NCBI GenBank assembly: GCA_001874305.1
Contig: MPCU01000003.1
Span: forward strand, 186,001 to 250,000
Direction of reading: 5' to 3'
DNA from: Bacteriovorax sp. MedPE-SWde
GTDB lineage: Bacteria; Bdellovibrionota; Bacteriovoracia; Bacteriovoracales; Bacteriovoracaceae
Length of the DNA: 64,000 bases
Shown: in pieces, positions 1 through 64,000 of the stretch
Layout of the letters: each line of letters starts with the position of its first letter
Position numbering within the stretch: the stretch's first letter is position 1
Notes under the pieces: model-generated
What the model saw: only the letters and a program-made list of their open reading frames with translations
Told to the model about the DNA's origin: nothing
The model's database searches: none
Made by a program: the position numbers and the translations under genes

Positions 1-122
1 AAGTCTCTGCTATCAACACCAATAATTTTACTATTTGGATGGTTTTGTCCAAGTAGACCACAGAGAATATTTGAGAGACCACCACTTGCGCCAATGATGA
101 GAATAGTTTCTGAATTCTTCAT
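1..122 (-). CDS. NAD(P)-binding SDR/epimerase-like protein (partial, N-terminus only)
   Basis: Only the first 40 residues are in the window; the gene runs off the left edge. They show a Rossmann start: a short beta strand, the glycine-rich turn GASGGLS at residues 11-17, a helix, and a second strand ending in an acidic residue (GVDSRD) that would bind the adenosine ribose of NAD. This matches extended short-chain dehydrogenases/epimerases. The ATG lies 1 nt after the stop of the upstream acyltransferase gene, and its ribosome site GGAG lies inside that gene's last codons, so the two are translated from one message. A joint role in lipid or envelope metabolism is inference. Substrate cannot be called. 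Confidence 0.6.
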   Translation of the reverse strand, partial: MKNSETILIIGASGGLSNILCGLLGQNHPNSKIIGVDSRD

Positions 123-123
123 T

Positions 124-975
124 TTATTCTCCATGACCATGTCCTTTATTTTCTTTCATTATAGGCCAGAACTCCCTTCTATTGTCGAGCCCATCATCTA
201 TCATGTGCTGAATTTCGGCTTCGATTTGATCTATAAGTGGATCGATTTCAGAATCAGCAGGATCATCACTAATTGCTGTCTCTGGCTTGATTGGTTTTCC
301 AACATATATATCGATAGGAGATGGAAGAGGGAAGTAGTTAGCGCTTAAAGGTAGCGCCGGAAGTCCAAATTTCTTTGCTATTCCCTTTGCTTGATAAACA
401 TAAGGAAAGACTTCTTCTGCACCAACAACTGCAACTGGTAGTATTTCTATTCCGGCCTTTATGGCCATTCTGTAAAAGCCTCGTGTGAACTCTTGTACTT
501 TATAAAAATCTTTGGTGCTCTTGGCTACTCCTCTAACTCCCTCTGGGAAAATTAATAGAGATTCACCTTTTTCTAGTAGGTTCATGCAGTTATCACGATC
601 ACCCAATACGGCACCACATTCATTTGCCCATTTGTTAATAAAAGGCAGGCTTGTAAAAAATCTTTCAACCATGGGCCTTAAAATACGAGAAGGTTTAATC
701 TCCATTGAGAAAGCAGTTCCTATTAGGAGTCCGTCAATAGCGATCTGACCACTATGGTTAGAAACGACCATATATTGTTTGTCTTGAACATTTTCTTTTC
801 CGAACAGTCTCACCTTGAAGTAATTCTTATAAAGCGGATAAATATATTTGATATTATTGCAGGCTTTTCTAAGGTTTAGGCCCCAGGCATCCTCACGTTC
901 ACCATAGCGAACAACTAATTCATTAAAGACATTGTCGATTTCTTTCTTGTCTTCTTTAGTCAGAATTGGAAGCAT
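124..975 (-). CDS. lysophospholipid acyltransferase family protein (PlsC-like)
   Basis: The 283-residue protein carries the glycerolipid acyltransferase signatures: NHSGQIAID near residue 73 (catalytic His and Asp spaced as in the NHSGG-type subgroup rather than the classic HX4D) and FPEGVRG near residue 144, which binds the phosphate of the acceptor. Family members move acyl chains onto lysophospholipids or related acceptors at the inner membrane. There is no strong N-terminal membrane anchor. It is followed after 1 nt by an SDR-like gene, so the pair probably acts in one lipid pathway. Which acceptor is used cannot be read from sequence. Confidence 0.8.
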   Translation of the reverse strand: MLPILTKEDKKEIDNVFNELVVRYGEREDAWGLNLRKACNNIKYIYPLYKNYFKVRLFGKENVQDKQYMVVSNHSGQIAIDGLLIGTAFSMEIKPSRILRPMVERFFTSLPFINKWANECGAVLGDRDNCMNLLEKGESLLIFPEGVRGVAKSTKDFYKVQEFTRGFYRMAIKAGIEILPVAVVGAEEVFPYVYQAKGIAKKFGLPALPLSANYFPLPSPIDIYVGKPIKPETAISDDPADSEIDPLIDQIEAEIQHMIDDGLDNRREFWPIMKENKGHGHGE

Positions 976-1099
976 GTTTTTCCTTAGATATCTATTAAGT
1001 TACTGAATCTCTTCAATTTTAACAAAAGCAGACCCCTGCACAAAGCAGGCACAATGTGCTAAAATACTTAGTAGAAAAATACTATAATTTGAGGAATAT

Positions 1100-1405
1100 A
1101 TGCAAAAAGATGAATGGAAAAAGAAACTACATGGTCTAATGCGTGGTTGTCAGGATGAACTATCTAAAGCAACAAATATTGGTAAGAAAATGATTACCGC
1201 GTCTCAAACTAATTCAAACTTGCAAGATAGCTACATTGAGCTTGGTAAGCTTGCGGCGAAGCACCTTGAAGCTGGAATATTAGAATGGGAAAATCCAAGA
1301 GTAGATGAGCTTTTGGAAGAAATAGAACTTCATAAGAAAGATCTACAATCTATCGAGTCTGAAGTTCAAAAAATTAAAGCACAGTCAGACTCTGAATCTG
1401 ATTAA
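1100..1405 (+). CDS. small coiled-coil protein of unknown function
   Basis: I do not recognise this 101-residue protein. It is highly charged, has no signal peptide or membrane segment, and its second half (roughly residues 60-95) is a heptad-like run of Leu/Ile with Glu and Lys that suggests a coiled coil. The ATG is preceded by GAGG at a suitable distance. Its stop codon interlocks with the stop of engB on the other strand, a 4-nt overlap at 1402-1405. Confidence 0.6.
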   Translation: MQKDEWKKKLHGLMRGCQDELSKATNIGKKMITASQTNSNLQDSYIELGKLAAKHLEAGILEWENPRVDELLEEIELHKKDLQSIESEVQKIKAQSDSESD

Positions 1406-2070
1406 GAAGACCTTTGCTGCGTTTGATTTAAAAGAAAATTTACAACAGAAGTTTCAAGCGTAGGGATACCTGTTTTCTTTTCGGCAGATACGAAATGTAC
1501 TTGTTCTACCCAGTCAGATTCTTTATAGATTTGCGGCTTAAGTTTATTAAGTGCTGATCTTTCTTTCTGAGTTTTTAGTTTATCTAGTTTATTAAAAACC
1601 ATAAAAGTATTAAATCCGTACGGTTCTAAATACTTCTTAAACTCTTTGTCACTATCTTGATTTGGATGTCTTGCATCTTGGAGATTCAACATAAGAACAT
1701 CGTCTCCAGCATTTTCAAAGAATGTATGCATTAGCTTTTGCCAGTGACTCTTCATTTCTTTTGAAACTTTTGCATGTCCATACCCTGGTAGGTCAAATAG
1801 CCAGTAAGTCGGTCCGTCTTCTACAGGCTTTCCATTAAGTTCTAACTTAAATTCAAAGATATTAATTTCTCTCGTTCTCCCTGGAGTCTTAGAGATATTT
1901 GCTGTCTTATTTCCAAAAAGTGAGTTTATTGAACTCGACTTTCCTACATTTGAGCGTCCAATCATACTAACACCAATAACATTTTCAGCGCGAAGCCAAT
2001 CTTCCAATTGGTTTGGGTCGCTCATTCCATATCTGAATTTTGTTGATGCTTTTGATATTTTGTAATCCAT
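1402..2070 (-). CDS. engB: ribosome biogenesis GTP-binding protein EngB/YsxC
   Basis: A TrmE-Era-like GTPase needed for late assembly of the large ribosomal subunit. The protein shows the G1 loop GRSNVGKSS, the switch-I segment TPGRTREIN, the G3 motif DLPGYG, and NKLDK as G4. Length (222 residues) is normal for the family. An ATG at 2106 would give 12 more residues but has no ribosome site, because only an anti-Shine-Dalgarno CCTCC precedes it on this strand. The ATG at 2070 has GGAG seven bases upstream and matches the usual family N-terminus, so I chose it. That leaves 55 bp for divergent promoters shared with the FHA-sigma54 activator gene. Confidence 0.93.
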   Translation of the reverse strand: MDYKISKASTKFRYGMSDPNQLEDWLRAENVIGVSMIGRSNVGKSSSINSLFGNKTANISKTPGRTREINIFEFKLELNGKPVEDGPTYWLFDLPGYGHAKVSKEMKSHWQKLMHTFFENAGDDVLMLNLQDARHPNQDSDKEFKKYLEPYGFNTFMVFNKLDKLKTQKERSALNKLKPQIYKESDWVEQVHFVSAEKKTGIPTLETSVVNFLLNQTQQRSS

Positions 2071-2125
2071 TGATTGCTCCAAATGTCCTATTTGTAGACC
2101 TTTCATTTTAAAAACGGAGGTTTAC

Positions 2126-3361
2126 TTGTCCCTACCACTATCAAAACTAAGTCCAGATGTAAAAGAATCCTTTATATGTATCGGAGATTACATGGAAATA
2201 TTTCCTCTTTTTGGAAGAAAAAAGAAAATTATCTTAAATCGAACGACATGTACCTTTAGAGAAACAGGGATTAATGATTTATGTGTTGGTCCATTAGAAG
2301 TAGCTCTTCCATCAGTAAAGCAAAGTGAAAATAGCTATCAGCTCTCACTACTTGAGGAAGATGTTGAAGTATATAGCATTAGCACTATAAAAGGTGAGTG
2401 CCTTAAAGTTAATGGTAGTTTTTGTAATCAGACTTATCTGCAAAGTGGTGATGAGGTTATTATCGGTCATAATAAGATTAAGTTCTTTAAACAGGAGAAA
2501 GGCGAAAATAGTAAAGTTGATACTCCTGCGATTTATATGAGTAATCTAAACATCCTGATCGAAGGAGAGACTGGAGTTGGTAAGTCCACTCTGGCTAAAG
2601 AGATTCATGAAAAAAGTGGAAACCTGGGGCAATTTGTTCAAATTAACCTCTCTTCTTTTCCTGTTAGTTTGATTGAGTCAGAACTCTTTGGTCACGTAAA
2701 AGGAGCATTCACTGGAGCCGTCAGAGATAAAGAAGGAGCATTTATTCAAGCGAGAGGAGGAACTCTCTTTCTTGATGAAATAGATTCTCTACCATTAGAG
2801 ATTCAAGTTAAACTCCTCCTTTTCCTAGATGACAAGAAAGTGCGACCTGTCGGATCAACAGAGAATATAAAATGCGATACCAGAATAGTCTTTGCTTCCG
2901 GTAGTTGTTTGAAAGGTCTTGTTGGAAAAGGAAGAATGAGAAAAGACTTCTTCTTTCGAGTTACAAGCGGTCATTGCTTAAAGTTACCTGCATTAAGGGA
3001 CTGTTCAAAAACTCTCAACCTTGCTCTTTATAGTTATGAGATGAAAAATGATGTTCTCCTAAGCCAAAGTTTAAAAAAATATATTTCTAAACAAAGGTGG
3101 CCAGGTAATCTCCGTCAACTTTATGGGCATCTTGATAAGAAGAGGGCCCTTAGCAAAAATAGAAAATTAGACTTAGATGAAACTGAATCGGAGCTTATAG
3201 ATATAGAAGTAGAGCTAGACGACAATGTTTTTTTGCTACCCTTTAAAGAGGTTAAGAAACGCTATTTTACTCATGCTTTAAGTAAGTGTCATTCTGACTT
3301 AAACCTCACGGCAAAGAGAATTGGAGTAAGTGTAAATACAGTGAAGAAGTTTACCCGTTAA
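2126..3361 (+). CDS. FHA domain sigma54-dependent transcriptional activator
   Basis: Predicted bacterial enhancer-binding protein. Residues ~35-122 look like an FHA phosphothreonine-binding domain (GDEVIIGHNKIKF near the end). Residues ~140-330 are the AAA+ core with Walker A GETGVGKS at 147-154, an intact GAFTGA sigma54-contact loop at 193-198, Walker B GGTLFLDEI at 211-219, an R-finger region RKDFFFR, and WPGNLRQL in the lid. The C-terminus ends with a Fis-like helix-turn-helix. The linker after LPALRD is shorter than usual. The start is TTG with GGAGG five bases upstream. Signalling would come through a Ser/Thr kinase rather than a receiver domain (family knowledge). The 3' end overlaps the convergent FliL-like gene by 11 nt. 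Confidence 0.88.
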   Translation: MSLPLSKLSPDVKESFICIGDYMEIFPLFGRKKKIILNRTTCTFRETGINDLCVGPLEVALPSVKQSENSYQLSLLEEDVEVYSISTIKGECLKVNGSFCNQTYLQSGDEVIIGHNKIKFFKQEKGENSKVDTPAIYMSNLNILIEGETGVGKSTLAKEIHEKSGNLGQFVQINLSSFPVSLIESELFGHVKGAFTGAVRDKEGAFIQARGGTLFLDEIDSLPLEIQVKLLLFLDDKKVRPVGSTENIKCDTRIVFASGSCLKGLVGKGRMRKDFFFRVTSGHCLKLPALRDCSKTLNLALYSYEMKNDVLLSQSLKKYISKQRWPGNLRQLYGHLDKKRALSKNRKLDLDETESELIDIEVELDDNVFLLPFKEVKKRYFTHALSKCHSDLNLTAKRIGVSVNTVKKFTR

Positions 3362-4241
3362 GGATAGAGTGAATGTAGATTTCTTTTATTTCACCCTTTA
3401 TTTTTAGGTCTTTTATCAACTTGTTAATCTCAGACTTCATCTTCGCTTTTAAGATGTTTTTACCTTCAGCTTTCATAGGAAACGTCGGGATAATTGGTTG
3501 AATCGTTCGATTAAGTCGATCTCTAAGAAGATACTCATTCTCAAAAATAGTGAAGTACTTTGCGATATATCTATTATCTGCTTCAAATGTGAAATCAATT
3601 TTTAAAGATTGCATTCCATTTCTACTTTCAACGTAGACTGGAATGCTTACAGCTGCCAGAGAGATTCTCTGGTTCTTATAGTGTCTATACTTTGATCTCG
3701 CTAGTTTATCCCTATCCATCGTATCAGAGTATGAGTCAGGCTTTCTAACAACCTCTTTAGCTGTCTTATCTTCAATTTCATTTGCTTGTTGAACGACAGT
3801 AATTCCTGTTAAAGAAAATGCAACTGCGGTAATCGTAATAGTTAAAACTGAAGTCGGCTTTAATGTTAAGTACCAAGATTTAATTCTAAATAGGAGAGGT
3901 CCAAAAACGGCCATGACAATAATAGTAATCTTTTGAAAGTTTAAAGACTTCCAGTCATAGCTTTTCGCATTAGAAACAGTTGTAAGTGCTGCCTCTTTAG
4001 AGCTGGCGACTACTTGCTTAGTCTGTCCAACTTTTCCAATTGTCCAGGCCTTCGATCCCTTTATCTTATTTTCAATTTGCTCTTTAGTATTCTTCTTAAG
4101 AGAGAGTGACTTACTCTTTGTTTGAGTGAGAGTGTCTTTAACTTTGTTGGGAGTGAGTTTTGAGACAAGAGATTTGCTAGCATCACTTGTTGATACTAAT
4201 AACTTATTTATAAATGCTTCTATCTTTAACCAAAACTTCAT
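3351..4241 (-). CDS. single-pass membrane protein with FliL-like C-terminal domain
   Basis: A 296-residue protein. Residues 1-100 are a basic, Ser/Thr/Lys-rich cytoplasmic region; residues ~103-150 contain one or two hydrophobic helices (the second around VLTITITAVAFSLTGITVV); the rest is periplasmic. The last ~85 residues resemble the FliL fold: a strand-rich stretch with conserved IDFTFEADN, then LRDRLNRTI, a Lys-rich helix, and a final strand IKEIYIHSIL, comparable to the end of true FliL. It is not in the flagellar operon, where a canonical fliL lies at 58390. The FliL assignment is by eye and only moderately sure. Convergent with the FHA-sigma54 activator. Confidence 0.5.
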   Translation of the reverse strand: MKFWLKIEAFINKLLVSTSDASKSLVSKLTPNKVKDTLTQTKSKSLSLKKNTKEQIENKIKGSKAWTIGKVGQTKQVVASSKEAALTTVSNAKSYDWKSLNFQKITIIVMAVFGPLLFRIKSWYLTLKPTSVLTITITAVAFSLTGITVVQQANEIEDKTAKEVVRKPDSYSDTMDRDKLARSKYRHYKNQRISLAAVSIPVYVESRNGMQSLKIDFTFEADNRYIAKYFTIFENEYLLRDRLNRTIQPIIPTFPMKAEGKNILKAKMKSEINKLIKDLKIKGEIKEIYIHSILNG

Positions 4242-4407
4242 TTGTACCCCAATAACCTTACATTCTTATCGACATTGAGATGCGTATATTTAGTGTTTTG
4301 AGGAAAAATTGACCTCTTTTCTATTATTATAGCAATTCTTTGAAGAGTTATGTCATGAAGTCGAAAAGCATAGAGATTATAGAGAGAGTATTATTTAGGA
4401 GTACAGT

Positions 4408-5055
4408 ATGAAATTTCTTGGTTTATTGGTCTTAGTTAACCTATTTTTAATGAGTTGCGGGCCTATTTCTGTAAATAGATCTTATGTTGATGAGATGGAT
4501 GATAGAGGTAAAGAATATTTAGTTGCTGGTCAAAATTTCGATGCAATTCCAGGGGATACTGGTAATCACCCTTATGCAAGAGAAGATATGATGAAGAGAA
4601 CTCCAAGTCGACATGAAGATTACCCTGAATGGTCTGAAGAACAGAAGATACAAAAAGAGCTTAGTAAGAAGATCTCTAATCTAAGTGAAGAGCAAAAGCT
4701 CTGGTTCAATAGAAATGAACACCTTCTTGGAACAGACTCTCAAAAAATTTACTTTCTGAGCTTGTCGCATGCCGATAGAGAAGAATATTTATCGACAATT
4801 AGCAGCAAAAGAATACGTGGAAATAGTGGTCGTAGAAGACCAGCGTCAAACTTTCGCTACTCACCAAGGGCCAATAGAGAAGTATATCTTGGTATGGGAA
4901 AAGACGAAGTGAGCGGACTTTGGGGCAACCCACACAAGGTAGATGTTGCTGGTAATCCAAGGCTCGAAAATGAGAGATGGACTTTTTACGAAAATGGGAG
5001 AAAAAAGTATATTTATTTCGCTCAAGGTCGTGTTGAAGGCTGGGTTACAGAATAG
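4408..5055 (+). CDS. lipoprotein with BamE/SmpA-like C-terminal domain
   Basis: The N-terminus is a classic lipoprotein signal with lipobox LMSC (Cys17), and residue +2 is Gly. The middle is charged and low in hydrophobics. The last ~55 residues (from GMGKDEVSGLWG) match the SmpA/BamE pattern: a 'G-M-x-x-x-x-V-x-x-x-W-G-x-P' helix, then strands ending in a Trp-rich tail. BamE itself assists the outer-membrane beta-barrel machine, but many unrelated lipoproteins share this fold, so the role is open. An AGGAG site precedes the ATG. It stands alone between divergent and downstream promoters. Confidence 0.65.
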   Translation: MKFLGLLVLVNLFLMSCGPISVNRSYVDEMDDRGKEYLVAGQNFDAIPGDTGNHPYAREDMMKRTPSRHEDYPEWSEEQKIQKELSKKISNLSEEQKLWFNRNEHLLGTDSQKIYFLSLSHADREEYLSTISSKRIRGNSGRRRPASNFRYSPRANREVYLGMGKDEVSGLWGNPHKVDVAGNPRLENERWTFYENGRKKYIYFAQGRVEGWVTE

Positions 5056-5152
5056 ACATTTTTAAGTTATTTTACATATTTAAGTAGTGGAGAGGTTGTA
5101 ATTGGCCAGTGCATAAGATAGAAATGGTCAATATCAAAATAGGGAGAGTTTT

Positions 5153-6031
5153 ATGACCCAAGTTTACTCTATGACAGGGTTTGGGAAGCATGAAGTTGAA
5201 AGCGAAAGCATTCAACTAACTGTTGAAATCAAAAGTGTTAATCATCGTTTTAAAGATATTCGTTTTAAGATGTCTTCATTGTTTACGCCAATAGAGCTTG
5301 AACTTAGAAATCTAATTAACGCTAACTTTAAGCGTGGAAGCTTTGATGTTTTTATAAACTTTAGAAGAGTTGATTCTTCAACACGTTTTGATGATATCGA
5401 TGAAGGTAAAGTTTCAGCATTCATTCAAAAAGTAAAAAATATTGCAACAGCTCAGGGTTTAGATATTGGGGTTCGCCCAACTGAATTTCTTAGATCAGAA
5501 TTTTTAAAAGATAATGATAATACATTTGGAGAAGAGTTAGCAGAGCTCGCAAGAGAAGCTTTTCCAAAAGCACTAGAGGCCTTAAAGTCTTCTCGATCTG
5601 GAGAGGGTGAAAAGCTTGTTACTGTTTTACAAGATCATAGAAAGAAATATGAAGAACACTTTGGTGTTGTTCTTGATCATGCAGATACTTTTCAAGAGAA
5701 AGTAAAAGAAAGACTTCAAAAGAGATTTGAAGAATATCAGACTAGTATGCCAGTTGATGAGCCAAGATTCGTTCAAGAAATTATTTTCTATCTTGAAAAA
5801 ATGGATGTTCATGAAGAGATAAATAGAATTAAGGTTCATCTTTCAAAGTTGGATGATCTATTATCTGCAGGTGGTGAAGTCGGAAGACAAATAGACTTTC
5901 TTATACAAGAGCTTAATCGTGAAACAAATACGACTGGCTCAAAGTCAACGGTTCAAGAAATTTCTGAGACTGTTGTACAAATGAAAGTACAATTAGAGAA
6001 AATTAGAGAACAAGCATTAAATTTAGAATAA
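5153..6031 (+). CDS. yicC: YicC family endoribonuclease
   Basis: The N-terminal MTGFGK motif, the central TRF/DDID stretch and a C-terminal domain ending in QMKVQLEKIREQ.LN are diagnostic of the YicC/YloC family; 292 residues is the normal length. E. coli YicC is a manganese-dependent endoribonuclease involved in small-RNA turnover (family knowledge). It heads an operon with gmk (10-nt gap) and rel (1-nt gap). yicC-gmk-rel linkage is common, usually with rpoZ between gmk and the RelA/SpoT gene; here rpoZ is absent from that slot. GGGAG lies 8 bases before the ATG. Confidence 0.92.
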   Translation: MTQVYSMTGFGKHEVESESIQLTVEIKSVNHRFKDIRFKMSSLFTPIELELRNLINANFKRGSFDVFINFRRVDSSTRFDDIDEGKVSAFIQKVKNIATAQGLDIGVRPTEFLRSEFLKDNDNTFGEELAELAREAFPKALEALKSSRSGEGEKLVTVLQDHRKKYEEHFGVVLDHADTFQEKVKERLQKRFEEYQTSMPVDEPRFVQEIIFYLEKMDVHEEINRIKVHLSKLDDLLSAGGEVGRQIDFLIQELNRETNTTGSKSTVQEISETVVQMKVQLEKIREQALNLE

Positions 6032-6041
6032 AAGAGCAACT

Positions 6042-6605
6042 ATGACCGAAGGTAAAATTATTGTCATTGTCGCTCCATCAGGAACAGGGAAGTCGACTTT
6101 AATTAAACGATTAAAGTCCGAGTACCCACAAATCTTAGAGTCCGTATCTTATACGACTAGAGATGCCCGAGAAGGGGAAGAGGATGGAGTACATTACAAT
6201 TTTGTAAGCGTAGAAAAGTTTATAGATATGAGAGATAAGAGTGGCTTCTTAGAGTGGGCAGAAGTTCATGGTAATTACTATGGAACAGGAAAGGCCTTTG
6301 TACAGAGTCGCTTATCTGAAGGATCATATTTATTATTTGACCTTGATGTTCAAGGAACTGATTCCTTTAAGTCTTTCTTTGAAGAAAAGGCAAAAGTGAT
6401 CTTTATAGCCCCACCATCAGTGGAGGTTTTAGAGAGTCGCTTAAAGGGTCGTGGAACTGAAACTCAAGAGTCTTTAAGGCTGCGTCTTGAAAATGCAAAA
6501 ATGGAATTAAAAAGAAAAGATGATTACGACTTTTGTGTTGTAAACGATGATCTTGAAAGAGCATATAGCGATTTAAAAAATGTTATAGAAGGGATTCTAA
6601 AGTAA
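6042..6605 (+). CDS. gmk: guanylate kinase
   Basis: Phosphorylates GMP to GDP with ATP. The P-loop APSGTGKST is at residues 11-19, followed by the GMP-binding region SYTTRDAREGEEDGVHYNF, typical of bacterial guanylate kinases; 187 residues is slightly short but complete. It sits 10 nt after yicC and 1 nt before rel. Making GDP next to the gene that uses GDP/GTP for (p)ppGpp is a widespread arrangement, and ppGpp can inhibit Gmk in some bacteria. Confidence 0.96.
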   Translation: MTEGKIIVIVAPSGTGKSTLIKRLKSEYPQILESVSYTTRDAREGEEDGVHYNFVSVEKFIDMRDKSGFLEWAEVHGNYYGTGKAFVQSRLSEGSYLLFDLDVQGTDSFKSFFEEKAKVIFIAPPSVEVLESRLKGRGTETQESLRLRLENAKMELKRKDDYDFCVVNDDLERAYSDLKNVIEGILK

Positions 6606-6606
6606 T

Positions 6607-8808
6607 ATGAGTATATTTCAACAAATTGATTTTTCACATGAAAGAGATTTAAACATTGATGAGCTCTGTAAAAGAGTTGAAGCTTACTATCCAGATGCTG
6701 ATTTTGCATTGTTAAGGAAAGCTTACTTCTATGCTGAAAATGCGCACAAAGGTCAAATGAGAAGCTCTGGGGAAGAGTATATCATTCACCCTATTAATGT
6801 TGCAGGAACTCTTGTTAAGCTAAGAATGGACATGGATTCTATAATCTCAGGTCTACTTCATGATGTGGTTGAAGACTGTGATATTAAACCTGAAGAGGTT
6901 GAAGCTGAGTTCTCGACTGAAATTGCTCAAATTGTTGTTGGTCTAACTAAAATATCTAAAATTAAATTTAAAACGAAGGAAGAGTCACAAGCAGAGAACT
7001 TTCGAAAGATGGTTGTGGCGATGGCCAAGGATTTACGAGTTATTATCGTGAAACTTGCAGATAGAATGCATAATATGAGGACTCTGCAATATGTGTCTGA
7101 TGTTAAACAGAGAAAGATTGCTCAAGAAACTCTTGATATATATGTTCCTCTTGCAAGTCGACTTGGTATGAACTCAGTTAAAACTGAGTTGGAAGATATT
7201 TGTCTTCGATTCTTACATCCTGAGATCTATTACAGATTAGCTGAAAAAGTAGCTATGAAAAAAGGTGATAGGGAATCATATATTTCGGATACTATATCGA
7301 CGATTCAAGATAAGCTTCTAGAGTATTCAGTTAAGGCCGAGATTAAAGGAAGACCTAAGCATTTCTATTCTATCTATAAGAAAATGACTGCTAGGGGTGT
7401 GGACTTTGACCAAATTCATGACATCCTTGCATTTAGAGTCAACGTTTCAAATATTACGGAATGTTATAAAGGACTTGGTGTAATTCATTCATCATTTACT
7501 CCGATACCTGGTCGTTTTAAAGACTATATTGCAATACCGAAAGTAAATAATTACCAATCGCTTCATACAACTGTTATAGGTCCACACGCTGAAAGAATTG
7601 AGATTCAAATCAGAACTAGTGATATGGATGAAGTTGCTGAGCGTGGAGTTGCTGCTCACTGGAAATATAAAGAAGGTGTTACAACAGGTGGTAACAAGCT
7701 TGATTGGGTAAAAGATCTTCTCGAGTTTAATCAAAATATTGATAATAATGCAGAATTTATGAGTCACGTTAAAAATGACTTAGATGTTGGAGGAGTTTTT
7801 GTTTTTACTCCAACTGGTGATGTTGTAGAACTTAGATACGGAGCAACTCCACTAGATTTCGCATATACAGTACATACTGAAGTTGGGCACAAATGTGTCG
7901 GTGCAAAAGTTAATGGTCGAATGGTGACCCTTAAGCATACTTTAAAGTCCGGTGACACAATTGAGATTATGACAAGTAAGACACAGACCCCTAATAAGGA
8001 CTGGTTAAATATTGTTAAATCTTCAAAGGCCAAGTCAAAAATTAAGGCATGGCTACTTAGAGTTGAAAGAGATAGAAATATTGAAGTTGGTAAAGAGACA
8101 ATGGAGAAGGCCTTTAAGGTTTTTGGAACGACTCTTAAGGCAGCAACTAAGAAAGGCTATCTTGATCTCATTAAGACATCAATTCACGCTAAGAGTGATG
8201 ATGAAATCTTCATTCACGTTGGATCAGGAAAGCACACAGCTGATAAGTTATTAAATGCAGTGCCAGGAATGAGTACTGAGGTTGATAGCCCAGAAGACTT
8301 TGAAGAAAAATTAAAAGAAATAAATTCTCTATCAAATAAATTAACTAAGACTGCTAAAAGAAAGTCGCATAAAGATGATGCTGTAATCGTAGATGGTATG
8401 GATGACATAATGGTGAGAATGGCCAGATGTTGTAATCCAATACCTGGTGACCCTATCATTGGTTATATTACTCGTGGACGTGGAATCACTATTCACAGGG
8501 GTGATTGTACGAGATTTGACATTGGTGACGTTGGAAGACAAATCCATGTTGAGTGGAACCCTGAATTTAGCTTCAGACACCCCGTTAATGTTAGAGTTTT
8601 AACTCATGATAGACCTGGGATTCTATCTTCTATTTCTAAAGCGATTAATAACCTCGGAGTTAATATCCGTTCTGCAATCGCTAAGTCTATGCAAGATAGA
8701 AAGGGAAGTTTTGTATTTGAAGTAGAGGTTAAGGACTACTCTGAACTCCTTAAAACTATTTCAGGTATTGAGTCTCTCGAAGAAGTAATTTCTGTAACAA
8801 GAATTTAA
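6607..8808 (+). CDS. rel: bifunctional (p)ppGpp synthetase/hydrolase (RelA/SpoT family)
   Basis: The central stringent-response enzyme. Order of domains: HD hydrolase (HDVVED at residues 85-90, metal ligands intact), synthetase (with GRFKDYIA, the RXKD form found in bifunctional Rel/SpoT, and YQSLHTTV), a TGS domain near residue 390-450 (VFVFTPTGDVVEL), a linker with the CCxP motif (ARCCNPIPGD), and a C-terminal ACT domain. Both active sites look intact, so a single enzyme that makes and degrades (p)ppGpp is likely. No second long RelA is present in this window. ATG follows the gmk stop by 1 nt; an inverted repeat 8815-8848 may end the operon. Confidence 0.95.
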   Translation: MSIFQQIDFSHERDLNIDELCKRVEAYYPDADFALLRKAYFYAENAHKGQMRSSGEEYIIHPINVAGTLVKLRMDMDSIISGLLHDVVEDCDIKPEEVEAEFSTEIAQIVVGLTKISKIKFKTKEESQAENFRKMVVAMAKDLRVIIVKLADRMHNMRTLQYVSDVKQRKIAQETLDIYVPLASRLGMNSVKTELEDICLRFLHPEIYYRLAEKVAMKKGDRESYISDTISTIQDKLLEYSVKAEIKGRPKHFYSIYKKMTARGVDFDQIHDILAFRVNVSNITECYKGLGVIHSSFTPIPGRFKDYIAIPKVNNYQSLHTTVIGPHAERIEIQIRTSDMDEVAERGVAAHWKYKEGVTTGGNKLDWVKDLLEFNQNIDNNAEFMSHVKNDLDVGGVFVFTPTGDVVELRYGATPLDFAYTVHTEVGHKCVGAKVNGRMVTLKHTLKSGDTIEIMTSKTQTPNKDWLNIVKSSKAKSKIKAWLLRVERDRNIEVGKETMEKAFKVFGTTLKAATKKGYLDLIKTSIHAKSDDEIFIHVGSGKHTADKLLNAVPGMSTEVDSPEDFEEKLKEINSLSNKLTKTAKRKSHKDDAVIVDGMDDIMVRMARCCNPIPGDPIIGYITRGRGITIHRGDCTRFDIGDVGRQIHVEWNPEFSFRHPVNVRVLTHDRPGILSSISKAINNLGVNIRSAIAKSMQDRKGSFVFEVEVKDYSELLKTISGIESLEEVISVTRI

Positions 8809-8814
8809 TATAAC

Positions 8815-8848
8815 GGCCGTCTATATTAAAGACGGCCATACCTTTTCT
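8815..8848 (+). terminator. probable intrinsic terminator after rel
   Basis: Perfect 8-bp stem GGCCGTCT (8815-8822) / AGACGGCC (8830-8837) with a 7-nt loop, followed by a short T-rich run CCTTTTCT. The U-tract is weak, so termination may be partial. Confidence 0.6.
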
Positions 8849-8879
8849 AAGTCCCTGTAATCATATTCTTTGTTTGGCC

Positions 8880-8900
8880 CTGATATTGCAAAAATATCAG
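8880..8900 (+). promoter_or_regulatory. inverted repeat occupying the translation start region
   Basis: CTGATATT (8880-8887) and AATATCAG (8893-8900) form a perfect 8-bp stem with a 5-nt loop. The second arm ends one base before the ATG of the next gene, just where a Shine-Dalgarno should be, and no SD is visible there. It could be an RNA hairpin or a DNA operator; no T-run follows, so it is not a terminator. Confidence 0.4.
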
Positions 8901-8901
8901 T

Positions 8902-10740
8902 ATGTTAAGAACTAAACTAATCTCCATTGTATTTGCTGTAGCACTGTATTCATTTTCATCATTTGGGAGTGACTGTTCCCAAGTTAAGGGAGAGAACAAG
9001 TGTAACTTATCTCGCTCTCAGGTTTTGACGGATGTCTTTGAGCAGGTGACTCTAAAGGTTGCAGACTTCTTAGCAGCAGAGAATGTTTATTCATTAGAAG
9101 ATTTCTCTAATATTCTAGGTAATACTCTAAGTGAAGATGATATAGAAAAGTTGAGTTTTAAGTTTGAAAAATATGCGAGAGCAGATCAGTATTCATACTT
9201 TCTTAAATCACTTAAGAAATATAATTATTGGAATAAGAATAAAAGACTTGGGAATAATCAAGCAGCTCTAACAATTTTATTAATAAATGAAAAATATACT
9301 CTAGGCTTAACTCCTGAAGAGATTGAAGTTATATGGTTCATGCAACTTGTGAATGATCTTCTTGTTAAGGAGACTGGTAAATTTAGCTCTGCTTATAATC
9401 AGTTTAATCTATCCAATCAAATAATAAAACTAACAGGTGCGATGAAAGGATCTAGAGCACTGACTGAGAGTGAAGCGAAGTCTTTGATGAGAAAGATTAC
9501 GCATATGAATTGCTTTGATAGTTATGGAGATTTTCTAGATACTGAACTTCGAGATATGTTCTGGAAGGTTATCGAAGATGAAAACCTTCTTTCATATGAT
9601 AGTGGTAATATTCTCTTTGATGGAGTTCAACTTTTAAATCCAACTGAAATTTCATCACTAAAGGGAAGTCTTAAGGGTGTGTTTAACGATGATCGCGGTC
9701 TTCTTGAATCCCCACTTAGTTTTGATAAGTATGTAAAAAAGTCTACCGAGTTAAATAAGAAATCTAATCTTGAAATAATAAAAGGTTATCATAAAGAAGT
9801 ATTAGATATTGAATATGCTGTTGTTGATAAGAAAACCAAAAGTATTACTCTATATAATGAAGATGGAGACGTTTTAGATTCTCAAGAAATTAATATTGGC
9901 CTATCTGATAAATTAAACCATTCTGGAGCTGGTATTTATGAAGTAAATGAAGCTGATGCCGGGATAACTTTAACGTCTGAGAAAGGAAGAAAATTAAAAA
10001 CATTTGAGACAGATATAAATCTGGCCGTAGGAACAAAGGTATATATCCTGCCTCAAGAAAGAGGGAATAAGTTTGTAATTAAAAATTATAAACTAAACTT
10101 CGTATCGGATATCAAAAGAGATCACTACGCAGCTTATAATTACTCTTCACGTGATAAAAAGGAAGTTAATACAACATTTTCGATGAATGGTAATCAAAGT
10201 GAGTTCGTCGAAGAGTATTTAGAAACTCTAAGTTCAGAAAAAGAAAATTTAATGAAGTTATATAATATTGATAGCGAAACTTATAACCAATTGGCACTCT
10301 TCGCATTTGGAGTTCTTGCTCCTGAGTCTAGATTCGGTGACGATATTAAGTATAAGTTAAAGGAGACAATACCGTTTGCAGTTTCTCTCTTAAAAGGGAA
10401 GTGGTTTAACACGGACTCAAATAGTAGAGGACCGACGCAAATAAAGAGAATTCCGAAGAAGATTATTAAAGCATATGGAATTGATAAATCAGATTTAAAA
10501 GAGGCTAAATCGTCAGCAGTTGCAACACTAGGATTTGCTTACGAGCTTCTTGGAGAGTTAAAGGCGATATCTTCTAAACATCCGTCTATTAATAGAGATA
10601 ATATATATGACTATCTTTATTACCTTTATAATGGAAAGAGATATGAAATATTAAGAGCAACAGCTACTCCTGATATGAATATAGCTATTAGGAGAATAAA
10701 AGAAGCAACGAAGCTTGTTTCGATCGAAGATGTACTCTAA
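8902..10740 (+). CDS. exported protein with degenerate L,D-transpeptidase-like and lytic-transglycosylase-like regions
   Basis: A 612-residue protein with a Sec signal peptide (residues 1-22). I see three parts. Residues ~25-300 are helical and unrecognised. Residues ~310-410 resemble the start of a YkuD L,D-transpeptidase (AVVDKKTKSITLYN, then GAGIYEVNEA), but the HGC catalytic signature is absent; the only cysteines are near the N-terminus and at ~214. Residues ~465-560 resemble a lysozyme-fold lytic transglycosylase: FGVLAPESRFG offers a catalytic Glu and SRGPTQIK recalls the conserved 'S-x-G-x-x-Q' step. A periplasmic role in peptidoglycan cutting is inference. The stop interlocks with the convergent response regulator gene. 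Confidence 0.5.
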   Translation: MLRTKLISIVFAVALYSFSSFGSDCSQVKGENKCNLSRSQVLTDVFEQVTLKVADFLAAENVYSLEDFSNILGNTLSEDDIEKLSFKFEKYARADQYSYFLKSLKKYNYWNKNKRLGNNQAALTILLINEKYTLGLTPEEIEVIWFMQLVNDLLVKETGKFSSAYNQFNLSNQIIKLTGAMKGSRALTESEAKSLMRKITHMNCFDSYGDFLDTELRDMFWKVIEDENLLSYDSGNILFDGVQLLNPTEISSLKGSLKGVFNDDRGLLESPLSFDKYVKKSTELNKKSNLEIIKGYHKEVLDIEYAVVDKKTKSITLYNEDGDVLDSQEINIGLSDKLNHSGAGIYEVNEADAGITLTSEKGRKLKTFETDINLAVGTKVYILPQERGNKFVIKNYKLNFVSDIKRDHYAAYNYSSRDKKEVNTTFSMNGNQSEFVEEYLETLSSEKENLMKLYNIDSETYNQLALFAFGVLAPESRFGDDIKYKLKETIPFAVSLLKGKWFNTDSNSRGPTQIKRIPKKIIKAYGIDKSDLKEAKSSAVATLGFAYELLGELKAISSKHPSINRDNIYDYLYYLYNGKRYEILRATATPDMNIAIRRIKEATKLVSIEDVL

Positions 10741-11111
10741 GACAAGTAGTCTTTGAGTACATTAAATAAGTCATCCATTGAATGAGGTTTTGAAAGAATA
10801 TTTTGAACCTTACCATCTAAATCAGCCCTTAGCTCAGGGCTCAAATAAGCACTAGTTACAATAATTGGAGTTGCATGGTTCACATGTTGTGGAGTTGATC
10901 TGATGTGCCTAATAAGATCATCGCCTGTACCTTCTTCAATCATGATATCTGTAATAATAGCATCATATTTTTGGTAGTTGGCCTTAGTCATAGCACCACT
11001 AAAGCTAGGAGAGTGAATACACTTAAGACCATTGTCTCTCAACTCATCCATGATTAATTCTGCTAAATCGATTTCATCTTCTATATATAGTACGGTTTTT
11101 CCTGCAAACAT
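10737..11111 (-). CDS. single-domain response regulator (CheY-like receiver)
   Basis: A stand-alone receiver domain, 124 residues. The phosphorylation pocket is complete: Glu11/Asp12, phospho-acceptor Asp55 (in IITDIM), Thr86 (IIVTSA) and Lys108 (LSKPH). There is no output domain, so it must act by protein contact, either as a phosphorelay step or as a CheY-type effector. No kinase adjoins it; the nearest PAS kinase is at 20386. The start ATG is at 11111. It ends in a 4-nt overlap with the convergent exported protein gene. Confidence 0.88.
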   Translation of the reverse strand: MFAGKTVLYIEDEIDLAELIMDELRDNGLKCIHSPSFSGAMTKANYQKYDAIITDIMIEEGTGDDLIRHIRSTPQHVNHATPIIVTSAYLSPELRADLDGKVQNILSKPHSMDDLFNVLKDYLS

Positions 11112-11168
11112 GGACTCTATTATATGATGAATTGGTGAGAATCTAAATGGTAAATATTTGCAATTATA

Positions 11169-11197
11169 GAAAAAAGGCCTCTATGAAAGAGGCCTTT
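11169..11197 (-). terminator. intrinsic terminator of pepA
   Basis: A 10-bp perfect stem AAAGGCCTCT / AGAGGCCTTT (11173-11182 and 11188-11197) with a 5-nt loop lies 4 nt after the pepA stop. On the minus strand it runs into TTTTT, a standard rho-independent terminator. Confidence 0.85.
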
Positions 11198-11201
11198 AGA
11201 A

Positions 11202-12647
11202 TTATTTAATATATGCAATTAGTGTTTCAACAGCTTGACCACTTCCACCTTTTTGAACAAGGCTGGCCTTTTGACCACTTGTCCATCCAAAGATATCAAG
11301 GTGTGCCCACTTCGTCTTTCCTACGAATTTCTCAAGGAAGAGAGCTGCGGTAATAGCTCCACCGTGACCAGCTGCTGCATTCGTCATATCTGCAAAGTCA
11401 GACTTTAGGCCTTTAAAATATGGATTATATAGTGGCATTCTCCAGCAAAGGTCACCCATTTTCTGAGAAGCTACTTGTAATTCTTGAGCAAGTTTGTCGT
11501 CATTAGAGAAGAGACTCGCAATATCTTGACCTAGAGCAACTTTTCCAGCCCCAGTTAATGTCGCAACATCAATTATAACACTTGGCTTAGCATCAAGAGC
11601 ATAATCAATTGCATCTGCTAGAGCTAGTCTACCTTCTGCATCTGTATTATGGATTTCAACTTTCATACCATTTCTAGCTGTATAGATATCACTTGGACGA
11701 GATGATTTTTCAGAGATCGCATTTTCGGCCATCGCTAGGTAGATATCAACATTCTTTTTAACACCACTGTTTTCAAGCCATCTAGAAAAGCCAACTAGAG
11801 TCGCAGAACCACCCATGTCTTTTTTCATTAGTCTCATTCCGGCCGCTGACTTTATATCAAGTCCACCAGAATCAAATGTTAAACCCTTACCAACGAATGC
11901 AATAGACTTTCCTTTTGCTCCAGTAGGTCTGTACTTTAAGTGAACAATTCTTGGAGGGTTATTTGAAGATGCTCCAACACTTAGAAGAAGACCACAGTTT
12001 TCTTTGGCCAGCTTCTTTTCATCAAGAATTGAGACTTTCATAGTCTTACTTCCTGTGTACATCTTCTTTACTTCTTTAGCATAGCTAACTGGGTGAAGAT
12101 AGTTTGGAGGTAGGTTTACAAGGTGTCTTGCTTGATTCACACCGACTGCTATTGCTTTTGCTTCTTTTATTTCTTTAGCACTAACTTTTACACCATTTCT
12201 AATGAATGACACTTTGTTAAGTGGAAGAGAGTTTTCAAAACGATATAGAGCTAGTTCTAGTCCTACAATAGCACCTTTTAGAACTTCTTTTGAACAACCG
12301 TAGAAATCGAAAATAACTTCTTTAGCAGAAGAGTCAGCAATCTCTTTAGTAACTGATCCAATTGTTTCTCTCGCAAGAGCATATTCTGTCTCTGAAATTT
12401 GTCCTTGGTGAGTTTCATCAACTTTAGAGTTTAAAGTGATAAACCAAATAGGACCTTTTGTTCCTGAGATAAGTTGCTTTGTAGATTTACCAAGATCTTC
12501 TAATTGCCATGGGTGTAGCTCATCAGAGAAAGTGATTTGAGTTTCATTGAGAGACTCTTTTGTTGTTATAACTACTCTAGCTGTAATCTTTTTTAGATCT
12601 TTACTCTTTGCCTTTAAATCAAGACATGACTCAATTTTAAAATTCAT
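11202..12647 (-). CDS. pepA: leucyl aminopeptidase (M17 family)
   Basis: Cytosolic metallo-aminopeptidase that removes N-terminal residues from peptides. The catalytic domain carries GLTFDSGGLDIK and MKKDMGGSA, with the metal-binding Lys and Asp residues, and the signature NTDAEGRLALADA with its catalytic Arg. 481 residues is the normal size for M17, including a divergent N-terminal domain. It lies 9 nt downstream of the DUF218 gene and ends at a strong terminator, so it closes an operon that may start at ridA or maeB. Activity is highly likely; peptide preference is not readable. Confidence 0.94.
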   Translation of the reverse strand: MNFKIESCLDLKAKSKDLKKITARVVITTKESLNETQITFSDELHPWQLEDLGKSTKQLISGTKGPIWFITLNSKVDETHQGQISETEYALARETIGSVTKEIADSSAKEVIFDFYGCSKEVLKGAIVGLELALYRFENSLPLNKVSFIRNGVKVSAKEIKEAKAIAVGVNQARHLVNLPPNYLHPVSYAKEVKKMYTGSKTMKVSILDEKKLAKENCGLLLSVGASSNNPPRIVHLKYRPTGAKGKSIAFVGKGLTFDSGGLDIKSAAGMRLMKKDMGGSATLVGFSRWLENSGVKKNVDIYLAMAENAISEKSSRPSDIYTARNGMKVEIHNTDAEGRLALADAIDYALDAKPSVIIDVATLTGAGKVALGQDIASLFSNDDKLAQELQVASQKMGDLCWRMPLYNPYFKGLKSDFADMTNAAAGHGGAITAALFLEKFVGKTKWAHLDIFGWTSGQKASLVQKGGSGQAVETLIAYIK

Positions 12648-12656
12648 AGTTTTCCT

Positions 12657-13295
12657 TTAATCGATATCGCCTAGTGCGAGATATGCTAATGTTCTAAAAA
12701 ATTTGAATACTTCTTTATATAAAATCTTTATATCCCTTAAGTTACTTAGATCAGAATTAACTCCTGAAAAGTAAAACTTATAAGGATCTTTCTTTTTCAT
12801 TTTATCAGTTAAGATGGCCTTAATTCTTAAGAGATGATAGTCGTGCGATACAACTAAGACGTCTTGAAATCCTTTTGAACTTCTTAGGAACTCTAATGTT
12901 CTTACAACATTTTCATATGTATTCTTTGCCTGGTAGTCGAGGTCTAGAAAATTAGGGTTTAAATTCTCTAAGTGAATATCTTTTACAATTCTATTAACAT
13001 TGTTCTTTGAGTGAACACCGGAGATTAAAATATTTGATTGCTTAAACTCTTTAGCGAGGCCAATCGCATAAGGGATTCTTCCACTGTCTCCAGTAAAAAC
13101 GACTATGAGGTCTGGACTTCTTTTATAGAAAGTTTCTCGAGTTGATTGATTCTCGTGTTTTGATACGAGAAGCAGTATGAGGCAAATAATTGTATAGAGT
13201 ATGAATGAAGAAAGAAGGGTCAGTAAGAAGTTTCTTACCCTTCTTATGACCCTTGTATCATTTGTTTCAAATACGTATTTTTTACTATTAAACAT
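12657..13295 (-). CDS. DUF218/YdcF-ElyC family membrane-anchored protein
   Basis: One N-terminal membrane helix (about residues 20-45) is followed by a Rossmann-like DUF218 domain: DLIVVFTGDSGRI, an ILISG strand, LDYQAKNTYENV and LVVSHDYHLLRI are the family signatures. ElyC/SanA relatives in enterobacteria affect envelope integrity and peptidoglycan synthesis (family knowledge); the biochemical activity is unknown. An in-frame TTG at 13307 would add four residues. I prefer the ATG at 13295, which gives an 8-nt overlap with ridA; neither start has a strong ribosome site, so coupling to ridA translation is likely. Confidence 0.8.
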   Translation of the reverse strand: MFNSKKYVFETNDTRVIRRVRNFLLTLLSSFILYTIICLILLLVSKHENQSTRETFYKRSPDLIVVFTGDSGRIPYAIGLAKEFKQSNILISGVHSKNNVNRIVKDIHLENLNPNFLDLDYQAKNTYENVVRTLEFLRSSKGFQDVLVVSHDYHLLRIKAILTDKMKKKDPYKFYFSGVNSDLSNLRDIKILYKEVFKFFRTLAYLALGDID

Positions 13296-13671
13296 TTCTA
13301 GCAGCAATCACTTCGATTTCAACTAGAGCGCCTTTTGGCAGGTTTGGTACTTCAACGCAGCTTCTAGCTGGATATGGTGCTTCGAAGAAGTTTTCATAAG
13401 CAATATTAACTTTAGAGAATTCTCCAAGGTTTGTTAGAAATATTGATGTCTTAAGAATGTGTTCCCTTGTTATCCCTTGGCTTTCAAGGAGACCATCAAT
13501 ATTCTTCATTACCTGATCAAGTTGAGCTTCAAAACCGTCAACAAGTACACTTGTCGCTGGATCAATTCCAATTTGACCAGAGAATAGAATCATTCCATTC
13601 CATTCAACACCTTGGGAGTATGTACCAACTGCTGCTGGCGCTTTATCTGTAGAAATTATTTTCTTTTCCAT
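13288..13671 (-). CDS. ridA: RidA family reactive intermediate deaminase
   Basis: A 127-residue RidA/YjgF protein, which hydrolyses enamine/imine intermediates such as 2-aminoacrylate released by PLP enzymes. Hallmarks are the YSQG stretch near residue 18, SGQIGIDP, the substrate-binding Arg in PARSCVEV, and the closing Glu in VEIEVIA. The trimeric fold is implied by family. It is separated from maeB by 20 nt and overlaps the DUF218 gene, so it lies within an operon. Confidence 0.94.
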   Translation of the reverse strand: MEKKIISTDKAPAAVGTYSQGVEWNGMILFSGQIGIDPATSVLVDGFEAQLDQVMKNIDGLLESQGITREHILKTSIFLTNLGEFSKVNIAYENFFEAPYPARSCVEVPNLPKGALVEIEVIAARNV

Positions 13672-13691
13672 TACCTTTACCTTCTTGAGAG

Positions 13692-15995
13692 TTACTTCTT
13701 TAATAGGTCTTTTTCAAGAGCTAGAAGAGCAGTAAGACGACACATATTAACAATCTCAGTGATTGATGCCGTTCTCTGAATAATATTTACGTTGTCATTC
13801 ATTGGAGCAAGGATTGGTCCAATTGCAGACGCTTCACTTAATTGCTGTAGAAGTTTGTATCCAATATTTGCAGAGTTTAGCTCTGGGAAAATAAGGATAT
13901 CAGCATCACCGTCAAGATCAGAGAAGTTAAATAGTTTATCCATGATGTTCTTGTTAACTGCGATGTCAGCTTGAACTTCACCGTCAACTTTTAGCTCTGG
14001 ATACTTTTCTTTAGTTAGTCTTGTTGCTTCTTTCATCTTTCTTGGGCTTGGAGAGTTATTTGAACCAAAGCTAGAAAAACTTAAGAAGGCAATATTAGGA
14101 TCTTTTCTCATTAAGTGCTTGTAGAGTTCAGCTGTCGAGTGTGCAATTTCACAAAGATCTTCAGCTGTTGGATCTATCTGTACAGTTGTATCAGCTAAGA
14201 AGAGCACTCTTTCTTCAAATACTAGAATAAATACACCTGCTGCTCTTTTTCCATGTTTAGTTCCTGTTACATTGAACGCAGGCTCTAAACATTCACCATA
14301 GTTTAAAGTTGGTCCAGAAATGAATGTATCTGCCATTCCTTTTCTAACCATCATTGCACCATAGTAGTTCTCAAGCGCCATAAGGTCTTCAGCATGGTAT
14401 ACCGAAACTCCACTTCTTTGCTTATCTTTAGAGTATTCCATATAGAACTCTTTAAAGTTTTCAGCTTTTCTTGGAGTGATAATTTCAATATCTTTAAGTT
14501 GTTCATAAAGACCAAGGTCTTTCATTTTAGTTTCAATTTTTGTTCTGTTTCCAAGAAGAATAGGCTCGATTCTATTTTCGTCTATGATAGTTTTTACAGA
14601 TTGAAGGATTCTTGTGTTTGCACCCTCTGCAAATACCATCTTAACTTTTCTTCCAAGAGTATTAACGTGAGATTTTAAACGATCTCTTGTTAACTTCATG
14701 AATGCTCCACTTGAAGATAGTCTACCTTCTAGGTGATGTGCATATTCAATTAGATCAGGAATCTCAATTCTTGCAACGCCTGAATCCATCGCTGCTTTTG
14801 CGATAGCAGGAGAAACTCTAGTAAGAACTCTTGTATCGAATGGCTTAGGTATTAAGTAGTTTGGTCCAAAAGAGAAATCTTCTCCACCGTATGCCATTTT
14901 AACTTCGTCAGGAACTTCTTCTTTTGCAAGATCAGCAATTGCGTGAACAGCTGCAAGCTTCATTTCGTCATTTATTTTCTTTGCTCTAACATCAAGTGCC
15001 CCTCTAAAAATAAAAGGGAATCCTAGAACATTGTTAACCTGGTTAGGGAAGTCTGAACGACCTGTTGCCATGATAGCATCGTCTCTTACTTCAGCTACTT
15101 CACTTGGTAGAATCTCTGGATCTGGGTTTGCCATTGCAAAGATGATTGGACTCTTTGCCATTGTCTTAACCATTTCTTTTGTTAGAACACCTTTTGCTGA
15201 ACATCCGATAAAGGCATCAGCTCCATCCATTGCATCCGCTAGAGTTCTACACTCTGTTTCGTTTGCAAATTGTTCTTTGTATATATTCATTCCGGCTTCT
15301 CTACCTTTGTAGATAACACCGCGTGAATCAGTCATCATTAAGTTTTGAGGTTTAACACCCATTTTAAAGAAGAGGTTAGCACAAGCAATTGAAGCAGCAC
15401 CGGCACCAGAGAAGACAACTTTAACATCTTCAATTTTCTTACCTGAAACTTCGATAGCATTTACAAAACCTGCTGAAGCGATAATCGCAGTACCGTGCTG
15501 ATCATCGTGGAATACCGGAATATTCATGATATCTACAAGTTGCTTTTCTACTTCAAAACATTCAGGGGCCTTAATATCTTCAAGATTGATTCCACCAAAA
15601 GTCGGCTCTAATGCTTTAACAACATTAACCATACCTTCAACAGTCGTTTCATTAATTTCAATATCGAATACGTCAATGTCAGCGAATCTCTTAAAAAGAA
15701 TTCCTTTCCCTTCCATTACTGGCTTACCAGCTTCTGGACCAATGTTTCCGAGTCCTAGAACTGCTGAACCATTAGAGACAACACCAACAAGGTTACCCTT
15801 TGCAGTATACTTATATACTTCTTCTATATTATCTGCGATTGCTAGACATGGAGCTGCAACGCCTGGTGAATATGCTTTAGAGAGATCAGAGGCAGTTAAA
15901 CAAGGTTTAGTTGCTACAACTGAAATCTTACCTGGGCGACCATCTGAGTGATAATCTAGGGCTTTTTGTGTTCTCGTATCAATCTTATCTGACAT
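13692..15995 (-). CDS. maeB: NADP-dependent malic enzyme with phosphotransacetylase-like domain
   Basis: Oxidatively decarboxylates malate to pyruvate with NADP reduction. Residues ~1-430 are the malic enzyme ([43 protein letters not shown] as the NADP site). Residues ~430-767 are the C-terminal phosphotransacetylase-like domain typical of the large MaeB type, which usually binds acetyl-CoA as a regulator rather than acting as a PTA. The length of 767 is typical. The start has AGGATA upstream. It follows the symporter gene by a 72-nt gap and leads into ridA. Confidence 0.95.
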
Positions 15996-16067
15996 AGGAG
16001 TATCCTTTTTTTTATGAAGAAAATTTGCTTCATAGAATACTCCAGGAAATTCAAAAAGATAATGTTT

Positions 16068-17498
16068 TTAGGCCTCTTTTTTACGATTTAATAGATGGTA
16101 GAAAGTAAGTCCAAGTGAAGTCGTTAAGATACCGATATATAGTTCATCGACATTATTAAATGGTGCAGGGCGCTCAATATTTCTCCATATTGCTGTTGTT
16201 ATAACGCCTAGCAAACATGAGAAAACAAATTGATTATCTTTAATTCTTCTAGGGAATATATGTCCGTAGACAACAGGGAGAAGTAAACATGACGCAGAGA
16301 AGCTTCCAAGAGTTTTCCAAACTGCTTTTATATCGCCTTTAAATACAATTGATACACAAATTGAAATGACACCAACGAGTATAATTCCTAGGTGGTGAAA
16401 CTTTACTTTTCCCTTCCATTTTTTTGGAGCAAGGTCATAAGAAAGAGTAGTTCCCGCTAAGAACAAATATGAATCCATTGTTGAAAGTATTGTCGCTAAT
16501 ATACCGGCGAGTACAAAACCTTTCAGTCCATCAGGTAGTATTTGTACCGCGTAAGTCATATATGCATGCTTAGATTCAGCTGTTGGAATAATAGCTCTGG
16601 CGTACATGGCACCAAAAGTTGTACAGATATCAAAACAAAACCAGATGAATGTCGAGATAAGTATCCCTCTCTTTGCGGCCCTTTCGTTAACAGCTGCAAA
16701 ACACCTTTGATAGAAGTTTGGATCTACCAATGTGGACATCGCAATGAAGCCCCAGACAAGAGTTGTTGCAATACTATTTCCCCCTGTCACTGAAAAATGC
16801 TTGGCAGGTAAGTTGGCCTGAAGGAAATCAAGTCCTCCAAAGGTCATAACAGAGAATAGTAAAATCAGGAAAACTCCTGAGACCATGACGAAGAACTGAA
16901 TAATATCTGAAAATACAACTGCTCTAAATCCACCCCACATAGAGTAGAGCACAACGAATGTCGTACCCATTGCGATATTTGCTATAAGTTCTCCACCAAA
17001 GAGAAGCTGTAGGAATAAACCAAGACTAATCGTGTAGGCGACTGGGAGTACGTTAAAGAAATTAAATACCCCCGTTAGTTTTGCCGAATTAGGGCCAAAC
17101 ATCTTTTCCACAAGATCGGGTAGGGTAACTGCCTTATATGGCGCAATTTTGTGGATAATAAAAAAAGCAAAGATAATATAAGCGACATACCAGAAAACAC
17201 CTTGGGTAACGAAGTTATAAATACCATAGTTAAAAGCGATCTCAGTAACTCCAAAAATTCCACCGTACCAAGTCGCAACAAGAGTTGCTATGAACATTGG
17301 CATTGTTAATTGCCTTCCAAGAACGAGCATATCTAGAAAGCTTTCTTTTTCAGAGCCTTTCTTTAGCGCTTTTGTTTTAAGGTGTTGTCCATAGAGAACA
17401 CTTGCCCCCGTTATAGCAAGTACCAAGAAGAATACGATGACATCAAGTGGTGATAGGAAGTTCCAAAAATCTATTTTTGGTAGAATATTTTTATACAC
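16068..17498 (-). CDS. sodium:solute symporter family protein, predicted thiamine(-precursor) transporter
   Basis: A 476-residue SSS-family permease with about 13 hydrophobic segments; the family couples Na+ entry to solute uptake across the inner membrane. The substrate clue is in the leader: a TPP riboswitch directly overlaps the ribosome site, so expression should fall when thiamine pyrophosphate is plentiful. A thiamine or HMP/thiazole-type substrate is therefore inferred; PanF-like SSS transporters under TPP control (called ThiV in comparative work) are a known precedent. The start is GTG at 17498 with AAGGAG 6 bases upstream. No thi biosynthesis genes are in the window. Confidence 0.85.
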   Translation of the reverse strand: MYKNILPKIDFWNFLSPLDVIVFFLVLAITGASVLYGQHLKTKALKKGSEKESFLDMLVLGRQLTMPMFIATLVATWYGGIFGVTEIAFNYGIYNFVTQGVFWYVAYIIFAFFIIHKIAPYKAVTLPDLVEKMFGPNSAKLTGVFNFFNVLPVAYTISLGLFLQLLFGGELIANIAMGTTFVVLYSMWGGFRAVVFSDIIQFFVMVSGVFLILLFSVMTFGGLDFLQANLPAKHFSVTGGNSIATTLVWGFIAMSTLVDPNFYQRCFAAVNERAAKRGILISTFIWFCFDICTTFGAMYARAIIPTAESKHAYMTYAVQILPDGLKGFVLAGILATILSTMDSYLFLAGTTLSYDLAPKKWKGKVKFHHLGIILVGVISICVSIVFKGDIKAVWKTLGSFSASCLLLPVVYGHIFPRRIKDNQFVFSCLLGVITTAIWRNIERPAPFNNVDELYIGILTTSLGLTFYHLLNRKKEA

Positions 17499-17499
17499 T

Positions 17500-17595
17500 A
17501 GTTCTCCTTACGCCGGTGTTGGCCGGGTCAAGTTCTAAGGGTCGTGATTTTCACCTCTCAACTTACTTCATGCAGTAAGTTCCCCTGAAATTTGC
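17500..17595 (-). promoter_or_regulatory. TPP (thiamine pyrophosphate) riboswitch
   Basis: Read on the minus strand: an AGGGGAA entry, a perfect 7-bp P3 hairpin AACTTAC/GTAAGTT (8-nt loop), the conserved TGAGAGG, then ACCCTTAGAACTTGACCCGG, CAACACCGG and finally CGTAAGGA. These match the THI-box consensus (CUGAGA / ACCC..GAACUUGAUCCGG.UAAU.CCGGCGUAGGGA) in order. The 3' strand of the aptamer contains the AAGGAG Shine-Dalgarno of the symporter gene, and its GAGA can pair with TTTC of the 5' strand as P1, so control is most likely at translation: TPP binding hides the ribosome site. No intrinsic terminator lies between aptamer and start. Confidence 0.9.
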
Positions 17596-17626
17596 AATAT
17601 CAACAATTTAACACGTTTTTAATTAG

Positions 17627-17654
17627 TTCATAAAGTTCTAAATTCATATATAAT
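17627..17654 (+). promoter_or_regulatory. possible sigma70 promoter of oxyR
   Basis: TATAAT at 17649-17654 is a perfect -10; the best -35 is TTCATA at 17627-17632 with 16-bp spacing. The start site would fall about 30 nt before the oxyR ATG. The weak -35 would fit an activator- or repressor-controlled promoter. Confidence 0.35.
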
Positions 17655-17689
17655 AGAAATGATTAATCAGATTTTAGGGACAATAGCTC

Positions 17690-18628
17690 ATGACTATTAC
17701 ACAACTTGAATATATTTTAGCGGTCGAAAAGCACCGACACTTTAGAAAAGCAGCTGAAGAATGTCATGTCTCTCAACCGACACTTAGTATGCAAATTCAA
17801 AAACTAGAGGAAACTCTTGGTTTCATGGTTTTCGACAGATCTAAAAACCCTGTTAAGCCTACTGTTGAAGGCGAGAAGTTCATTCGACAATCTAGAGTAG
17901 TTCTAAGAGAGTTTAAGAAGTTAAAGGATATTACTCTAGACCCTGAAGCTGGCTTGGCCGGCGAGTTTAGGCTAGGTGTAATTCCAACCCTTGCCCCTTA
18001 CTTAGTTCCACTATTTCTTACGAAGTTTGCGGAAATTAATCCAAATGTTGAGCTTATTCTTGAAGAAAAAACGACTGAAGAAATTGTTTCAATGCTTGAT
18101 AAGGATGAACTAGATGCTGCAATTTTAGTTACTCCATTACATAATAATTCAATCGTTGAGAGAGTACTATTCTACGAGCCATTCTATGGCTTTGTAGCAA
18201 AAGATCATGACCTATATAGAAAGAATCAGCTAGATTCAGAAGACCTTGCAAAAGATGGGCTTTGGCTCTTGCAAGAAGGACACTGTTTTAGGGGTCAGGT
18301 CTTAAACTTGTGCGGAAGGGCCGCAACAGGAAACGGTCATCACCGTTTTGAGAGCGGAAGCCTTGAGACTTTGAAGAATTTAGTCTCAAAAGACTCTGGT
18401 TATACGCTTGTTCCACACCTCGATATGTTGGATATTACTGGGCCACGAAAGAAAATGATTAGACCATTTAAGAGTCCAGTACCAACTAGGGAAGTTTCAA
18501 TTGTATACGGAAGGAACTTCTATAAAGAAAAAATTATTGATGCTTTAGAGGAAATCATTCTAAAATCAATACCTAAGGAATTAAATAGCTTTAAGAATAA
18601 GGAGATAGAAGTTGTCCCTATTAAATAA
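17690..18628 (+). CDS. oxyR: OxyR, hydrogen-peroxide-sensing LysR-type regulator
   Basis: A 312-residue LysR-family protein with an N-terminal winged helix (FRKAAEECHVSQPTLSMQIQKLEE) split here as residues 17-41. The key point is the redox pair: EGHC at Cys199 and LNLC at Cys208, exactly the numbering and spacing of E. coli OxyR, where a disulfide forms on H2O2 exposure and switches on antioxidant genes. This separates it from CysB/CbbR-type members. No catalase or peroxiredoxin gene adjoins it. It overlaps the next small exported-protein gene by 17 nt. Confidence 0.92.
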   Translation: MTITQLEYILAVEKHRHFRKAAEECHVSQPTLSMQIQKLEETLGFMVFDRSKNPVKPTVEGEKFIRQSRVVLREFKKLKDITLDPEAGLAGEFRLGVIPTLAPYLVPLFLTKFAEINPNVELILEEKTTEEIVSMLDKDELDAAILVTPLHNNSIVERVLFYEPFYGFVAKDHDLYRKNQLDSEDLAKDGLWLLQEGHCFRGQVLNLCGRAATGNGHHRFESGSLETLKNLVSKDSGYTLVPHLDMLDITGPRKKMIRPFKSPVPTREVSIVYGRNFYKEKIIDALEEIILKSIPKELNSFKNKEIEVVPIK

Positions 18629-18953
18629 AATAATTGTTTCTTCTTTGTTGATGACTACGTGTTCAGTGACTCTCGCATCTAGCGTAAGTGACTGTATTCA
18701 TGGAGTTAAGATTACAAAACTCAGTAAAACAAAGATTTCTTTTAAAGTTGAATCAACAAAGTCTGTCTTTGGTAGCGCTCCTTGCTACTTAAAAAAGTCT
18801 AAAAGCGTAACGGTTAATCGCGATAAAACAAAGCTCTTCGGTGTTAAGCTTCAAAAGAAGAATCACTACACTTTAAGAGCAACAAAGTATGAAGGTAGAG
18901 GCCATAACGGAGCAATTGTCGTTGGTGAAAGGTACCACTTCAGTAAAAGGTAG
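18612..18953 (+). CDS. small exported protein, unknown function
   Basis: Not recognised. It has 113 residues, a Sec signal peptide with a cleavage region near TLASS, then a basic, beta-rich-looking domain of ~90 residues with Cys28 and Cys58, which could form a disulfide. The start is TTG, 17 nt inside oxyR, with GGAGA 6 bases upstream; a later ATG at codon 14 would destroy the signal peptide, so TTG is preferred. Coupled translation with oxyR suggests co-expression but gives no function. Confidence 0.6.
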   Translation: MSLLNKIIVSSLLMTTCSVTLASSVSDCIHGVKITKLSKTKISFKVESTKSVFGSAPCYLKKSKSVTVNRDKTKLFGVKLQKKNHYTLRATKYEGRGHNGAIVVGERYHFSKR

Positions 18954-19153
18954 TGCCTGTTTGACCCTCTTCAGCAAAAAACACATTGTAATATAACAGT
19001 ATTTTCTTACATTTTCTTTTATTTCGCCATTATTAGGCCCAATCTCATGCAGAGGGGGTCACAAGAATCAAAACGTCTTCTATATTAAGTTCAAGAGAGG
19101 GATTTGAATTCATTCAAGTCGCAATTATCACTCTAGTGGAAGGAGTCCTTGAA

Positions 19154-20338
19154 ATGAAAAGTAAGAGAGTAGCATTACAGTTTTTAAAGTCAGCAACATT
19201 AGTTTTTTCTACGAGTTTAGTACTAATGTCATGTGGAAAGACAACACCAACAGGTAGCGTCGATTTCCTAACAAGCGATATCATTATCGGTGAAGTTGAT
19301 TGGAGAGAGATTACTGAACTCAGTGATTCTCACCCTGTAAGACTATCTTCAAGGGCGGTAGCAGATGTTCAATTTACAAATGGTGGACGATGCACAGGAT
19401 TCTTAGTTTCAGACAATGTTCTCATGACAAATCATCACTGCATTGGATCTGCAAGAGATGTTGTAGGAATGAAAGTTTTCATGAAGCATGAAAAAGGACA
19501 GAGTAAGTCTCAGTATGGAGAAATAAAGTGTACACAATTTATAGGTAATAACTCAGCATTGGACTTTGCTCTTGTTAAATGTGACGGAGCTCCTGGGCAA
19601 CAGTACGGAAAGGTTGTATTGGAGAGTAACCAAGCAACAGACGGTGAAGATGTCTACGTTGTTCATCAAAACTGTGATTACTACACTAATTACAACTGTG
19701 ACTGGAATAAGAAGTTTTCATTAGGAAAGGTTACAGAAGTATCGGACATGGTTTCTCATAATGCTGATACACTTGGAGGTTCATCAGGAAGCCCTATCTT
19801 CTCTGAAGATAGCAATAAAGTTATAGCAATTCATAACTCTGGTTATGGTGGAAACTGGCAGGGACGTGGAATAAAGAATATGGGGGTTCCAATGAGTAAG
19901 ATTGTTCCTTATATCGAAGCTAACTTTCCTGGAGTTTTAACAACTGTAGCTGATGGAGGAGATCAGGATGGTGGTGATGACTCAACTGTAAATGATGATG
20001 ACAATGATACTTTTGCAAAGGCAACGAATCTTTCTAAGAATAAAACTGTAGATGGTGTAGGAATTGAGTCTAGTGAAGATGTTGATATCTATGAACTAAA
20101 AATGAAAGCAGGAGAAGTTTTAGACTTCAAAGTATTATTCTCACATGCTGAAGGTGACCTAGACTTTAAAGTTTATAAGAAAGTTGGAAGTAAGGTTAAG
20201 TACATCAAGAAAAAAGAGAGTGCATCTAATAATGAAGTTATAAAGATGAGAGTCTCTTCTACAACAAGTTACTATGTAAAAGTATTTGGATATAAAGGAG
20301 CACAAGCAAAGTATAGCGTAGTATTTAAAAAGTATTAA
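19154..20338 (+). CDS. secreted trypsin-like serine protease lipoprotein with C-terminal PPC domain
   Basis: Lipobox LMSC puts the lipidated Cys at 27. The trypsin/V8-like domain (~60-260) keeps the triad: His95 in TNHHC, Asp137 in ALDFALVK, Ser211 in GGSSGSP. After an Asp/Gly-rich acidic linker (~270-290), residues ~290-394 form a pre-peptidase C-terminal (PPC)-type beta sandwich (DVDIYELKMKAGE, VKVFGYKG). Such PPC domains are common on exported proteases. Export to the periplasm or cell surface is expected, and a nutritional or predatory role is inference. GTG at 19136 is in frame, but AAGGAG sits eight bases before the ATG at 19154, which I use. Confidence 0.88.
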   Translation: MKSKRVALQFLKSATLVFSTSLVLMSCGKTTPTGSVDFLTSDIIIGEVDWREITELSDSHPVRLSSRAVADVQFTNGGRCTGFLVSDNVLMTNHHCIGSARDVVGMKVFMKHEKGQSKSQYGEIKCTQFIGNNSALDFALVKCDGAPGQQYGKVVLESNQATDGEDVYVVHQNCDYYTNYNCDWNKKFSLGKVTEVSDMVSHNADTLGGSSGSPIFSEDSNKVIAIHNSGYGGNWQGRGIKNMGVPMSKIVPYIEANFPGVLTTVADGGDQDGGDDSTVNDDDNDTFAKATNLSKNKTVDGVGIESSEDVDIYELKMKAGEVLDFKVLFSHAEGDLDFKVYKKVGSKVKYIKKKESASNNEVIKMRVSSTTSYYVKVFGYKGAQAKYSVVFKKY

Positions 20339-20362
20339 TCAAAAATTAAAATGAGATAATTC

Positions 20363-20395
20363 AAGGCCCTGCTAATAGTAGGGCCTTAATCTTTG
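20363..20395 (+). terminator. intrinsic terminator between convergent genes
   Basis: AAGGCCCT (20363-20370) pairs perfectly with AGGGCCTT (20380-20387), 9-nt loop, followed by AATCTTT. The second arm includes the last codon of the convergent histidine kinase gene. T-runs are modest on both sides. Confidence 0.6.
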
Positions 20396-21549
20396 TAGTG
20401 TTGCTTAGGTAAGGAAATTTGAAATCTTGTTTTCCCATCTGACTGATTTAGGAATATATCTCCACCTAGGCTTTCAATATATCTTCTAGAAAGAGAAAGC
20501 CCAATCCCTGTTCCATTTTTTTCCTTTGTTGAAAAAAATGGCTCGAATATTTGTACTGCTATACTATCTTCAATTCCTGGCCCATTATCCTCAACCGCCA
20601 TTTGAAAATGGTTACTATCATCAAAGGAGCTAACTTTGATGTACATTTCTTCTGGGGGATTATCATTCTCTAAATGAGCATCGAAACTATTTCTAATGAG
20701 GTTAAGAATTACATTTTCAAACTTGTCATAATTACAGTTGATTACAAAGTTCTTATGAATTTCTGCAAGAACTTTTATTTTCTTAGTTTTGGACTTATGA
20801 GAAAAGTAATTAATAGAGTTCAGAATAACATCTCCTGAATTTACCTCTTCTATTTCTTCTGAACAAAATGAACTTTTATTCTTTAGTGTTTCAAGTTGTC
20901 TTCTAATCTTTGCGACAGCATTAGATGTCTCTTCGATAATTTCAGATATTTCTGAATCTTCGAGTTTAAGTTGGTCTAAACGTGTTTTAAGAAAGCTTTG
21001 TGAAGCTAAGATCGTTTGCAATGGAATTTGTAGCTCATGATTAATTTCAAGACTAAGCTTTCCAACTGTTGCCATCTTAGTTGATTCCATCAACATATTC
21101 TGAGCTGAACTTAACTCGCTGAGAGTGTCTTGCATAAGAAAGTTCTTTTGCTTTTCATTATTTTTTCTATGTGTAATATCTCTTAAGCTTCCAATCAGGA
21201 TACTATCTTCTTCCGATTGATAATACTTAAGCTTGAGATCACCATATCTCGTTGAAGTGCCACGTTTCCAAGAAACTTCTCCAAAGAAACTATTGTGCTT
21301 CTTAAGGGATTCGTAAATCTCTTTTGATAACGGTGTTAGAAGTAATTGATAAAAATTAGAACTCTCTGTTTCCTCTAATTTAAAGGATTCAGAAAAGGTT
21401 TTATTCTTGTATATTAACTCACCATCAATATTTGTGATAAAAAGTGAAACATCAAAGAGATCTAGTAGAAAAGAGTTCTCTAGGTCTTTACTTGATTTAA
21501 GTGAGCTAATCCATTCTTCTAAAGAATTGTGAATATCTTTAGTCCCCAT
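20386..21549 (-). CDS. PAS-domain sensor histidine kinase (cytoplasmic)
   Basis: No membrane helix is seen, so this is a soluble sensor kinase of 387 residues. Residues ~28-130 form a PAS domain (LFITNIDGELIYKNKTF) with a PAC-like tail (LIGSLRDITHRK). The HisKA helix carries His171 in EINHELQIPL; the usual E/D-P after the His is EL-QIP here. The HATPase_c region shows the N box (ILNLIRNSFDA), DNGPGIED and GTGIGLSLS, so it is catalytically complete. No response regulator is next to it, making it an orphan; the single receiver at 10737 is a candidate partner without direct evidence. Confidence 0.87.
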   Translation of the reverse strand: MGTKDIHNSLEEWISSLKSSKDLENSFLLDLFDVSLFITNIDGELIYKNKTFSESFKLEETESSNFYQLLLTPLSKEIYESLKKHNSFFGEVSWKRGTSTRYGDLKLKYYQSEEDSILIGSLRDITHRKNNEKQKNFLMQDTLSELSSAQNMLMESTKMATVGKLSLEINHELQIPLQTILASQSFLKTRLDQLKLEDSEISEIIEETSNAVAKIRRQLETLKNKSSFCSEEIEEVNSGDVILNSINYFSHKSKTKKIKVLAEIHKNFVINCNYDKFENVILNLIRNSFDAHLENDNPPEEMYIKVSSFDDSNHFQMAVEDNGPGIEDSIAVQIFEPFFSTKEKNGTGIGLSLSRRYIESLGGDIFLNQSDGKTRFQISLPKQHYKD

Positions 21550-21637
21550 ATTAATTCCTAAGTCTATAGGTCTATTATATAGAGCGAATTATTTTTGTGT
21601 ACACAAAAAAAGTGATATATGTCATGTTTTGGGACTA

Positions 21638-22606
21638 CTAGAATTGACCTTCTAGAAATTGAACAAGTCGCGTTTCAAACCAGTAGGGGTCATTGACTGA
21701 CTTAGGAATGAATCCTACGTGTCCACCTGACAATGGAGTTTCTAAAAATATTGTATCACTCTTGTCGGCTATTTCTCTTGGGTAGCTCTTTTCATCGAGA
21801 AACGGATCGTTTTGCGCATTAAGTATATACAGAGGAACTGTGATATCTAATAAGTATGGAAGGGAAGAGGCCTTTCTTCTATAGTCTTTTCCATTTTCAA
21901 ACCCATACATAGGAACAATTATATGTTCATCAAAGTCACTTATTAGTCGTGCACTCTTTATAGCTTTGAGATCTATTGGAAAGTTTAGATGTTTAGCTTT
22001 TTTTAAAACTTTCTTTTTCATCGTTCGAACAAAGAACTGTTGGTAAATATATTTTGAGAGGTTACTCTCTAGGGCCTTAGATGACTCTTCTAAGTCTAGA
22101 GGCGTAGAGATCAGAAAACCTCCCTTTACTTTTGGATGTATTCGATCAGCTTCTCGGCCCAAGTAGTTACAAGTTATAGAGCCACCAAGGCTAATACCAA
22201 CAAGATAGATTTCTTCAAATTCAGATTCATAATGATTTAAAACCGTTTGTAAGTCACAGTAGTCTGAACCAGTATAGAACTTCTTTGTATGTGTAATATC
22301 ACTATCACAAGTTCTCATTGTCCAAGTCACGACATTATAGTTCTGGTCACAAAGATTTTGAGAGAGATGTAGAATTGTCTTATCTTCACCATTTCCCTCA
22401 AGGCCATGGGTTACAATGACTAACTTCTTCTTAGACTCAGCTCGAAAAATAAGAGATGAAAGCTTCTCTCCATCTGGTGTGTCGATGATATTTTTCTTAC
22501 CAATATGGTCAGTTGGAGCAGATCTAAACAGCCAAGGAAAAATAGTTTGAACATGCCCGTTCTTAAATAGATTTGAGCACTCATAACTTGATTCTACAAT
22601 TGGCAT
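21638..22606 (-). CDS. yheT: alpha/beta hydrolase of the YheT family
   Basis: The opening NGHVQTIFPWLFR is typical of the YheT/embryogenesis-associated EMB8 group. The nucleophile elbow GISLGG places Ser139; HGLEGNG is the oxyanion-hole region; an Asp in AQNDPFLD and His in SGGHVGF complete the triad. The family is predicted esterases with no settled substrate. The stop of the MATE gene upstream is 9 nt away, so the two are probably co-transcribed. Length of 322 is normal. Confidence 0.85.
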   Translation of the reverse strand: MPIVESSYECSNLFKNGHVQTIFPWLFRSAPTDHIGKKNIIDTPDGEKLSSLIFRAESKKKLVIVTHGLEGNGEDKTILHLSQNLCDQNYNVVTWTMRTCDSDITHTKKFYTGSDYCDLQTVLNHYESEFEEIYLVGISLGGSITCNYLGREADRIHPKVKGGFLISTPLDLEESSKALESNLSKYIYQQFFVRTMKKKVLKKAKHLNFPIDLKAIKSARLISDFDEHIIVPMYGFENGKDYRRKASSLPYLLDITVPLYILNAQNDPFLDEKSYPREIADKSDTIFLETPLSGGHVGFIPKSVNDPYWFETRLVQFLEGQF

Positions 22607-22615
22607 TAGTTTTCC

Positions 22616-23941
22616 TTAGGCTTGATTCTGATCTTTAAAGAGTTTTAGCTTTTTAAAGTATATCCCTAGAAGTGCAAAGGACACAATAGTTAGACCAATA
22701 GCAAGTCCTGCCCACAAACCTTTTGCTTGCATGTTAAGTTTATAAGTCAGGTAAAGCCCGATAGGGATGGCAATTAGCCAGTGACCGAAGAATGTAAGAA
22801 TGAGTGGAAGCTTACTTATTCCCATACCTCTTAAGATTCCCCATAGTGTAACTTGTAAACCGTCAGGAATTTGAAAGAGTGCTACAAGTAAGAATAGTGA
22901 TGAACCATAGGCCACGACTTGTTGATCAGTAGTGAAAAGAGAAACGAGCTGTGATGGGATTAGCAAATACATCGTTGCCGTAAAAAGCATAAAGCTTTGC
23001 GCCATGACTATACAACCAAGAGCGTAACTTTCCATTTTATCAAAGTCTTTCTTACCAAAAGCGTAACTTACTTTAACTCCAGCAGTCCCATTAATAGCTA
23101 AAGGAACCATGAATGTGAGACCTGCAATATTTAAAACAATATTGTGAGCGGCAGAGATATGAATAGGCATCTTTCCGATTAATACTGTAACAGTTGAGAA
23201 CATAAGAACTTCTACAAGAGTCCCTAGTCCAACAGGAAGCCCTAGTTTAATAAGCTCACTAATTCTTTGCTTAGAGTAGTGGAGAGTACAAGGAGCAACC
23301 TTAAATGTGTAAACCAGAAGCACAAGCGCCATTACTGATCTAGTTATTACCGTTGCTAGTGCAGCTCCTTTAATTCCCATTGCTGGAATAGGACCATAAC
23401 CAAACATAAAGACCCAGTTCATACCTAGGTTCACAATATTCATAAAAATAACAAGTGAGTTTGCAAATATCGTTTTCTCAAATGATTGAAGATATTCTTT
23501 CGCTGTTTGAAAGAATAGAGCTGGTACGAGAGAAATCCCTACCCAGTAAAGGTAAGTTTGAACTTCTTTTGATATATCGCTGTGTAGCCCAAAGAGATCA
23601 AGATTTATGGCCAGAATATAGAGACATAGAGTTAGAGTCGTTGCAATTAAGGCACAAAGAATTAATGAACTTCCCCATATCTTCTCATCTCGAGGACAAT
23701 TTCCTTCGCCTCTAATTCGAGAACTAATACTACTAACTGAGAATAGAGTAGCGACACCTAACATTATAAAAGGAGCCATGATTGCTGAGCCTACTCCAAT
23801 CGCGGATAGTGCTTCAGTAGAATACCTTCCAGCAACAAATGTATCACCGATACCAAAGAGCATCTGTCCAACTTGGCCAACGATTAGTGGGAAGGTAAAT
23901 ATGAGTAGTTCTTTAAAGGAGAGTTTAATTTTCTTTAGCAT
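22616..23941 (-). CDS. MATE family multidrug efflux transporter (NorM-like)
   Basis: A 441-residue membrane protein with about 12 hydrophobic segments and the MATE N-terminal pattern (FPLIVGQVGQMLFGIGDTFVAGR). MATE pumps exchange cationic compounds for Na+ or H+. The oddity is at its start: the ATG directly abuts a run of nine Us belonging to an intrinsic terminator, leaving no Shine-Dalgarno. No later start keeps the first helix. Expression would need read-through of that terminator or unusual initiation on a U-rich leader. Confidence 0.88.
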   Translation of the reverse strand: MLKKIKLSFKELLIFTFPLIVGQVGQMLFGIGDTFVAGRYSTEALSAIGVGSAIMAPFIMLGVATLFSVSSISSRIRGEGNCPRDEKIWGSSLILCALIATTLTLCLYILAINLDLFGLHSDISKEVQTYLYWVGISLVPALFFQTAKEYLQSFEKTIFANSLVIFMNIVNLGMNWVFMFGYGPIPAMGIKGAALATVITRSVMALVLLVYTFKVAPCTLHYSKQRISELIKLGLPVGLGTLVEVLMFSTVTVLIGKMPIHISAAHNIVLNIAGLTFMVPLAINGTAGVKVSYAFGKKDFDKMESYALGCIVMAQSFMLFTATMYLLIPSQLVSLFTTDQQVVAYGSSLFLLVALFQIPDGLQVTLWGILRGMGISKLPLILTFFGHWLIAIPIGLYLTYKLNMQAKGLWAGLAIGLTIVSFALLGIYFKKLKLFKDQNQA

Positions 23942-23967
23942 AAAAAAAAAGCCCCTAAAGTAGGGGC
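23942..23967 (-). terminator. intrinsic terminator after the ABC ATPase gene, abutting the MATE start
   Basis: On the minus strand GCCCCTA (arm 23961-23967) CTT TAGGGGC (23951-23957) is followed by nine Us (23942-23950), a textbook strong terminator. The next base starts the ATG of the MATE gene. Confidence 0.85.
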
Positions 23968-23980
23968 CCTATATTTGAGT

Positions 23981-25690
23981 TTATTGTAGTTCTTTCGGAA
24001 CACCTAGAGGGATAGCACCCAGAAGTCTCTGAGTGTATGGGTCTTTAGGATTTTGGTAAATTTCTTCAGAAGGACCGTACTCAACAATTTGTCCCTTATT
24101 CATAACTCCAATTTCGTCAGCAATATACTTAACTACTGAGAGATCGTGAGAAATGAAGATATAAGTAAGACCTAGCTCGTCTTGAAGATCTTGAAGAAGG
24201 TTAAGAACTTGTGCTTGAACAGATACATCAAGTGCTGAAACAGACTCATCACAAATGATGAACTCTGGTTTTAGACTTAGTGCACGTGCAATACAGATTC
24301 TTTGTCTCTGTCCACCAGAGAATTCATGTGGGTATCTATTTAAGTGATCACCTTTAAGACCAACTTTTTCAAGAAGCTCCGCTGCGTGATCATATCTTTC
24401 TTTCTTAGTTCCACCAATTCCGTGAATTACCATCGGCTCAGTTACGATATCACCAATAGTCATTCTTGGGTTTAGAGATGAGTACGGATCTTGGAAAATG
24501 ATCTGCATTCTTTCTCTAATTTTTCTCATATCAACTTTGTTAAGACCAGTTACATTGATCCCGTCATAGATAACTTCACCAGCAGTTGGCTCAATTAGTC
24601 TTAGGATTGATCTACCTAGAGTAGTTTTTCCACAACCAGACTCACCAACAAGTCCTAAAGTTCTACCTTTTCTTACTGTAAGGTTAACGTCGTCAACGGC
24701 CTTGAACCAATCAACAGTTCTACCAAAGATTCCACCTTTAATTGGAAAGTGCTTATTGAATCCTTTTACTTCTAAAAGAACTGGATTCTCAGTTTCATCA
24801 ATTGGACGTGGCTTTTTCATTTCAAGAGCACTTACATCGATATCTTCTTTAGCATTTAAGAAGTCATCTACAGTCAGTAGTCTTGTTGGGTTTTCTTTTA
24901 AGCTTGGACGACAAGCTAAAAGCCCTTTTGTATATGGGTGCTTTGGGTTTTCAAATAGTGCTTTTGTTGTATTTTGCTCTACAAGATCTCCACGGAACAT
25001 AACGGCAACTTCATCAGCGATATCAGCAATAACTGCAAGATCGTGAGTGATGAATAGCATACTCATCCCATGCTTTCTTTGAAGATCAAACATTAGTTCA
25101 AGAACTTGTTTTTGAATCGTAACATCAAGTGCTGTTGTTGGCTCATCACAAATAAGTAGTTCTGGTTCACAGGCCATTGCCATCGCGATCATTACTCTTT
25201 GTTTCTGCCCACCAGACATTTGGTGTGGATACTTATTTACACTTTCTTCCGGAGTAGGAATCCCTACTTCTTCAAAAAGTTCAATAGTTCTCTTTCTAGA
25301 GTCTGCTTTATTCATATCTTGGTGAAGCATAAGAACTTCATCAATTTGATTACCAACTGTAAATACAGGGTTAAGAGAAGTCATCGGCTCTTGGAAGATC
25401 ATAGCGATCTTATTTCCTCTAAGCTTTCTAAGTCTCTCTTGAGATACTTTTGTTAGATCTTCACCATTGAATAGGATCTCTCCACCTTCCGCTATACTTC
25501 CTGGAGGGTTAGGAATTAGTCCCATAACCGCTAGAGATGTAACAGACTTACCTGAACCAGACTCACCAACAAGACCAACAGTCTTACCTTTTGGAATAGT
25601 TAAGTTAAGATTCTTAACTGCTTGTACAGTTTCATCTTCAGTTTTAAATTCAATCGTTAGATTCTTAATTTCTAAAATAGTTTCGGACAT
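23981..25690 (-). CDS. ABC transporter ATP-binding protein with two fused ATPase domains (peptide/nickel type)
   Basis: Two complete oligopeptide-type ATPase modules in one 569-residue chain, like YejF or GsiA. Module 1 (~5-260): Walker A GESGSGKS at 42-49, MSGGQKQR signature, Walker [13 protein letters not shown]. Module 2 (~305-565): [28 protein letters not shown]. Each ends with the OppD/F-type C-terminal tail ([13 protein letters not shown] and [13 protein letters not shown]). It would power import of peptides through permeases, but no permease or binding-protein gene is adjacent here. It begins 140 nt from the next gene and ends at a strong terminator, so it is monocistronic. Confidence 0.9.
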
Positions 25691-25830
25691 AAAATCTCTT
25701 TTTTCGTTTCTATTAAAATTAACCCGTAATGTTATTTAATATCACTAATGACATGAAGAATCACGACTTGTTCCATCATAATTGGCCCTTTTTAACGTGA
25801 TATGTCGGTTTGTATTGCGTCATGCCATCC

Positions 25831-26619
25831 TTAATCTTGTTTATACCAACATTTTGGCCTGAGATCTTCGTTCTTACCGTACTCTGAGAGAGCTCCGGCC
25901 AGGAAAGTATCAAGCCTACATTGGATAGATGGATAACTGTTATTTATTGTTTCTTCTACTTCTGTTAGGTCTGGAGTTTCAAAATGAGAATTCTCAACTT
26001 GGCCGTGAAAACTTAAAACCGCCGCAAGATCACTTCCGGCCTTTGCTGTTTGCAAGCATAAGTCTAACTGCTCGCTGTCTGTAAATTTGTCTAAGCACTT
26101 TGAAGCGGCAAAGGGATTAAGTTCAACTTCAAGCGGGAATGGGAAATTTTGCTGATACTTCTTAAAACATTTTGAAGATGCAAAGTAATCGGACTGTCCT
26201 TCAGCGCTCATCTTGTCACTATGTTTAAGAGTTAAGCGTGGCTCACCAGCAAGGATATGACCAATTTCGTGACAAACAGTCAGAGCGAAACCTCTTTCAG
26301 TCATAGTTGGAATACGTGCGAAGCCACCCCAGAAGTTTATCGTGTAAAGATCATTTTCGTCTTCGTATCTTGCCCACGCTGAGTAGTAAGGCACTTGCCA
26401 ATCAGCAACTCTAATAACGAGGCTTCTTTGTTGATTAATACCTTCTTGAATATAAAGTGATGTTACTTCGTTAATTATAGAGTGGAAGTTTTCTTCATTT
26501 ATTTCAGATGTTGTCTCTTCATCTGCCGCAATCATCCAACTGGGAGACTTATTGTCACTGAGTAGCACAGAGGCAATGCTGAGCTGTGAAAATGTAATAA
26601 AGAAAATGATGAACTTCAT
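25831..26619 (-). CDS. exported HExxH zinc metalloprotease-like protein
   Basis: A 262-residue protein with a signal peptide (cleavage near SIAS, residue 17). The motif HEIGH at 117-121 supplies two zinc-ligand His and the catalytic Glu; a likely third ligand is Glu140 in SAEGQSDYFA, 20 residues on, the gluzincin arrangement. Four Cys follow in the C-terminal half. The TVCHEIGHILAGEP and AEGQSDYFASSKC segments suggest a family recurring in delta-type bacteria, but I do not recognise a named one. Function is inferred as a periplasmic or secreted peptidase. Confidence 0.65.
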   Translation of the reverse strand: MKFIIFFITFSQLSIASVLLSDNKSPSWMIAADEETTSEINEENFHSIINEVTSLYIQEGINQQRSLVIRVADWQVPYYSAWARYEDENDLYTINFWGGFARIPTMTERGFALTVCHEIGHILAGEPRLTLKHSDKMSAEGQSDYFASSKCFKKYQQNFPFPLEVELNPFAASKCLDKFTDSEQLDLCLQTAKAGSDLAAVLSFHGQVENSHFETPDLTEVEETINNSYPSIQCRLDTFLAGALSEYGKNEDLRPKCWYKQD

Positions 26620-26678
26620 ATGGAGAAGTTAAATGGATTGGGCCAGTTTAGGTAGGAAAACGTAATGATTTGAAATAA

Positions 26679-27317
26679 TTACATCAGTGCAAGTAGTTCA
26701 TTTTCCATTCGATCTTGTTCAGAAATGATGTGTTGAGTGTATTTCTTTAGAGAATGCTCATCGAGGCCTTCAATCATTATGGGCTCGCCGTAGTAGTGGC
26801 GTATAGTTCCAAAGGGAAGGGGCATTCTAAATTTGTCCCAGCTTTTATTGAAGGTGTATCTTCTAGAGGAGATAGCGATATAGGGAACAAGAGGAATTTT
26901 GCAATGATGGGCAATTGAAATTACGCCGGCCTTGGGGAATTTTGCAGGTCCCCTTGGCCCATCAACAGTAAGACCTGTGATGTAATTTGTCTTTCTTATG
27001 AGATCAATCATTTGTTGAAGTGCGGCCCTTCCGCCACGTGAAGAGCTTCCACGTGTTGGGATAATTCCTAGTTTTTGTGCTGTCCTTGCTGCAATCTCTC
27101 CGTCTTTAGATCTACTAGTCATAGAAACCATTGGTTTCTTGGCCGTAAGAATACAGCAGACTAAGTTTTGATGCCAAACTGCTAGCGCATAGTTCTTTCC
27201 CTCTACCATTTGTTCGGCCTTTCTAAGGTTTTCTTCACCATGAATTACAATACGATTCGAAAACTTAATAAGCCTTACTAGTAGAGAGATTAAAAATGGA
27301 ATCAAAACTTTTGTCAT
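26679..27317 (-). CDS. DUF374 family protein, acyltransferase-like
   Basis: A 212-residue DUF374 protein. The family is a short relative of the PlsC acyltransferases with its own signature: a WHQ (here AVWHQNL) in place of NHxxxxD, MTSRSKDGE, IPTRGSSSRGG, and GLTVDGPRGP. An N-terminal hydrophobic helix (residues 1-20) would hold it at the membrane. Members often sit near Kdo transferase or lipid A genes, hinting at lipid A or lipooligosaccharide acylation; that is family context, not shown here. It starts 5 nt after the ade stop, so both are in one operon. Confidence 0.8.
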   Translation of the reverse strand: MTKVLIPFLISLLVRLIKFSNRIVIHGEENLRKAEQMVEGKNYALAVWHQNLVCCILTAKKPMVSMTSRSKDGEIAARTAQKLGIIPTRGSSSRGGRAALQQMIDLIRKTNYITGLTVDGPRGPAKFPKAGVISIAHHCKIPLVPYIAISSRRYTFNKSWDKFRMPLPFGTIRHYYGEPIMIEGLDEHSLKKYTQHIISEQDRMENELLALM

Positions 27318-27322
27318 TTTAT

Positions 27323-29101
27323 CTAGTCTTCTATTTTAAGTGGAATGAACTCAAACTTAGTAACATCGACAAGTCCCTTATCTGTAATTTTTAGAGTTGG
27401 AATAACTGGTAGTGCTACAAAGGCCATTTGAATAAAAGGTTCAGCTAGTGAAATATCAATTTCTTTACAGGCCCTTTTGAGATCTATAATTCCATCGTTA
27501 ATAATCTTTGCATCATCTAAACTAATGAGACCTGCAATTGGAAGGGGAAGACATGAAGTAATCTCTCCACCATTTGCAACGCAGAATCCTCCTCCTTCTT
27601 TAATGAGGCGGTTCGCAGCAAGAGTCATTTCTTTTTCATCTTTTCCGATGACTATAATATTATGAGAGTCATGGGCAACACTTGAAGCGATGGACCCTTT
27701 TGTAAGACCAAAGCCTTTTACAAGACCAAGCGATGGTTTTTGAGATTGACCATATCTTTCGATTACACTGATATAGCAGATATCATCTTCTGCAAACTCT
27801 TTACCATCAAAATCAACTTTGAGGTGATTCGTGATAATTTGATCTTTTATAATTTCAATTACATTATATTTTCCAGCAGTAAGTTCAAACTTGAGGTCTC
27901 CATCTTTTAGCGGAGTTCTCTTCATTGTATTTTCTACTGGAGGATTAGATTCTTTTAACTTTGCAGGAATTTCTCCTTGAAGGTCCATCTCACTAACAAG
28001 TTTTCCTGACATGAAGACATCTTGAATAACTACGTCTTCAAGGCTGTCCATAAGGACAATGTCAGCTTGCTTACCAGGAGCCACAAGACCAAGTCTCTTA
28101 AGGCCAAAGTGTTTTGCGGCAGAGAATGATGAAAGTCTATAAGCTTGATGAACAGGCATATCTAATTCCTTAATCATTTTTTTGACAAGGTAATTTATAT
28201 GTCCTTCATTAAAAATTTCATATGGGTTTCTATCGTCTGTACACAGTAGGCACTGACAAGAGTTAAAATCATTTACAAGAGGAGCAAGAGTTTCAAGGTT
28301 CTTTGCAACAGACCCTTCTCTAATTATAAGAGACATTCCTTTATGTAGTTTCTCTTTTCCTTCTTCTGGTAATATTGTTTCGTGGCAATTTTGAATACCG
28401 GCCGCAATATAAGCGTTGAGGTCCTTTCCTCTAAGAAGTGGACTATGTCCATCAAGGTTGAGGTCAGAGAAAGCTTCAAGTTTATCGAGAACTTCATCGT
28501 TACCATTAATGACACCAGGAAAGTTCATCATTTCGGCAAGACCGAGAACACTTGGATGATTAACATAGCTATTCATATTAATGAGATCAAATTGACCGCC
28601 ATTAGTTTCAAATCCTGGAAGTGCAGGGATACATGAACTCACTTGTACAAAGAGGTTTTGTTTCATTATTTCCGAGCACCTAAGGAACCAGCTAAATCCT
28701 TTGTCACCCATAACATTTGTAATTTCATGAGGATCACAAATTGCAGTAGTTGTTCCAAGGGGAAGAGTTAGTTTTTCAAATTCAAATGGGTGCATCATTG
28801 AAGATTCAATATGAAGATGGCCATCAATAAAACCTGGAACAGCAGTAGCACCTTTTGCATCAATTTCCCTTAATGCTTTAGGGCTTTCCTGATCAATATA
28901 CTCAAGTCCTATTCCAGCAATTGTCTTTCCAGCTATAGCAATTGAACTCTCTACGATATCACCATTTACTAGGTCTAGTATTTTTACGTTCTTTATAAGT
29001 ATATCTGGGGACTTCTCTCCACGAGCTACAGCAAGTACATGTTGCATCTCTTCTCTATTTAATTGTTGTGTATTCTTTCTACCAATTGATGGTGTTTCCA
29101 T
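27323..29101 (-). CDS. ade: adenine deaminase (Ade family)
   Basis: Converts adenine to hypoxanthine. The 592-residue protein shows the amidohydrolase metal site DGHLHIESSM and the Ade-specific CDPHEITNVMG; later KQADIVL and GGEITSCLPLPIAGL match the family C-terminus. A GTG at 29113 would add four residues, but GGAG lies six bases before the ATG at 29101, so I use that. It is followed immediately by the DUF374 gene. With purA and gmk also in the window, purine interconversion is well represented, though not co-located. Confidence 0.95.
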   Translation of the reverse strand: METPSIGRKNTQQLNREEMQHVLAVARGEKSPDILIKNVKILDLVNGDIVESSIAIAGKTIAGIGLEYIDQESPKALREIDAKGATAVPGFIDGHLHIESSMMHPFEFEKLTLPLGTTTAICDPHEITNVMGDKGFSWFLRCSEIMKQNLFVQVSSCIPALPGFETNGGQFDLINMNSYVNHPSVLGLAEMMNFPGVINGNDEVLDKLEAFSDLNLDGHSPLLRGKDLNAYIAAGIQNCHETILPEEGKEKLHKGMSLIIREGSVAKNLETLAPLVNDFNSCQCLLCTDDRNPYEIFNEGHINYLVKKMIKELDMPVHQAYRLSSFSAAKHFGLKRLGLVAPGKQADIVLMDSLEDVVIQDVFMSGKLVSEMDLQGEIPAKLKESNPPVENTMKRTPLKDGDLKFELTAGKYNVIEIIKDQIITNHLKVDFDGKEFAEDDICYISVIERYGQSQKPSLGLVKGFGLTKGSIASSVAHDSHNIIVIGKDEKEMTLAANRLIKEGGGFCVANGGEITSCLPLPIAGLISLDDAKIINDGIIDLKRACKEIDISLAEPFIQMAFVALPVIPTLKITDKGLVDVTKFEFIPLKIED

Positions 29102-29245
29102 ATCTTTCTCCACACTATATTTGCTGAGCGATTTTACCTTTCTTACTTAAGGCAGGCAAATTTATCTAAGTTACTGCTTTTATTCTAAAATTAGTACTGT
29201 GAAGTTCGATAAGTAATTAATGAAATACAGTAATAGAGGTTGGTT

Positions 29246-30277
29246 ATGAGTACAGATATAAGATGGCAGCACAAGAGATTTACCCAAGAGGACAGAGATC
29301 GAATTCTAGATCTAAGAAAGAGAGTTTTTTCTGATGGTAGCTATGACCATAAGAGATGGACTTGGCAATATCAAAGCAACCCAATGGGGGACAGCTTTAT
29401 TGATCTGGCAGTAGATAAAGATGAGGCAAATGTTCTGGCAGGACATTATGCAGTAATAAGTTATAAGTTCTCTCTTGGAAAAGATGAAGTCTTAGGGGCC
29501 CAGTCTTTAGATACCTTCACTAGTCCAGACTATGGTAGGCAAGGAATATTTGTAGAGCTTGCTCAGAAGACTTATCAGAATTCATTTGATAACGGAGTGA
29601 AGTTTATTTTTGGATTTCCAAATAAACTTTCCTATCCAGGTTTTGTAAAGAAGCTGGACTTCAAAGATCCCTTTGGCTTCAAGGTTTATAAACTACCTTT
29701 GAGGTTAGGACACTATTCAAAGAAAATTCCTGGAGGAAGTCTATTTTCAAAGATTCCACTGAACTTTACTTCGCTAGCTAAGAATATCATTTTCAATAAA
29801 GTCGATAAGCTGCCAGCTGATATGAAGGATTTGAATTCAAGCTTTTTAGATACTCTCGATTATAAAGTTATAAGAGATGAGAATTATCTTAATTGGCGCT
29901 ATGTCGATTGTCCTGATCGAAACTATGAACTCTTTGAGTATAGAGTTGATGGAAAACTCAAGGGGATGGTTATAGGTAAAGTAGAGGGAGACTTCGCACA
30001 CCTTGTTGATATTATTCCTTGTGAAGAAAGTGATATTGAAATCCTTGTTAAGGGTTTTGTATCTCACTATAGAGATCAAGGAATTCATTGCCTGACATGT
30101 TTTTTAAATGAAGGAAACTTCTTAGAGTCATATCTCAGTCAGCTAGGATTTAGTTCGACAGATAAATCGGATGACTTTCGTTTTATTATAAGAACTAGTT
30201 CCAAAGATATGTATGATAAATCTATGGATGATTGTAAGAAATGGTTCTTGATGGGCGGAGATACGGACTTCTATTAA
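29246..30277 (+). CDS. GNAT family N-acetyltransferase
   Basis: A 343-residue GNAT-type protein. The acetyl-CoA-binding stretch is near residues 85-100 (SPDYGRQGIFVELAQK, with the R-x-x-G-x turn in relaxed form). A second, weaker acetyltransferase-like half follows (RVDGKLKGMVIGKVEG). Proteins of this size with this layout are often paired with polysaccharide deacetylases in envelope glycan loci. That holds here: the downstream deacetylase ATG overlaps this stop (TAATG). The start at 29246 has AGAGGT five bases upstream; a TTG six bases earlier is less suited. Confidence 0.75.
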   Translation: MSTDIRWQHKRFTQEDRDRILDLRKRVFSDGSYDHKRWTWQYQSNPMGDSFIDLAVDKDEANVLAGHYAVISYKFSLGKDEVLGAQSLDTFTSPDYGRQGIFVELAQKTYQNSFDNGVKFIFGFPNKLSYPGFVKKLDFKDPFGFKVYKLPLRLGHYSKKIPGGSLFSKIPLNFTSLAKNIIFNKVDKLPADMKDLNSSFLDTLDYKVIRDENYLNWRYVDCPDRNYELFEYRVDGKLKGMVIGKVEGDFAHLVDIIPCEESDIEILVKGFVSHYRDQGIHCLTCFLNEGNFLESYLSQLGFSSTDKSDDFRFIIRTSSKDMYDKSMDDCKKWFLMGGDTDFY

Positions 30278-31227
30278 TGGAATCTTTAAAACGAAAAATT
30301 CAACATTCAATAATTAAAATGAAGTCTCTTTTAAAAGATAAGAAGTTTCATTCTCAACATGTTGTTAAGCGCATGGAAGAGCTTGATGTAGCAAATCCCG
30401 TTATACCTGAAAAGGCACTTTTTAACTTCAGTATTGATTTCGAAATAGTTTGGGGAAATGGTGAAACGAATGGGAAGGAAATTAGCTCAGAGCAGAGAAT
30501 CCAGAATGCTTTAGTTCAGGCCAGGGCATTCGGTCCATTTATGGACATGCTAGATGAAATAGGTTTTCCAATTACTTGGGCAACTCTAGGTCGTCTGGCC
30601 AACCCTGATAGAATTCCACCTCAGGAGAGTGCATTTAATCCGGACTGGAGTATTGACTGGTATGATAGTCACTATAAGAATTTAGAAAATCAAATTTGGG
30701 ATGGGACTTCTTACTTAGATAGGATTAAAGAAGCTAAAGTAGATCATGAAGTACAATCCCATGGATATGCACATATTGATTATAGTGATAGCTCAACAAG
30801 TGAAAAGGTCGCTGCTTGGGATATCGAAACAAGTCTAATGGAGCTTCGATCCTATGGTTTTGAAGTTAATGGTTTTGTATATCCTTGTAATAGACCAAGA
30901 TATGAAAACCTATTGCCGAAAAATGGCGTAGAGATCATTCGTGGAATAGATCAGTCTTGGATTACTCAAGGTGAGCTAAAGAAAACTCCTTTGGGTTTTT
31001 GGATCAGTCCCGCAATTTATGGCCTAGATGACATGATTAAAATTATAGACCACGCCGTTGAGAGGAAGTCATTTATTCACCCGTGGATGCATCTCATTGA
31101 GTGTGACTTAAATGAGGATGATATCGAAAATTTCTATCGTCCTATTTTTGAATATATACTAAAGTTACAAAGAGATGGTCTTGTCGAAAATATATCATTT
31201 AAGAGAATTAACGAATTACTTAAATGA
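30277..31227 (+). CDS. polysaccharide deacetylase family protein (NodB-like)
   Basis: A 316-residue carbohydrate esterase 4-type protein. The catalytic Asp pair region is FSIDFEI; the metal-binding motif SHGYAH (two His, H-x3-H) appears as VQSHGYAHIDY; HPWMH near the C-terminus could be the last-motif His. No signal peptide is seen, so it is cytoplasmic, like deacetylases of precursor glycans. Translation is coupled to the GNAT gene by TAATG; an upstream in-frame ATG at 30241 lies inside that gene and lacks a ribosome site. It ends in a 12-nt convergent overlap with the HAD lipoprotein gene. Confidence 0.8.
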   Translation: MESLKRKIQHSIIKMKSLLKDKKFHSQHVVKRMEELDVANPVIPEKALFNFSIDFEIVWGNGETNGKEISSEQRIQNALVQARAFGPFMDMLDEIGFPITWATLGRLANPDRIPPQESAFNPDWSIDWYDSHYKNLENQIWDGTSYLDRIKEAKVDHEVQSHGYAHIDYSDSSTSEKVAAWDIETSLMELRSYGFEVNGFVYPCNRPRYENLLPKNGVEIIRGIDQSWITQGELKKTPLGFWISPAIYGLDDMIKIIDHAVERKSFIHPWMHLIECDLNEDDIENFYRPIFEYILKLQRDGLVENISFKRINELLK

Positions 31228-32052
31228 TAGTACCGCCCTTGAGCAAGTAAATTGATTATTAAAGAATTGTTTAGAAAATAATGATCTATATCGACTTGTA
31301 ATTTTTTCGTCGTAGGGAATATAGGTTTTCTTATTAGCTTCAATAAAGTCCAGAAAGCCTACAGTACTTGTTTTCTCACTTCGTATGGCATCTTCTATAA
31401 GTTCATGTACAAATTTTAATTTATTTCTCGCTAAGAACCACTGCTGGAAATTTTCAGGAATAAACTCTTGTAAGACTTTTTTATTACCAATGTCAGCATA
31501 TGTTTTATTGAAGTCTTCGTAATGATGATATGTCTTTCCAAGCCATAACATATTCTTATCTTGCCCCTCGTGCGTAAAGAGGGAGTTATCATCAATGAGA
31601 ATTGTTCTTTCAAGATCAAAGTCTAGAATCTTTAAATCTTTCTTAAGCCTTTCTGAAAACCTACCTTCTTCTTGAACTTGATGAAGATCAGAGTAGGAAT
31701 AAACATTACCTGCAATATTTAAAAAACTTTCTCCAGTGTTCATTTTAATTTCTCTTAAGAGTTTTTGATTTCGATCTTTCTTTCCACCACTAAAGAAACT
31801 TATTTCAACATTAGGGTGTCTTGAAAGTGACTCAATCATTTCTCGCGCCCAATTATTGACCTTGTAATGCTCACTTTCAATTAGTATTACATCTGGATCA
31901 TTCAGGTCCGTTGCCGGTTGGACAATCGTATAATCAATATCAAAGACGATACTTATCTTTCTTTCTGACTGGATAGAGGCCGGAGATCTGATAACAGTTC
32001 TTTGGCATGAAATGAAAGTTATTAATGTCAGAATAAGGATTATGCTCTTCAT
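31216..32052 (-). CDS. HAD-superfamily acid-phosphatase-like lipoprotein
   Basis: A 278-residue protein with lipobox FISC (Cys16) and a HAD motif I, DIDYT, at residues 38-42 (nucleophile Asp38, acid/base Asp40). Motif II looks like SFFSGG, and IDDNSLF is a motif-IV-like acidic pair. This arrangement recalls class-B/C acid phosphatase-like lipoproteins of the cell envelope. The target is unknown. The ATG at 32052 is chosen over a TTG two codons upstream because an AGGT stretch precedes the ATG at better spacing. Confidence 0.75.
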   Translation of the reverse strand: MKSIILILTLITFISCQRTVIRSPASIQSERKISIVFDIDYTIVQPATDLNDPDVILIESEHYKVNNWAREMIESLSRHPNVEISFFSGGKKDRNQKLLREIKMNTGESFLNIAGNVYSYSDLHQVQEEGRFSERLKKDLKILDFDLERTILIDDNSLFTHEGQDKNMLWLGKTYHHYEDFNKTYADIGNKKVLQEFIPENFQQWFLARNKLKFVHELIEDAIRSEKTSTVGFLDFIEANKKTYIPYDEKITSRYRSLFSKQFFNNQFTCSRAVLSFK

Positions 32053-32276
32053 TACCAATACCTATCGGTTTTACTCAGGAATTCATTAGTGATAACGAAA
32101 ATTGACAGTAGTGTTTACTTTATGGGCATTTATTCACACTAGAAGGTTAAGAATGGCTTAACTTTTCTTTAGCAATAGATTGTAATTACTTGAACTCCTT
32201 CATTTGGGCCTAAATTATCTCTTAGGCCGCTTTGCGAACTTGTTTTTAGTCTAGAATAAAATCAAGGAGCATGGTT

Positions 32277-32879
32277 ATGGGACTAAGGGAAACGAAGAAA
32301 CAACAAACTAGAGAAATGATCCTGACTAATTCTATGGAACTATTCACTCGAAAGGGTGTTGATGAAGTTGGAATGAGGGAGCTTGCCCAAGTTTGCGGTT
32401 TAGGAATTGGTACTTACTATAATTACTTCAAGAGCAAAGAAGAGGTTATATTCAGTCTCTTCTCTGACATTCTAAGAGAGGCACTCATAAGAAAGCCTTT
32501 TGATGTTTCCGCCCAGGCGACACCAGGGGATACTCTAGCAGAGAACTACTACAGTATTTTGGGAATTCTCTCTGAACATCAGAACATAATGAATGAATTC
32601 TTAGTAGTCGTTCAGTCTCCAAAGAACTATCTCACTGAAGAGTCCTTAGGGGCAAAGATTCTTCCTCAGATGATCCTTGATTACTGGGATTGGGTGAAGC
32701 CAATGCTCGACTCTGTTCATGCGGGTTATGATGATGCAGATGCCGGTCATGTGGCACGAATAATGTGGAATCATTTCTTGAGTGAACTGAACGTGTTGAC
32801 GAGTCCATTAAATAAAGAAAATGCTCGTGAACATAATAAGTATTCATCAAGACATCTTCTTAACGGGTTCCATATTTAA
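32277..32879 (+). CDS. TetR family transcriptional regulator
   Basis: A 200-residue TetR protein. The helix-turn-helix is within residues ~10-55 (TREMILTNSMELF, VGMRELAQVCGLGIGTYYNYFKSKEEV), ending with the usual YYxFxSKEx. The C-terminal part is the variable ligand domain. AAGGAG lies seven bases before the ATG at 32277; an earlier in-frame ATG at 32271 would sit too close to it. Targets are unknown. Its 3' end interlocks with the stop of the convergent HD-GYP-like gene. Confidence 0.87.
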   Translation: MGLRETKKQQTREMILTNSMELFTRKGVDEVGMRELAQVCGLGIGTYYNYFKSKEEVIFSLFSDILREALIRKPFDVSAQATPGDTLAENYYSILGILSEHQNIMNEFLVVVQSPKNYLTEESLGAKILPQMILDYWDWVKPMLDSVHAGYDDADAGHVARIMWNHFLSELNVLTSPLNKENAREHNKYSSRHLLNGFHI

Positions 32880-34132
32880 TTAAAGGAGCCCTGAATGATT
32901 TCTAAATAATCTCTCACTTTAGGTGAACTGTATCTCTTATCTAGTCCTGAGATAATCTCAGAAATTTGTATATTCTCTACTTCTTCTTCATTTTCTGTTT
33001 TGAGGAGTAACTCAATACAGAAATCTTCAACTGTCTTATATAGCTGTAGGAAGAGATTGAGGTGTGTAGGAACTGTATCGCTAAACCCAACACCATTTCG
33101 TTGACCATGATGCTGAAGGATGAATGTTTCAAGCTCAAATGGCCTTTCTTTAAATTGAAGGCAGAGGTCATGAGCTGCCTTTGCGTGGGATTCAACTCTC
33201 TTCTTTGTTTCTTTAGCAAGACCCGCATTGTTTATTCTTTCAGTAGTATTAATAAGAACTTCAGAATCTTTTAAAGTGAGGTCTGACATAAGAGTTAAAT
33301 ATGTAATTCTCTCAGTATGACTGTGAGAGTTCCACTCAAAACTCTTAAGAACATTGAAGCAGACTAAGTTTATAAGATAGGATTTTTTAAAGTATATATC
33401 GCCCTTTGAATCAAGAAGGGATTTAATCATTGAAGAAGTAGGGGATTTTGCTTTTAGGAGGTTTGTTTGAAAGTTCTCAATAATAGCATCAACTATTTGA
33501 GTTGAAGTTGATGAAAACCCAAGAGCGTTAATGAGCTCTTTTGCGGCCTTGTGTCCAGAGTCGACAGAGTTTAATCCCTCACTATCACTATCCACGATAT
33601 CTTGATAAGTACTATTAGAAATAAGATTTAAAATTTGAATTTTATATTCTTGTTCAACGTAGAGGTTTTCAACACCTTTTGATTTGTAGCTCTCAATTCT
33701 ATCCTGATCAAGCTCTTCATCTTTGTTAATCAGCTTTGTATAACTTTCCTGCGAGTTCTTTGTTCTCATTAAATAGATATCACAAATACTTTTTGGAAGT
33801 AGGCTAAAGAGAAAAATTGGTATTGCAGAATACTCATGACTATCTACAACCACTTCTTCTCTTGAAATAATATCGTCGTAGATAACTTTCCATTCATTCT
33901 TTTTTAAATTCTTCCATCCATCAATGCTCTCTTTTGCAAAAACATACTTGGTTTTAATGGGATCAAAAATTTCAAGGTGTTCATTAGAGAGATTCTGATC
34001 ATCAATAACTAGAATATCCGGTGGTCCCATCTCTCGAATATTTTCCGCGATGGCATCATGAGAAGTCTCTGCGATAACAGAAATATTTAATTCATTAAGA
34101 GAGAGCTCTAAGAACCCTTCCATCTCACTCAA
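32876..34132 (-). CDS. degenerate HD-GYP-like regulatory protein
   Basis: A 418-residue cytoplasmic protein. Residues ~1-110 have a receiver-like rhythm (DILVIDDQ, VFAKE). Residues ~115-170 match the small domain often placed before HD-GYP domains (IYLMRTKNSQESYTKLINKDEELDQDRIESYKSKGVENLYV). The C-terminal ~180 residues are HD-GYP-like, but the metal HD pair is replaced (YLTLMSDL where a HD-IG is expected) and the GYP region reads HHGQRNGVGF. It is therefore likely to have lost c-di-GMP phosphodiesterase activity and act as a binding or scaffold protein. This is inference; the fold call is by pattern only. Confidence 0.55.
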   Translation of the reverse strand: MSEMEGFLELSLNELNISVIAETSHDAIAENIREMGPPDILVIDDQNLSNEHLEIFDPIKTKYVFAKESIDGWKNLKKNEWKVIYDDIISREEVVVDSHEYSAIPIFLFSLLPKSICDIYLMRTKNSQESYTKLINKDEELDQDRIESYKSKGVENLYVEQEYKIQILNLISNSTYQDIVDSDSEGLNSVDSGHKAAKELINALGFSSTSTQIVDAIIENFQTNLLKAKSPTSSMIKSLLDSKGDIYFKKSYLINLVCFNVLKSFEWNSHSHTERITYLTLMSDLTLKDSEVLINTTERINNAGLAKETKKRVESHAKAAHDLCLQFKERPFELETFILQHHGQRNGVGFSDTVPTHLNLFLQLYKTVEDFCIELLLKTENEEEVENIQISEIISGLDKRYSSPKVRDYLEIIQGSFN

Positions 34133-34193
34133 ACTAATACAGATAAATACTTTGATAGGAACCTCACTTTCTATAGAACAAGTGTAGGGAAAT

Positions 34194-34209
34194 CTTGATA
34201 GTTATCAAG
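34194..34209. promoter_or_regulatory. palindrome upstream of the HD-GYP-like gene
   Basis: CTTGATA-GT-TATCAAG is a perfect 7-bp inverted repeat with a 2-nt centre, about 60 bp before the HD-GYP-like start. It is the size of a dimeric regulator operator. No regulator can be assigned. Confidence 0.3.
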
Positions 34210-34281
34210 TTAATTTATTTTAAGAAAGTTTTGTATTTTATAGTTGATGAATTAAGTTGTGGAATTTATAGGGCTGAAAAT

Positions 34282-34314
34282 AAAAAAGCCAGAGTGGGTT
34301 AAACTCTGGCTTTT
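34282..34314 (-). terminator. intrinsic terminator of the tRNA operon
   Basis: Twelve-base-pair perfect stem AAAAGCCAGAGT (34284-34295) / ACTCTGGCTTTT (34303-34314) with a 7-nt loop, just 9 nt beyond the tRNA-Glu CCA on the minus strand and followed there by a T run. Confidence 0.88.
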
Positions 34315-34323
34315 ATATAAAAT

Positions 34324-34401
34324 TGGTACTCCCAAGGGGATTTGAACCCCTGTTACCGCCGTGAAAAGGCGGTGTCCTAGACCAGGCTAGACGATGGGAG
34401 C
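34324..34401 (-). tRNA. tRNA-Glu (anticodon UUC)
   Basis: The minus strand folds as a cloverleaf: acceptor GCTCCCA with TGGGAGT (G1-U72 wobble), anticodon stem CCGCC/GGCGG with loop containing TTC, T-arm with GGTTCAAATCC, and an encoded CCA end. It lies 44 nt downstream of tRNA-Lys and just ahead of a strong terminator. Confidence 0.95.
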
Positions 34402-34445
34402 ATGTCTTTAATTTCCTGGATTTTTACCTAGCACATGGAGAAAAA

Positions 34446-34522
34446 TGGTGATCTCGCTGTGACTCGAACACAGGACCCTCTCCTTAAAAGGGAGATGCTC
34501 TAACCAACTGAGCTACGAGACC
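34446..34522 (-). tRNA. tRNA-Lys (anticodon UUU)
   Basis: Cloverleaf on the minus strand: acceptor GGTCTCG/CGAGATC, D-arm with AGCTCAGTTGGTTAGAGC, anticodon stem TCTCC/GGAGA with loop CTTTTAA (anticodon TTT, A37 present), T-arm GTTCGAGTC, and an encoded CCA. It is the first gene of the tRNA operon. A37 in this tRNA is the site modified to ms2t6A by MtaB in other bacteria, and mtaB is the divergent neighbour. Confidence 0.96.
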
Positions 34523-34553
34523 GTTTTGCTGTTCATGTGTTTTGGTGAAATTG

Positions 34554-34582
34554 AATTTAAGTTAATCTCCAGATTAAGTCAA
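34554..34582 (-). promoter_or_regulatory. sigma70 promoter of the tRNA-Lys/tRNA-Glu operon
   Basis: Minus strand: TTGACT (34577-34582), exactly 17 bp, then TAAATT (34554-34559). The start would lie ~25 nt before tRNA-Lys. The -35 hexamer matches consensus in 5 of 6 positions. Confidence 0.65.
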
Positions 34583-34669
34583 TACTATTTTTAATAAATA
34601 ATGAAAAAAAATGTATTTTTTTCTCATCAAAAACTTCTTATTTAGTTTGCAGATTTTTTTCAACTGCTC

Positions 34670-34698
34670 TTGTCACGACGCGCACTTTCTACTATTTT
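34670..34698 (+). promoter_or_regulatory. sigma70 promoter of mtaB
   Basis: TTGTCA at 34670-34675, 17-bp spacer, TATTTT at 34693-34698. It is placed about 30 nt before the TTG start and points away from the tRNA promoter, so the two units form a divergent pair. Confidence 0.55.
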
Positions 34699-34725
34699 AT
34701 CCGAACTTTATATATAGAGGTAGTT

Positions 34726-36039
34726 TTGCAAAATACGAATGACGTAAATACAGAAAGCAATAATAAGAAAGTGGCGTTTCACACTCTTGGGTGTCGTTTA
34801 AACTTTTCTGAGACTGGAACAATTTCACAAGGCTTTGTTGATAGAGGCTATGATGTTGTTGAGTTTGGAGATCAAGCGGACGTTACATTTATCAATACAT
34901 GTACTGTTACTGATGGTGCGGACTCTACGTGTAGAAATCTTATTAGAAAAGCGCACAGAGCTTCACCGGAAGGGAAGATTGTTGTGGCCGGTTGTTATGC
35001 TCAAATGGAAGCACCAATAATTGCAAAGATGACAGGTGTAGATTTAGTTCTTGGAACAAGTGAAAAATATAAGGTCTTCGAATATCTTGAAGAAGACGAG
35101 ATCGATACAATTCACATTGATAAATCAGCTGACTTCTATGGAGCTTCGACTTCATCTTCTGAGGGTCACACAAGGGCCTTTTTAAAGATCCAAGACGGTT
35201 GTAACTATATTTGCTCGTTCTGTATTATCCCATTCGCGAGAGGACGCTCTAAGGCCCTCTCAATTGAAAAAGCAGTTGCTGAAGCAAAGAAGGTTTTAGC
35301 AGACGGTTTTAAAGAGATTGTATTGACTGGTGTCAATATTGGTGAGTATGAATCAAGTAGCGGTGAAAAGCTTGCTGACCTTGTAAGAGAACTACTTGCT
35401 CTTGATGGATTAGATAGATTAAGAGTTTCTAGTGTTGAGCCAAATACATTAACGGATGAGTTACTTGAAGTAATGAAGAGTTCTCCAAAGTTTATGGATC
35501 ACTTTCATATTCCTCTTCAAAGTGGAAATGATGAGATCCTTACGGGAATGAGAAGAAAGTATAGAGTAGAAGACTATAAGAGAATTATTAATAAAGTTAT
35601 CACTGCATTTCCTAATGCTGGAATTGGTGCTGATGTTATTTGTGGATACCCTGGTGAAACAGATGAGCAATTTCAAGAGACTTTTGATCTTATGAAAGAG
35701 CTTCCACTAACACACTTTCATGTTTTCCCTTATTCTAAGAGAAAGAATACGACAGCTGCAAAAGTTGATAACCATATTCAACATCCAGTAAAAAAGAGTC
35801 GTGTAAATACTTTAAGAATGCTTGGAGAGTCTAAGCTTCGTATGTTTGGTGAAGATCAAGTCGGAACTAAGAGTGAAGCACTTTTTGAAAGAAGAAATAA
35901 AGAAGGTCTTTGGGAAGGATATACAACTAACTTTGTTAGAGTATATGTTGATTCTAATGAAGATTTAAAGAACCAAATTAGGACTGTTTTCTTAGATAGG
36001 TCTGATGAAGGTAAAGTTATTGCTGAACTAATAAATTAA
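34726..36039 (+). CDS. mtaB: tRNA t6A37 methylthiotransferase MtaB
   Basis: A radical-SAM methylthiotransferase of 437 residues. The N-terminal MTTase domain has three iron-sulfur Cys (HTLGCRLN, NTCTVT, GCYAQ); the radical-SAM motif is CNYICSFC (CxxxCxxC); a C-terminal TRAM-like domain follows. HTLGCRLN rather than TYGCQMN assigns it to the MtaB (YqeV) subgroup, which adds a methylthio group to t6A37 of tRNAs such as tRNA-Lys(UUU), rather than to MiaB or RimO. The start is TTG with AGAGG five bases before; no ATG lies near the domain start. The 3' end lies in a perfect hairpin. It adjoins the tRNA-Lys(UUU) gene. Confidence 0.93.
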   Translation: MQNTNDVNTESNNKKVAFHTLGCRLNFSETGTISQGFVDRGYDVVEFGDQADVTFINTCTVTDGADSTCRNLIRKAHRASPEGKIVVAGCYAQMEAPIIAKMTGVDLVLGTSEKYKVFEYLEEDEIDTIHIDKSADFYGASTSSSEGHTRAFLKIQDGCNYICSFCIIPFARGRSKALSIEKAVAEAKKVLADGFKEIVLTGVNIGEYESSSGEKLADLVRELLALDGLDRLRVSSVEPNTLTDELLEVMKSSPKFMDHFHIPLQSGNDEILTGMRRKYRVEDYKRIINKVITAFPNAGIGADVICGYPGETDEQFQETFDLMKELPLTHFHVFPYSKRKNTTAAKVDNHIQHPVKKSRVNTLRMLGESKLRMFGEDQVGTKSEALFERRNKEGLWEGYTTNFVRVYVDSNEDLKNQIRTVFLDRSDEGKVIAELIN

Positions 36040-36060
36040 TATTAGTTCAGTCCTATTTTG
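36023..36060 (+). terminator. hairpin overlapping the mtaB stop codon, probable terminator
   Basis: CTGAACTAATA (36023-36033) and TATTAGTTCAG (36040-36050) are a perfect 11-bp inverted repeat. The first arm encodes the last residues of MtaB and the 6-nt loop contains the stop. TCCTATTTTG follows, a weak U-tract. The convergent gene ends just beyond. Confidence 0.5.
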
Positions 36061-36064
36061 AGTC

Positions 36065-36613
36065 CTATTCAAAATACATAAAGATACTCATATCCTCTTC
36101 ACAATATTGTTGAACATAACTTCCCTGTACTTCTGGTGCAGTGAAAGTTATTTGTCGACATGATTTCCCATCTACTTCTACAACTTCAACTTCTTCAGTA
36201 AAGAAGTCTTCACATCTTTGGTTAGCATGTGGAAAAGAAGGGCGACCACTTAGTGACGACTTTCTTACAAGTTGGTTTGTCCCTCTGACAGATGTTACTA
36301 GGTGAGGGTGTCTCGCTGGCATATTTTGAATTTCATCTTTAGTAAACTTCTTAGAAATATATCCAACTTCCATATAGCGTGATTCACCATTACAAACATC
36401 ATCAAGATACTTTGTTTTTTGTTTTTGAAAAACTTCTGCACAATTAACGGGAGCTCTTTTCTTTGTTTTAGATTTTCCTGTTAGCTTTCTTTTCATCTCA
36501 ATATTAAAGAGAATCTTTTGGCCAAGGGTCATATCTTTTAGGCCCATTGCTTGAACATTAGTAAATGCTAGCGTTGAAATAGATAGTGCTAAAAATAGAA
36601 TAAAGTTTTTCAT
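36065..36613 (-). CDS. exported cysteine-containing protein, unknown function
   Basis: A 182-residue protein with a Sec signal peptide ending near NVQA (residue 22). The mature part holds six Cys, an Arg/Lys-rich linker (~45-55), and a C-terminal domain of Glu/Val-rich strands. I do not recognise a family. Cysteine number suggests disulfides formed in the periplasm. It stands alone between mtaB and the divergent secretin-N-like gene, with a clean AGGGAG site before the ATG. Confidence 0.6.
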   Translation of the reverse strand: MKNFILFLALSISTLAFTNVQAMGLKDMTLGQKILFNIEMKRKLTGKSKTKKRAPVNCAEVFQKQKTKYLDDVCNGESRYMEVGYISKKFTKDEIQNMPARHPHLVTSVRGTNQLVRKSSLSGRPSFPHANQRCEDFFTEEVEVVEVDGKSCRQITFTAPEVQGSYVQQYCEEDMSIFMYFE

Positions 36614-36707
36614 AATTTTCTCCCTACCTCTTAATATGCCAGAAATATGCCAAATGAAGCACCTTATATCAACTAGTTATACCGTGGGAATATGTTCAAA
36701 AAGTTTA

Positions 36708-36740
36708 CAGTGACCTGACATTCTTTGACAGAGACCTGAC
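36708..36740. repeat. direct repeat with 21-bp period, possible operator
   Basis: CAGTGACCTGAC (36708-36719) and CAGAGACCTGAC (36729-36740) match in 11 of 12 positions and start exactly 21 bp apart, two helical turns. They lie in the 195-bp divergent region between two secreted-protein genes, ~70 bp before the + strand start. This is typical of paired binding sites on one DNA face. Confidence 0.5.
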
Positions 36741-36808
36741 TACTTGATGACTAAATTTACTTTAGGCCTTGTTAATCTTGTTTTCGAAGCAGTCACAAGG
36801 AGATCAAA

Positions 36809-37489
36809 ATGCTTAAGCCTTTATTATTTTCAATCACTCTAATTCCAGCGATTGCTATTGCTAAACCAGACCTTTCAAAGAGGAATGTATGTAAGTCCCT
36901 AAAGAGCTGTTCAAAAGTTGCAAGTAGAGTTTTAGATCAGAAGTATTTTTATTCAGGAGATCTAAAAGGAAGTGTTGAACTTAGTAAAGGCCTTGTTCTT
37001 AACAAAGATAATGCAGAAGAATTATTCACAGACTTCTTAAATATGCATGGATACACACGCGTAGAAGTTGAAAGTGGAGTTTATAAAATTATTAAAGCTA
37101 GAGATATTAGATACACACCGACGAAGATAATTCGTTACACGGCTAGTGAGCCTCACAATATACCGGATCTTTCAGACTATTATATGGCAACATTTAAGCT
37201 AAAAAATCCAGAAAACGCGCGAGGGATCTCTCGCTCCTTTAGGCCCTTCATGTCACGCTACGGTAGAATTATCGAAGTGAGATCAAGTGGGGGACTTATC
37301 ATTCAAGATACCGGTAAAAATTTGAGGAGGCTTGCTAGTCTCATTAATGAAATGGACACACCTATTACAGATGATATGCGTGAAGAGCGCAAAGTTCGAG
37401 CAAGCAGGCGACATGAAATTGAGCTAATGCACGCATCGAGTTGTTCTAACAAAGGAGCCCATAACCATCGAGAATTAAGGCGAAAGTAA
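36809..37489 (+). CDS. exported protein resembling secretin N-domains (GspD N0/N1-like), no pore domain
   Basis: 226 residues with a signal peptide (cleavage near AIA-K, residue 18). Residues ~70-100 (FTDFLNMHGYTRVEVESGVYKIIKARDIRY) look like the end of an N0 domain, and ~125-190 (ATFKLKNPENARGISRSFRPFMSRYG...LIIQDTGKNLRRLASLINEMD) like an N1/NolW domain. The chain then ends in a basic, His-rich tail with no secretin beta barrel. So it could not form an outer-membrane pore but could bind or plug a secretin periplasmic ring. Assigned by eye; no secretion genes adjoin. Confidence 0.55.
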   Translation: MLKPLLFSITLIPAIAIAKPDLSKRNVCKSLKSCSKVASRVLDQKYFYSGDLKGSVELSKGLVLNKDNAEELFTDFLNMHGYTRVEVESGVYKIIKARDIRYTPTKIIRYTASEPHNIPDLSDYYMATFKLKNPENARGISRSFRPFMSRYGRIIEVRSSGGLIIQDTGKNLRRLASLINEMDTPITDDMREERKVRASRRHEIELMHASSCSNKGAHNHRELRRK

Positions 37490-37528
37490 GAGTTTTAACT
37501 AAATGAATAACTGGAATGAGGCGATAAT

Positions 37529-37810
37529 ATGTTTACTATCAAACTATCAAGGGGGCTTATCTTGAAACTGATTATCGCTTCATTTCTTACTGTTTTTACA
37601 TTTACTTCCTTTGCTATGGAAGCAGGCCCAAAGGATATCGATAAAATGGGTGAAGCCTTAGTTAAAAGTGGAATGATTAAAAAAGCGGATCTTCCAGCAT
37701 TAAAAAAGAAGATGCAAGGTATTAGTCCTGAGCAGTGGAAACAAATAAATGGAATGGTCAAGAAGATGGGAAATGATCCTGCAATGATGAAGAAGCTTCA
37801 AGGGAAATAA
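37529..37810 (+). CDS. small exported protein, unknown function
   Basis: 93 residues with a Sec signal peptide (TSFA-M) and a small, Lys/Met-rich helical mature part. The ATG at 37529 has GAGG seven bases upstream; an in-frame TTG at 37562 with GGGGG six bases upstream would give a tidier, shorter signal peptide, so the start is uncertain. The last codons and stop form part of a 10-bp hairpin. It lies 39 nt after the secretin-N-like gene on the same strand, so they may be co-transcribed. Confidence 0.55.
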   Translation: MFTIKLSRGLILKLIIASFLTVFTFTSFAMEAGPKDIDKMGEALVKSGMIKKADLPALKKKMQGISPEQWKQINGMVKKMGNDPAMMKKLQGK

Positions 37811-37830
37811 ACTTGAAGCTTATACTTTTA
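37793..37830 (+). terminator. hairpin overlapping a stop codon, shared terminator of convergent genes
   Basis: AAGCTTCAAG (37793-37802) pairs perfectly with CTTGAAGCTT (37812-37821); the TAA stop is in the 9-nt loop; ATACTTTTA follows. The convergent trxC stop is a few bases beyond, so it may serve both directions. Confidence 0.55.
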
Positions 37831-38256
37831 GATTCTTGAAGAAACCCATTGTCTTAGTTGATCATAATTTAATGCACCTGAAACACTATCTACAACTTTA
37901 CTATCTTTAATAAGAACAGTTGCTGGAATCCCTCTTATTCCTAAACGAGCAGAAAGGTCTTGCTCCTTTTCAGTATTTACTTTTAAGAATTGAACTCTAT
38001 CTCCAAACTCTTTTGAAACCATTTGAAACGTTGGTCCATATTGCTGACATGGTCCACACCATTCGGCCCAGAAATCTACCAGGATTGGATCTTTTGAATT
38101 TCTAAGAATTTTATCAAAGCCTTCTGTTGTTATTTCTTGAACTAAGTCGTGCAAGTTAAACTCTGTTTGGCACTTTCCACATATGGGTGCCTTCTCTTGA
38201 GCGTCTGATGGATTGATTCTATTTACTGCTGAACACGAATGACAAAAACAAAGCAT
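37828..38256 (-). CDS. trxC: thioredoxin 2 (zinc-containing)
   Basis: A 142-residue TrxC. The N-terminal zinc module has CxxC pairs at Cys5/Cys8 and Cys26/Cys29, and the thioredoxin fold carries the active site WCGPC (Cys67, Cys70) plus the cis-Pro in GIPATVL. It reduces disulfides in the cytosol; the zinc form is often tied to oxidative stress (family knowledge). Not adjacent to oxyR in this window. Confidence 0.94.
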   Translation of the reverse strand: MLCFCHSCSAVNRINPSDAQEKAPICGKCQTEFNLHDLVQEITTEGFDKILRNSKDPILVDFWAEWCGPCQQYGPTFQMVSKEFGDRVQFLKVNTEKEQDLSARLGIRGIPATVLIKDSKVVDSVSGALNYDQLRQWVSSRI

Positions 38257-38288
38257 GATTTCTCCTTTGCCCTATTTTTAAACATAAG

Positions 38289-38314
38289 AAAGCCCTCGTC
38301 AATGAGGGCTTTTT
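38289..38314 (-). terminator. intrinsic terminator after the 44-residue lipoprotein gene
   Basis: A 9-bp perfect stem AAAGCCCTC/GAGGGCTTT (38289-38297, 38304-38312) with a 6-nt loop lies 14 nt after the stop on the minus strand; T-rich sequence follows. Confidence 0.7.
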
Positions 38315-38326
38315 AGAGAGAGAATC

Positions 38327-38461
38327 TTAACTATCTATCTGCGATGTATCTGTAATCGTAACTGGCGGAACTTCTGTTTTATCTGTTGTTTTATCCATCC
38401 CACCGCAAGCTAGTGCAGTGACAGTTAAGAGGATTGTGACAATAGCAGCAAAAATCTTCAT
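38327..38461 (-). CDS. very small lipoprotein (44 residues)
   Basis: Too short for a standard ORF screen but well supported. ATG at 38461 follows GGAG at good spacing; the translation begins with a basic/hydrophobic signal (KIFAAIVTILLTVTALAC), giving lipobox ALAC and a lipidated Cys19. The remaining ~25 residues are Asp/Thr/Lys-rich and unstructured. A terminator follows. Such tiny lipoproteins are common in outer membranes and often act as toxin-antitoxin-like 'entericidins' or as structural pieces; I cannot choose. Confidence 0.65.
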   Translation of the reverse strand: MKIFAAIVTILLTVTALACGGMDKTTDKTEVPPVTITDTSQIDS

Positions 38462-38514
38462 GATAGCTCCTTTAGACCATTATAGAATAGTTTTGGAGAC
38501 GAACGGGTTTTAGT

Positions 38515-38545
38515 TTAAAAAAAAAGACCTCTTTCGAGGCCTCTT
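38515..38545 (-). terminator. intrinsic terminator of purA
   Basis: Minus strand: AAGAGGCCTC, GAAA tetraloop, GAGGTCTTT with two G-U pairs, then a long T run. It starts right after the purA stop. Confidence 0.8.
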
Positions 38546-39817
38546 TTAATTAAAGTAATTTTTTAAGAATGTTATTTCACTTCTTTCTGGGCCGAAGGCT
38601 ATGATTCCAACAGGAACCCCAATCTCTTTTTCAATTAAAGAGATATAGTCTTTTAACTCCTGAGATTGTTCACCTTTGAAGTCATCGTTAAATGGCTTCA
38701 TATCCGTAAGGACAGGTTCAACTTGTGAAAGATCAATTCCTGGATATGAACAATTGATTTCTTTTCCTTCGTACTTATAAGAAGTACAAACTTTAAGTTC
38801 ATTCATACCGCTAAGGATATCAAGTTTTGTCAGAGCAATACTCGTGAGGTTTGAGGCCTTAACAGTGTACTTTAAAAGAGGGAGGTCAAGCCATCCACAT
38901 CTTCTCTTTCTTCCTGTCGTGGCACCAAATTCACCACCCTTAGTTTGTATCTCTTCACCTACAGTATCAAAAAGTTCTGTAGGAAAAGGGCCCTCTCCAA
39001 CTCTTGTTGTATAGGCCTTCGTGATTCCTAGAACTTCTTCAACACTTCCTCCTGGAAGTCCTGCACCAGTGTAAACACCACCAACAGAAGTATTAGAAGA
39101 AGTAACGAATGGATATGATCCGTAATCAATATCTAAGAGAACTCCTTGAGCTCCTTCAAATAGAAATTTCTTATTCTTGATTTTACACTCATCTAAGAAG
39201 CTAAATGTGTCACAAATAAATGGGGCCACAGACTTTCCAAGTTCAAATAATCTCTTCGCTTCTTCTTCAGCTGTTGGATAATCACATTCATAAAGATTCT
39301 TAAAAAGAGATTCTTTTTCAATGAGGTTAGCCTGAAGCTTAGTTAAAAGAGTTTCATAATTAAGAAGATCTTTTAACTTAATCCCTTTTCTACTTATTTT
39401 ATCTTCATAAGCTGGCCCAATTCCTTTACCTGTTGTTCCAATCTTTATTGGACCCTTGGCTTCCCTTTGACCATCAAGGAGTCTGTTATAATATGTAATA
39501 ACAGATGCATTCCCTGAAATCTTTAACCTTTCAGGAGTAACATTAATTCCTGAATCTTTAACAGTTTGTAGTTCAACTCCAAATGCTTCTGGGTCAAATA
39601 CAACTCCGTGTCCGATAACTGATGTACAATGATCATGGAGAATTCCAGATGGAATTAAATGAAGAACAATTTTCTTCTCTCCAACAATAATAGTGTGACC
39701 GGCGTTATTTCCACCTTGGTAGCGAACTACCACGTCACATTTTAATCCAAGAAGGTCAGTGATTTTACCTTTACCTTCGTCTCCCCATTGAGAACCAATT
39801 ATGGCCAGTGATTTCAT
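38546..39817 (-). CDS. purA: adenylosuccinate synthetase
   Basis: Joins IMP and aspartate using GTP, the first step from IMP to AMP. The N-terminal GTP/IMP loop GSQWGDEGKGK is intact, followed by GGNNAGHT and GTTGKGIGP, and the C-terminal GRKRRCGWLDL; 423 residues is typical. It overlaps the serA-like gene by 1 nt and ends at a strong terminator, so serA-purA form one operon. Confidence 0.97.
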   Translation of the reverse strand: MKSLAIIGSQWGDEGKGKITDLLGLKCDVVVRYQGGNNAGHTIIVGEKKIVLHLIPSGILHDHCTSVIGHGVVFDPEAFGVELQTVKDSGINVTPERLKISGNASVITYYNRLLDGQREAKGPIKIGTTGKGIGPAYEDKISRKGIKLKDLLNYETLLTKLQANLIEKESLFKNLYECDYPTAEEEAKRLFELGKSVAPFICDTFSFLDECKIKNKKFLFEGAQGVLLDIDYGSYPFVTSSNTSVGGVYTGAGLPGGSVEEVLGITKAYTTRVGEGPFPTELFDTVGEEIQTKGGEFGATTGRKRRCGWLDLPLLKYTVKASNLTSIALTKLDILSGMNELKVCTSYKYEGKEINCSYPGIDLSQVEPVLTDMKPFNDDFKGEQSQELKDYISLIEKEIGVPVGIIAFGPERSEITFLKNYFN

Positions 39818-40764
39818 TACGCTCTTACCTCGTTAAGTAGATTGTTATTGATAAAGAATTCTTTAAGTTGATCAACTGCCATTTGTCCGACCCTTAGCTG
39901 TGCTTCTTCTGTTGCAGCACCTAAGTGTGGTGTGAGAACGATATTATCGAGTTCTCTTAATTTACTATCTTTTTCAAGAGGCTCCGTTGCGAAAACATCA
40001 AAACCTGCTCCTCGAATTTTTCCTGCTTTTAGAGTTTCATAAACTGCATCTTCATCAGCTATTCCACCTCTTGCTGCATTTACAAGAATTGCATGTGGTT
40101 GCATTTTTGAAAGTAGATCTTTTGAGATAAGACCTCTTGTTGCATCCATTAGTGGTGTATGAATTGTGATGATGTCACATTCAGAAAAAATCTGCTCGAT
40201 TGAGTCTGCTTTCTTGCAGTAGCTCATGTCGCTTGATTCACATGATGGATCAAAGAAGAGTACCTCTGGATCAAAACCAGCAAGTCTCTTTGCTACGATT
40301 TTTCCAATTTGTCCAAAGCCAACGATTCCAACTTTCTTATTAGCAAGCTCGTTTCCTGTGAACTTAGACTTATCCCAGCCGCCATTCTTCATTGTAGCAT
40401 TGGCAGCAGCTGTCTTTCTTAGAACAGTCATCATTAAAGCGATGGCATGCTCTGCAGCTGAATTATTATTTGCACCAGGAGTGTTAGAAACTCTAACGTC
40501 TCTGTTTTGGCACTCAAGTTTATCTATATTGTCCGTTCCTGCACCAGCTCTAATTACATATTTAAGATTAGGAGCAAGGTTTAGGTACTCTTCCTTAACT
40601 GTTGTAGACGATCTAATAACAAGGGCACTTGCCTTTGGTAGAAGTTCTTTTACTTGGTCTTGGTTTAATTTTGCTTCAGGATGAACATCAAATTCAGAAA
40701 CAGCTTGAAGAGTTTCAAAGATTGATTTGTCCATACCGTCACATACTACGATAAATGGTTTCAA
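39817..40764 (-). CDS. serA: D-3-phosphoglycerate dehydrogenase-like protein (no ACT domain)
   Basis: A 315-residue D-2-hydroxyacid dehydrogenase. It has the Rossmann GFGQIGKIVAKRL, the catalytic Arg in NAARGG, Glu in FATEPLE, and the His in LTPHLGAA. The start MKPFIVVCDGMDK resembles SerA enzymes. It lacks the C-terminal ACT/ASB domain, so serine feedback is not expected. A TTG at 40794 extends the ORF by 10 residues, but GGGAG lies 7 bases before the TTG at 40764, which also fits the family start. A -10-like TATAAT (40799-40804) lies on this strand. Confidence 0.85.
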   Translation of the reverse strand: MKPFIVVCDGMDKSIFETLQAVSEFDVHPEAKLNQDQVKELLPKASALVIRSSTTVKEEYLNLAPNLKYVIRAGAGTDNIDKLECQNRDVRVSNTPGANNNSAAEHAIALMMTVLRKTAAANATMKNGGWDKSKFTGNELANKKVGIVGFGQIGKIVAKRLAGFDPEVLFFDPSCESSDMSYCKKADSIEQIFSECDIITIHTPLMDATRGLISKDLLSKMQPHAILVNAARGGIADEDAVYETLKAGKIRGAGFDVFATEPLEKDSKLRELDNIVLTPHLGAATEEAQLRVGQMAVDQLKEFFINNNLLNEVRA

Positions 40765-40803
40765 GGTGGGTCTCCCGTGTGATAAATTAGACAAGAAAAT
40801 TAT

Positions 40804-41478
40804 ATGCTTAGCCTAAGGACATGTAACGTGGAAAATGAGTTAATTAAATCTTTTTTTGGTGATTCTGAGCGTCTATTTATACGTCAAGTCAAAGAGTGGG
40901 GAGAGATCCTTATCGGCCTTGAGGGGAAGAATAAATATGAAGTATTGGATGAGTCTGGTCAAAGAGTTGGATTTATTCATGAACGTGGTTCGGGTATTGT
41001 TCAATATTTGAAAAGAATCTTTCTCAAAAGACACAGACCTTTAATTGTTGATGTTTTTAATAAGGATTCTCAAAAGGTTCTCGAGTTGAGAAGACCGTTT
41101 TATTGGTTCTTCTCTGATTTAAGTATTCACTTATCAGAAAGTGGAAAAAAAGTTGGTAGCGTTGATCAAAGATTTTCATTCTTTAGAAAGAAATACTCTC
41201 TAAATGATAGCTATGATAAAGAGTTTGCGACAATAGATTCGGGATTCTTTAATTTTTTTAATTTTGAGATCAACTCTATAGAAGGTAGAAAGCTTGGACA
41301 TATAAAGAAGAAGTGGGGGAATCTCTTAAAAGAGTTCTTCACTGATGCTGATACTTTTGGTGTTGACCTATCTCGTGAACTGGAGATTAATGATAAGGCG
41401 ATAGTCTTTTCAACTTCAATAATTGTCGATCTGGATCACTTTGAAAATAATAACTCTAAGATAAGCTTCTTTGATTAA
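40804..41478 (+). CDS. phospholipid scramblase-family protein
   Basis: A 224-residue protein with the scramblase/LURP-type beta-barrel pattern: LFIRQVKEWGEIL, repeated 'Y-E-V-L-D-E-S-G-Q-R-V-G' and 'PLIVDVFNKDSQKVLELRRPFYWFF' style strands, then GKKVGSVDQRFSFFRKKY. Bacterial members have no proven lipid-flipping role; eukaryotic ones are Ca2+-linked. No signal peptide or end helix is clear. The ATG at 40804 lacks a ribosome site; a GTG at 40828 has AAGGA nine bases before and may be the true start. It is divergent from serA. Confidence 0.6.
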   Translation: MLSLRTCNVENELIKSFFGDSERLFIRQVKEWGEILIGLEGKNKYEVLDESGQRVGFIHERGSGIVQYLKRIFLKRHRPLIVDVFNKDSQKVLELRRPFYWFFSDLSIHLSESGKKVGSVDQRFSFFRKKYSLNDSYDKEFATIDSGFFNFFNFEINSIEGRKLGHIKKKWGNLLKEFFTDADTFGVDLSRELEINDKAIVFSTSIIVDLDHFENNNSKISFFD

Positions 41479-41484
41479 GCTTTA

Positions 41485-42057
41485 TTAGTTACAGCAGCCT
41501 TTTTGTAATTTGAAAGCATTGCCAAAATGAGACGTAAGGTTTCCTAGGATATTTTCATCTAGTTCAAGTGATCTATATTTGATACCTGTAAGATCAAAAA
41601 TTCTCTTAGAGATTCTATTTGATTCTGTACCGTCATGCTTGTCTTGAAGATAGACAATTTCACTTACCTTAGATGAGGCAAGAAGCTTGGCACATTCGTG
41701 ACAAGGAAATAAAGTCACGTAACAAGTTGCACCTTTTAGTGGCCTTGTTGAGTGAAGGATCGCATTAGCCTCCGCGTGAACTACATAACCATATTTTTGA
41801 AATTCAAGAGAGACTGAAGGGTCCTTTCCCCAAGGGAGTTTGTCTTCGTCAATTCCTGCAACAAATCCATTATATCCAAAAGTAATTTGGTGATTATTTT
41901 GATCTACAAATACGCACCCAACTTTCGTCGCTGGATCCTTACTTTTAAAACTTGCCATGATGGCCTGAAGCATGAAATATTCGTCCCAGTTCACAGGTGA
42001 CTGAGTTGGTACAAAATTTACTTGAGCTTCTTTAGTTTCATTAATGTCTTTATTCAT
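41485..42057 (-). CDS. comEB: dCMP deaminase (ComEB-like)
   Basis: A zinc-dependent deaminase of deoxycytidylate feeding dUMP/dTTP synthesis. Metal ligands and catalytic Glu are visible: His94 and Glu96 (HAEANAI), Cys119 and Cys122 (PCHEC). DPATKVGCV and GYNGFVAG are typical of the dCMP deaminase group. The C-terminus ends in paired Cys (KGCCN). Only 11 bp separate its start from the divergent gene at 42069, so promoters must lie inside coding DNA. Confidence 0.9.
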   Translation of the reverse strand: MNKDINETKEAQVNFVPTQSPVNWDEYFMLQAIMASFKSKDPATKVGCVFVDQNNHQITFGYNGFVAGIDEDKLPWGKDPSVSLEFQKYGYVVHAEANAILHSTRPLKGATCYVTLFPCHECAKLLASSKVSEIVYLQDKHDGTESNRISKRIFDLTGIKYRSLELDENILGNLTSHFGNAFKLQKGCCN

Positions 42058-42068
42058 AGGCCCAAGAT

Positions 42069-42647
42069 ATGAAATTCGTTGGTAATTGGCAAAAAAAAAT
42101 AGCTTACATTCTTCTTATTACCCTATTAATAGGTAGTTACAATTACTTGTCTTCAAAGGAAGAAGGCGGAGATACTCAAGTACAACTTAGTAAGTCGTCT
42201 GCTTCAGCTATAAAGATAGATAAAATGAATCAAGAAGAGGTAATGCCTCAAAGCGTTAGGGATTGCGTTCTGAGCGAAGCTCCACAGGTGTCGAGGCTTT
42301 TGGCAAAGCTTGATACGGCGCTACCTGCCTGGCAGAACCTTCACTTTAAAAAAGAGGGAGAGGTATTTAGACTTAGGGAATTCAACGATGATGGACCCAA
42401 TGGTGACGTGAGAAAATTAATTCTCTATAAAGAGGACAGCGAAGGCTTTGCAGATATTCAGCAAATTTGGACAACTGGTGACTTTGATTCCATTAGTAAG
42501 AACCTTCTTAAAAATACTGAACTCATACACAAAGAAGTGGCGATTTCCTTAACTGAAGGAAAACACTCAGTCTTCTTTGAAGCAATAAATTCTCAACCCA
42601 AGCGTTTACTTGTCAACAATATCAGTATGTTAGAAAGCTGTTTTTAG
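42069..42647 (+). CDS. membrane-anchored or exported protein, unknown function
   Basis: 192 residues with a hydrophobic N-terminal helix (IAYILLITLLIGSYNYL, residues ~11-27) after basic residues, acting as a signal anchor. The rest is a soluble, mixed-charge domain with two Cys, which may pair. I do not recognise it. It shares an 11-bp divergent gap with the dCMP deaminase gene and has only a weak ribosome site, inside that gene's first codons. Confidence 0.55.
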   Translation: MKFVGNWQKKIAYILLITLLIGSYNYLSSKEEGGDTQVQLSKSSASAIKIDKMNQEEVMPQSVRDCVLSEAPQVSRLLAKLDTALPAWQNLHFKKEGEVFRLREFNDDGPNGDVRKLILYKEDSEGFADIQQIWTTGDFDSISKNLLKNTELIHKEVAISLTEGKHSVFFEAINSQPKRLLVNNISMLESCF

Positions 42648-42716
42648 TAACAAAATTTACTTATATTTCCCTACAGTTCTACCGTTAAGATAAATGGTGC
42701 AAATGGGGAAATTAAT

Positions 42717-44759
42717 ATGAAACTTTGGAAAAAACTATCTTTGAAACAAAAGACTGCGATCTCACTCGGGACAGTCTTCTGTATTATGACCATTTCTTTT
42801 ACTGGAAGTATTATCGGTACAAAGAAAATGGCGTCAGACTACGATCATCTCATTCATACAGAGATGGAAATGTTGGAAACTCTGAAAAATGTAAATATCA
42901 ATATGCTTCTTGCTCGTCGCTATGAAAAGGATTTCTTCTTAACAAATAAGAAGAGCTATCTTGAAAAACATAAGAAAGTGATTGTGAATCTTAACGGGAA
43001 AATAAATTCTCTAAAGGGAATGAACGCTGATATTGTTACTAATGAGGATGTTGCAAGCCTACTTACTTCAGCCGCTAATTATAATAAGGGTTTCTTATCT
43101 GCAGTAAATACAGTGAGGCTTGAAGGTGATTCTAAAACTGGTTTTAGAGGTGATCTCAGAAAGGTTGCCCATAAGCTGGAAGGACTTATTAAGAAGCATT
43201 CATTAGGACCTGAGGCAACTGTTCAACTTCTCATGCTTAGAAGACATGAAAAAGATTATCTTCTAAGAAGAACGGAGAAGTATCTTAATAAAGTTAATAA
43301 ACGTCTTGTTACATTTAAGGAAACGACAATGGAGTTGACTGAAGATGGTGCAGCTCTTGCGAACTTTGAAAAGAACTTTACGACTTACAAAGCAGGTATG
43401 AAAGGGATATACGATAACGACATTGCGAGAAAGAACTTTATCAAGGGATTTAAGAAAGATGTTCATCGTGTTGAAGAGATTACTAAGAAAGATATAAAGC
43501 TACTTTCAACTAATATTGAAGGCTTTGTTCAAGGACATAATGAGTTTACTAGAGTTGCGATAATGGCAATGTCTATATTTGCAGTCGTTAGTTTAGCAAT
43601 TTTATTATTTGTAACTATTTACTACTTTAATATTTCAAGTGTTATCTCAAAGCTTACAGCGAGTCTTAAAACTACTTCAGGTGAAACGACAGAGGGAAGT
43701 CATGAGCTTAAAGAAACTGCAGATGGACTATCATCTTCAGTCTCTCAGCAGTCTGCGGCAATCCTTGAAACAGTTTCAACACTAGATGAAATAAAAGAGA
43801 TGATGAAGAGAAGTGTTGAAAATGCAAGCTTCTCGGAAGATAAGGCCTCTGAAAGTCATGGTGTTGCTTCTGAGGGGAAAATGGCGGTTGCTGAAGTAAT
43901 GAAGGCAATTGGTGAAATTAGTGACTGTAATGGGGATATTACAATCCAAATGGAAAAGACCTCTAGTGAGCTAGAACAAATTGTTCAAGTTATTAAAGAG
44001 ATCTCAGATAAAACGAAAGTTATTAATGATATTGTTTTCCAGACAAAACTACTTTCTTTTAACGCTTCTGTTGAAGCCGCGAGAGCAGGTGAACATGGTA
44101 AAGGCTTTGCAGTTGTTGCTGAAGAAGTTGGAAACTTGGCGACGATGTCAGGTAATGCTTCTAAAGAAATTGAAGATCTACTTTCAAATAGTGTTAATAG
44201 AGTTGAAGCAATTGTAACTGATTCAAAGTCAGCGGTTGGAAGACTTGTTGATACTGCAAAAGGTAAAACTGAGTACGGTGTTGAAACAGCTAATAAATGT
44301 AACGAAGTACTTGATAGTGTTGTTAATAATGTTGCTCATGTAAAAGATTTGATGAGAGAAATTTCAGGTGCTGCAAGTGAACAAGCGACTGGAGTCGAAA
44401 ATATTTCTCAAGCTATGAATGAGTTAGATGAATCAACACACTTAAATACAAACCTTGCCAATAATACAGCTGTAAACTCAGCTCAAATGGCAAAGCAAGC
44501 AAATGATTTAGATGATATTGTTAATTCTTTAGAAGGAATTATTAATGGTATTAAGAATTCAGCAATACAAAAGAATATCTCTAATGTAATTGATCTTGGA
44601 AAGGAGAAGCAGAAGAGGTCTAGTGAGGACTCTGTTAAGAGTGATGAGCCTCTTGGAAGTACACCGACAAGTGGTGATATTCCTGAAGCTCAAATGGTTG
44701 TAGGAAGCTCTGTTCCAGATCTTCCATCACGTGACGATGACCGATTTGAAGATGTATGA
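42717..44759 (+). CDS. methyl-accepting chemotaxis protein with HBM-like sensor
   Basis: A 680-residue transmembrane chemoreceptor. TM1 is near residues 15-33; the periplasmic part (~35-275) is all-helical, with two similar segments ([21 protein letters not shown] and [22 protein letters not shown], cited separately), the helical bimodular (HBM) pattern. TM2 is near 278-305. No clear HAMP follows; the chain goes straight into the signalling coiled coil. The tip has [19 protein letters not shown] and [13 protein letters not shown], so it should couple to CheA/CheW. The C-terminal tail is long and acidic, with no CheR-binding pentapeptide. A strong terminator follows. Confidence 0.9.
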
Positions 44760-44784
44760 TTAAAAGAAAATAAATAATCAAACT

Positions 44785-44813
44785 AGGGCCGGATCTTTCT
44801 GGCCCTTTTTTTT
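44785..44813 (+). terminator. intrinsic terminator of the chemoreceptor gene
   Basis: GGGCC (44786-44790) pairs with GGCCC (44801-44805), with further inner pairing, followed by eight T. It is 25 nt after the stop codon. Confidence 0.85.
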
Positions 44814-44855
44814 ACACTTCTTGTCATCCTAGAGAGAGAAGTGCAAACTATATAA

Positions 44856-46430
44856 ATGTCTAATAAAAAAAGCTTTCTAGTTTCATCTTTAAAAATGGGT
44901 GTTGCGACATTATCTAGTCGTGTTCTTGGTTTTGGACGTGAAATTTTATTCGCAAATATCTTTGGAGCATCAGGTTTAACGGATGCATTTCATATAGCAT
45001 TTAGAATCCCTAATATGCTTAGGGATCTCTTCGCTGAAGGGGCGTTCTCTTCTGCCTTTGTCCCTATTTTTACTGATGTAAAAAGAAAGGGTGATGAAGA
45101 GGCAAGAAAACTTCTGTGGTCAATGTTTCTTGTTCTCATAAGTATCACCATTGTGATTAGTTTGTTGATAATATTTTTTGCTCCTTCACTTGTTGCACTT
45201 CTTACAGATGAGTTATTCACAAGTAATGTTGAAAGATTTGAAGTTACAGTACTTTTAACGAGACTTATGGCACCTTTTTTGGCCTTTGTTTCAATTGCAG
45301 CTCTCTTTATGGGAGTTTTAAATACTTATAAAATGTTCTTTGGTCCAGCGATGGCACCGGCGACATTTAATGTCATTATGATTTTAGCAATGATCTTTCT
45401 TCCATCGCCATTAAAGGAAGCGGGATATCATCCAATTCTCTCTTTAGGGATTGGTGTTTTCTTTGGTGGGTTCATACAAATGTGTGTTCAGCTGCCAATG
45501 CTGAAGTCGAAGAAACTATTAAAGTTTGATGGGATAAATACTAGGTCTCCTGCAGTTCGAGAAATTTTAAAGAGAATGAGTATAGGAACTATTGGAGTAG
45601 GTGCTACCCAAATCAATCTATTGGTAACAACATTTCTAGCAACAGGTACAGTTGTTGGAGCTGTCTCCTGGCTACAGTATGCTTTTAGACTTTTTCAATT
45701 CCCTGTTGGAATACTCGGGGTCTCAATTGGTAACTCTAATCTTGTACATTTTTCGGAGTCATGGAAGTCGGGTAAAAAAGATGAGGCAGTTGCTTGTTTG
45801 CAGACAAGTTATTTGACGAGCCTTTTTACACTAATGCCAGCTTTGGCATTGATATATGCTTTGGCCTATGACTGTGTTGTCATTTCATTCCAAAGAGGGG
45901 CATTTTCATCAGCTGATACAGCAATGGTTGTTATGACTCTAAAAGCGTATCTTGTTGGTCTTCCATTTTATGGATTATACAAAGTTTTCTCACCGAGTTT
46001 TTACACTCTGGATAAACCAAAAATCCCTGTGATTATTTCTGCCTGTGCAGTAGCTTTGAATATTATTTTCTGTGTATCTCTCATTGATCTTGTTGGTTTT
46101 AAGATTTTGGCATTTGGAACAAGCCTCTCAATGATATTTATAATCATTGTCCAGTCATTTGTGCTTTGCAGAATTCTTGGGATTGGAGCATCCTTCTTCT
46201 TTCCTCTGAGGTTCTTTAAAATCTTGGCGTCAGGTGCCATATGTTACATTGCAACTGACTGGGCGAGACTAACAATTTTTGATCCTACGTATAATTCAGT
46301 ATGGGAAACACTTCTCGCTTTTTCAGTATCTGCACTATTTGGAGCAATTATATATGTGTTGGCCACGTGCGCAATGGGGGATTACAAACTCGTTGCACAA
46401 TTTTTTGGACGATTCTTAAAAAGAAAGTAA
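44856..46430 (+). CDS. murJ: lipid II flippase MurJ
   Basis: A 524-residue, ~14-helix MOP-superfamily protein that moves the peptidoglycan precursor lipid II to the periplasmic face. The N-terminus has the MurJ signature LSRVLGFGREILFANIFGAS and RIPNMLRDLFAEGAFSSAFVP, including the conserved Arg residues of the central cavity. Start ATG at 44856. It stands alone after the MCP terminator. Together with SpoIID and the 8902 protein, it supplies part of the window's cell-wall gene set. Confidence 0.94.
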   Translation: MSNKKSFLVSSLKMGVATLSSRVLGFGREILFANIFGASGLTDAFHIAFRIPNMLRDLFAEGAFSSAFVPIFTDVKRKGDEEARKLLWSMFLVLISITIVISLLIIFFAPSLVALLTDELFTSNVERFEVTVLLTRLMAPFLAFVSIAALFMGVLNTYKMFFGPAMAPATFNVIMILAMIFLPSPLKEAGYHPILSLGIGVFFGGFIQMCVQLPMLKSKKLLKFDGINTRSPAVREILKRMSIGTIGVGATQINLLVTTFLATGTVVGAVSWLQYAFRLFQFPVGILGVSIGNSNLVHFSESWKSGKKDEAVACLQTSYLTSLFTLMPALALIYALAYDCVVISFQRGAFSSADTAMVVMTLKAYLVGLPFYGLYKVFSPSFYTLDKPKIPVIISACAVALNIIFCVSLIDLVGFKILAFGTSLSMIFIIIVQSFVLCRILGIGASFFFPLRFFKILASGAICYIATDWARLTIFDPTYNSVWETLLAFSVSALFGAIIYVLATCAMGDYKLVAQFFGRFLKRK

Positions 46431-46498
46431 GTCTTTTCTTGCTAGTCTGAGGCCAAATAGTTAGAATTTTAGGTGATTACTATTTTGGAGATCTAAAT

Positions 46499-46945
46499 AT
46501 GAGAACAAACTTTGAAACGCTAGAGACTCTAGCAAGCTATACAATCAATGGATTGAAAGAAAACAGTGTTATTGAATTCGAAACTGAGAATAGAGAGAAG
46601 CTGATTGAATCAATGGCCACTGAATATGGTGTAGCTCTTGCAACTGATGAAGACATCAGAGACCAAGCTATTGAAGAAGTTGAAGACAAGATGGGTGTTG
46701 ATAATCTTCCTGAAGATGTAACTGAATCTGAAATGTTTAACCATGCTAGAAAAGAGATTATTAAATCTTTTAGCGGAGAAAATATTGGTGGTCTTTATCT
46801 TGTAGAATCTCTTCATGAGATTTCTAATAGAATGACTAAGTTTCTATTAAACAGTGAACTAATTGATGATGTCTTTGGAAGTGATGAAGATATTCATTCT
46901 TTCCTTGTGAATACAATTAGAGGATTTAATCCAAAGAAAAACTAA
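46499..46945 (+). CDS. conserved small acidic protein, unknown function
   Basis: 148 residues, acidic and helical, no signal peptide or membrane segment. The pattern of Glu/Asp-rich helices with DRDQAIEEVEDKMG-like spacing faintly recalls DUF507, but I would not assign it. Its start has GGAG at 46486-46489 and it ends at a hairpin shared with the convergent gene. Co-transcription with murJ (68-nt gap) is possible. Confidence 0.5.
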   Translation: MRTNFETLETLASYTINGLKENSVIEFETENREKLIESMATEYGVALATDEDIRDQAIEEVEDKMGVDNLPEDVTESEMFNHARKEIIKSFSGENIGGLYLVESLHEISNRMTKFLLNSELIDDVFGSDEDIHSFLVNTIRGFNPKKN

Positions 46946-46973
46946 TGAGAAAAACTTATTTTAAAAAATAAAT

Positions 46974-46999
46974 GGCCCGCTTCTTAGTGGGCCTTTTTT
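46974..46999 (+). terminator. bidirectional terminator between convergent genes
   Basis: GGCCCGC (46974-46980) pairs with GTGGGCC (46987-46993), one G-U, 6-nt loop, then six T on the plus strand; the minus strand continues into TTTATTTTTT. Confidence 0.75.
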
Positions 47000-47541
47000 A
47001 TTCTCTTAATCTTTGAAATGGCCTGTTCAAAGAATGGCCCTTCAAGAAGACCATTCAATATTGAGCTACGACTTTCAAGATAAAGTACTCCACTATCGCC
47101 TTTAATTAAAAAGACATCATAGTAGACCCTATGTTCTTGAGCTTCAGTAGCTGTGCCTTCAATTCTTAGAGCTTCGATTCCTTGCTCATAAATCTCTTTG
47201 AGCATACTTGGAGCTTGAACAATAGAGGTGTCTTCATCAAAGACAAGTTGTCTCTCTACCGCCATCTTTTCAAATATTGACTGAAGGTCTTGATCTGTAT
47301 CACCAACCCACCTAAAGTGAGAAACCCAATCATAGCGTGTGTCAGTTCTTTCATATGTAATATGGTTTTCACTTTCTAAAGTTGCAGTCCACCAACTTGG
47401 TATGATGAACTCAAAACCATGAAACAGAAGTGCTTTGCCATTACTTATAGCAACATTCTTTTCATTCTTAATTATATTGGCCGCGTAAACGGCAAATGCG
47501 AGACACACCACTAAAAGTGCCCACCAAACTACATTGCTCAT
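46984..47541 (-). CDS. membrane-anchored protein, unknown function
   Basis: 185 residues. One N-terminal hydrophobic helix (VVWWALLVVCLAFAVYA) acts as signal anchor; the rest is an exported, Trp/Tyr-rich domain (IIPSWWTATLE, YDWVSHFRWVGD) that looks like a mixed alpha/beta fold. It might be a heteromeric partner of the repeat protein transcribed divergently, 178 bp away, but that is only position. I do not recognise it. Confidence 0.5.
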   Translation of the reverse strand: MSNVVWWALLVVCLAFAVYAANIIKNEKNVAISNGKALLFHGFEFIIPSWWTATLESENHITYERTDTRYDWVSHFRWVGDTDQDLQSIFEKMAVERQLVFDEDTSIVQAPSMLKEIYEQGIEALRIEGTATEAQEHRVYYDVFLIKGDSGVLYLESRSSILNGLLEGPFFEQAISKIKRIKKAH

Positions 47542-47719
47542 GGCGAGAATTTATCTTCCACTAAGCCTAAAGTAAATGAGCAATATCAGATAAAGCTTCA
47601 ACTTTACTAATTTAGTACTAGTAAAATCAGCTAGTTATCAAATGGTAACTTTTTTGTTCAAGTTTTCATGTGATCTTGTCGATAGGACAGTGAGTTATAA
47701 TGTAGGTTGGAGAACCAAA

Positions 47720-49549
47720 ATGAAAATGAAAAATACACTTAGAGGACTATTGTTAACATCTCTCGTTCTAAACGGAACGGCCAATGCTGATTGGACTGTC
47801 TGTGAAGAAATCGACTCTGCTGGTTACGAAAGTGAAGCTAGTATGTGTATGAAGAGATATGTAAACGAGCAGTATGGAAATGATGGTTTCTGTGTTGAGT
47901 GTCTTCCTGAGCTCCCAGAGACAAACCCTTGGGCCGAAGTTGCAAAAGTAGCAATTCCGTCATTAGCAATGTTTGGTTCTGCTTATTATGGAGCTAAGTT
48001 TCAATATAAATCTCAAAAGTCTTGGTCTGATGCATACGCTGGAGGAATTCAGTCATGTCACGGATCAATTGGTGATTACCAAGCATATAACCTTGAAAGA
48101 GGTGGAAACCCAATTTTACCAGATGAGCAAACAGGAATGTTAGCGCAGTGTAATGGTAATCCAATGGGAATGTACGCCGGAGGCCTTGGTCTTGTTGGTG
48201 GAATGTATGGTGGTGTCGGCGGTAATGGACTTATCCAAGGTGGATACACTGGTGGCTTCTTAGGAGGTATGGGTGGTCCAATGTATGGAGGCGGTATGTA
48301 TGGCGGTGGCGGTATGTACGGCGGAGGCATGTACCCTGGAATGGGTGGCGGCGGAATAAGCGGCGGAGTTAATATTGGAATGGGTGGAAATCCATGGGCC
48401 TCTCTGGCCGGTGGAGCACTTGCAGGACTTTTAACTGGTGGAGGAATCCACGGTGGAATAAATATTGGAATGGGTGGAAACCCTTACGGCTCTATGGGCA
48501 TGGGTCCTTACGGAATGTATGGAAACATGGGAATGGGTGGCAACATGGGAATGGGCTATCCAGGAATGGGTGGTAACTTTGGAATGGGCTACCCTGGAAT
48601 GGGCGTTAATATCGGAATGGGTGGATACCCAGGAATGGGCGGAAACTTCGGAATGGGATATCCAGGAATGGGTGGAAATTTTGGAATGGGATACCCAGGC
48701 ATGGGCGGTAACATCGGAATTGGTGGAAGTATCGGAATCGGTGGATACCCTGGAATGGGTGGAAATATCGGAATCGGCGGATACCCAGGAATGGGTGGTA
48801 ATATCGGTATTGGTGGATATCCTGGAATGGGTGGAAACATCGGAATTGGTGGAAGTATCGGAATCGGTGGATACCCTGGAATGGGTGGAAATATCGGAAT
48901 CGGCGGTTACCCAGGAATGGGCGGAAATATTGGAATTGGCGGTTACCCAGGAATGGGTGGAAATATTGGTATAGGTGGTAACATCGGAGTTGGTGGATCT
49001 ATCGGTGCTGGTGGATATCCTTTCCCTGGTGCAGGTGGTGGCGGAGCTTCTTGTATGTGTATCGCTGCTCCTTGTAATTGTGGAAATACATTCCCTGGTG
49101 GAAACGGACAGATTAATACGAACGGCCAATGGGGAATAAATGGAACAGGAACAATGGGACCAAATGGTGCCGGAGCAGGGTGGGGATTAAATACTTACCC
49201 ATATGGAAACGGTGGTTCAGCATGGAATCAAGGTGGAGGTTGGCAAGCGCAAGCGCAAGCACAGGCCTTTACTCAAGGTTTAAATAATGCTCAAGCACAA
49301 GCATCTGCTGGAAGACTTCAGGGGAATGCACAAGGTAACTATTATGCAAATCAGGCACTATATCAAAACGTACAAAATGCTCAGCGAGATCTCTATGGTC
49401 AACAGCAGGGAATGATGTATGGTGGTGGAATGAATGGTGGAGCGATGTATAACTCTGGTATGAATTACGGTGCTATGGGTGGATTAAGTGCTCAATTCAA
49501 CGTTGGACTTGGTGCTAATTCTGGTGCTGGTTATCAATGGGGTCAATAA
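47720..49549 (+). CDS. secreted glycine-rich tandem-repeat protein
   Basis: A 609-residue exported protein. Signal peptide (residues 1-23, cleavage near NANA-D); a Cys-containing head (~24-150, with CEEI, CMKR, CVECLPELP and CHGS); a Gly/Tyr/Met-rich region (~150-280); an array of GYPGMGGNIGIG-type units (~280-435); a Cys cluster SCMCIAAPCNCG; then a Gln/Ala-rich tail. The long ORF would start at 47642, but GGAG lies seven bases before the ATG at 47720, which opens the signal peptide. Composition resembles structural or adhesive fibres rather than an enzyme. Surface location and predatory relevance are inference. Confidence 0.7.
   Translation: MKMKNTLRGLLLTSLVLNGTANADWTVCEEIDSAGYESEASMCMKRYVNEQYGNDGFCVECLPELPETNPWAEVAKVAIPSLAMFGSAYYGAKFQYKSQKSWSDAYAGGIQSCHGSIGDYQAYNLERGGNPILPDEQTGMLAQCNGNPMGMYAGGLGLVGGMYGGVGGNGLIQGGYTGGFLGGMGGPMYGGGMYGGGGMYGGGMYPGMGGGGISGGVNIGMGGNPWASLAGGALAGLLTGGGIHGGINIGMGGNPYGSMGMGPYGMYGNMGMGGNMGMGYPGMGGNFGMGYPGMGVNIGMGGYPGMGGNFGMGYPGMGGNFGMGYPGMGGNIGIGGSIGIGGYPGMGGNIGIGGYPGMGGNIGIGGYPGMGGNIGIGGSIGIGGYPGMGGNIGIGGYPGMGGNIGIGGYPGMGGNIGIGGNIGVGGSIGAGGYPFPGAGGGGASCMCIAAPCNCGNTFPGGNGQINTNGQWGINGTGTMGPNGAGAGWGLNTYPYGNGGSAWNQGGGWQAQAQAQAFTQGLNNAQAQASAGRLQGNAQGNYYANQALYQNVQNAQRDLYGQQQGMMYGGGMNGGAMYNSGMNYGAMGGLSAQFNVGLGANSGAGYQWGQ
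48554..49035 (+). repeat. GYPGMG/NIGIG tandem repeat array with 126-bp higher-order period
   Basis: Eleven GYPGMG copies occur with spacers of 5-13 residues (NFGM, then NIGI, some extended by GGSIGI). Units starting at 48722 and 48848 are almost identical over ~65 bp and exactly 126 bp (42 residues) apart, a recent segmental duplication. The reading frame is kept throughout, and several stop-free frames on both strands arise only from this composition. Confidence 0.85.
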
Positions 49550-49575
49550 AGAATAAATTGAAATTGAAGAAATAA

Positions 49576-49605
49576 AAAAGGACGCGAAATGCGTCCTTTT
49601 CTTTT
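49576..49605 (+). terminator. bidirectional intrinsic terminator
   Basis: AAAAGGACGC (49576-49585) / GCGTCCTTTT (49591-49600), perfect 10-bp stem, 5-nt loop, T-runs on both strands. It separates the repeat-protein gene from the convergent zinc-ribbon gene. Confidence 0.88.
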
Positions 49606-49622
49606 ATCAAACTTAATTAAGA

Positions 49623-50033
49623 TTACTTATTATGAATAAGAACTTTGATATCTGTCTTAAAGATAACTTGGATCTTATTATTGTCAATTTGCTTATCAAC
49701 AACACCTGAACCAAAAGTTGGGTGGTCAATAAGTTCACCGATTTCAAATTTTGTTTTTGGAGAGTACTTAGTAAGGTCTCCATCTTGCTTGCTCATTCCA
49801 GCTTCCCAAGCATTTGTAATTTTATCTGCAGCAGAAACTCTCGGCTTACGAGTTGTTTTCTTTTTTGCCGCTGGTGCTTTCTTCGTTTTAAATGTATGTG
49901 TTGATTTACATGTTTTGCATTGAACTTTATGTGGAGTTAACTCATCCTTCATTGCAACGATTAAGTGAGCAAGCTCAAGTTTACATTTTGAGCAATTAGT
50001 CACTATTTCTTTTCCTACGCCAAGTTTAGACAT
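49623..50033 (-). CDS. zinc-ribbon protein with C-terminal beta-barrel-like domain
   Basis: 136 residues. An N-terminal zinc ribbon with Cys14/17 and Cys39/42 (CSKC...CKTC) is followed by a basic Lys/Ala/Pro-rich linker (~48-70) and a C-terminal domain (KFEIGELIDHPTFGSGVVDKQIDNNKIQVIFKTD, quoted by landmarks). That last part resembles small CarD/Tudor-like barrels that bind protein or nucleic acid. The basic linker suits nucleic-acid contact. Function is unknown, and the family is not one I can name. Confidence 0.6.
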   Translation of the reverse strand: MSKLGVGKEIVTNCSKCKLELAHLIVAMKDELTPHKVQCKTCKSTHTFKTKKAPAAKKKTTRKPRVSAADKITNAWEAGMSKQDGDLTKYSPKTKFEIGELIDHPTFGSGVVDKQIDNNKIQVIFKTDIKVLIHNK

Positions 50034-50080
50034 GAGTAAATTCCTAAGTTAAGATTGAGATAGACGTAAGGGTATGATTT

Positions 50081-51985
50081 ATGACTTATAATGTAAAGAC
50101 CGAACGCACAGGGAATAAACAACAAAAGCTATGGGAAAAGGCCAAAACTCTACCTCAAAAGCCGGGTTGTTACCTTTTAAAAAGATCTCGAGCAGATAAT
50201 GAAGAAATTCTCTATGTTGGTAAGGCAAAAAACCTAAGAAATAGGGTGATTTCCTATTTTAATGGATCAAATAAGTCTGCTAAGACTGAGATCTTAGTTG
50301 GTCATGTAAATGAGTTTGATTTTATTATCACTGATAATGAAGCAGAAGCATTTGTCCTTGAAAACAATCTGATTAAAAAACACGCACCAAAGTACAATAT
50401 TAGACTTAAAGACGATAAGTCTTACCCATATGTACAAATTGATTTTACGGAACCATTTGCAAGACCTGTCTATACGAGACGACCTAAGAAAGGTCGCTCC
50501 AAGAAGCTTTATGGTCCATTTACAACAGGGAGTAATATCTCTCAAGTTCTAAGAGTTCTTATAAAATCATTTTCTCTTAGAGACTGTTCTTTGGCCGAAT
50601 TTAAAAGAAGAAAAAGACCGTGTCTCTTATATCAAATGAAGCAGTGTAGTGCTCCATGTGTAGAATATATTTCTCAAGAAGAATATAAAAAGGATCTCGA
50701 TTTTGTGGCATCCTTTTTTGAAGGTAAGACAAAGAAAGTTTTTAAAGAGCTAGAGTCTCGAATGATTAATGCTGCTGAAAAAGAAGAGTTCGAATATGCA
50801 GCGATGATCAGAGATAATATTCAACTTCTTAATGAGTTTACTCAACAGTCTTTTGCACAAAATGTTGAATTAGAGCAAGATAAGAGTCTTGATATTATGG
50901 CGTATCATATTGGAGAGTTTGAGCTTGATATTTCCGTATATATTATGAGGGGAGGAATCTTACTTGGTCATAAGAACTTTCATTTTCATAAAGGTGATTC
51001 GAGTGAGGAAAGCGAAGATATCTTTTTGAATTTTGTATATCAATATTACTCTCAATCAGTAGAGTCTCTGCCGGATAAAGTCGTTTTAAGTATTCAAGAT
51101 GAATCAATGCAATTGATAAATCATGCTTTTCAAAACTCAATTGATTCTAAAATTGTAGCTAGTAAACCGATTGGCATGACTAAGAAGTTATATGAGTTAA
51201 CTGAGGATCATGCCAAGGAACATCAGAGGTTTAGAAATAAGAATACGGAGTCACCTTGGGTAGGACTTAACAAACTAAAAGAATTGTTAAAGCTCAAGGA
51301 AGTTCCTAAACTACTCGAGTGCTATGATATAGCAGTTTGGCAGGGACAGTCCCCAACTGCGGCTCAAATTGTATTTGATGAGGGTAAGCCGGATAAGAAG
51401 TTCTATAGATACTATCATCTTGAAGAGAGACCAGAAGGGAATAATGATTTTGCAATGATGAAGGAAGTATTGGCCCGTAGATTAAAAAAGGGAAGACTGC
51501 CTGATGTTTTTATTGTTGATGGTGGTAAGGGACAAGTAAATTCATTTCTTGAAGTATTAAAAGATTTCAATTTATTGGATATTCCAGTTGTAGGAATTGC
51601 TAAAGAAAGAAGTGGAAAGGATCAGTCGTTTAAAGATAGTGAAGTTAAGAGATCTGAAGAAAGACTTGTTATACCAAAAAGACTAAATCCTTATATTCTT
51701 AGTAAATGTCCTTCTCTAATGAGGATAGTCGTTTCAATGAGAGATGAGGCCCATAGATTCTCTCGTAAACTACATCATAAGAAAGAGCACTCTCGAATTT
51801 TAGGTTCTTGGTTTTCAGATATTGAAGGTATTGGAAAAATTACTCTGGATAGAATAAGGCTAAACCTAGATGTATCAATGGATGAGCTTAATGAATTGAG
51901 CGTAGATGAGATTTGTTCAAAATTTGATATTAAAATAGAGATTGCTAAAAGAATAAAAGAAAAGCTGTCTAGAAAGACAGCTTAA
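50081..51985 (+). CDS. uvrC: UvrABC excinuclease subunit C
   Basis: The 634-residue nuclease that makes both cuts in nucleotide excision repair. GIY-YIG N-terminus (PGCYLLKRS, LYVGKAKNLRNRV), YGPFTTG, a UVR motif near residue 215 (FEYAAMIRDNIQLL), the RNase H-like C-terminal endonuclease (FIVDGGKGQVNSFLEVL), and a helix-hairpin-helix tail (IEGIGKITLDRI). All parts are present. The 3' end interlocks by 4 nt with the small Zn-protein gene opposite. Confidence 0.95.
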   Translation: MTYNVKTERTGNKQQKLWEKAKTLPQKPGCYLLKRSRADNEEILYVGKAKNLRNRVISYFNGSNKSAKTEILVGHVNEFDFIITDNEAEAFVLENNLIKKHAPKYNIRLKDDKSYPYVQIDFTEPFARPVYTRRPKKGRSKKLYGPFTTGSNISQVLRVLIKSFSLRDCSLAEFKRRKRPCLLYQMKQCSAPCVEYISQEEYKKDLDFVASFFEGKTKKVFKELESRMINAAEKEEFEYAAMIRDNIQLLNEFTQQSFAQNVELEQDKSLDIMAYHIGEFELDISVYIMRGGILLGHKNFHFHKGDSSEESEDIFLNFVYQYYSQSVESLPDKVVLSIQDESMQLINHAFQNSIDSKIVASKPIGMTKKLYELTEDHAKEHQRFRNKNTESPWVGLNKLKELLKLKEVPKLLECYDIAVWQGQSPTAAQIVFDEGKPDKKFYRYYHLEERPEGNNDFAMMKEVLARRLKKGRLPDVFIVDGGKGQVNSFLEVLKDFNLLDIPVVGIAKERSGKDQSFKDSEVKRSEERLVIPKRLNPYILSKCPSLMRIVVSMRDEAHRFSRKLHHKKEHSRILGSWFSDIEGIGKITLDRIRLNLDVSMDELNELSVDEICSKFDIKIEIAKRIKEKLSRKTA

Positions 51986-52194
51986 TTTAGAACATGTATT
52001 TTCTTTCTATTTCCGTGACCACAATCTGGACAACGAGAACTTTCTTGTACGCATAGGTTCTTATAGTCAGACAAGTGGGTATGAACCATTTTTGCTGTAC
52101 AAACCTCACACTCATTAATAATTTTGCTAACCTGGTCAGCATCACCAAAATATTCTTCAAAGTTTTCAAATTTAAACTCAGTATCAAAAGACAT
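51982..52194 (-). CDS. small zinc-ribbon protein, unknown function
   Basis: 70 residues from the ATG at 52194, preceded by GGAG (rather than the longer ORF start, which lacks a site). Two CxxC pairs (CEVC and CPDC) with THLSDYKNLCVQES between them form a probable zinc ribbon. The acidic N-terminus and this spacing look like a conserved group in related bacteria, but I cannot name it. Divergent from the UDG-like gene; stop interlocked with uvrC. Confidence 0.6.
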   Translation of the reverse strand: MSFDTEFKFENFEEYFGDADQVSKIINECEVCTAKMVHTHLSDYKNLCVQESSRCPDCGHGNRKKIHVLN

Positions 52195-52327
52195 TCGATC
52201 TCCAATAAAAATAAATCTTAATAAGTGTAACAACTTACACATTACTGTTCGGACGCAAACCCCGTGTCTTTACGAAGTGTGTAATATTTGAGAGATTGGG
52301 GATAATTATTCCTTGGGAAAAATTTGC

Positions 52328-53260
52328 ATGAACAGTAAAAACCATAAAGATGAACAATATAAGGCATTTGTTAACAATAACGATAACTTGCGCCAAGAAG
52401 AGGGACAGAGGGCAACATTCCTATCTGGACTATTTTCTAGATCTCTTTGGCTACCGAAGCTGAAGGGGGCGTCCTTAGTTTCGTCTCAATCATCTCTGTC
52501 ATCTCCTGAGCCAGAAGTAATCAAAGAGATTCAAACGGCTCAATCGCCTTCGCAGGAGCCTACTAAACCATCTCCTGTTTCAACACCAGCTCCTGCTAAT
52601 GCGGCAAGTGCCCCTGGGCAACAACCTGAAAAGGCCGTTGAGAGTAATAAGGGCCTTGGTGGAATTGCTCAATACATTCCTGGGAGTATTGAAGCGCAAA
52701 AAGAGGCAAGTGCAACAGAATACAAAATAGATGTAAACTTTGAGGATTATCTTAAATCAATAAACCTCTCATGGTCAGTATCTCAAATAACAGGAATAGA
52801 TAGTTTCAAAGAAAATGTAGATGTTCTGTTTTTTGGATTAGATGAAATCTCTCTAACTGACCTACCTGATACGACACCAATTTCTCTCATCGAAAGTGAA
52901 CAGGACTTACTCGGTAAAATGATTAAGGCCATGAACTTAAAAGAGGGGAGCTTCGTAAGGATACCGCTGATAAAATCTAAGAATGAACTAGAGTTTCTTC
53001 TGGGTGCTTTAAATTACTTTAAGCCTAGAGTTATTGTTCCTCTTGGAGCAACATCAACAAATATAGTCCTCGAGAGGAAAGTTAAGCTTTCTAATGTTCA
53101 TGGGCAGCTTGAGAAGAAAGCATTCAAATTAAATGGAGATGATCATGTTGTTGATGTCTCCCCACTATTTCACCCACAACTTCTTGAAATAAATCAGAGC
53201 ATGAAGAGAACAGCCTGGATTGACATGCAAAAGTTGATGGAATTCATCGGAAATAACTAG
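52328..53260 (+). CDS. degenerate uracil-DNA-glycosylase-superfamily protein
   Basis: 310 residues. Residues ~20-120 are Ser/Pro/Gln/Ala-rich and likely disordered. Residues ~125-305 follow the family-4 UDG plan: LLGKMIKAMNL, FKPRVIVPLGATSTN, VHGQLEKKAF and a late SPLFHPQLLEINQSMKRTAWIDM, where the final HP motif is kept. But the N-terminal GExPGxxED motif is replaced (FFGLDEISLTDLP) and the protein has no cysteine at all, so the 4Fe-4S cluster of family 4 cannot form. Probably not an active glycosylase; a DNA- or protein-binding role is open. Start ATG at 52328. Confidence 0.6.
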   Translation: MNSKNHKDEQYKAFVNNNDNLRQEEGQRATFLSGLFSRSLWLPKLKGASLVSSQSSLSSPEPEVIKEIQTAQSPSQEPTKPSPVSTPAPANAASAPGQQPEKAVESNKGLGGIAQYIPGSIEAQKEASATEYKIDVNFEDYLKSINLSWSVSQITGIDSFKENVDVLFFGLDEISLTDLPDTTPISLIESEQDLLGKMIKAMNLKEGSFVRIPLIKSKNELEFLLGALNYFKPRVIVPLGATSTNIVLERKVKLSNVHGQLEKKAFKLNGDDHVVDVSPLFHPQLLEINQSMKRTAWIDMQKLMEFIGNN

Positions 53261-53325
53261 TCTGTTGAGTCTTTTGCTAAAATATTCTAAAATATAAGTG
53301 ACCATGATGGTCATAGGAATTTAGA

Positions 53326-54495
53326 ATGACTCTAAAAGCACTTATTATTTCACTTTTTCTTAGTGGTAACACTCTCGCAAGAGTCGCACCGGTTAAGTCC
53401 CCATCTGATAACTATAAGGTAAAGGTTCGTATTGCCCACGGGCTTAAGAATGTCGAAGTGTCTGGAACAGATCTTACTCGCTACTTACACCCTGTTGATC
53501 AAAGCAAGACCTATGGTGGACGAAAGAAAGTAAAGTTTAATTGCCACTACTTCTCTAAAGATAATAAGAAGGTATCTAATCAAATCTTATTAGCGTCTCT
53601 AACGAGTGGAACAGGACTTGTTACATTTGATAAGAAGAAGTACCAGGGTGAGCTTCACGTTGTAACTTCTGGAAGAAATAAAAAAAGCTGTGACGTTGTA
53701 AACGAATTAGAAATGGATTCATATATTAGCTCTCTACTTGCGAAGGAAATGAATGCAAGCTGGCCAATAGAGGCCCTCAAAGCACAGGCCGTAGCTGCCA
53801 GAACATATGCTCTTCATAAGATTCAAAAGGCAAAGCTTCTCGATTCGAGTTTCTATGATCTTGAGAATTCCGAAAAACATCAGGTGAATGGAGACTTCTT
53901 TGATGTAACGAGAAGAACTTTAAAAGCAGCGAGGCTAACTTCTGGATTTGTTTTAAAGAATAAATTAGGAAAGCTTACTCCTGCATTCTTTCATGCAAGC
54001 TGTGGAGGACGTACTCTAAGACCAGATGAAGTTTGGAGTAATAAAGTTGTCGGCTATGAAAAGGTTGCTAATTGTAATTACTGTAAAAAGAAAGATAATT
54101 GGCAAAGTGTTATCAGTAGATCGAGACTAAAGAAGATTATATCTTGGGCAATGAGAAAGGGTTATATAACAAAGAAGCTTAATCTCGATAAGAAAATTAG
54201 AATTTATAAAGATAAGAGAAATAGAAAATTTTTAAATATTAAAGTAGGCTCAAGAAAGATAAAGCTGAAAAAAGCGTTCTTTAGACGTTACTTCGGGAGA
54301 GTTCAGTTTCCGTCAAATTATTTTTATCTTGCTGATGGTCTTGGGAAAGGTCCTGTTCACTTCGTTGGCAAGGGAAATGGTCACGGAGTTGGATTATGTC
54401 AGGTTGGAAGTAGAGGACTAGCTCTAAAGGGGTGGGACTATAAAAGAATATTGTCCCACTATTTCCCAGAGCTAAATATTAAAAAAATATATTAG
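53326..54495 (+). CDS. SpoIID-domain peptidoglycan lytic transglycosylase-like protein
   Basis: 389 residues with a signal peptide (cleavage near TLA-R). The SpoIID/LytB signature includes LLAKEMNASWPIEALKAQAVAARTYALHK with the catalytic Glu of the 'E-x-x-x-x-W-P' segment, then AFFHASCGGRT, and HGVGLCQVGSRGLALKGWDYKRILSHYFP at the end (quoted in part). SpoIID acts on denuded glycan strands in sporulators; in Gram-negatives these proteins are cell-wall remodelling enzymes. The first 130 residues hold Cys pairs. The stop interlocks with the convergent lipoprotein gene. Confidence 0.85.
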   Translation: MTLKALIISLFLSGNTLARVAPVKSPSDNYKVKVRIAHGLKNVEVSGTDLTRYLHPVDQSKTYGGRKKVKFNCHYFSKDNKKVSNQILLASLTSGTGLVTFDKKKYQGELHVVTSGRNKKSCDVVNELEMDSYISSLLAKEMNASWPIEALKAQAVAARTYALHKIQKAKLLDSSFYDLENSEKHQVNGDFFDVTRRTLKAARLTSGFVLKNKLGKLTPAFFHASCGGRTLRPDEVWSNKVVGYEKVANCNYCKKKDNWQSVISRSRLKKIISWAMRKGYITKKLNLDKKIRIYKDKRNRKFLNIKVGSRKIKLKKAFFRRYFGRVQFPSNYFYLADGLGKGPVHFVGKGNGHGVGLCQVGSRGLALKGWDYKRILSHYFPELNIKKIY

Positions 54496-55166
54496 TATTG
54501 ACCGTTACAAGTTGGCTTAAAGAATGTTGTCCAAGCTTCATAAGGCTGAAGTTGTCCAGACATACCATTAACATTAAATTGGTAACTTGCAGATACCATA
54601 TAAGTGTTTACACCAGCATCAACTACACCATGTGGACAAAAATTATCCTTGTCTAGTATTAAACAATTTGGCGCTTGAAAACCAGATAATGCTCGTTCAT
54701 TACCAATTAGAGGAAGATTAGTTCCATAATAATTTAGATACTGAGAACACATTGAAATAAAAACATTATGTCCAACAACCTGACTTCCGTTTAGAACTTC
54801 AGAAACAATCATAAAATCATTATAAGGACTAACCCCAATATACTTTTGACCAGCTGTTCCTGACATAACACCTTGTTGGAAGTTTCCACAAACTGCGGTA
54901 TTGCTACCTTGACCAGCTTGAGCATAATATTGTTGAAAGTTACTAAGTCTTTGTCCGTTTTGGCACCTTAGAGAGTTACTTAATTCTCCCGCAAGTGATT
55001 GTACAGCGCTAGGCAGTCCGCCCTGACCAGTTGTTTGTTGATTACTTCCACCGTAATTTGTAGAAGAATCATTACCGCTCGTATTGACCTTATTACCGTC
55101 ACCACCACAACTAATTAGTGTAACTGATGCTGCAATTAATAGTAACTTTGTTAACGGGTGTTTCAT
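54492..55166 (-). CDS. lipoprotein of unknown function
   Basis: 224 residues from the ATG at 55166, which has GGGG/AAAAG upstream; the longer ORF start lacks a site and would break the signal. Lipobox LISC (Cys20), then a Gly/Asn/Ser/Gln-rich linker, then a domain with six Cys and many aromatic residues (YNDFMIVSEVL, FISMCSQYLNYYG, DKDNFCPHGVVDAG). No family is recognised. Likely lipidated in the outer membrane, with a disulfide-rich external or periplasmic domain. Confidence 0.65.
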   Translation of the reverse strand: MKHPLTKLLLIAASVTLISCGGDGNKVNTSGNDSSTNYGGSNQQTTGQGGLPSAVQSLAGELSNSLRCQNGQRLSNFQQYYAQAGQGSNTAVCGNFQQGVMSGTAGQKYIGVSPYNDFMIVSEVLNGSQVVGHNVFISMCSQYLNYYGTNLPLIGNERALSGFQAPNCLILDKDNFCPHGVVDAGVNTYMVSASYQFNVNGMSGQLQPYEAWTTFFKPTCNGQY

Positions 55167-55290
55167 TCTTTTTTCCCCTGTGTAATTCATTCTCGTTTAT
55201 CTTTTCGGATAATTGATAAAATAACTTTAGCGAAAATAAAGTTTAATAATCCTACGGACTTAGCCGAAAAATAGAATGGATGGGGGAATA

Positions 55291-56223
55291 ATGAATTTAA
55301 AGAAACTTAAACTAAAGAGTTTATTTAAGGATGAGCACGCAAAATTTAGAATAGCGATAGGTCTACAATTTGCTTTTATACCTCTGCTCTCATTAGCAGT
55401 TTCAATTATTCTCAATTACATCGTTCTTAAGGTAACACTATCAGTTCTCTCATCATTTAATTCTGAAAAGTCATTTATTGTAGAAGACCTTCTCTATCTC
55501 TTTGCTCAAAAGGGGTTGGTTGATCTCGTACCATGGATAGTTATATCAACAGTGGCCTTAACGTTCTTTGGAATGTTTATGGGAAATGTAATGCTGAGAC
55601 CATTTCGTATAATTGCTGAGTATTGTGAAGGGCAACTCGCTGATGAAAAGAAATCTTATAACCCTGAATTTATAACTGAGCTTAAATTACTATCCCTATT
55701 TTCTGAATGGTTCTTTCATACAATAACTATTTTAAAGGAAGCAGGTGGTCTTACGAAGATTGAAGTCCCTGAAAAATATAAACGTATTCATAAACCTGTA
55801 TTTGAATCGAACTTCTTTGTTAATAACTTCTTAGTAATTATTATTATGACGCTAATAACTGCTTTCTTAATATACGTAGGAAATGCAAAAATGTTTGAAG
55901 GTGTAGTAGAAGTAATTAGAGAAATTTATTCACATGAAAAGAGTGCAGGGCTTTATATACAGAATATTTCAGAGGTATTTGATATTATTTCCATTCTCTC
56001 TATCGGGATAAATATATTCATTTACTTCATCTACAGCTTCTTCTTGTACTCGAAAGTTTCAGCACCGGCCTTTGGTGTTTTTGCTACGATGCGTTCTTTT
56101 ATAAACGGTAGGTATAGTGCACGTGTCCATTTAATTGGGTATTCATATTTGAGAAACTATACTAGAATGCTCAACAAATATTTGGACCATGTGGAAAAAG
56201 AATACGTGTCAAAAGATAATTGA
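55291..56223 (+). CDS. four-helix integral membrane protein with two HAMP-like segments
   Basis: 310 residues. Four hydrophobic helices lie at about 30-55, 75-98, 172-195 and 232-255. After each TM pair comes a similar helix with 'RPFRIIAEYCEGQLADE' and 'PAFGVFATMRSFINGRYSARVHLIGYSYLR...LNKYLDHVEKE' character, resembling HAMP linkers with a G-x-x-S-x-R-V core. So the protein looks like a duplicated TM-TM-HAMP module without a kinase or output domain. GGGGGA lies before the ATG at 55291; the earlier in-frame ATG lacks a site. Function unknown. Confidence 0.6.
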   Translation: MNLKKLKLKSLFKDEHAKFRIAIGLQFAFIPLLSLAVSIILNYIVLKVTLSVLSSFNSEKSFIVEDLLYLFAQKGLVDLVPWIVISTVALTFFGMFMGNVMLRPFRIIAEYCEGQLADEKKSYNPEFITELKLLSLFSEWFFHTITILKEAGGLTKIEVPEKYKRIHKPVFESNFFVNNFLVIIIMTLITAFLIYVGNAKMFEGVVEVIREIYSHEKSAGLYIQNISEVFDIISILSIGINIFIYFIYSFFLYSKVSAPAFGVFATMRSFINGRYSARVHLIGYSYLRNYTRMLNKYLDHVEKEYVSKDN

Positions 56224-56290
56224 GTAATGTGCTACAATCAGCTAAAATATTTTAAACATTAAGTTATTTTTAATAACAAAAGGAATTGAT

Positions 56291-57082
56291 ATGAAGAAGT
56301 TTATGACTTTATTAGTTGCAGCTGTCCTAATGACAAGCTGTGTTTCAGACAAGCAAATCAAAGAAGCCATCTTAAAAGATCCAAACCTTATTGCTGATGC
56401 AATCAAAAAGCATCCAGCAGAAGTAATGCAAGCTCTTCAAGTTGCGGCTAGAGATGCAAGAGATGTTCTTGCAAAGAGAAGAGAATCAGATGAAAAGAAG
56501 AAACTTCTTGAGTCTATTGATAAGCCACTAAACCCAGAAATTAGAGATGACGATGCGATTAGAGGAACTAGAGGAGCACCAATTACTCTTGTAGAATACT
56601 CTGACTTTCAGTGTCCATACTGTACAAAAGGTTTTACTGACGTAGTTCAACCACTTCTAGACAAGTATAAAGGTAAAGTTGCTTTCGTTTATAAGCACCT
56701 TCCACTGTCTTTTCACAAAGAAGCTAGACTAGCTGCTAAGTACTATGAAGGTTTAAGAGTTCAATCTGACGAACTAGCATTTAAATTTCATGATGAGCTT
56801 TTCAAGCAAGATGCTCAACAAAAGCTAAGACAGTACAAAGAAAAATATCTTAAGAAGCTAGCTAAGAAAGTTGGTGGAAATATGTCTAAACTAGCTAAGG
56901 CCGTTAAGTCTAAAGCTATTGATGATAGAATTAAAGCTGACGAAGCAGAAGCTAGAAAGTTTGGAATTCAAGGAACTCCTGGATTCTTACTTAATGGTGT
57001 ACCTGTAAGAGGAGCATACCCACTATCATATTTCGAAAATATCTTGGGTCTTTTAAAAGAAAAAGGTAAACTTAAATTATAA
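56291..57082 (+). CDS. DsbA-family thiol-disulfide lipoprotein
   Basis: 263 residues with lipobox MTSC (Cys17). Residues ~20-85 are a charged helical spacer. Residues ~90-260 form a DsbA/Com1-type thioredoxin domain: TLVEYSDFQCPYC with Cys108/Cys111, FVYKHLPL, and the cis-Pro GTPGFLLNG. It would oxidise or isomerise disulfides at the periplasmic face of a membrane; several Cys-rich exported proteins in the window are plausible clients. A strong terminator follows. The lipid anchor is unusual for DsbA but not unique. Confidence 0.88.
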   Translation: MKKFMTLLVAAVLMTSCVSDKQIKEAILKDPNLIADAIKKHPAEVMQALQVAARDARDVLAKRRESDEKKKLLESIDKPLNPEIRDDDAIRGTRGAPITLVEYSDFQCPYCTKGFTDVVQPLLDKYKGKVAFVYKHLPLSFHKEARLAAKYYEGLRVQSDELAFKFHDELFKQDAQQKLRQYKEKYLKKLAKKVGGNMSKLAKAVKSKAIDDRIKADEAEARKFGIQGTPGFLLNGVPVRGAYPLSYFENILGLLKEKGKLKL

Positions 57083-57090
57083 TAGTTTCG

Positions 57091-57119
57091 AAAGGCCCTC
57101 GAAAGAGGGCTTTTTTTTT
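57091..57119 (+). terminator. intrinsic terminator of the DsbA-like gene
   Basis: GCCCTC-GAAA-GAGGGC (57095-57110) followed by nine T; outer A-T pairs extend the stem. A textbook terminator. Confidence 0.9.
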
Positions 57120-57133
57120 GCCTTGGAGTGAGA

Positions 57134-57571
57134 ATGTTTGGAAATAAATCTATTAAAGTAAACATGAATGTACTTAGTAACGGTATTGAGAATGATGTTT
57201 ATAAGATAGATGAGTTACTGGATTCAGTTATTCCGATGAACCTCATTGATCGAAAGTTAATTTCTAGATCTTATGCTTTTGAGTTAGAAGAGCTTTTAAA
57301 GGTAAGCTCACTCTATGAATTGTCTCGCGCAATAATCAACTTAGAACGCAAACTAGTAAAGCTAGAAAAGGTTGTTCAGGTCGACTTAGAAATTCCTAAC
57401 TTAACAAACTTCTATACAAGTTTATCGCCAGTACTTTTACAGTCCCTTGTTGAGATTCATGAATTAAGTGACTCTGAAAATGTAGAAAATCATTGGCTAG
57501 ATGCCGTTAGAATTGCCGTAGAGGAAGAACTGGCAATTTGGCAAGAAAAAAGTATTTCTTTGGGGCATTAA
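57134..57571 (+). CDS. conserved cytoplasmic protein, unknown function
   Basis: 145 residues from the ATG at 57134 (TTGGAG five bases upstream; a GTG two codons earlier is less suited). No signal, membrane segment or known motif. Leu/Glu-rich helices dominate, with a short coiled-coil-like stretch (LERKLVKLEKVVQVDLE). It sits between the DsbA-like lipoprotein and HU genes. Not recognised. Confidence 0.5.
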   Translation: MFGNKSIKVNMNVLSNGIENDVYKIDELLDSVIPMNLIDRKLISRSYAFELEELLKVSSLYELSRAIINLERKLVKLEKVVQVDLEIPNLTNFYTSLSPVLLQSLVEIHELSDSENVENHWLDAVRIAVEEELAIWQEKSISLGH

Positions 57572-57611
57572 TTAAATGTAAGTTTTTTTTTATTAAAAAC
57601 TCTAAAAAGCC

Positions 57612-57640
57612 TTGTCAAAGCATCTCTAAGCGTTCATGAT
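57612..57640 (+). promoter_or_regulatory. sigma70 promoter of hup
   Basis: TTGTCA (57612-57617), 17-bp spacer, CATGAT (57635-57640). The transcript would begin ~57647 and carry the GGGAG site before the HU ATG. Its position also argues against a longer HU start at 57636. Confidence 0.5.
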
Positions 57641-57680
57641 TTTCTTACAACCTATAAACACTAACCTTTCGGGAGTTCAC

Positions 57681-57965
57681 ATGAACAGAAAAGAACTTAT
57701 TGAAGCAATCTTAAAAAACAAAGATCTTAACCACCTAACTAAGAAAGAAGCTGATGCATTCGTAGCAACTATGCTAGAAGTTATCAAGAAATCTGTTAAA
57801 AAGGGTGACGATGTTTCTCTTATCGGTTTTGGTTCTTTTACTAAAACAAGAAGAGCAGCTAGAGTTGGAATCAATCCAGCAACAGGTGAGAAAATCAAAA
57901 TCAAAGCTAAAACAGTTCCAAAGTTTAAGCCAGGTAAAGCTTGGAAAGAAATGTTTCTTAAGTAA
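57681..57965 (+). CDS. hup: HU-family DNA-binding protein
   Basis: A 94-residue HU. The N-terminal helix MNRKELIEAI, the DVSLIGFGSFTKTRRAARVGINPATGEKI core with the beta arm motif G-x-N-P-x-T, and basic tail residues are diagnostic. Histone-like proteins compact and bend DNA. The ATG at 57681 (GGGAG upstream) gives the family length; the ORF start at 57636 would add 15 residues not seen in the family. A strong terminator follows. Confidence 0.93.
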   Translation: MNRKELIEAILKNKDLNHLTKKEADAFVATMLEVIKKSVKKGDDVSLIGFGSFTKTRRAARVGINPATGEKIKIKAKTVPKFKPGKAWKEMFLK

Positions 57966-57996
57966 GAATTATTTTTTACAAAAGTTATATATGAGG

Positions 57997-58021
57997 GCCC
58001 CGTTTTTTACGGGGCTTTTTT
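57997..58021 (+). terminator. intrinsic terminator of hup
   Basis: GCCCCGT (57997-58003) / ACGGGGC (58009-58015), 7-bp perfect stem, T5 loop, then six T. Confidence 0.9.
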
Positions 58022-58286
58022 GTAGGCGTCATTTAGCATGAAGCTAAATGAAGCCGAGCAACCCTGACGACTGAGCACGATGCGAAGAAGAGAGGGTACG
58101 CACACCACAATATAATCTTCGCGATTAGCGCCACCAAAACCCCATCATCCTCCAAAACACCCCCAATACCCAACCAAAACAATCCAGCACCACCGGCAAA
58201 TTGACACCAGGAAATTCCTACCTACCTGCTAAGTAACCGTGATTTCAAATAAGCAGGCAAAAACTTCCATAAATCCTTTTCCTATC
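58022..58286. other. structured, compositionally odd intergenic region
   Basis: No ORF of note. Part one has hairpins: TCATTTAGC/GCTAAATGA (58029-58037, 58043-58051, 9 bp, perfect, flanked by GGC/GCC), ACCCT (58061-58065) with AGGGT (58093-58097), and GCGAAGA (58082-58088) with TCTTCGC (58116-58122); the last two would conflict. Part two, 58131-58194, has one G and five T in 64 bases, a C/A-rich tract; the minus strand is G/T-rich with G runs of 2-5. This is far from the AT-rich norm. It may be a small RNA or a protein-binding/structural site. No known riboswitch class fits by eye. Confidence 0.5.
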
Positions 58287-58315
58287 TTGAATCTTCGGCC
58301 CTTAAAGCGTATAAT
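58287..58315 (+). promoter_or_regulatory. sigma70 promoter of the flagellar fliL operon
   Basis: TTGAAT (58287-58292), 17 bp, TATAAT (58310-58315). A housekeeping promoter rather than a sigma28 or sigma54 motif, about 75 nt before fliL. Confidence 0.7.
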
Positions 58316-58326
58316 TTTTGACAGGA

Positions 58327-58356
58327 CCTCAGATTATCCGGAATATTTTTCTGAGG
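58327..58356 (+). promoter_or_regulatory. leader hairpin before fliL
   Basis: CCTCAGA (58327-58333) and TCTGAGG (58350-58356) can pair across a 16-nt loop in the fliL leader, flanked by ACAGG repeats. It could be a mRNA stem or regulator site. No T-run, so not a terminator. Confidence 0.4.
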
Positions 58357-58389
58357 ACAGGTTAACCAAAAAGACCAGGAAGGTTGAAA

Positions 58390-58923
58390 GTGGCAGATGA
58401 AGGCGCAAACAAAGCTGAATCAGGCGGAAAAAATCCATTACTAACTATCGTATTAATTCTTAACATCGTTATGATGGGTGCTATCGCGTTCTTTCAATTT
58501 GAAACACATAAGAAGCTTACTACACAACCTTCAATGCAGGACATAGTTAAAGCAGAAATGAAGAAGGCCGCTGGTGATGATGATCAAAAGTCTGAAACAG
58601 GTGAGGCAAAAGAGCAGAGCGGAAAGCTATTTCCATTAGATGGATTTACTGCCAACTTAGCTCAAGGTGATGGTCCAAGAAGATTCATCAGATTAAATGC
58701 AGTCTTAAAACTTAGTAGCGAAGCTAAGGAAGAAGAATATAAAGCAAGAAAGCCACAGATTAGAGATGCGATCATTTCTATTCTTAATGCGAAGAGACCT
58801 CAAGATCTTTTAAAGGTTCAAGGTAAGGAATACCTTAAAGAGGAAATTAAATCTTCGATAAATACTTTCTTAGTTGAAGGAAAAGTTCTCGACGTTTATT
58901 ACGTTGGATTTCAGATAAACTAG
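58390..58923 (+). CDS. fliL: flagellar basal-body protein FliL
   Basis: 177 residues. One membrane helix (LLTIVLILNIVMMGAIAFFQF, ~15-35) precedes a periplasmic FliL domain (IRDAIISILNAKRPQDLLKVQGKEYLKEEI, ending DVYYVGFQI). FliL works around the stator and motor. The start is GTG at 58390, six bases after AGGAAGG; the TTG two codons upstream is too close to it. First gene of the flagellar operon. Confidence 0.93.
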   Translation: MADEGANKAESGGKNPLLTIVLILNIVMMGAIAFFQFETHKKLTTQPSMQDIVKAEMKKAAGDDDQKSETGEAKEQSGKLFPLDGFTANLAQGDGPRRFIRLNAVLKLSSEAKEEEYKARKPQIRDAIISILNAKRPQDLLKVQGKEYLKEEIKSSINTFLVEGKVLDVYYVGFQIN

Positions 58924-58993
58924 TTTTAATCTGAATATTAAATTACCAATGTAAGCAGGAAGCTTACAACATCGTATCCTAGGAGGGGTGAAG

Positions 58994-60016
58994 ATGGCAC
59001 AGGTACTTAGTCAAGATGAAGTCGATGCACTACTTAACGCAGTTAATGATGGTGACTCTGATGATTTCCTAGGTGGAGATGGCGGAGATTTCGATGATGA
59101 TGAGGGTGATGATAATATACAGCCCTATGATCTGACCAATCAAGACCGTGTTATTCGTGGGCGAATGCCTATTCTTGAAATCATCTATGAGAGATTTATT
59201 AGATCTTTCAGGGTTTCACTATCTAACTCACTTAGAAAAATTTCTACGATCTCTATGATCTCAACAGACCTTTTGAAGTTTGGTGAATTCGTAAACACAC
59301 TACCGATTCCTTCTTGTATGTGTATTATGCGTTTCAACGAACTAAGAGGTCCAGCTCTACTTGTTTTTGAATCAAAGCTTGCTTATGCAATCATCGATTC
59401 ATACTTTGGTGGAACAGATAGACCATTTACTAAAATTGAAGGTAAGGAATTTACGGCCATAGAGCTTTCTTTCATGAAGAAAGTAATGGATATGGCAATC
59501 TCTGACCTTGAAGAAGCTTGGGCGCCAGTTCATAGAATTGATGCTCAATATATTAGAACAGAGATTAACCCACAATTCGTAGGAGTTGTTCCTCCTTCAG
59601 ATGTAATTATCGCAACTACTTTAGAAGTCGAATTCGAATCTGCTTCTGGAACAATTATGATCGTTGTTCCTTACTCAACGATTGAGCCGATTAAGCAGAA
59701 ACTAAGTTCAAGTTATCAAACAGATAATGACATGGCCGACAGTATTTGGACTACGGCAATGAATGAGCATATCAAACAAGCTAACGCTACTGTGACAGTG
59801 AAACTTGGTGAGACAGAAATGACTGTTGGAGATCTTTTAACTTTAGAATCTGGAGATATTATTCCTTTGAATCAGGAAGCTTCAGGAGAGGTTAATGCTG
59901 AAATCCAAGGTGTTGATAAGATGAAGTGTCTTATTGGAACATACAAAGGTAACAGAGCAGTTCAAATTACACATGTAGATAGACTGCTTGAAGATTTTTC
60001 AGAAAGTAATGAATAG
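58994..60016 (+). CDS. fliM: flagellar motor switch protein FliM
   Basis: 340 residues. The N-terminal CheY-P-binding motif LSQDEVDALL, a CheC-like middle domain (RFIRSFRVSLSNSLRK, GGTDRPFTKIEGKEFTAIE), and the C-terminal SpoA domain (VTVKLGETEMTVGDLLTLESGDII) are all present. It forms the C-ring that sets rotation direction and links to the two-component chemotaxis system. ATG at 58994 follows AGGAGGGG. Confidence 0.96.
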   Translation: MAQVLSQDEVDALLNAVNDGDSDDFLGGDGGDFDDDEGDDNIQPYDLTNQDRVIRGRMPILEIIYERFIRSFRVSLSNSLRKISTISMISTDLLKFGEFVNTLPIPSCMCIMRFNELRGPALLVFESKLAYAIIDSYFGGTDRPFTKIEGKEFTAIELSFMKKVMDMAISDLEEAWAPVHRIDAQYIRTEINPQFVGVVPPSDVIIATTLEVEFESASGTIMIVVPYSTIEPIKQKLSSSYQTDNDMADSIWTTAMNEHIKQANATVTVKLGETEMTVGDLLTLESGDIIPLNQEASGEVNAEIQGVDKMKCLIGTYKGNRAVQITHVDRLLEDFSESNE

Positions 60017-60026
60017 GGAGATATAA

Positions 60027-60407
60027 ATGAGTGATTTAGAAAATAATGCAGATGGAATGGGTAGCTTAGAGTCTATAAACACAATGCAAGTTGAAAAACT
60101 TGCTGATGATGTTAAGGCCGGTGATGATGCCATTAATAAACTTAAAGTTCAAAACTTAGACTTTATTCTCGATATACCTCTTAAAGTAACAGTAGAGCTT
60201 GGAAGAACTGAAGTTCAAATTAAAGATCTACTACAACTAGGTCAAGGTTCTGTACTTGAACTAGACAAACTTGCTGGTGAGCCACTTGAAATTCTCGTAA
60301 ATGGGAAGCTTGTAGCAAAGGGAGAGGTTGTAGTTGTAAACGAGAAGTTTGGTATTCGTTTAACAGATATTATTTCACCAATCGAGAGAATTGAAACTCT
60401 AAAATAG
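60027..60407 (+). CDS. fliN: flagellar motor switch protein FliN
   Basis: 126 residues. The C-terminal SpoA domain ([43 protein letters not shown]) is the FliN signature; the acidic N-terminal stretch is extra. It completes the C-ring with FliM, 10 nt after fliM and 8 nt before fliO. Confidence 0.95.
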
Positions 60408-60415
60408 GATAAGAG

Positions 60416-61567
60416 ATGAAAGGGAATAGCTTGAAAACATTAATCTTAGCAACTCTAGTTGGAATTTCAACTTATGCAAATGTTAATATCACTAAACTTA
60501 ATTATAAGAATGATAAGAACTTTGGTGTTGTAACAGTAAAACTTAAAGGTGTTTTAAAAGATACGCCTGAGCTAACAATCAAGAATGATGTTATTCAAAT
60601 AGAGATTCCTAATTCAATCGTGTGGCCAAAAATTGAGAAACAAGTGTCTGTAAACAGATCATTCGATTCAAAGCTAATGGCGTACCAATATAATAAAAAC
60701 TTAGTAAGAGTTAGAGCAAAGCTACCGTACGATCTAAGTGGTAAGGAATCTAAGGTAAGCGTCATTTTAAACGACGACAATATTCAACTCTATTTTCCTA
60801 AAGAAAAAGCAGTTTCAAGAAAAATAGTAAAGTCACTTCTTAATGTGAAGAAAAAGAAGTCTACTGCTAAATCTTATGATGAAAGCTACTTAGAAAAACT
60901 ATTGAAAGACAAAGAGAAGACTAAGAAAGCTCCAATAAAAAAAATTGCTAAGGCTGAAAGCTTTCTCCATGAAGAAATGAATACTAAGAAGGTCGTTGTA
61001 GATTCATTAAATACTAAGATGTCATCGGTTAAGAAGAGTTCATTTGATTTCTCTAGTTATGTATTTAAATTCATCGGTTTCTTTGCACTACTTGTTGCTG
61101 GGATTTATTTCATGATGAACTTCTTTAGAAAAGGGATGCTTAAAAAAGGTGGTCTTGGTTTTCTATCAGGCTCAAAGATGGTTGAAGTTTTAGATACAAC
61201 TTATCTCGGACCAAAGAGAAGTATTCTTGTTGTTAGAGTGCAAAAGCAAATCTTTCTAATGTCACAATCTGAAAAAGGTATGGATTTCTTAACTGAGATT
61301 AAAGATACTGCTGGGTTTATGAAAGAAGGTGAAAAGCAGGTTGTTGGATCTAACTTTGATACAAACCTGGATACAGCATCAGAAAAAGATAAAGATTTTA
61401 AATTAAAAGATGTAGTTTCGGCATTTGATACACCAGATGTTGCTCCTGATGACATTGACCCTGTTTTACAAGCACTTGCGGGACAAACAGAAGCTCAAGA
61501 GCTGAATAAAGTAAGCTTAACAAAACAAATTAAAAATAAGATTAAAGACTTAAAACCACTTCAATAG
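60416..61567 (+). CDS. fliO: flagellar export protein FliO with an N-terminal exported AMIN-like domain
   Basis: 383 residues, much longer than the usual ~100-150. A signal peptide (TYA, ~22) and a beta-rich exported part (~22-140: VTVKLKGVLKDTPELTIK, IEIPNSIVWP, LVRVRAKLPY) recall AMIN domains that bind peptidoglycan. Then a Lys-rich linker, one membrane helix (~215-235), and a cytoplasmic FliO domain (KMVEVLDTTYLGPKRSILVVRVQKQIFLMS). Position between fliN and fliP fits FliO. The AMIN reading is by pattern, but the exported extension is clear. Confidence 0.8.
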   Translation: MKGNSLKTLILATLVGISTYANVNITKLNYKNDKNFGVVTVKLKGVLKDTPELTIKNDVIQIEIPNSIVWPKIEKQVSVNRSFDSKLMAYQYNKNLVRVRAKLPYDLSGKESKVSVILNDDNIQLYFPKEKAVSRKIVKSLLNVKKKKSTAKSYDESYLEKLLKDKEKTKKAPIKKIAKAESFLHEEMNTKKVVVDSLNTKMSSVKKSSFDFSSYVFKFIGFFALLVAGIYFMMNFFRKGMLKKGGLGFLSGSKMVEVLDTTYLGPKRSILVVRVQKQIFLMSQSEKGMDFLTEIKDTAGFMKEGEKQVVGSNFDTNLDTASEKDKDFKLKDVVSAFDTPDVAPDDIDPVLQALAGQTEAQELNKVSLTKQIKNKIKDLKPLQ

Positions 61568-61575
61568 GAAGTTAG

Positions 61576-62325
61576 ATGAATAAATTAGGAAGAGCATTAT
61601 TACTATTTATACTTGCTGGATTTGCAGGAAGCGCACTCGCTCAAAGTGCCACGAAGCTAGGTTTACCTGGTCTCTCTGTTAATTTTGGTCAAGGTGTCGA
61701 TCTTGTCGATACACTAGAGTTAACAGTTCTGTTTACTGTTTTAACTTTAGCTCCAGCTGTCCTAATTTTATGTACATGTTTTACACGTATCATTGTCGTA
61801 CTATCTTTTATGAGACAGGCCATTGGTACTCAGAGTATGCCGCCAAACCAGTTACTAGTTGGTTTCGCACTCTTCTTATCAGTGTTTGTAATGCAGCCAA
61901 CAGGTGAAGAAATCTACAATAATGCTGTAAGACCATATATGGATAGAAAAATTACAACAACTCTAGCACTCGATAGAATAGAGCTTTCATTAAGAGGGTT
62001 TATGAACAAACAAGTTCGTAAGGCCGATATTGGACTATTCTATGATGTAACTGGAAGAAAGGCCCCTACAAGTATTGATGATGTGCCTATTCACTTTCTT
62101 ATTCCTGCTTTTATAATTTCTGAACTTAAAACTGCATTCCAGATTGGGTTCTTACTTTATATACCATTTCTAATTCTGGATATGGTTGTTGCTTCAGTTC
62201 TTATGGCCATGGGGATGATGATGTTACCTCCAGTTGTAATTTCTCTTCCATTCAAACTGCTACTATTTGTATTAGTTGATGGATGGCAGTTAGTAACAGG
62301 ATCGTTACTAAGATCATTTAATTAG
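61576..62325 (+). CDS. fliP: flagellar export protein FliP
   Basis: 249 residues with a cleavable signal peptide (SALA-Q) and four membrane helices. FTRIIVVLSFMRQAIGTQSMPPNQLL and FQIGFLLYIPFLILDMVVASVLMAMGMMMLPP are family signatures. It is the core of the type III export gate. Eight nt after fliO. Confidence 0.97.
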   Translation: MNKLGRALLLFILAGFAGSALAQSATKLGLPGLSVNFGQGVDLVDTLELTVLFTVLTLAPAVLILCTCFTRIIVVLSFMRQAIGTQSMPPNQLLVGFALFLSVFVMQPTGEEIYNNAVRPYMDRKITTTLALDRIELSLRGFMNKQVRKADIGLFYDVTGRKAPTSIDDVPIHFLIPAFIISELKTAFQIGFLLYIPFLILDMVVASVLMAMGMMMLPPVVISLPFKLLLFVLVDGWQLVTGSLLRSFN

Positions 62326-62338
62326 ATAGGAGAGAGAA

Positions 62339-62608
62339 GTGGACTTTTTTTCAGATATAGCAAAGCAAGCAATTACAATAGGACTGATGATTTCAGCTCC
62401 AATGTTACTTGGCTCACTTGTTATGGGTATCTTAGTTTCGATCTTTCAGGCCGTTACTCAAATCAATGAACAAACACTTTCATTTATTCCAAAGATTCTA
62501 GTTATTATTGGTGCACTTGTACTTTGTGCACCTTGGATGAGTGATCAATTAACAACTTTTACAAGGGAATTAATTATTAGTATTCCTCAACTTGTTACAG
62601 GTAGATAA
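62339..62608 (+). CDS. fliQ: flagellar export protein FliQ
   Basis: 89 residues, two membrane helices, and the FliQ motif (SIFQAVTQINEQTLSFIPKI). Part of the FliPQR export gate. The start is GTG with TAGGAGAG upstream. The stop overlaps the fliR ATG by 1 nt (TAATG). Confidence 0.96.
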   Translation: MDFFSDIAKQAITIGLMISAPMLLGSLVMGILVSIFQAVTQINEQTLSFIPKILVIIGALVLCAPWMSDQLTTFTRELIISIPQLVTGR

Positions 62609-63384
62609 TGACAATACAGATAACTGACATTGTTCCAGTAATTGCATTCTTTCTTGTTTTTTCAAGACTGCTTGCTGTGAATTTTCAGTTACCTATTTAT
62701 GATAACCTTCCGATTCCAATGATTGTTAAAATTCTATCAACACTTGTAATGTCATACTGCTTCTTTCCTTATGTTCAAGGAGAAGTAATGAAAGATATTG
62801 CTTATGTAGGTAAGGAAAATTTTTGGGCGCTAACGGCCGTATATACAATAGTTGGCCTGGTTATAGGCTACCTTGTTAAATCAATCATGGGGATCTTTGT
62901 AGCGGGTGGTTCTATCATTACACAACAGGTTGGGTTTGCAGCAGTACAATACTTTGACCCGACATCAAATCAACAAATTGGTCCGTTCGAGAAGCTCATT
63001 CAGTGGACAGTACTTGTAATGGTTATATCTTCTGGAGCATTACTTCCAATGTTCAAGGGCGTGTTTCACTCTTTTGAATCAATACATATTTATCAAATGG
63101 GTGCTTTTGCTAAAGCCCACATCTTTTATATAGAAGCATTTAAGTCGATATTTCTTTCGGCGATTATGCTTGCAACACCTTTAATTTTTACAAATATGCT
63201 AATCATGACAATCCTAGGAATTATCGCAAGAACAGTTCCTCAGTTGAATGTAATTATGGTTAGTTTTGCAGTTAATATTGGACTTGGTTTGCTAGTTTTT
63301 GCAGCAACAAGTGACGAATTTTTTAGTGTCGCCTTCAAGATTTATACAGATAAGCTTGGGGAATGGTTTCAATTTGTTATCTAG
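62608..63384 (+). CDS. fliR: flagellar export protein FliR
   Basis: 258 residues, about six membrane helices, with GFAAVQYFDPTSNQQIGPFEKL and the conserved N-terminal FFLVFSRLLAVN. Completes the export gate with FliP and FliQ. Translation coupled to fliQ through TAATG. Eighteen nt before flhB. Confidence 0.95.
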   Translation: MTIQITDIVPVIAFFLVFSRLLAVNFQLPIYDNLPIPMIVKILSTLVMSYCFFPYVQGEVMKDIAYVGKENFWALTAVYTIVGLVIGYLVKSIMGIFVAGGSIITQQVGFAAVQYFDPTSNQQIGPFEKLIQWTVLVMVISSGALLPMFKGVFHSFESIHIYQMGAFAKAHIFYIEAFKSIFLSAIMLATPLIFTNMLIMTILGIIARTVPQLNVIMVSFAVNIGLGLLVFAATSDEFFSVAFKIYTDKLGEWFQFVI

Positions 63385-63402
63385 AGGATAACGGGATAAA
63401 AA

Positions 63403-64000
63403 ATGGCTGACGATTCATCAGATGCAGAAAAAACAGAAGAGCCCTCCGCTCATAGGATTGAAGAATCCAGGCGAAAGGGTGAAGTTGCTTCCTCGAAAGA
63501 ACTTTCGAGTGTTCTCGTTTTATCGGCGTGTCTGCTTACATTAGGTCTTTCTATGATCTTCATTTATGAAGAGCTGGATTCCTTTGTTAGATGGTTAGCA
63601 CATCTTGATATCGCATCTGCGTTCACAGAAAAATCATTAAAAACAATAGTTCATAGAACTGCAAAAACGACACTTATGTGTGCAGCTCCTGTAAGTATCG
63701 TTGCTCTTTGTGTAGGTGTAATCGCAAATATTGCACAGGTTGGGATTCTATTCTCTCCAGATGTTCTTCAATGGAAGCCAGAGAGAATTAACCCTCTAAA
63801 GGGAATTAAGAAACTCTTCTCTGCACAGGCTGCAGTTGAAGCTATTAAAGGTATATTTAAGTTCATTATAGTGATGGGAATTGTTTATCTCTTTTTAAAA
63901 GATGAGATAGCTTCATATATTGGTTTCTTTCACATGGATTTCTTTCAGTCATTTATCTACGGTAAATCGATTCTTATAAAACTTGGGTTTTCTATCATTG
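63403..64000 (+). CDS. flhB: flagellar export switch protein FlhB (partial, C-terminus off window)
   Basis: The first ~199 residues of FlhB. KTEEPSAHRIEESRRKGEVASSKELSS is the usual basic N-terminus (cited in part), followed by membrane helices and the conserved GIKKLFSAQAAVEAIKG. The autocleaving NPTH switch domain lies beyond the right edge. It closes the fliL-to-flhB run and likely leads to flhA. Confidence 0.93.
   Translation, partial: MADDSSDAEKTEEPSAHRIEESRRKGEVASSKELSSVLVLSACLLTLGLSMIFIYEELDSFVRWLAHLDIASAFTEKSLKTIVHRTAKTTLMCAAPVSIVALCVGVIANIAQVGILFSPDVLQWKPERINPLKGIKKLFSAQAAVEAIKGIFKFIIVMGIVYLFLKDEIASYIGFFHMDFFQSFIYGKSILIKLGFSII

Follow-up and report, generated by a model that had tools for sequence, protein, structure and literature searches.

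We believe that the gene at 47720-49549 (+) of the window, the whole 64,000-nucleotide stretch of Bacteriovorax sp. MedPE-SWde DNA that was analyzed, encodes an exported structural protein (a coat, fibre, or adhesin) that would be made in the attack phase and would self-associate through a glycine-rich arm. We give this reading somewhat better than an even chance. The protein family itself, its export signal, its invariant cysteines, its fixed locus, and its restriction to one class of bacteria are well supported. We infer a surface location, self-association of the arm, and a function in contacting prey or protecting the cell. The original prediction, made from the letters of this stretch, had proposed that the protein might be an adhesive, fibre, or surface-coat component.

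The gene product is a 609-residue protein with a predicted Sec signal peptide. The open reading frame called mechanically begins at 47642, and we preferred the ATG at 47720 because a Shine-Dalgarno sequence and the signal peptide go with that start (Table 1). Signal peptides, called by eye from the N-termini, were conserved among homologues. The persistence in homologues of both the signal peptide and the six head cysteines strongly supports export by Sec, as proposed originally, and the coordinates and the length of about 609 residues were correct. The original prediction had overlooked the near absence of charge, the second cysteine box, the amphipathic C-terminal strand, and the promoter.

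Table 1. Features of the glycine-rich gene and its locus (positions in the window).
Feature	Position	Strand	Detail
MurJ and DUF507-like genes	44856..46945	+	upstream markers of the conserved slot
Divergent neighbour, class-conserved protein anchored by one transmembrane segment	46984..47541	-	no Pfam family
Sigma28/FliA-type promoter, TCAAG-N16-TCGATA	47658..47684	+	TCAAGTTT-N12-GTCGATAG
Shine-Dalgarno GGAGA	47709..47713	+	genus-conserved TATAATGTAG(T)TGGAGA immediately 5' of the start
Sec signal peptide, residues 1-23	47720..47788	+	MKMKNTLRGLLLTSLVLNGTANA followed by DW, cleavage between ANA and DW; equivalent peptides in relatives
Six-cysteine helical head, residues 24-150	47789..48169	+	C28, C43, C58, C61, C113, C144
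Neck, residues 151-187	48170..48280	+	conserved YAG..GG...GG(Y)..GG(Y/F)(S/T)xGF(L/M)GGMxGP
Variable glycine-rich arm	48281..49051	+	46% Gly, zero D/E/K/R
Array of eleven GYPGMG(GNIGIG) units	48554..48979	+	units at residues 279-413
Second cysteine box CMCIAAPCNC, residues 445-454	49052..49081	+	C445, C447, C452, C454
Gln/Ala-rich helical tail, residues ~510-562	49247..49405	+	QGN...YANQALYQN..NAQRDLY
C-terminal amphipathic strand	49478..49546	+	GGLSAQFNVGLGANSGAGYQWGQ; conserved ending of type GN(L/M)GxxFSIGG...F
Convergent neighbour, zinc ribbon	49623..50033	-	weak similarity to UvrD C-terminal region
UvrC	50081..51985	+	downstream marker of the conserved slot

The two ends of the protein are conserved around the arm. 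The cysteine cluster noted earlier proved to be a six-cysteine head, invariant at all six positions in 32 of 32 aligned heads, and there was a second cluster after the arm. The box that holds this second cluster was identical in three relatives from the genus and in locus L070, and other relatives had two-cysteine forms (MCITQPC, GCGILC); by sequence comparison it appears to be a partly conserved element. Trp/Gly boxes lie in the linker between this box and the tail. The Gln/Ala-rich tail was present as predicted and was discernible in most complete C-termini of relatives. In an AlphaFold2 model of the full-length protein (mean pLDDT 44), the arm was unstructured and the tail formed a helix of low confidence at mature residues 487-539. 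The head modeled alone had helices at mature residues 14-28, 47-103, and 111-122 (mean pLDDT 63).

The C-terminal strand could also be read as a BAM-type signal, in which case several subunits would jointly make a small oligomeric barrel or channel and the head and arm would be periplasmic. The final residue was F, W, or Y in 27 of the 44 non-redundant relatives, with alternating hydrophobic residues before it, and in sequence such an aromatic end resembles an outer-membrane targeting signal. However, there was just one clear amphipathic strand per chain, no barrel was predicted, and the protein in the window ends ...YQWGQ, that is, with no aromatic residue at the very end. We consider an outer-membrane protein or pore improbable.

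The protein belongs to what, judged from its sequence, is a real family without a name and is more than low complexity. There was no match to the protein above the curated cut-off in Pfam, NCBIfam, or PHROGs, no match in a PDB sequence search, no match in a plasmid collection, and no match at E ≤ 0.001 when the low-confidence head model was compared to the PDB with Foldseek. These empty sequence and fold searches agree with the earlier statement that the protein fits no known enzyme family. When the head was used as the query against relatives, 21 of 58 genomes had a homologue. With a profile of 22 sequences, the family was found in 98 of the 129 genomes of the class, and with a broader profile in 104 of 129, including 65 of the 73 of high quality. 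Outside the class, neither profile found the family in any of 240 genomes from the same phylum. When 84,980 species were scanned with a motif, 34 relatives emerged, all from records labeled Bacteriovorax, Halobacteriovorax, or Bacteriovoracaceae, or as metagenome-assembled genomes that are unnamed or named more broadly. The homologue search and distribution that had been suggested as a check thus gave a class-restricted family whose members retain the signal peptide, and the guess of a possible predator was right as to lineage, the named relatives being Halobacteriovorax and Bacteriovorax. Most members were drawn from metagenome-assembled genomes of unproven predatory habit, so a role specific to predation is only one possibility.

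Most apparent absences of the gene were not true absences. We found uvrC in 18 of the 20 genomes without a match to the first profile. In at least five such genomes (L079-L083) the contig ends within the tail of the gene, and in L085-L089 a diverged homologue occupies the slot. We therefore rejected true absence for most of these genomes and conclude that nearly all members of the class have the gene. In one genome (G006, locus L090) the zinc-ribbon and membrane protein genes adjoin and the glycine-rich gene is missing, which is likely a real loss. The repeats of the gene break assemblies, so contigs often end there, which could account for the family having escaped notice.

The gene was in one fixed slot in 53 of the 55 loci that we fetched, in the order MurJ, DUF507-like, membrane protein (-), glycine-rich gene (+), zinc ribbon (-), and UvrC. 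The order was judged as far as the contigs extend and the markers are recognizable, and some loci represent one genome taken from two collections. The convergent zinc-ribbon gene and the divergent gene for a membrane-anchored protein were where the original prediction had placed them. The two exceptions were short forms elsewhere in the genome: a second copy of 239 amino acids (L036, 8104-8796) and a head paralogue outside the conserved locus (L057), both with a head and no glycine arm, and neither with a good FliA site. The DNA-repair and envelope genes on either side are probably no more than stable neighbours. The zinc-ribbon gene adjoins uvrC in most loci of the class, and its product is possibly a factor linked to repair or to RNA polymerase. 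The divergent membrane protein has a pattern conserved throughout the class, WW...ERTDTRYDW...EGTAT...SSVLNGLVEGPYFEE. Downstream from the locus, at 58988-63384 (+), are apparent flagellar switch and export genes (judged by eye).

The gene is preceded by a FliA-type promoter that is conserved throughout the class, with much the same spacing to the start. The alignment of upstream regions from the genus gave T(C/T)AAGTTT-N12-GTCGATA, and a mechanical scan found TAAAGTTT-N12-(C)CGATAA, with slight variations, in most members. No other open reading frame in the 64-kb window had a motif of the form TCAAG-N16-TCGATA within 200 nucleotides upstream. We scored promoters against TTAAG-N16-CCGATA from Bdellovibrio bacteriovorus, a related predator, in which it is the consensus of 92 of 140 attack-phase promoters and is ascribed to FliA (PMC3627812). 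The site in the window scored 9 of 11. Of 45 non-redundant members, 31 scored at least 9 of 11, compared with 42 of the 489 remaining genes in these loci (Fisher p ~1e-19, a value inflated by relatedness of the sequences). As positive controls, an exact pattern occurred at four sites in 3.76 Mb of the same genome, one of them before a flagellin gene and one before a FliD-like gene (both named by eye). A FliA-type sigma factor was present in all 129 genomes of the class, above the curated cut-off in 120 of them. Experiments in Bdellovibrio show that TAD and flagellin promoters are activated by FliA, which is apparently essential (PMC5430801). The promoter sequence supports control of the glycine-rich gene by FliA, and because it matches the attack-phase consensus of Bdellovibrio, it independently supports a link to the hunting phase.

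The same promoter type is common to flagellin and FliD, and the protein could instead be associated with the flagellum or motility (for example, as part of a flagellar sheath or as a secreted lubricant) rather than being a prey-contact coat. About 21 kb separate the locus from the fliA gene (G000:C9:255044-255718), and beyond 58 kb the window has apparent flagellar export genes. However, DNA-repair and envelope genes intervene before these flagellar genes, and FliA in Bdellovibrio drives many non-flagellar genes as well (PMC3627812). We assign a low probability to a flagellar function.

The arm is variable in sequence and, in most members, constant in character. Its length, repeat unit, and sequence vary among relatives (GYPGMGGNIGIG in the window copy, GYPGAGIGIG in L025, and GGYMQ in L069), and despite the differing units most arms are still Gly-rich and low in charge. 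In the window protein, D, E, K, and R are absent from residues 151-531, with three such residues in all of 151-609. The arms of the most diverged members (L085-L089) are charged and contain RG, so the exclusion of charge is not universal. Tandem Repeats Finder detected 36- and 126-base arrays at 48512-48998 (score up to 536). The predicted count of eleven GYPGMG units was exact, and ten of the eleven are encoded by different DNA, which indicates selection on the peptide and not fresh copying. That the protein is a periplasmic redox or structural protein with an active CxxC head, and that the arm is neutral low-complexity filler from replication slippage, would fit the strong conservation of the head, the variability of the arm, and the armless paralogue L036, but is quite improbable given the low-charge, Gly-rich arms of most members, the ten different codings of eleven identical peptide units, and the helix and strand conserved beyond the arm.

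In the attack-phase structural protein that we favor, FliA (sigma28) would turn the gene on alongside flagellin and FliD in the free-swimming phase, Sec would export the protein, and disulphides would lock the small helical head outside the cytoplasm. Self-association of the charge-free arm would build a coat or fibre on the outer surface, with the second cysteine box possibly cross-linking the associated arms, and the helical tail and amphipathic strand may aid docking, either onto the outer membrane or with each other. Of these steps, we infer both attack-phase expression and disulphide pairing.

Silks, plant cell-wall glycine-rich proteins, and eggshell proteins have a signal peptide and tandem, low-charge, Gly-rich repeats with variable units. 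The protein is like them in all of these respects; unlike them, it is bacterial and has a six-cysteine head and a conserved helical and strand-forming C-terminus, and the likeness does not amount to homology. It is also like collagen-like and polyglycine-II proteins in that the 12-mer of the window copy has Gly at every third residue (the Gly autocorrelation of this copy is 0.54 at a lag of 3 and 0.71 at a lag of 6), but the 10-mer and other units of relatives lose the triplet register. We rejected a collagen-like GXY or polyglycine-II reading because the 10-mer units in L025 break this register. The form and spacing of the promoter are like those of the FliA attack-phase regulon of Bdellovibrio, which includes cell-surface proteins and many uncharacterized genes (PMC3627812; PMC5430801). 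The likeness is in promoter sequence, and the profile searches found no homologue of the glycine-rich gene outside its own class. Very few conserved gene clusters are common to Bacteriovoracaceae and Bdellovibrionaceae (PMC11656739).

The gene is a concrete candidate for a single-gene knock-out: nearly every genome of the class has it, the other genomes of the phylum that were searched lack it, its locus is a single core one, and its promoter is of the hunting-phase type. A stronger claim, that the protein is a class-defining, FliA-switched surface polymer, forming a coat or a tip on attack-phase cells and required for attaching to prey or entering it, is tentative and on the whole unlikely; if it is true, the fast-evolving arm would be a variable contact material. 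A disulphide-headed, charge-free, Gly-rich surface polymer of Bacteriovoracia-type predators, possible and rather doubtful, would be previously undescribed. In the literature, we found no surface or adhesion candidate of such a type for the class and no transcriptome or localization study, and glycine goes unmentioned in a comparative-genomics paper about lineage-specific families.

A putative lipoprotein gene in the window, at 54492-55190 (-), is, from its sequence relatives, a second nearby candidate for an attack-phase envelope gene. Among the twelve control genes that scored at least 10 against the promoter consensus, five encode lipoproteins like this one, and the similar lipoprotein genes in L025, L026, L028, L030, and L043 have FliA-type promoters that scored 10 of 11.
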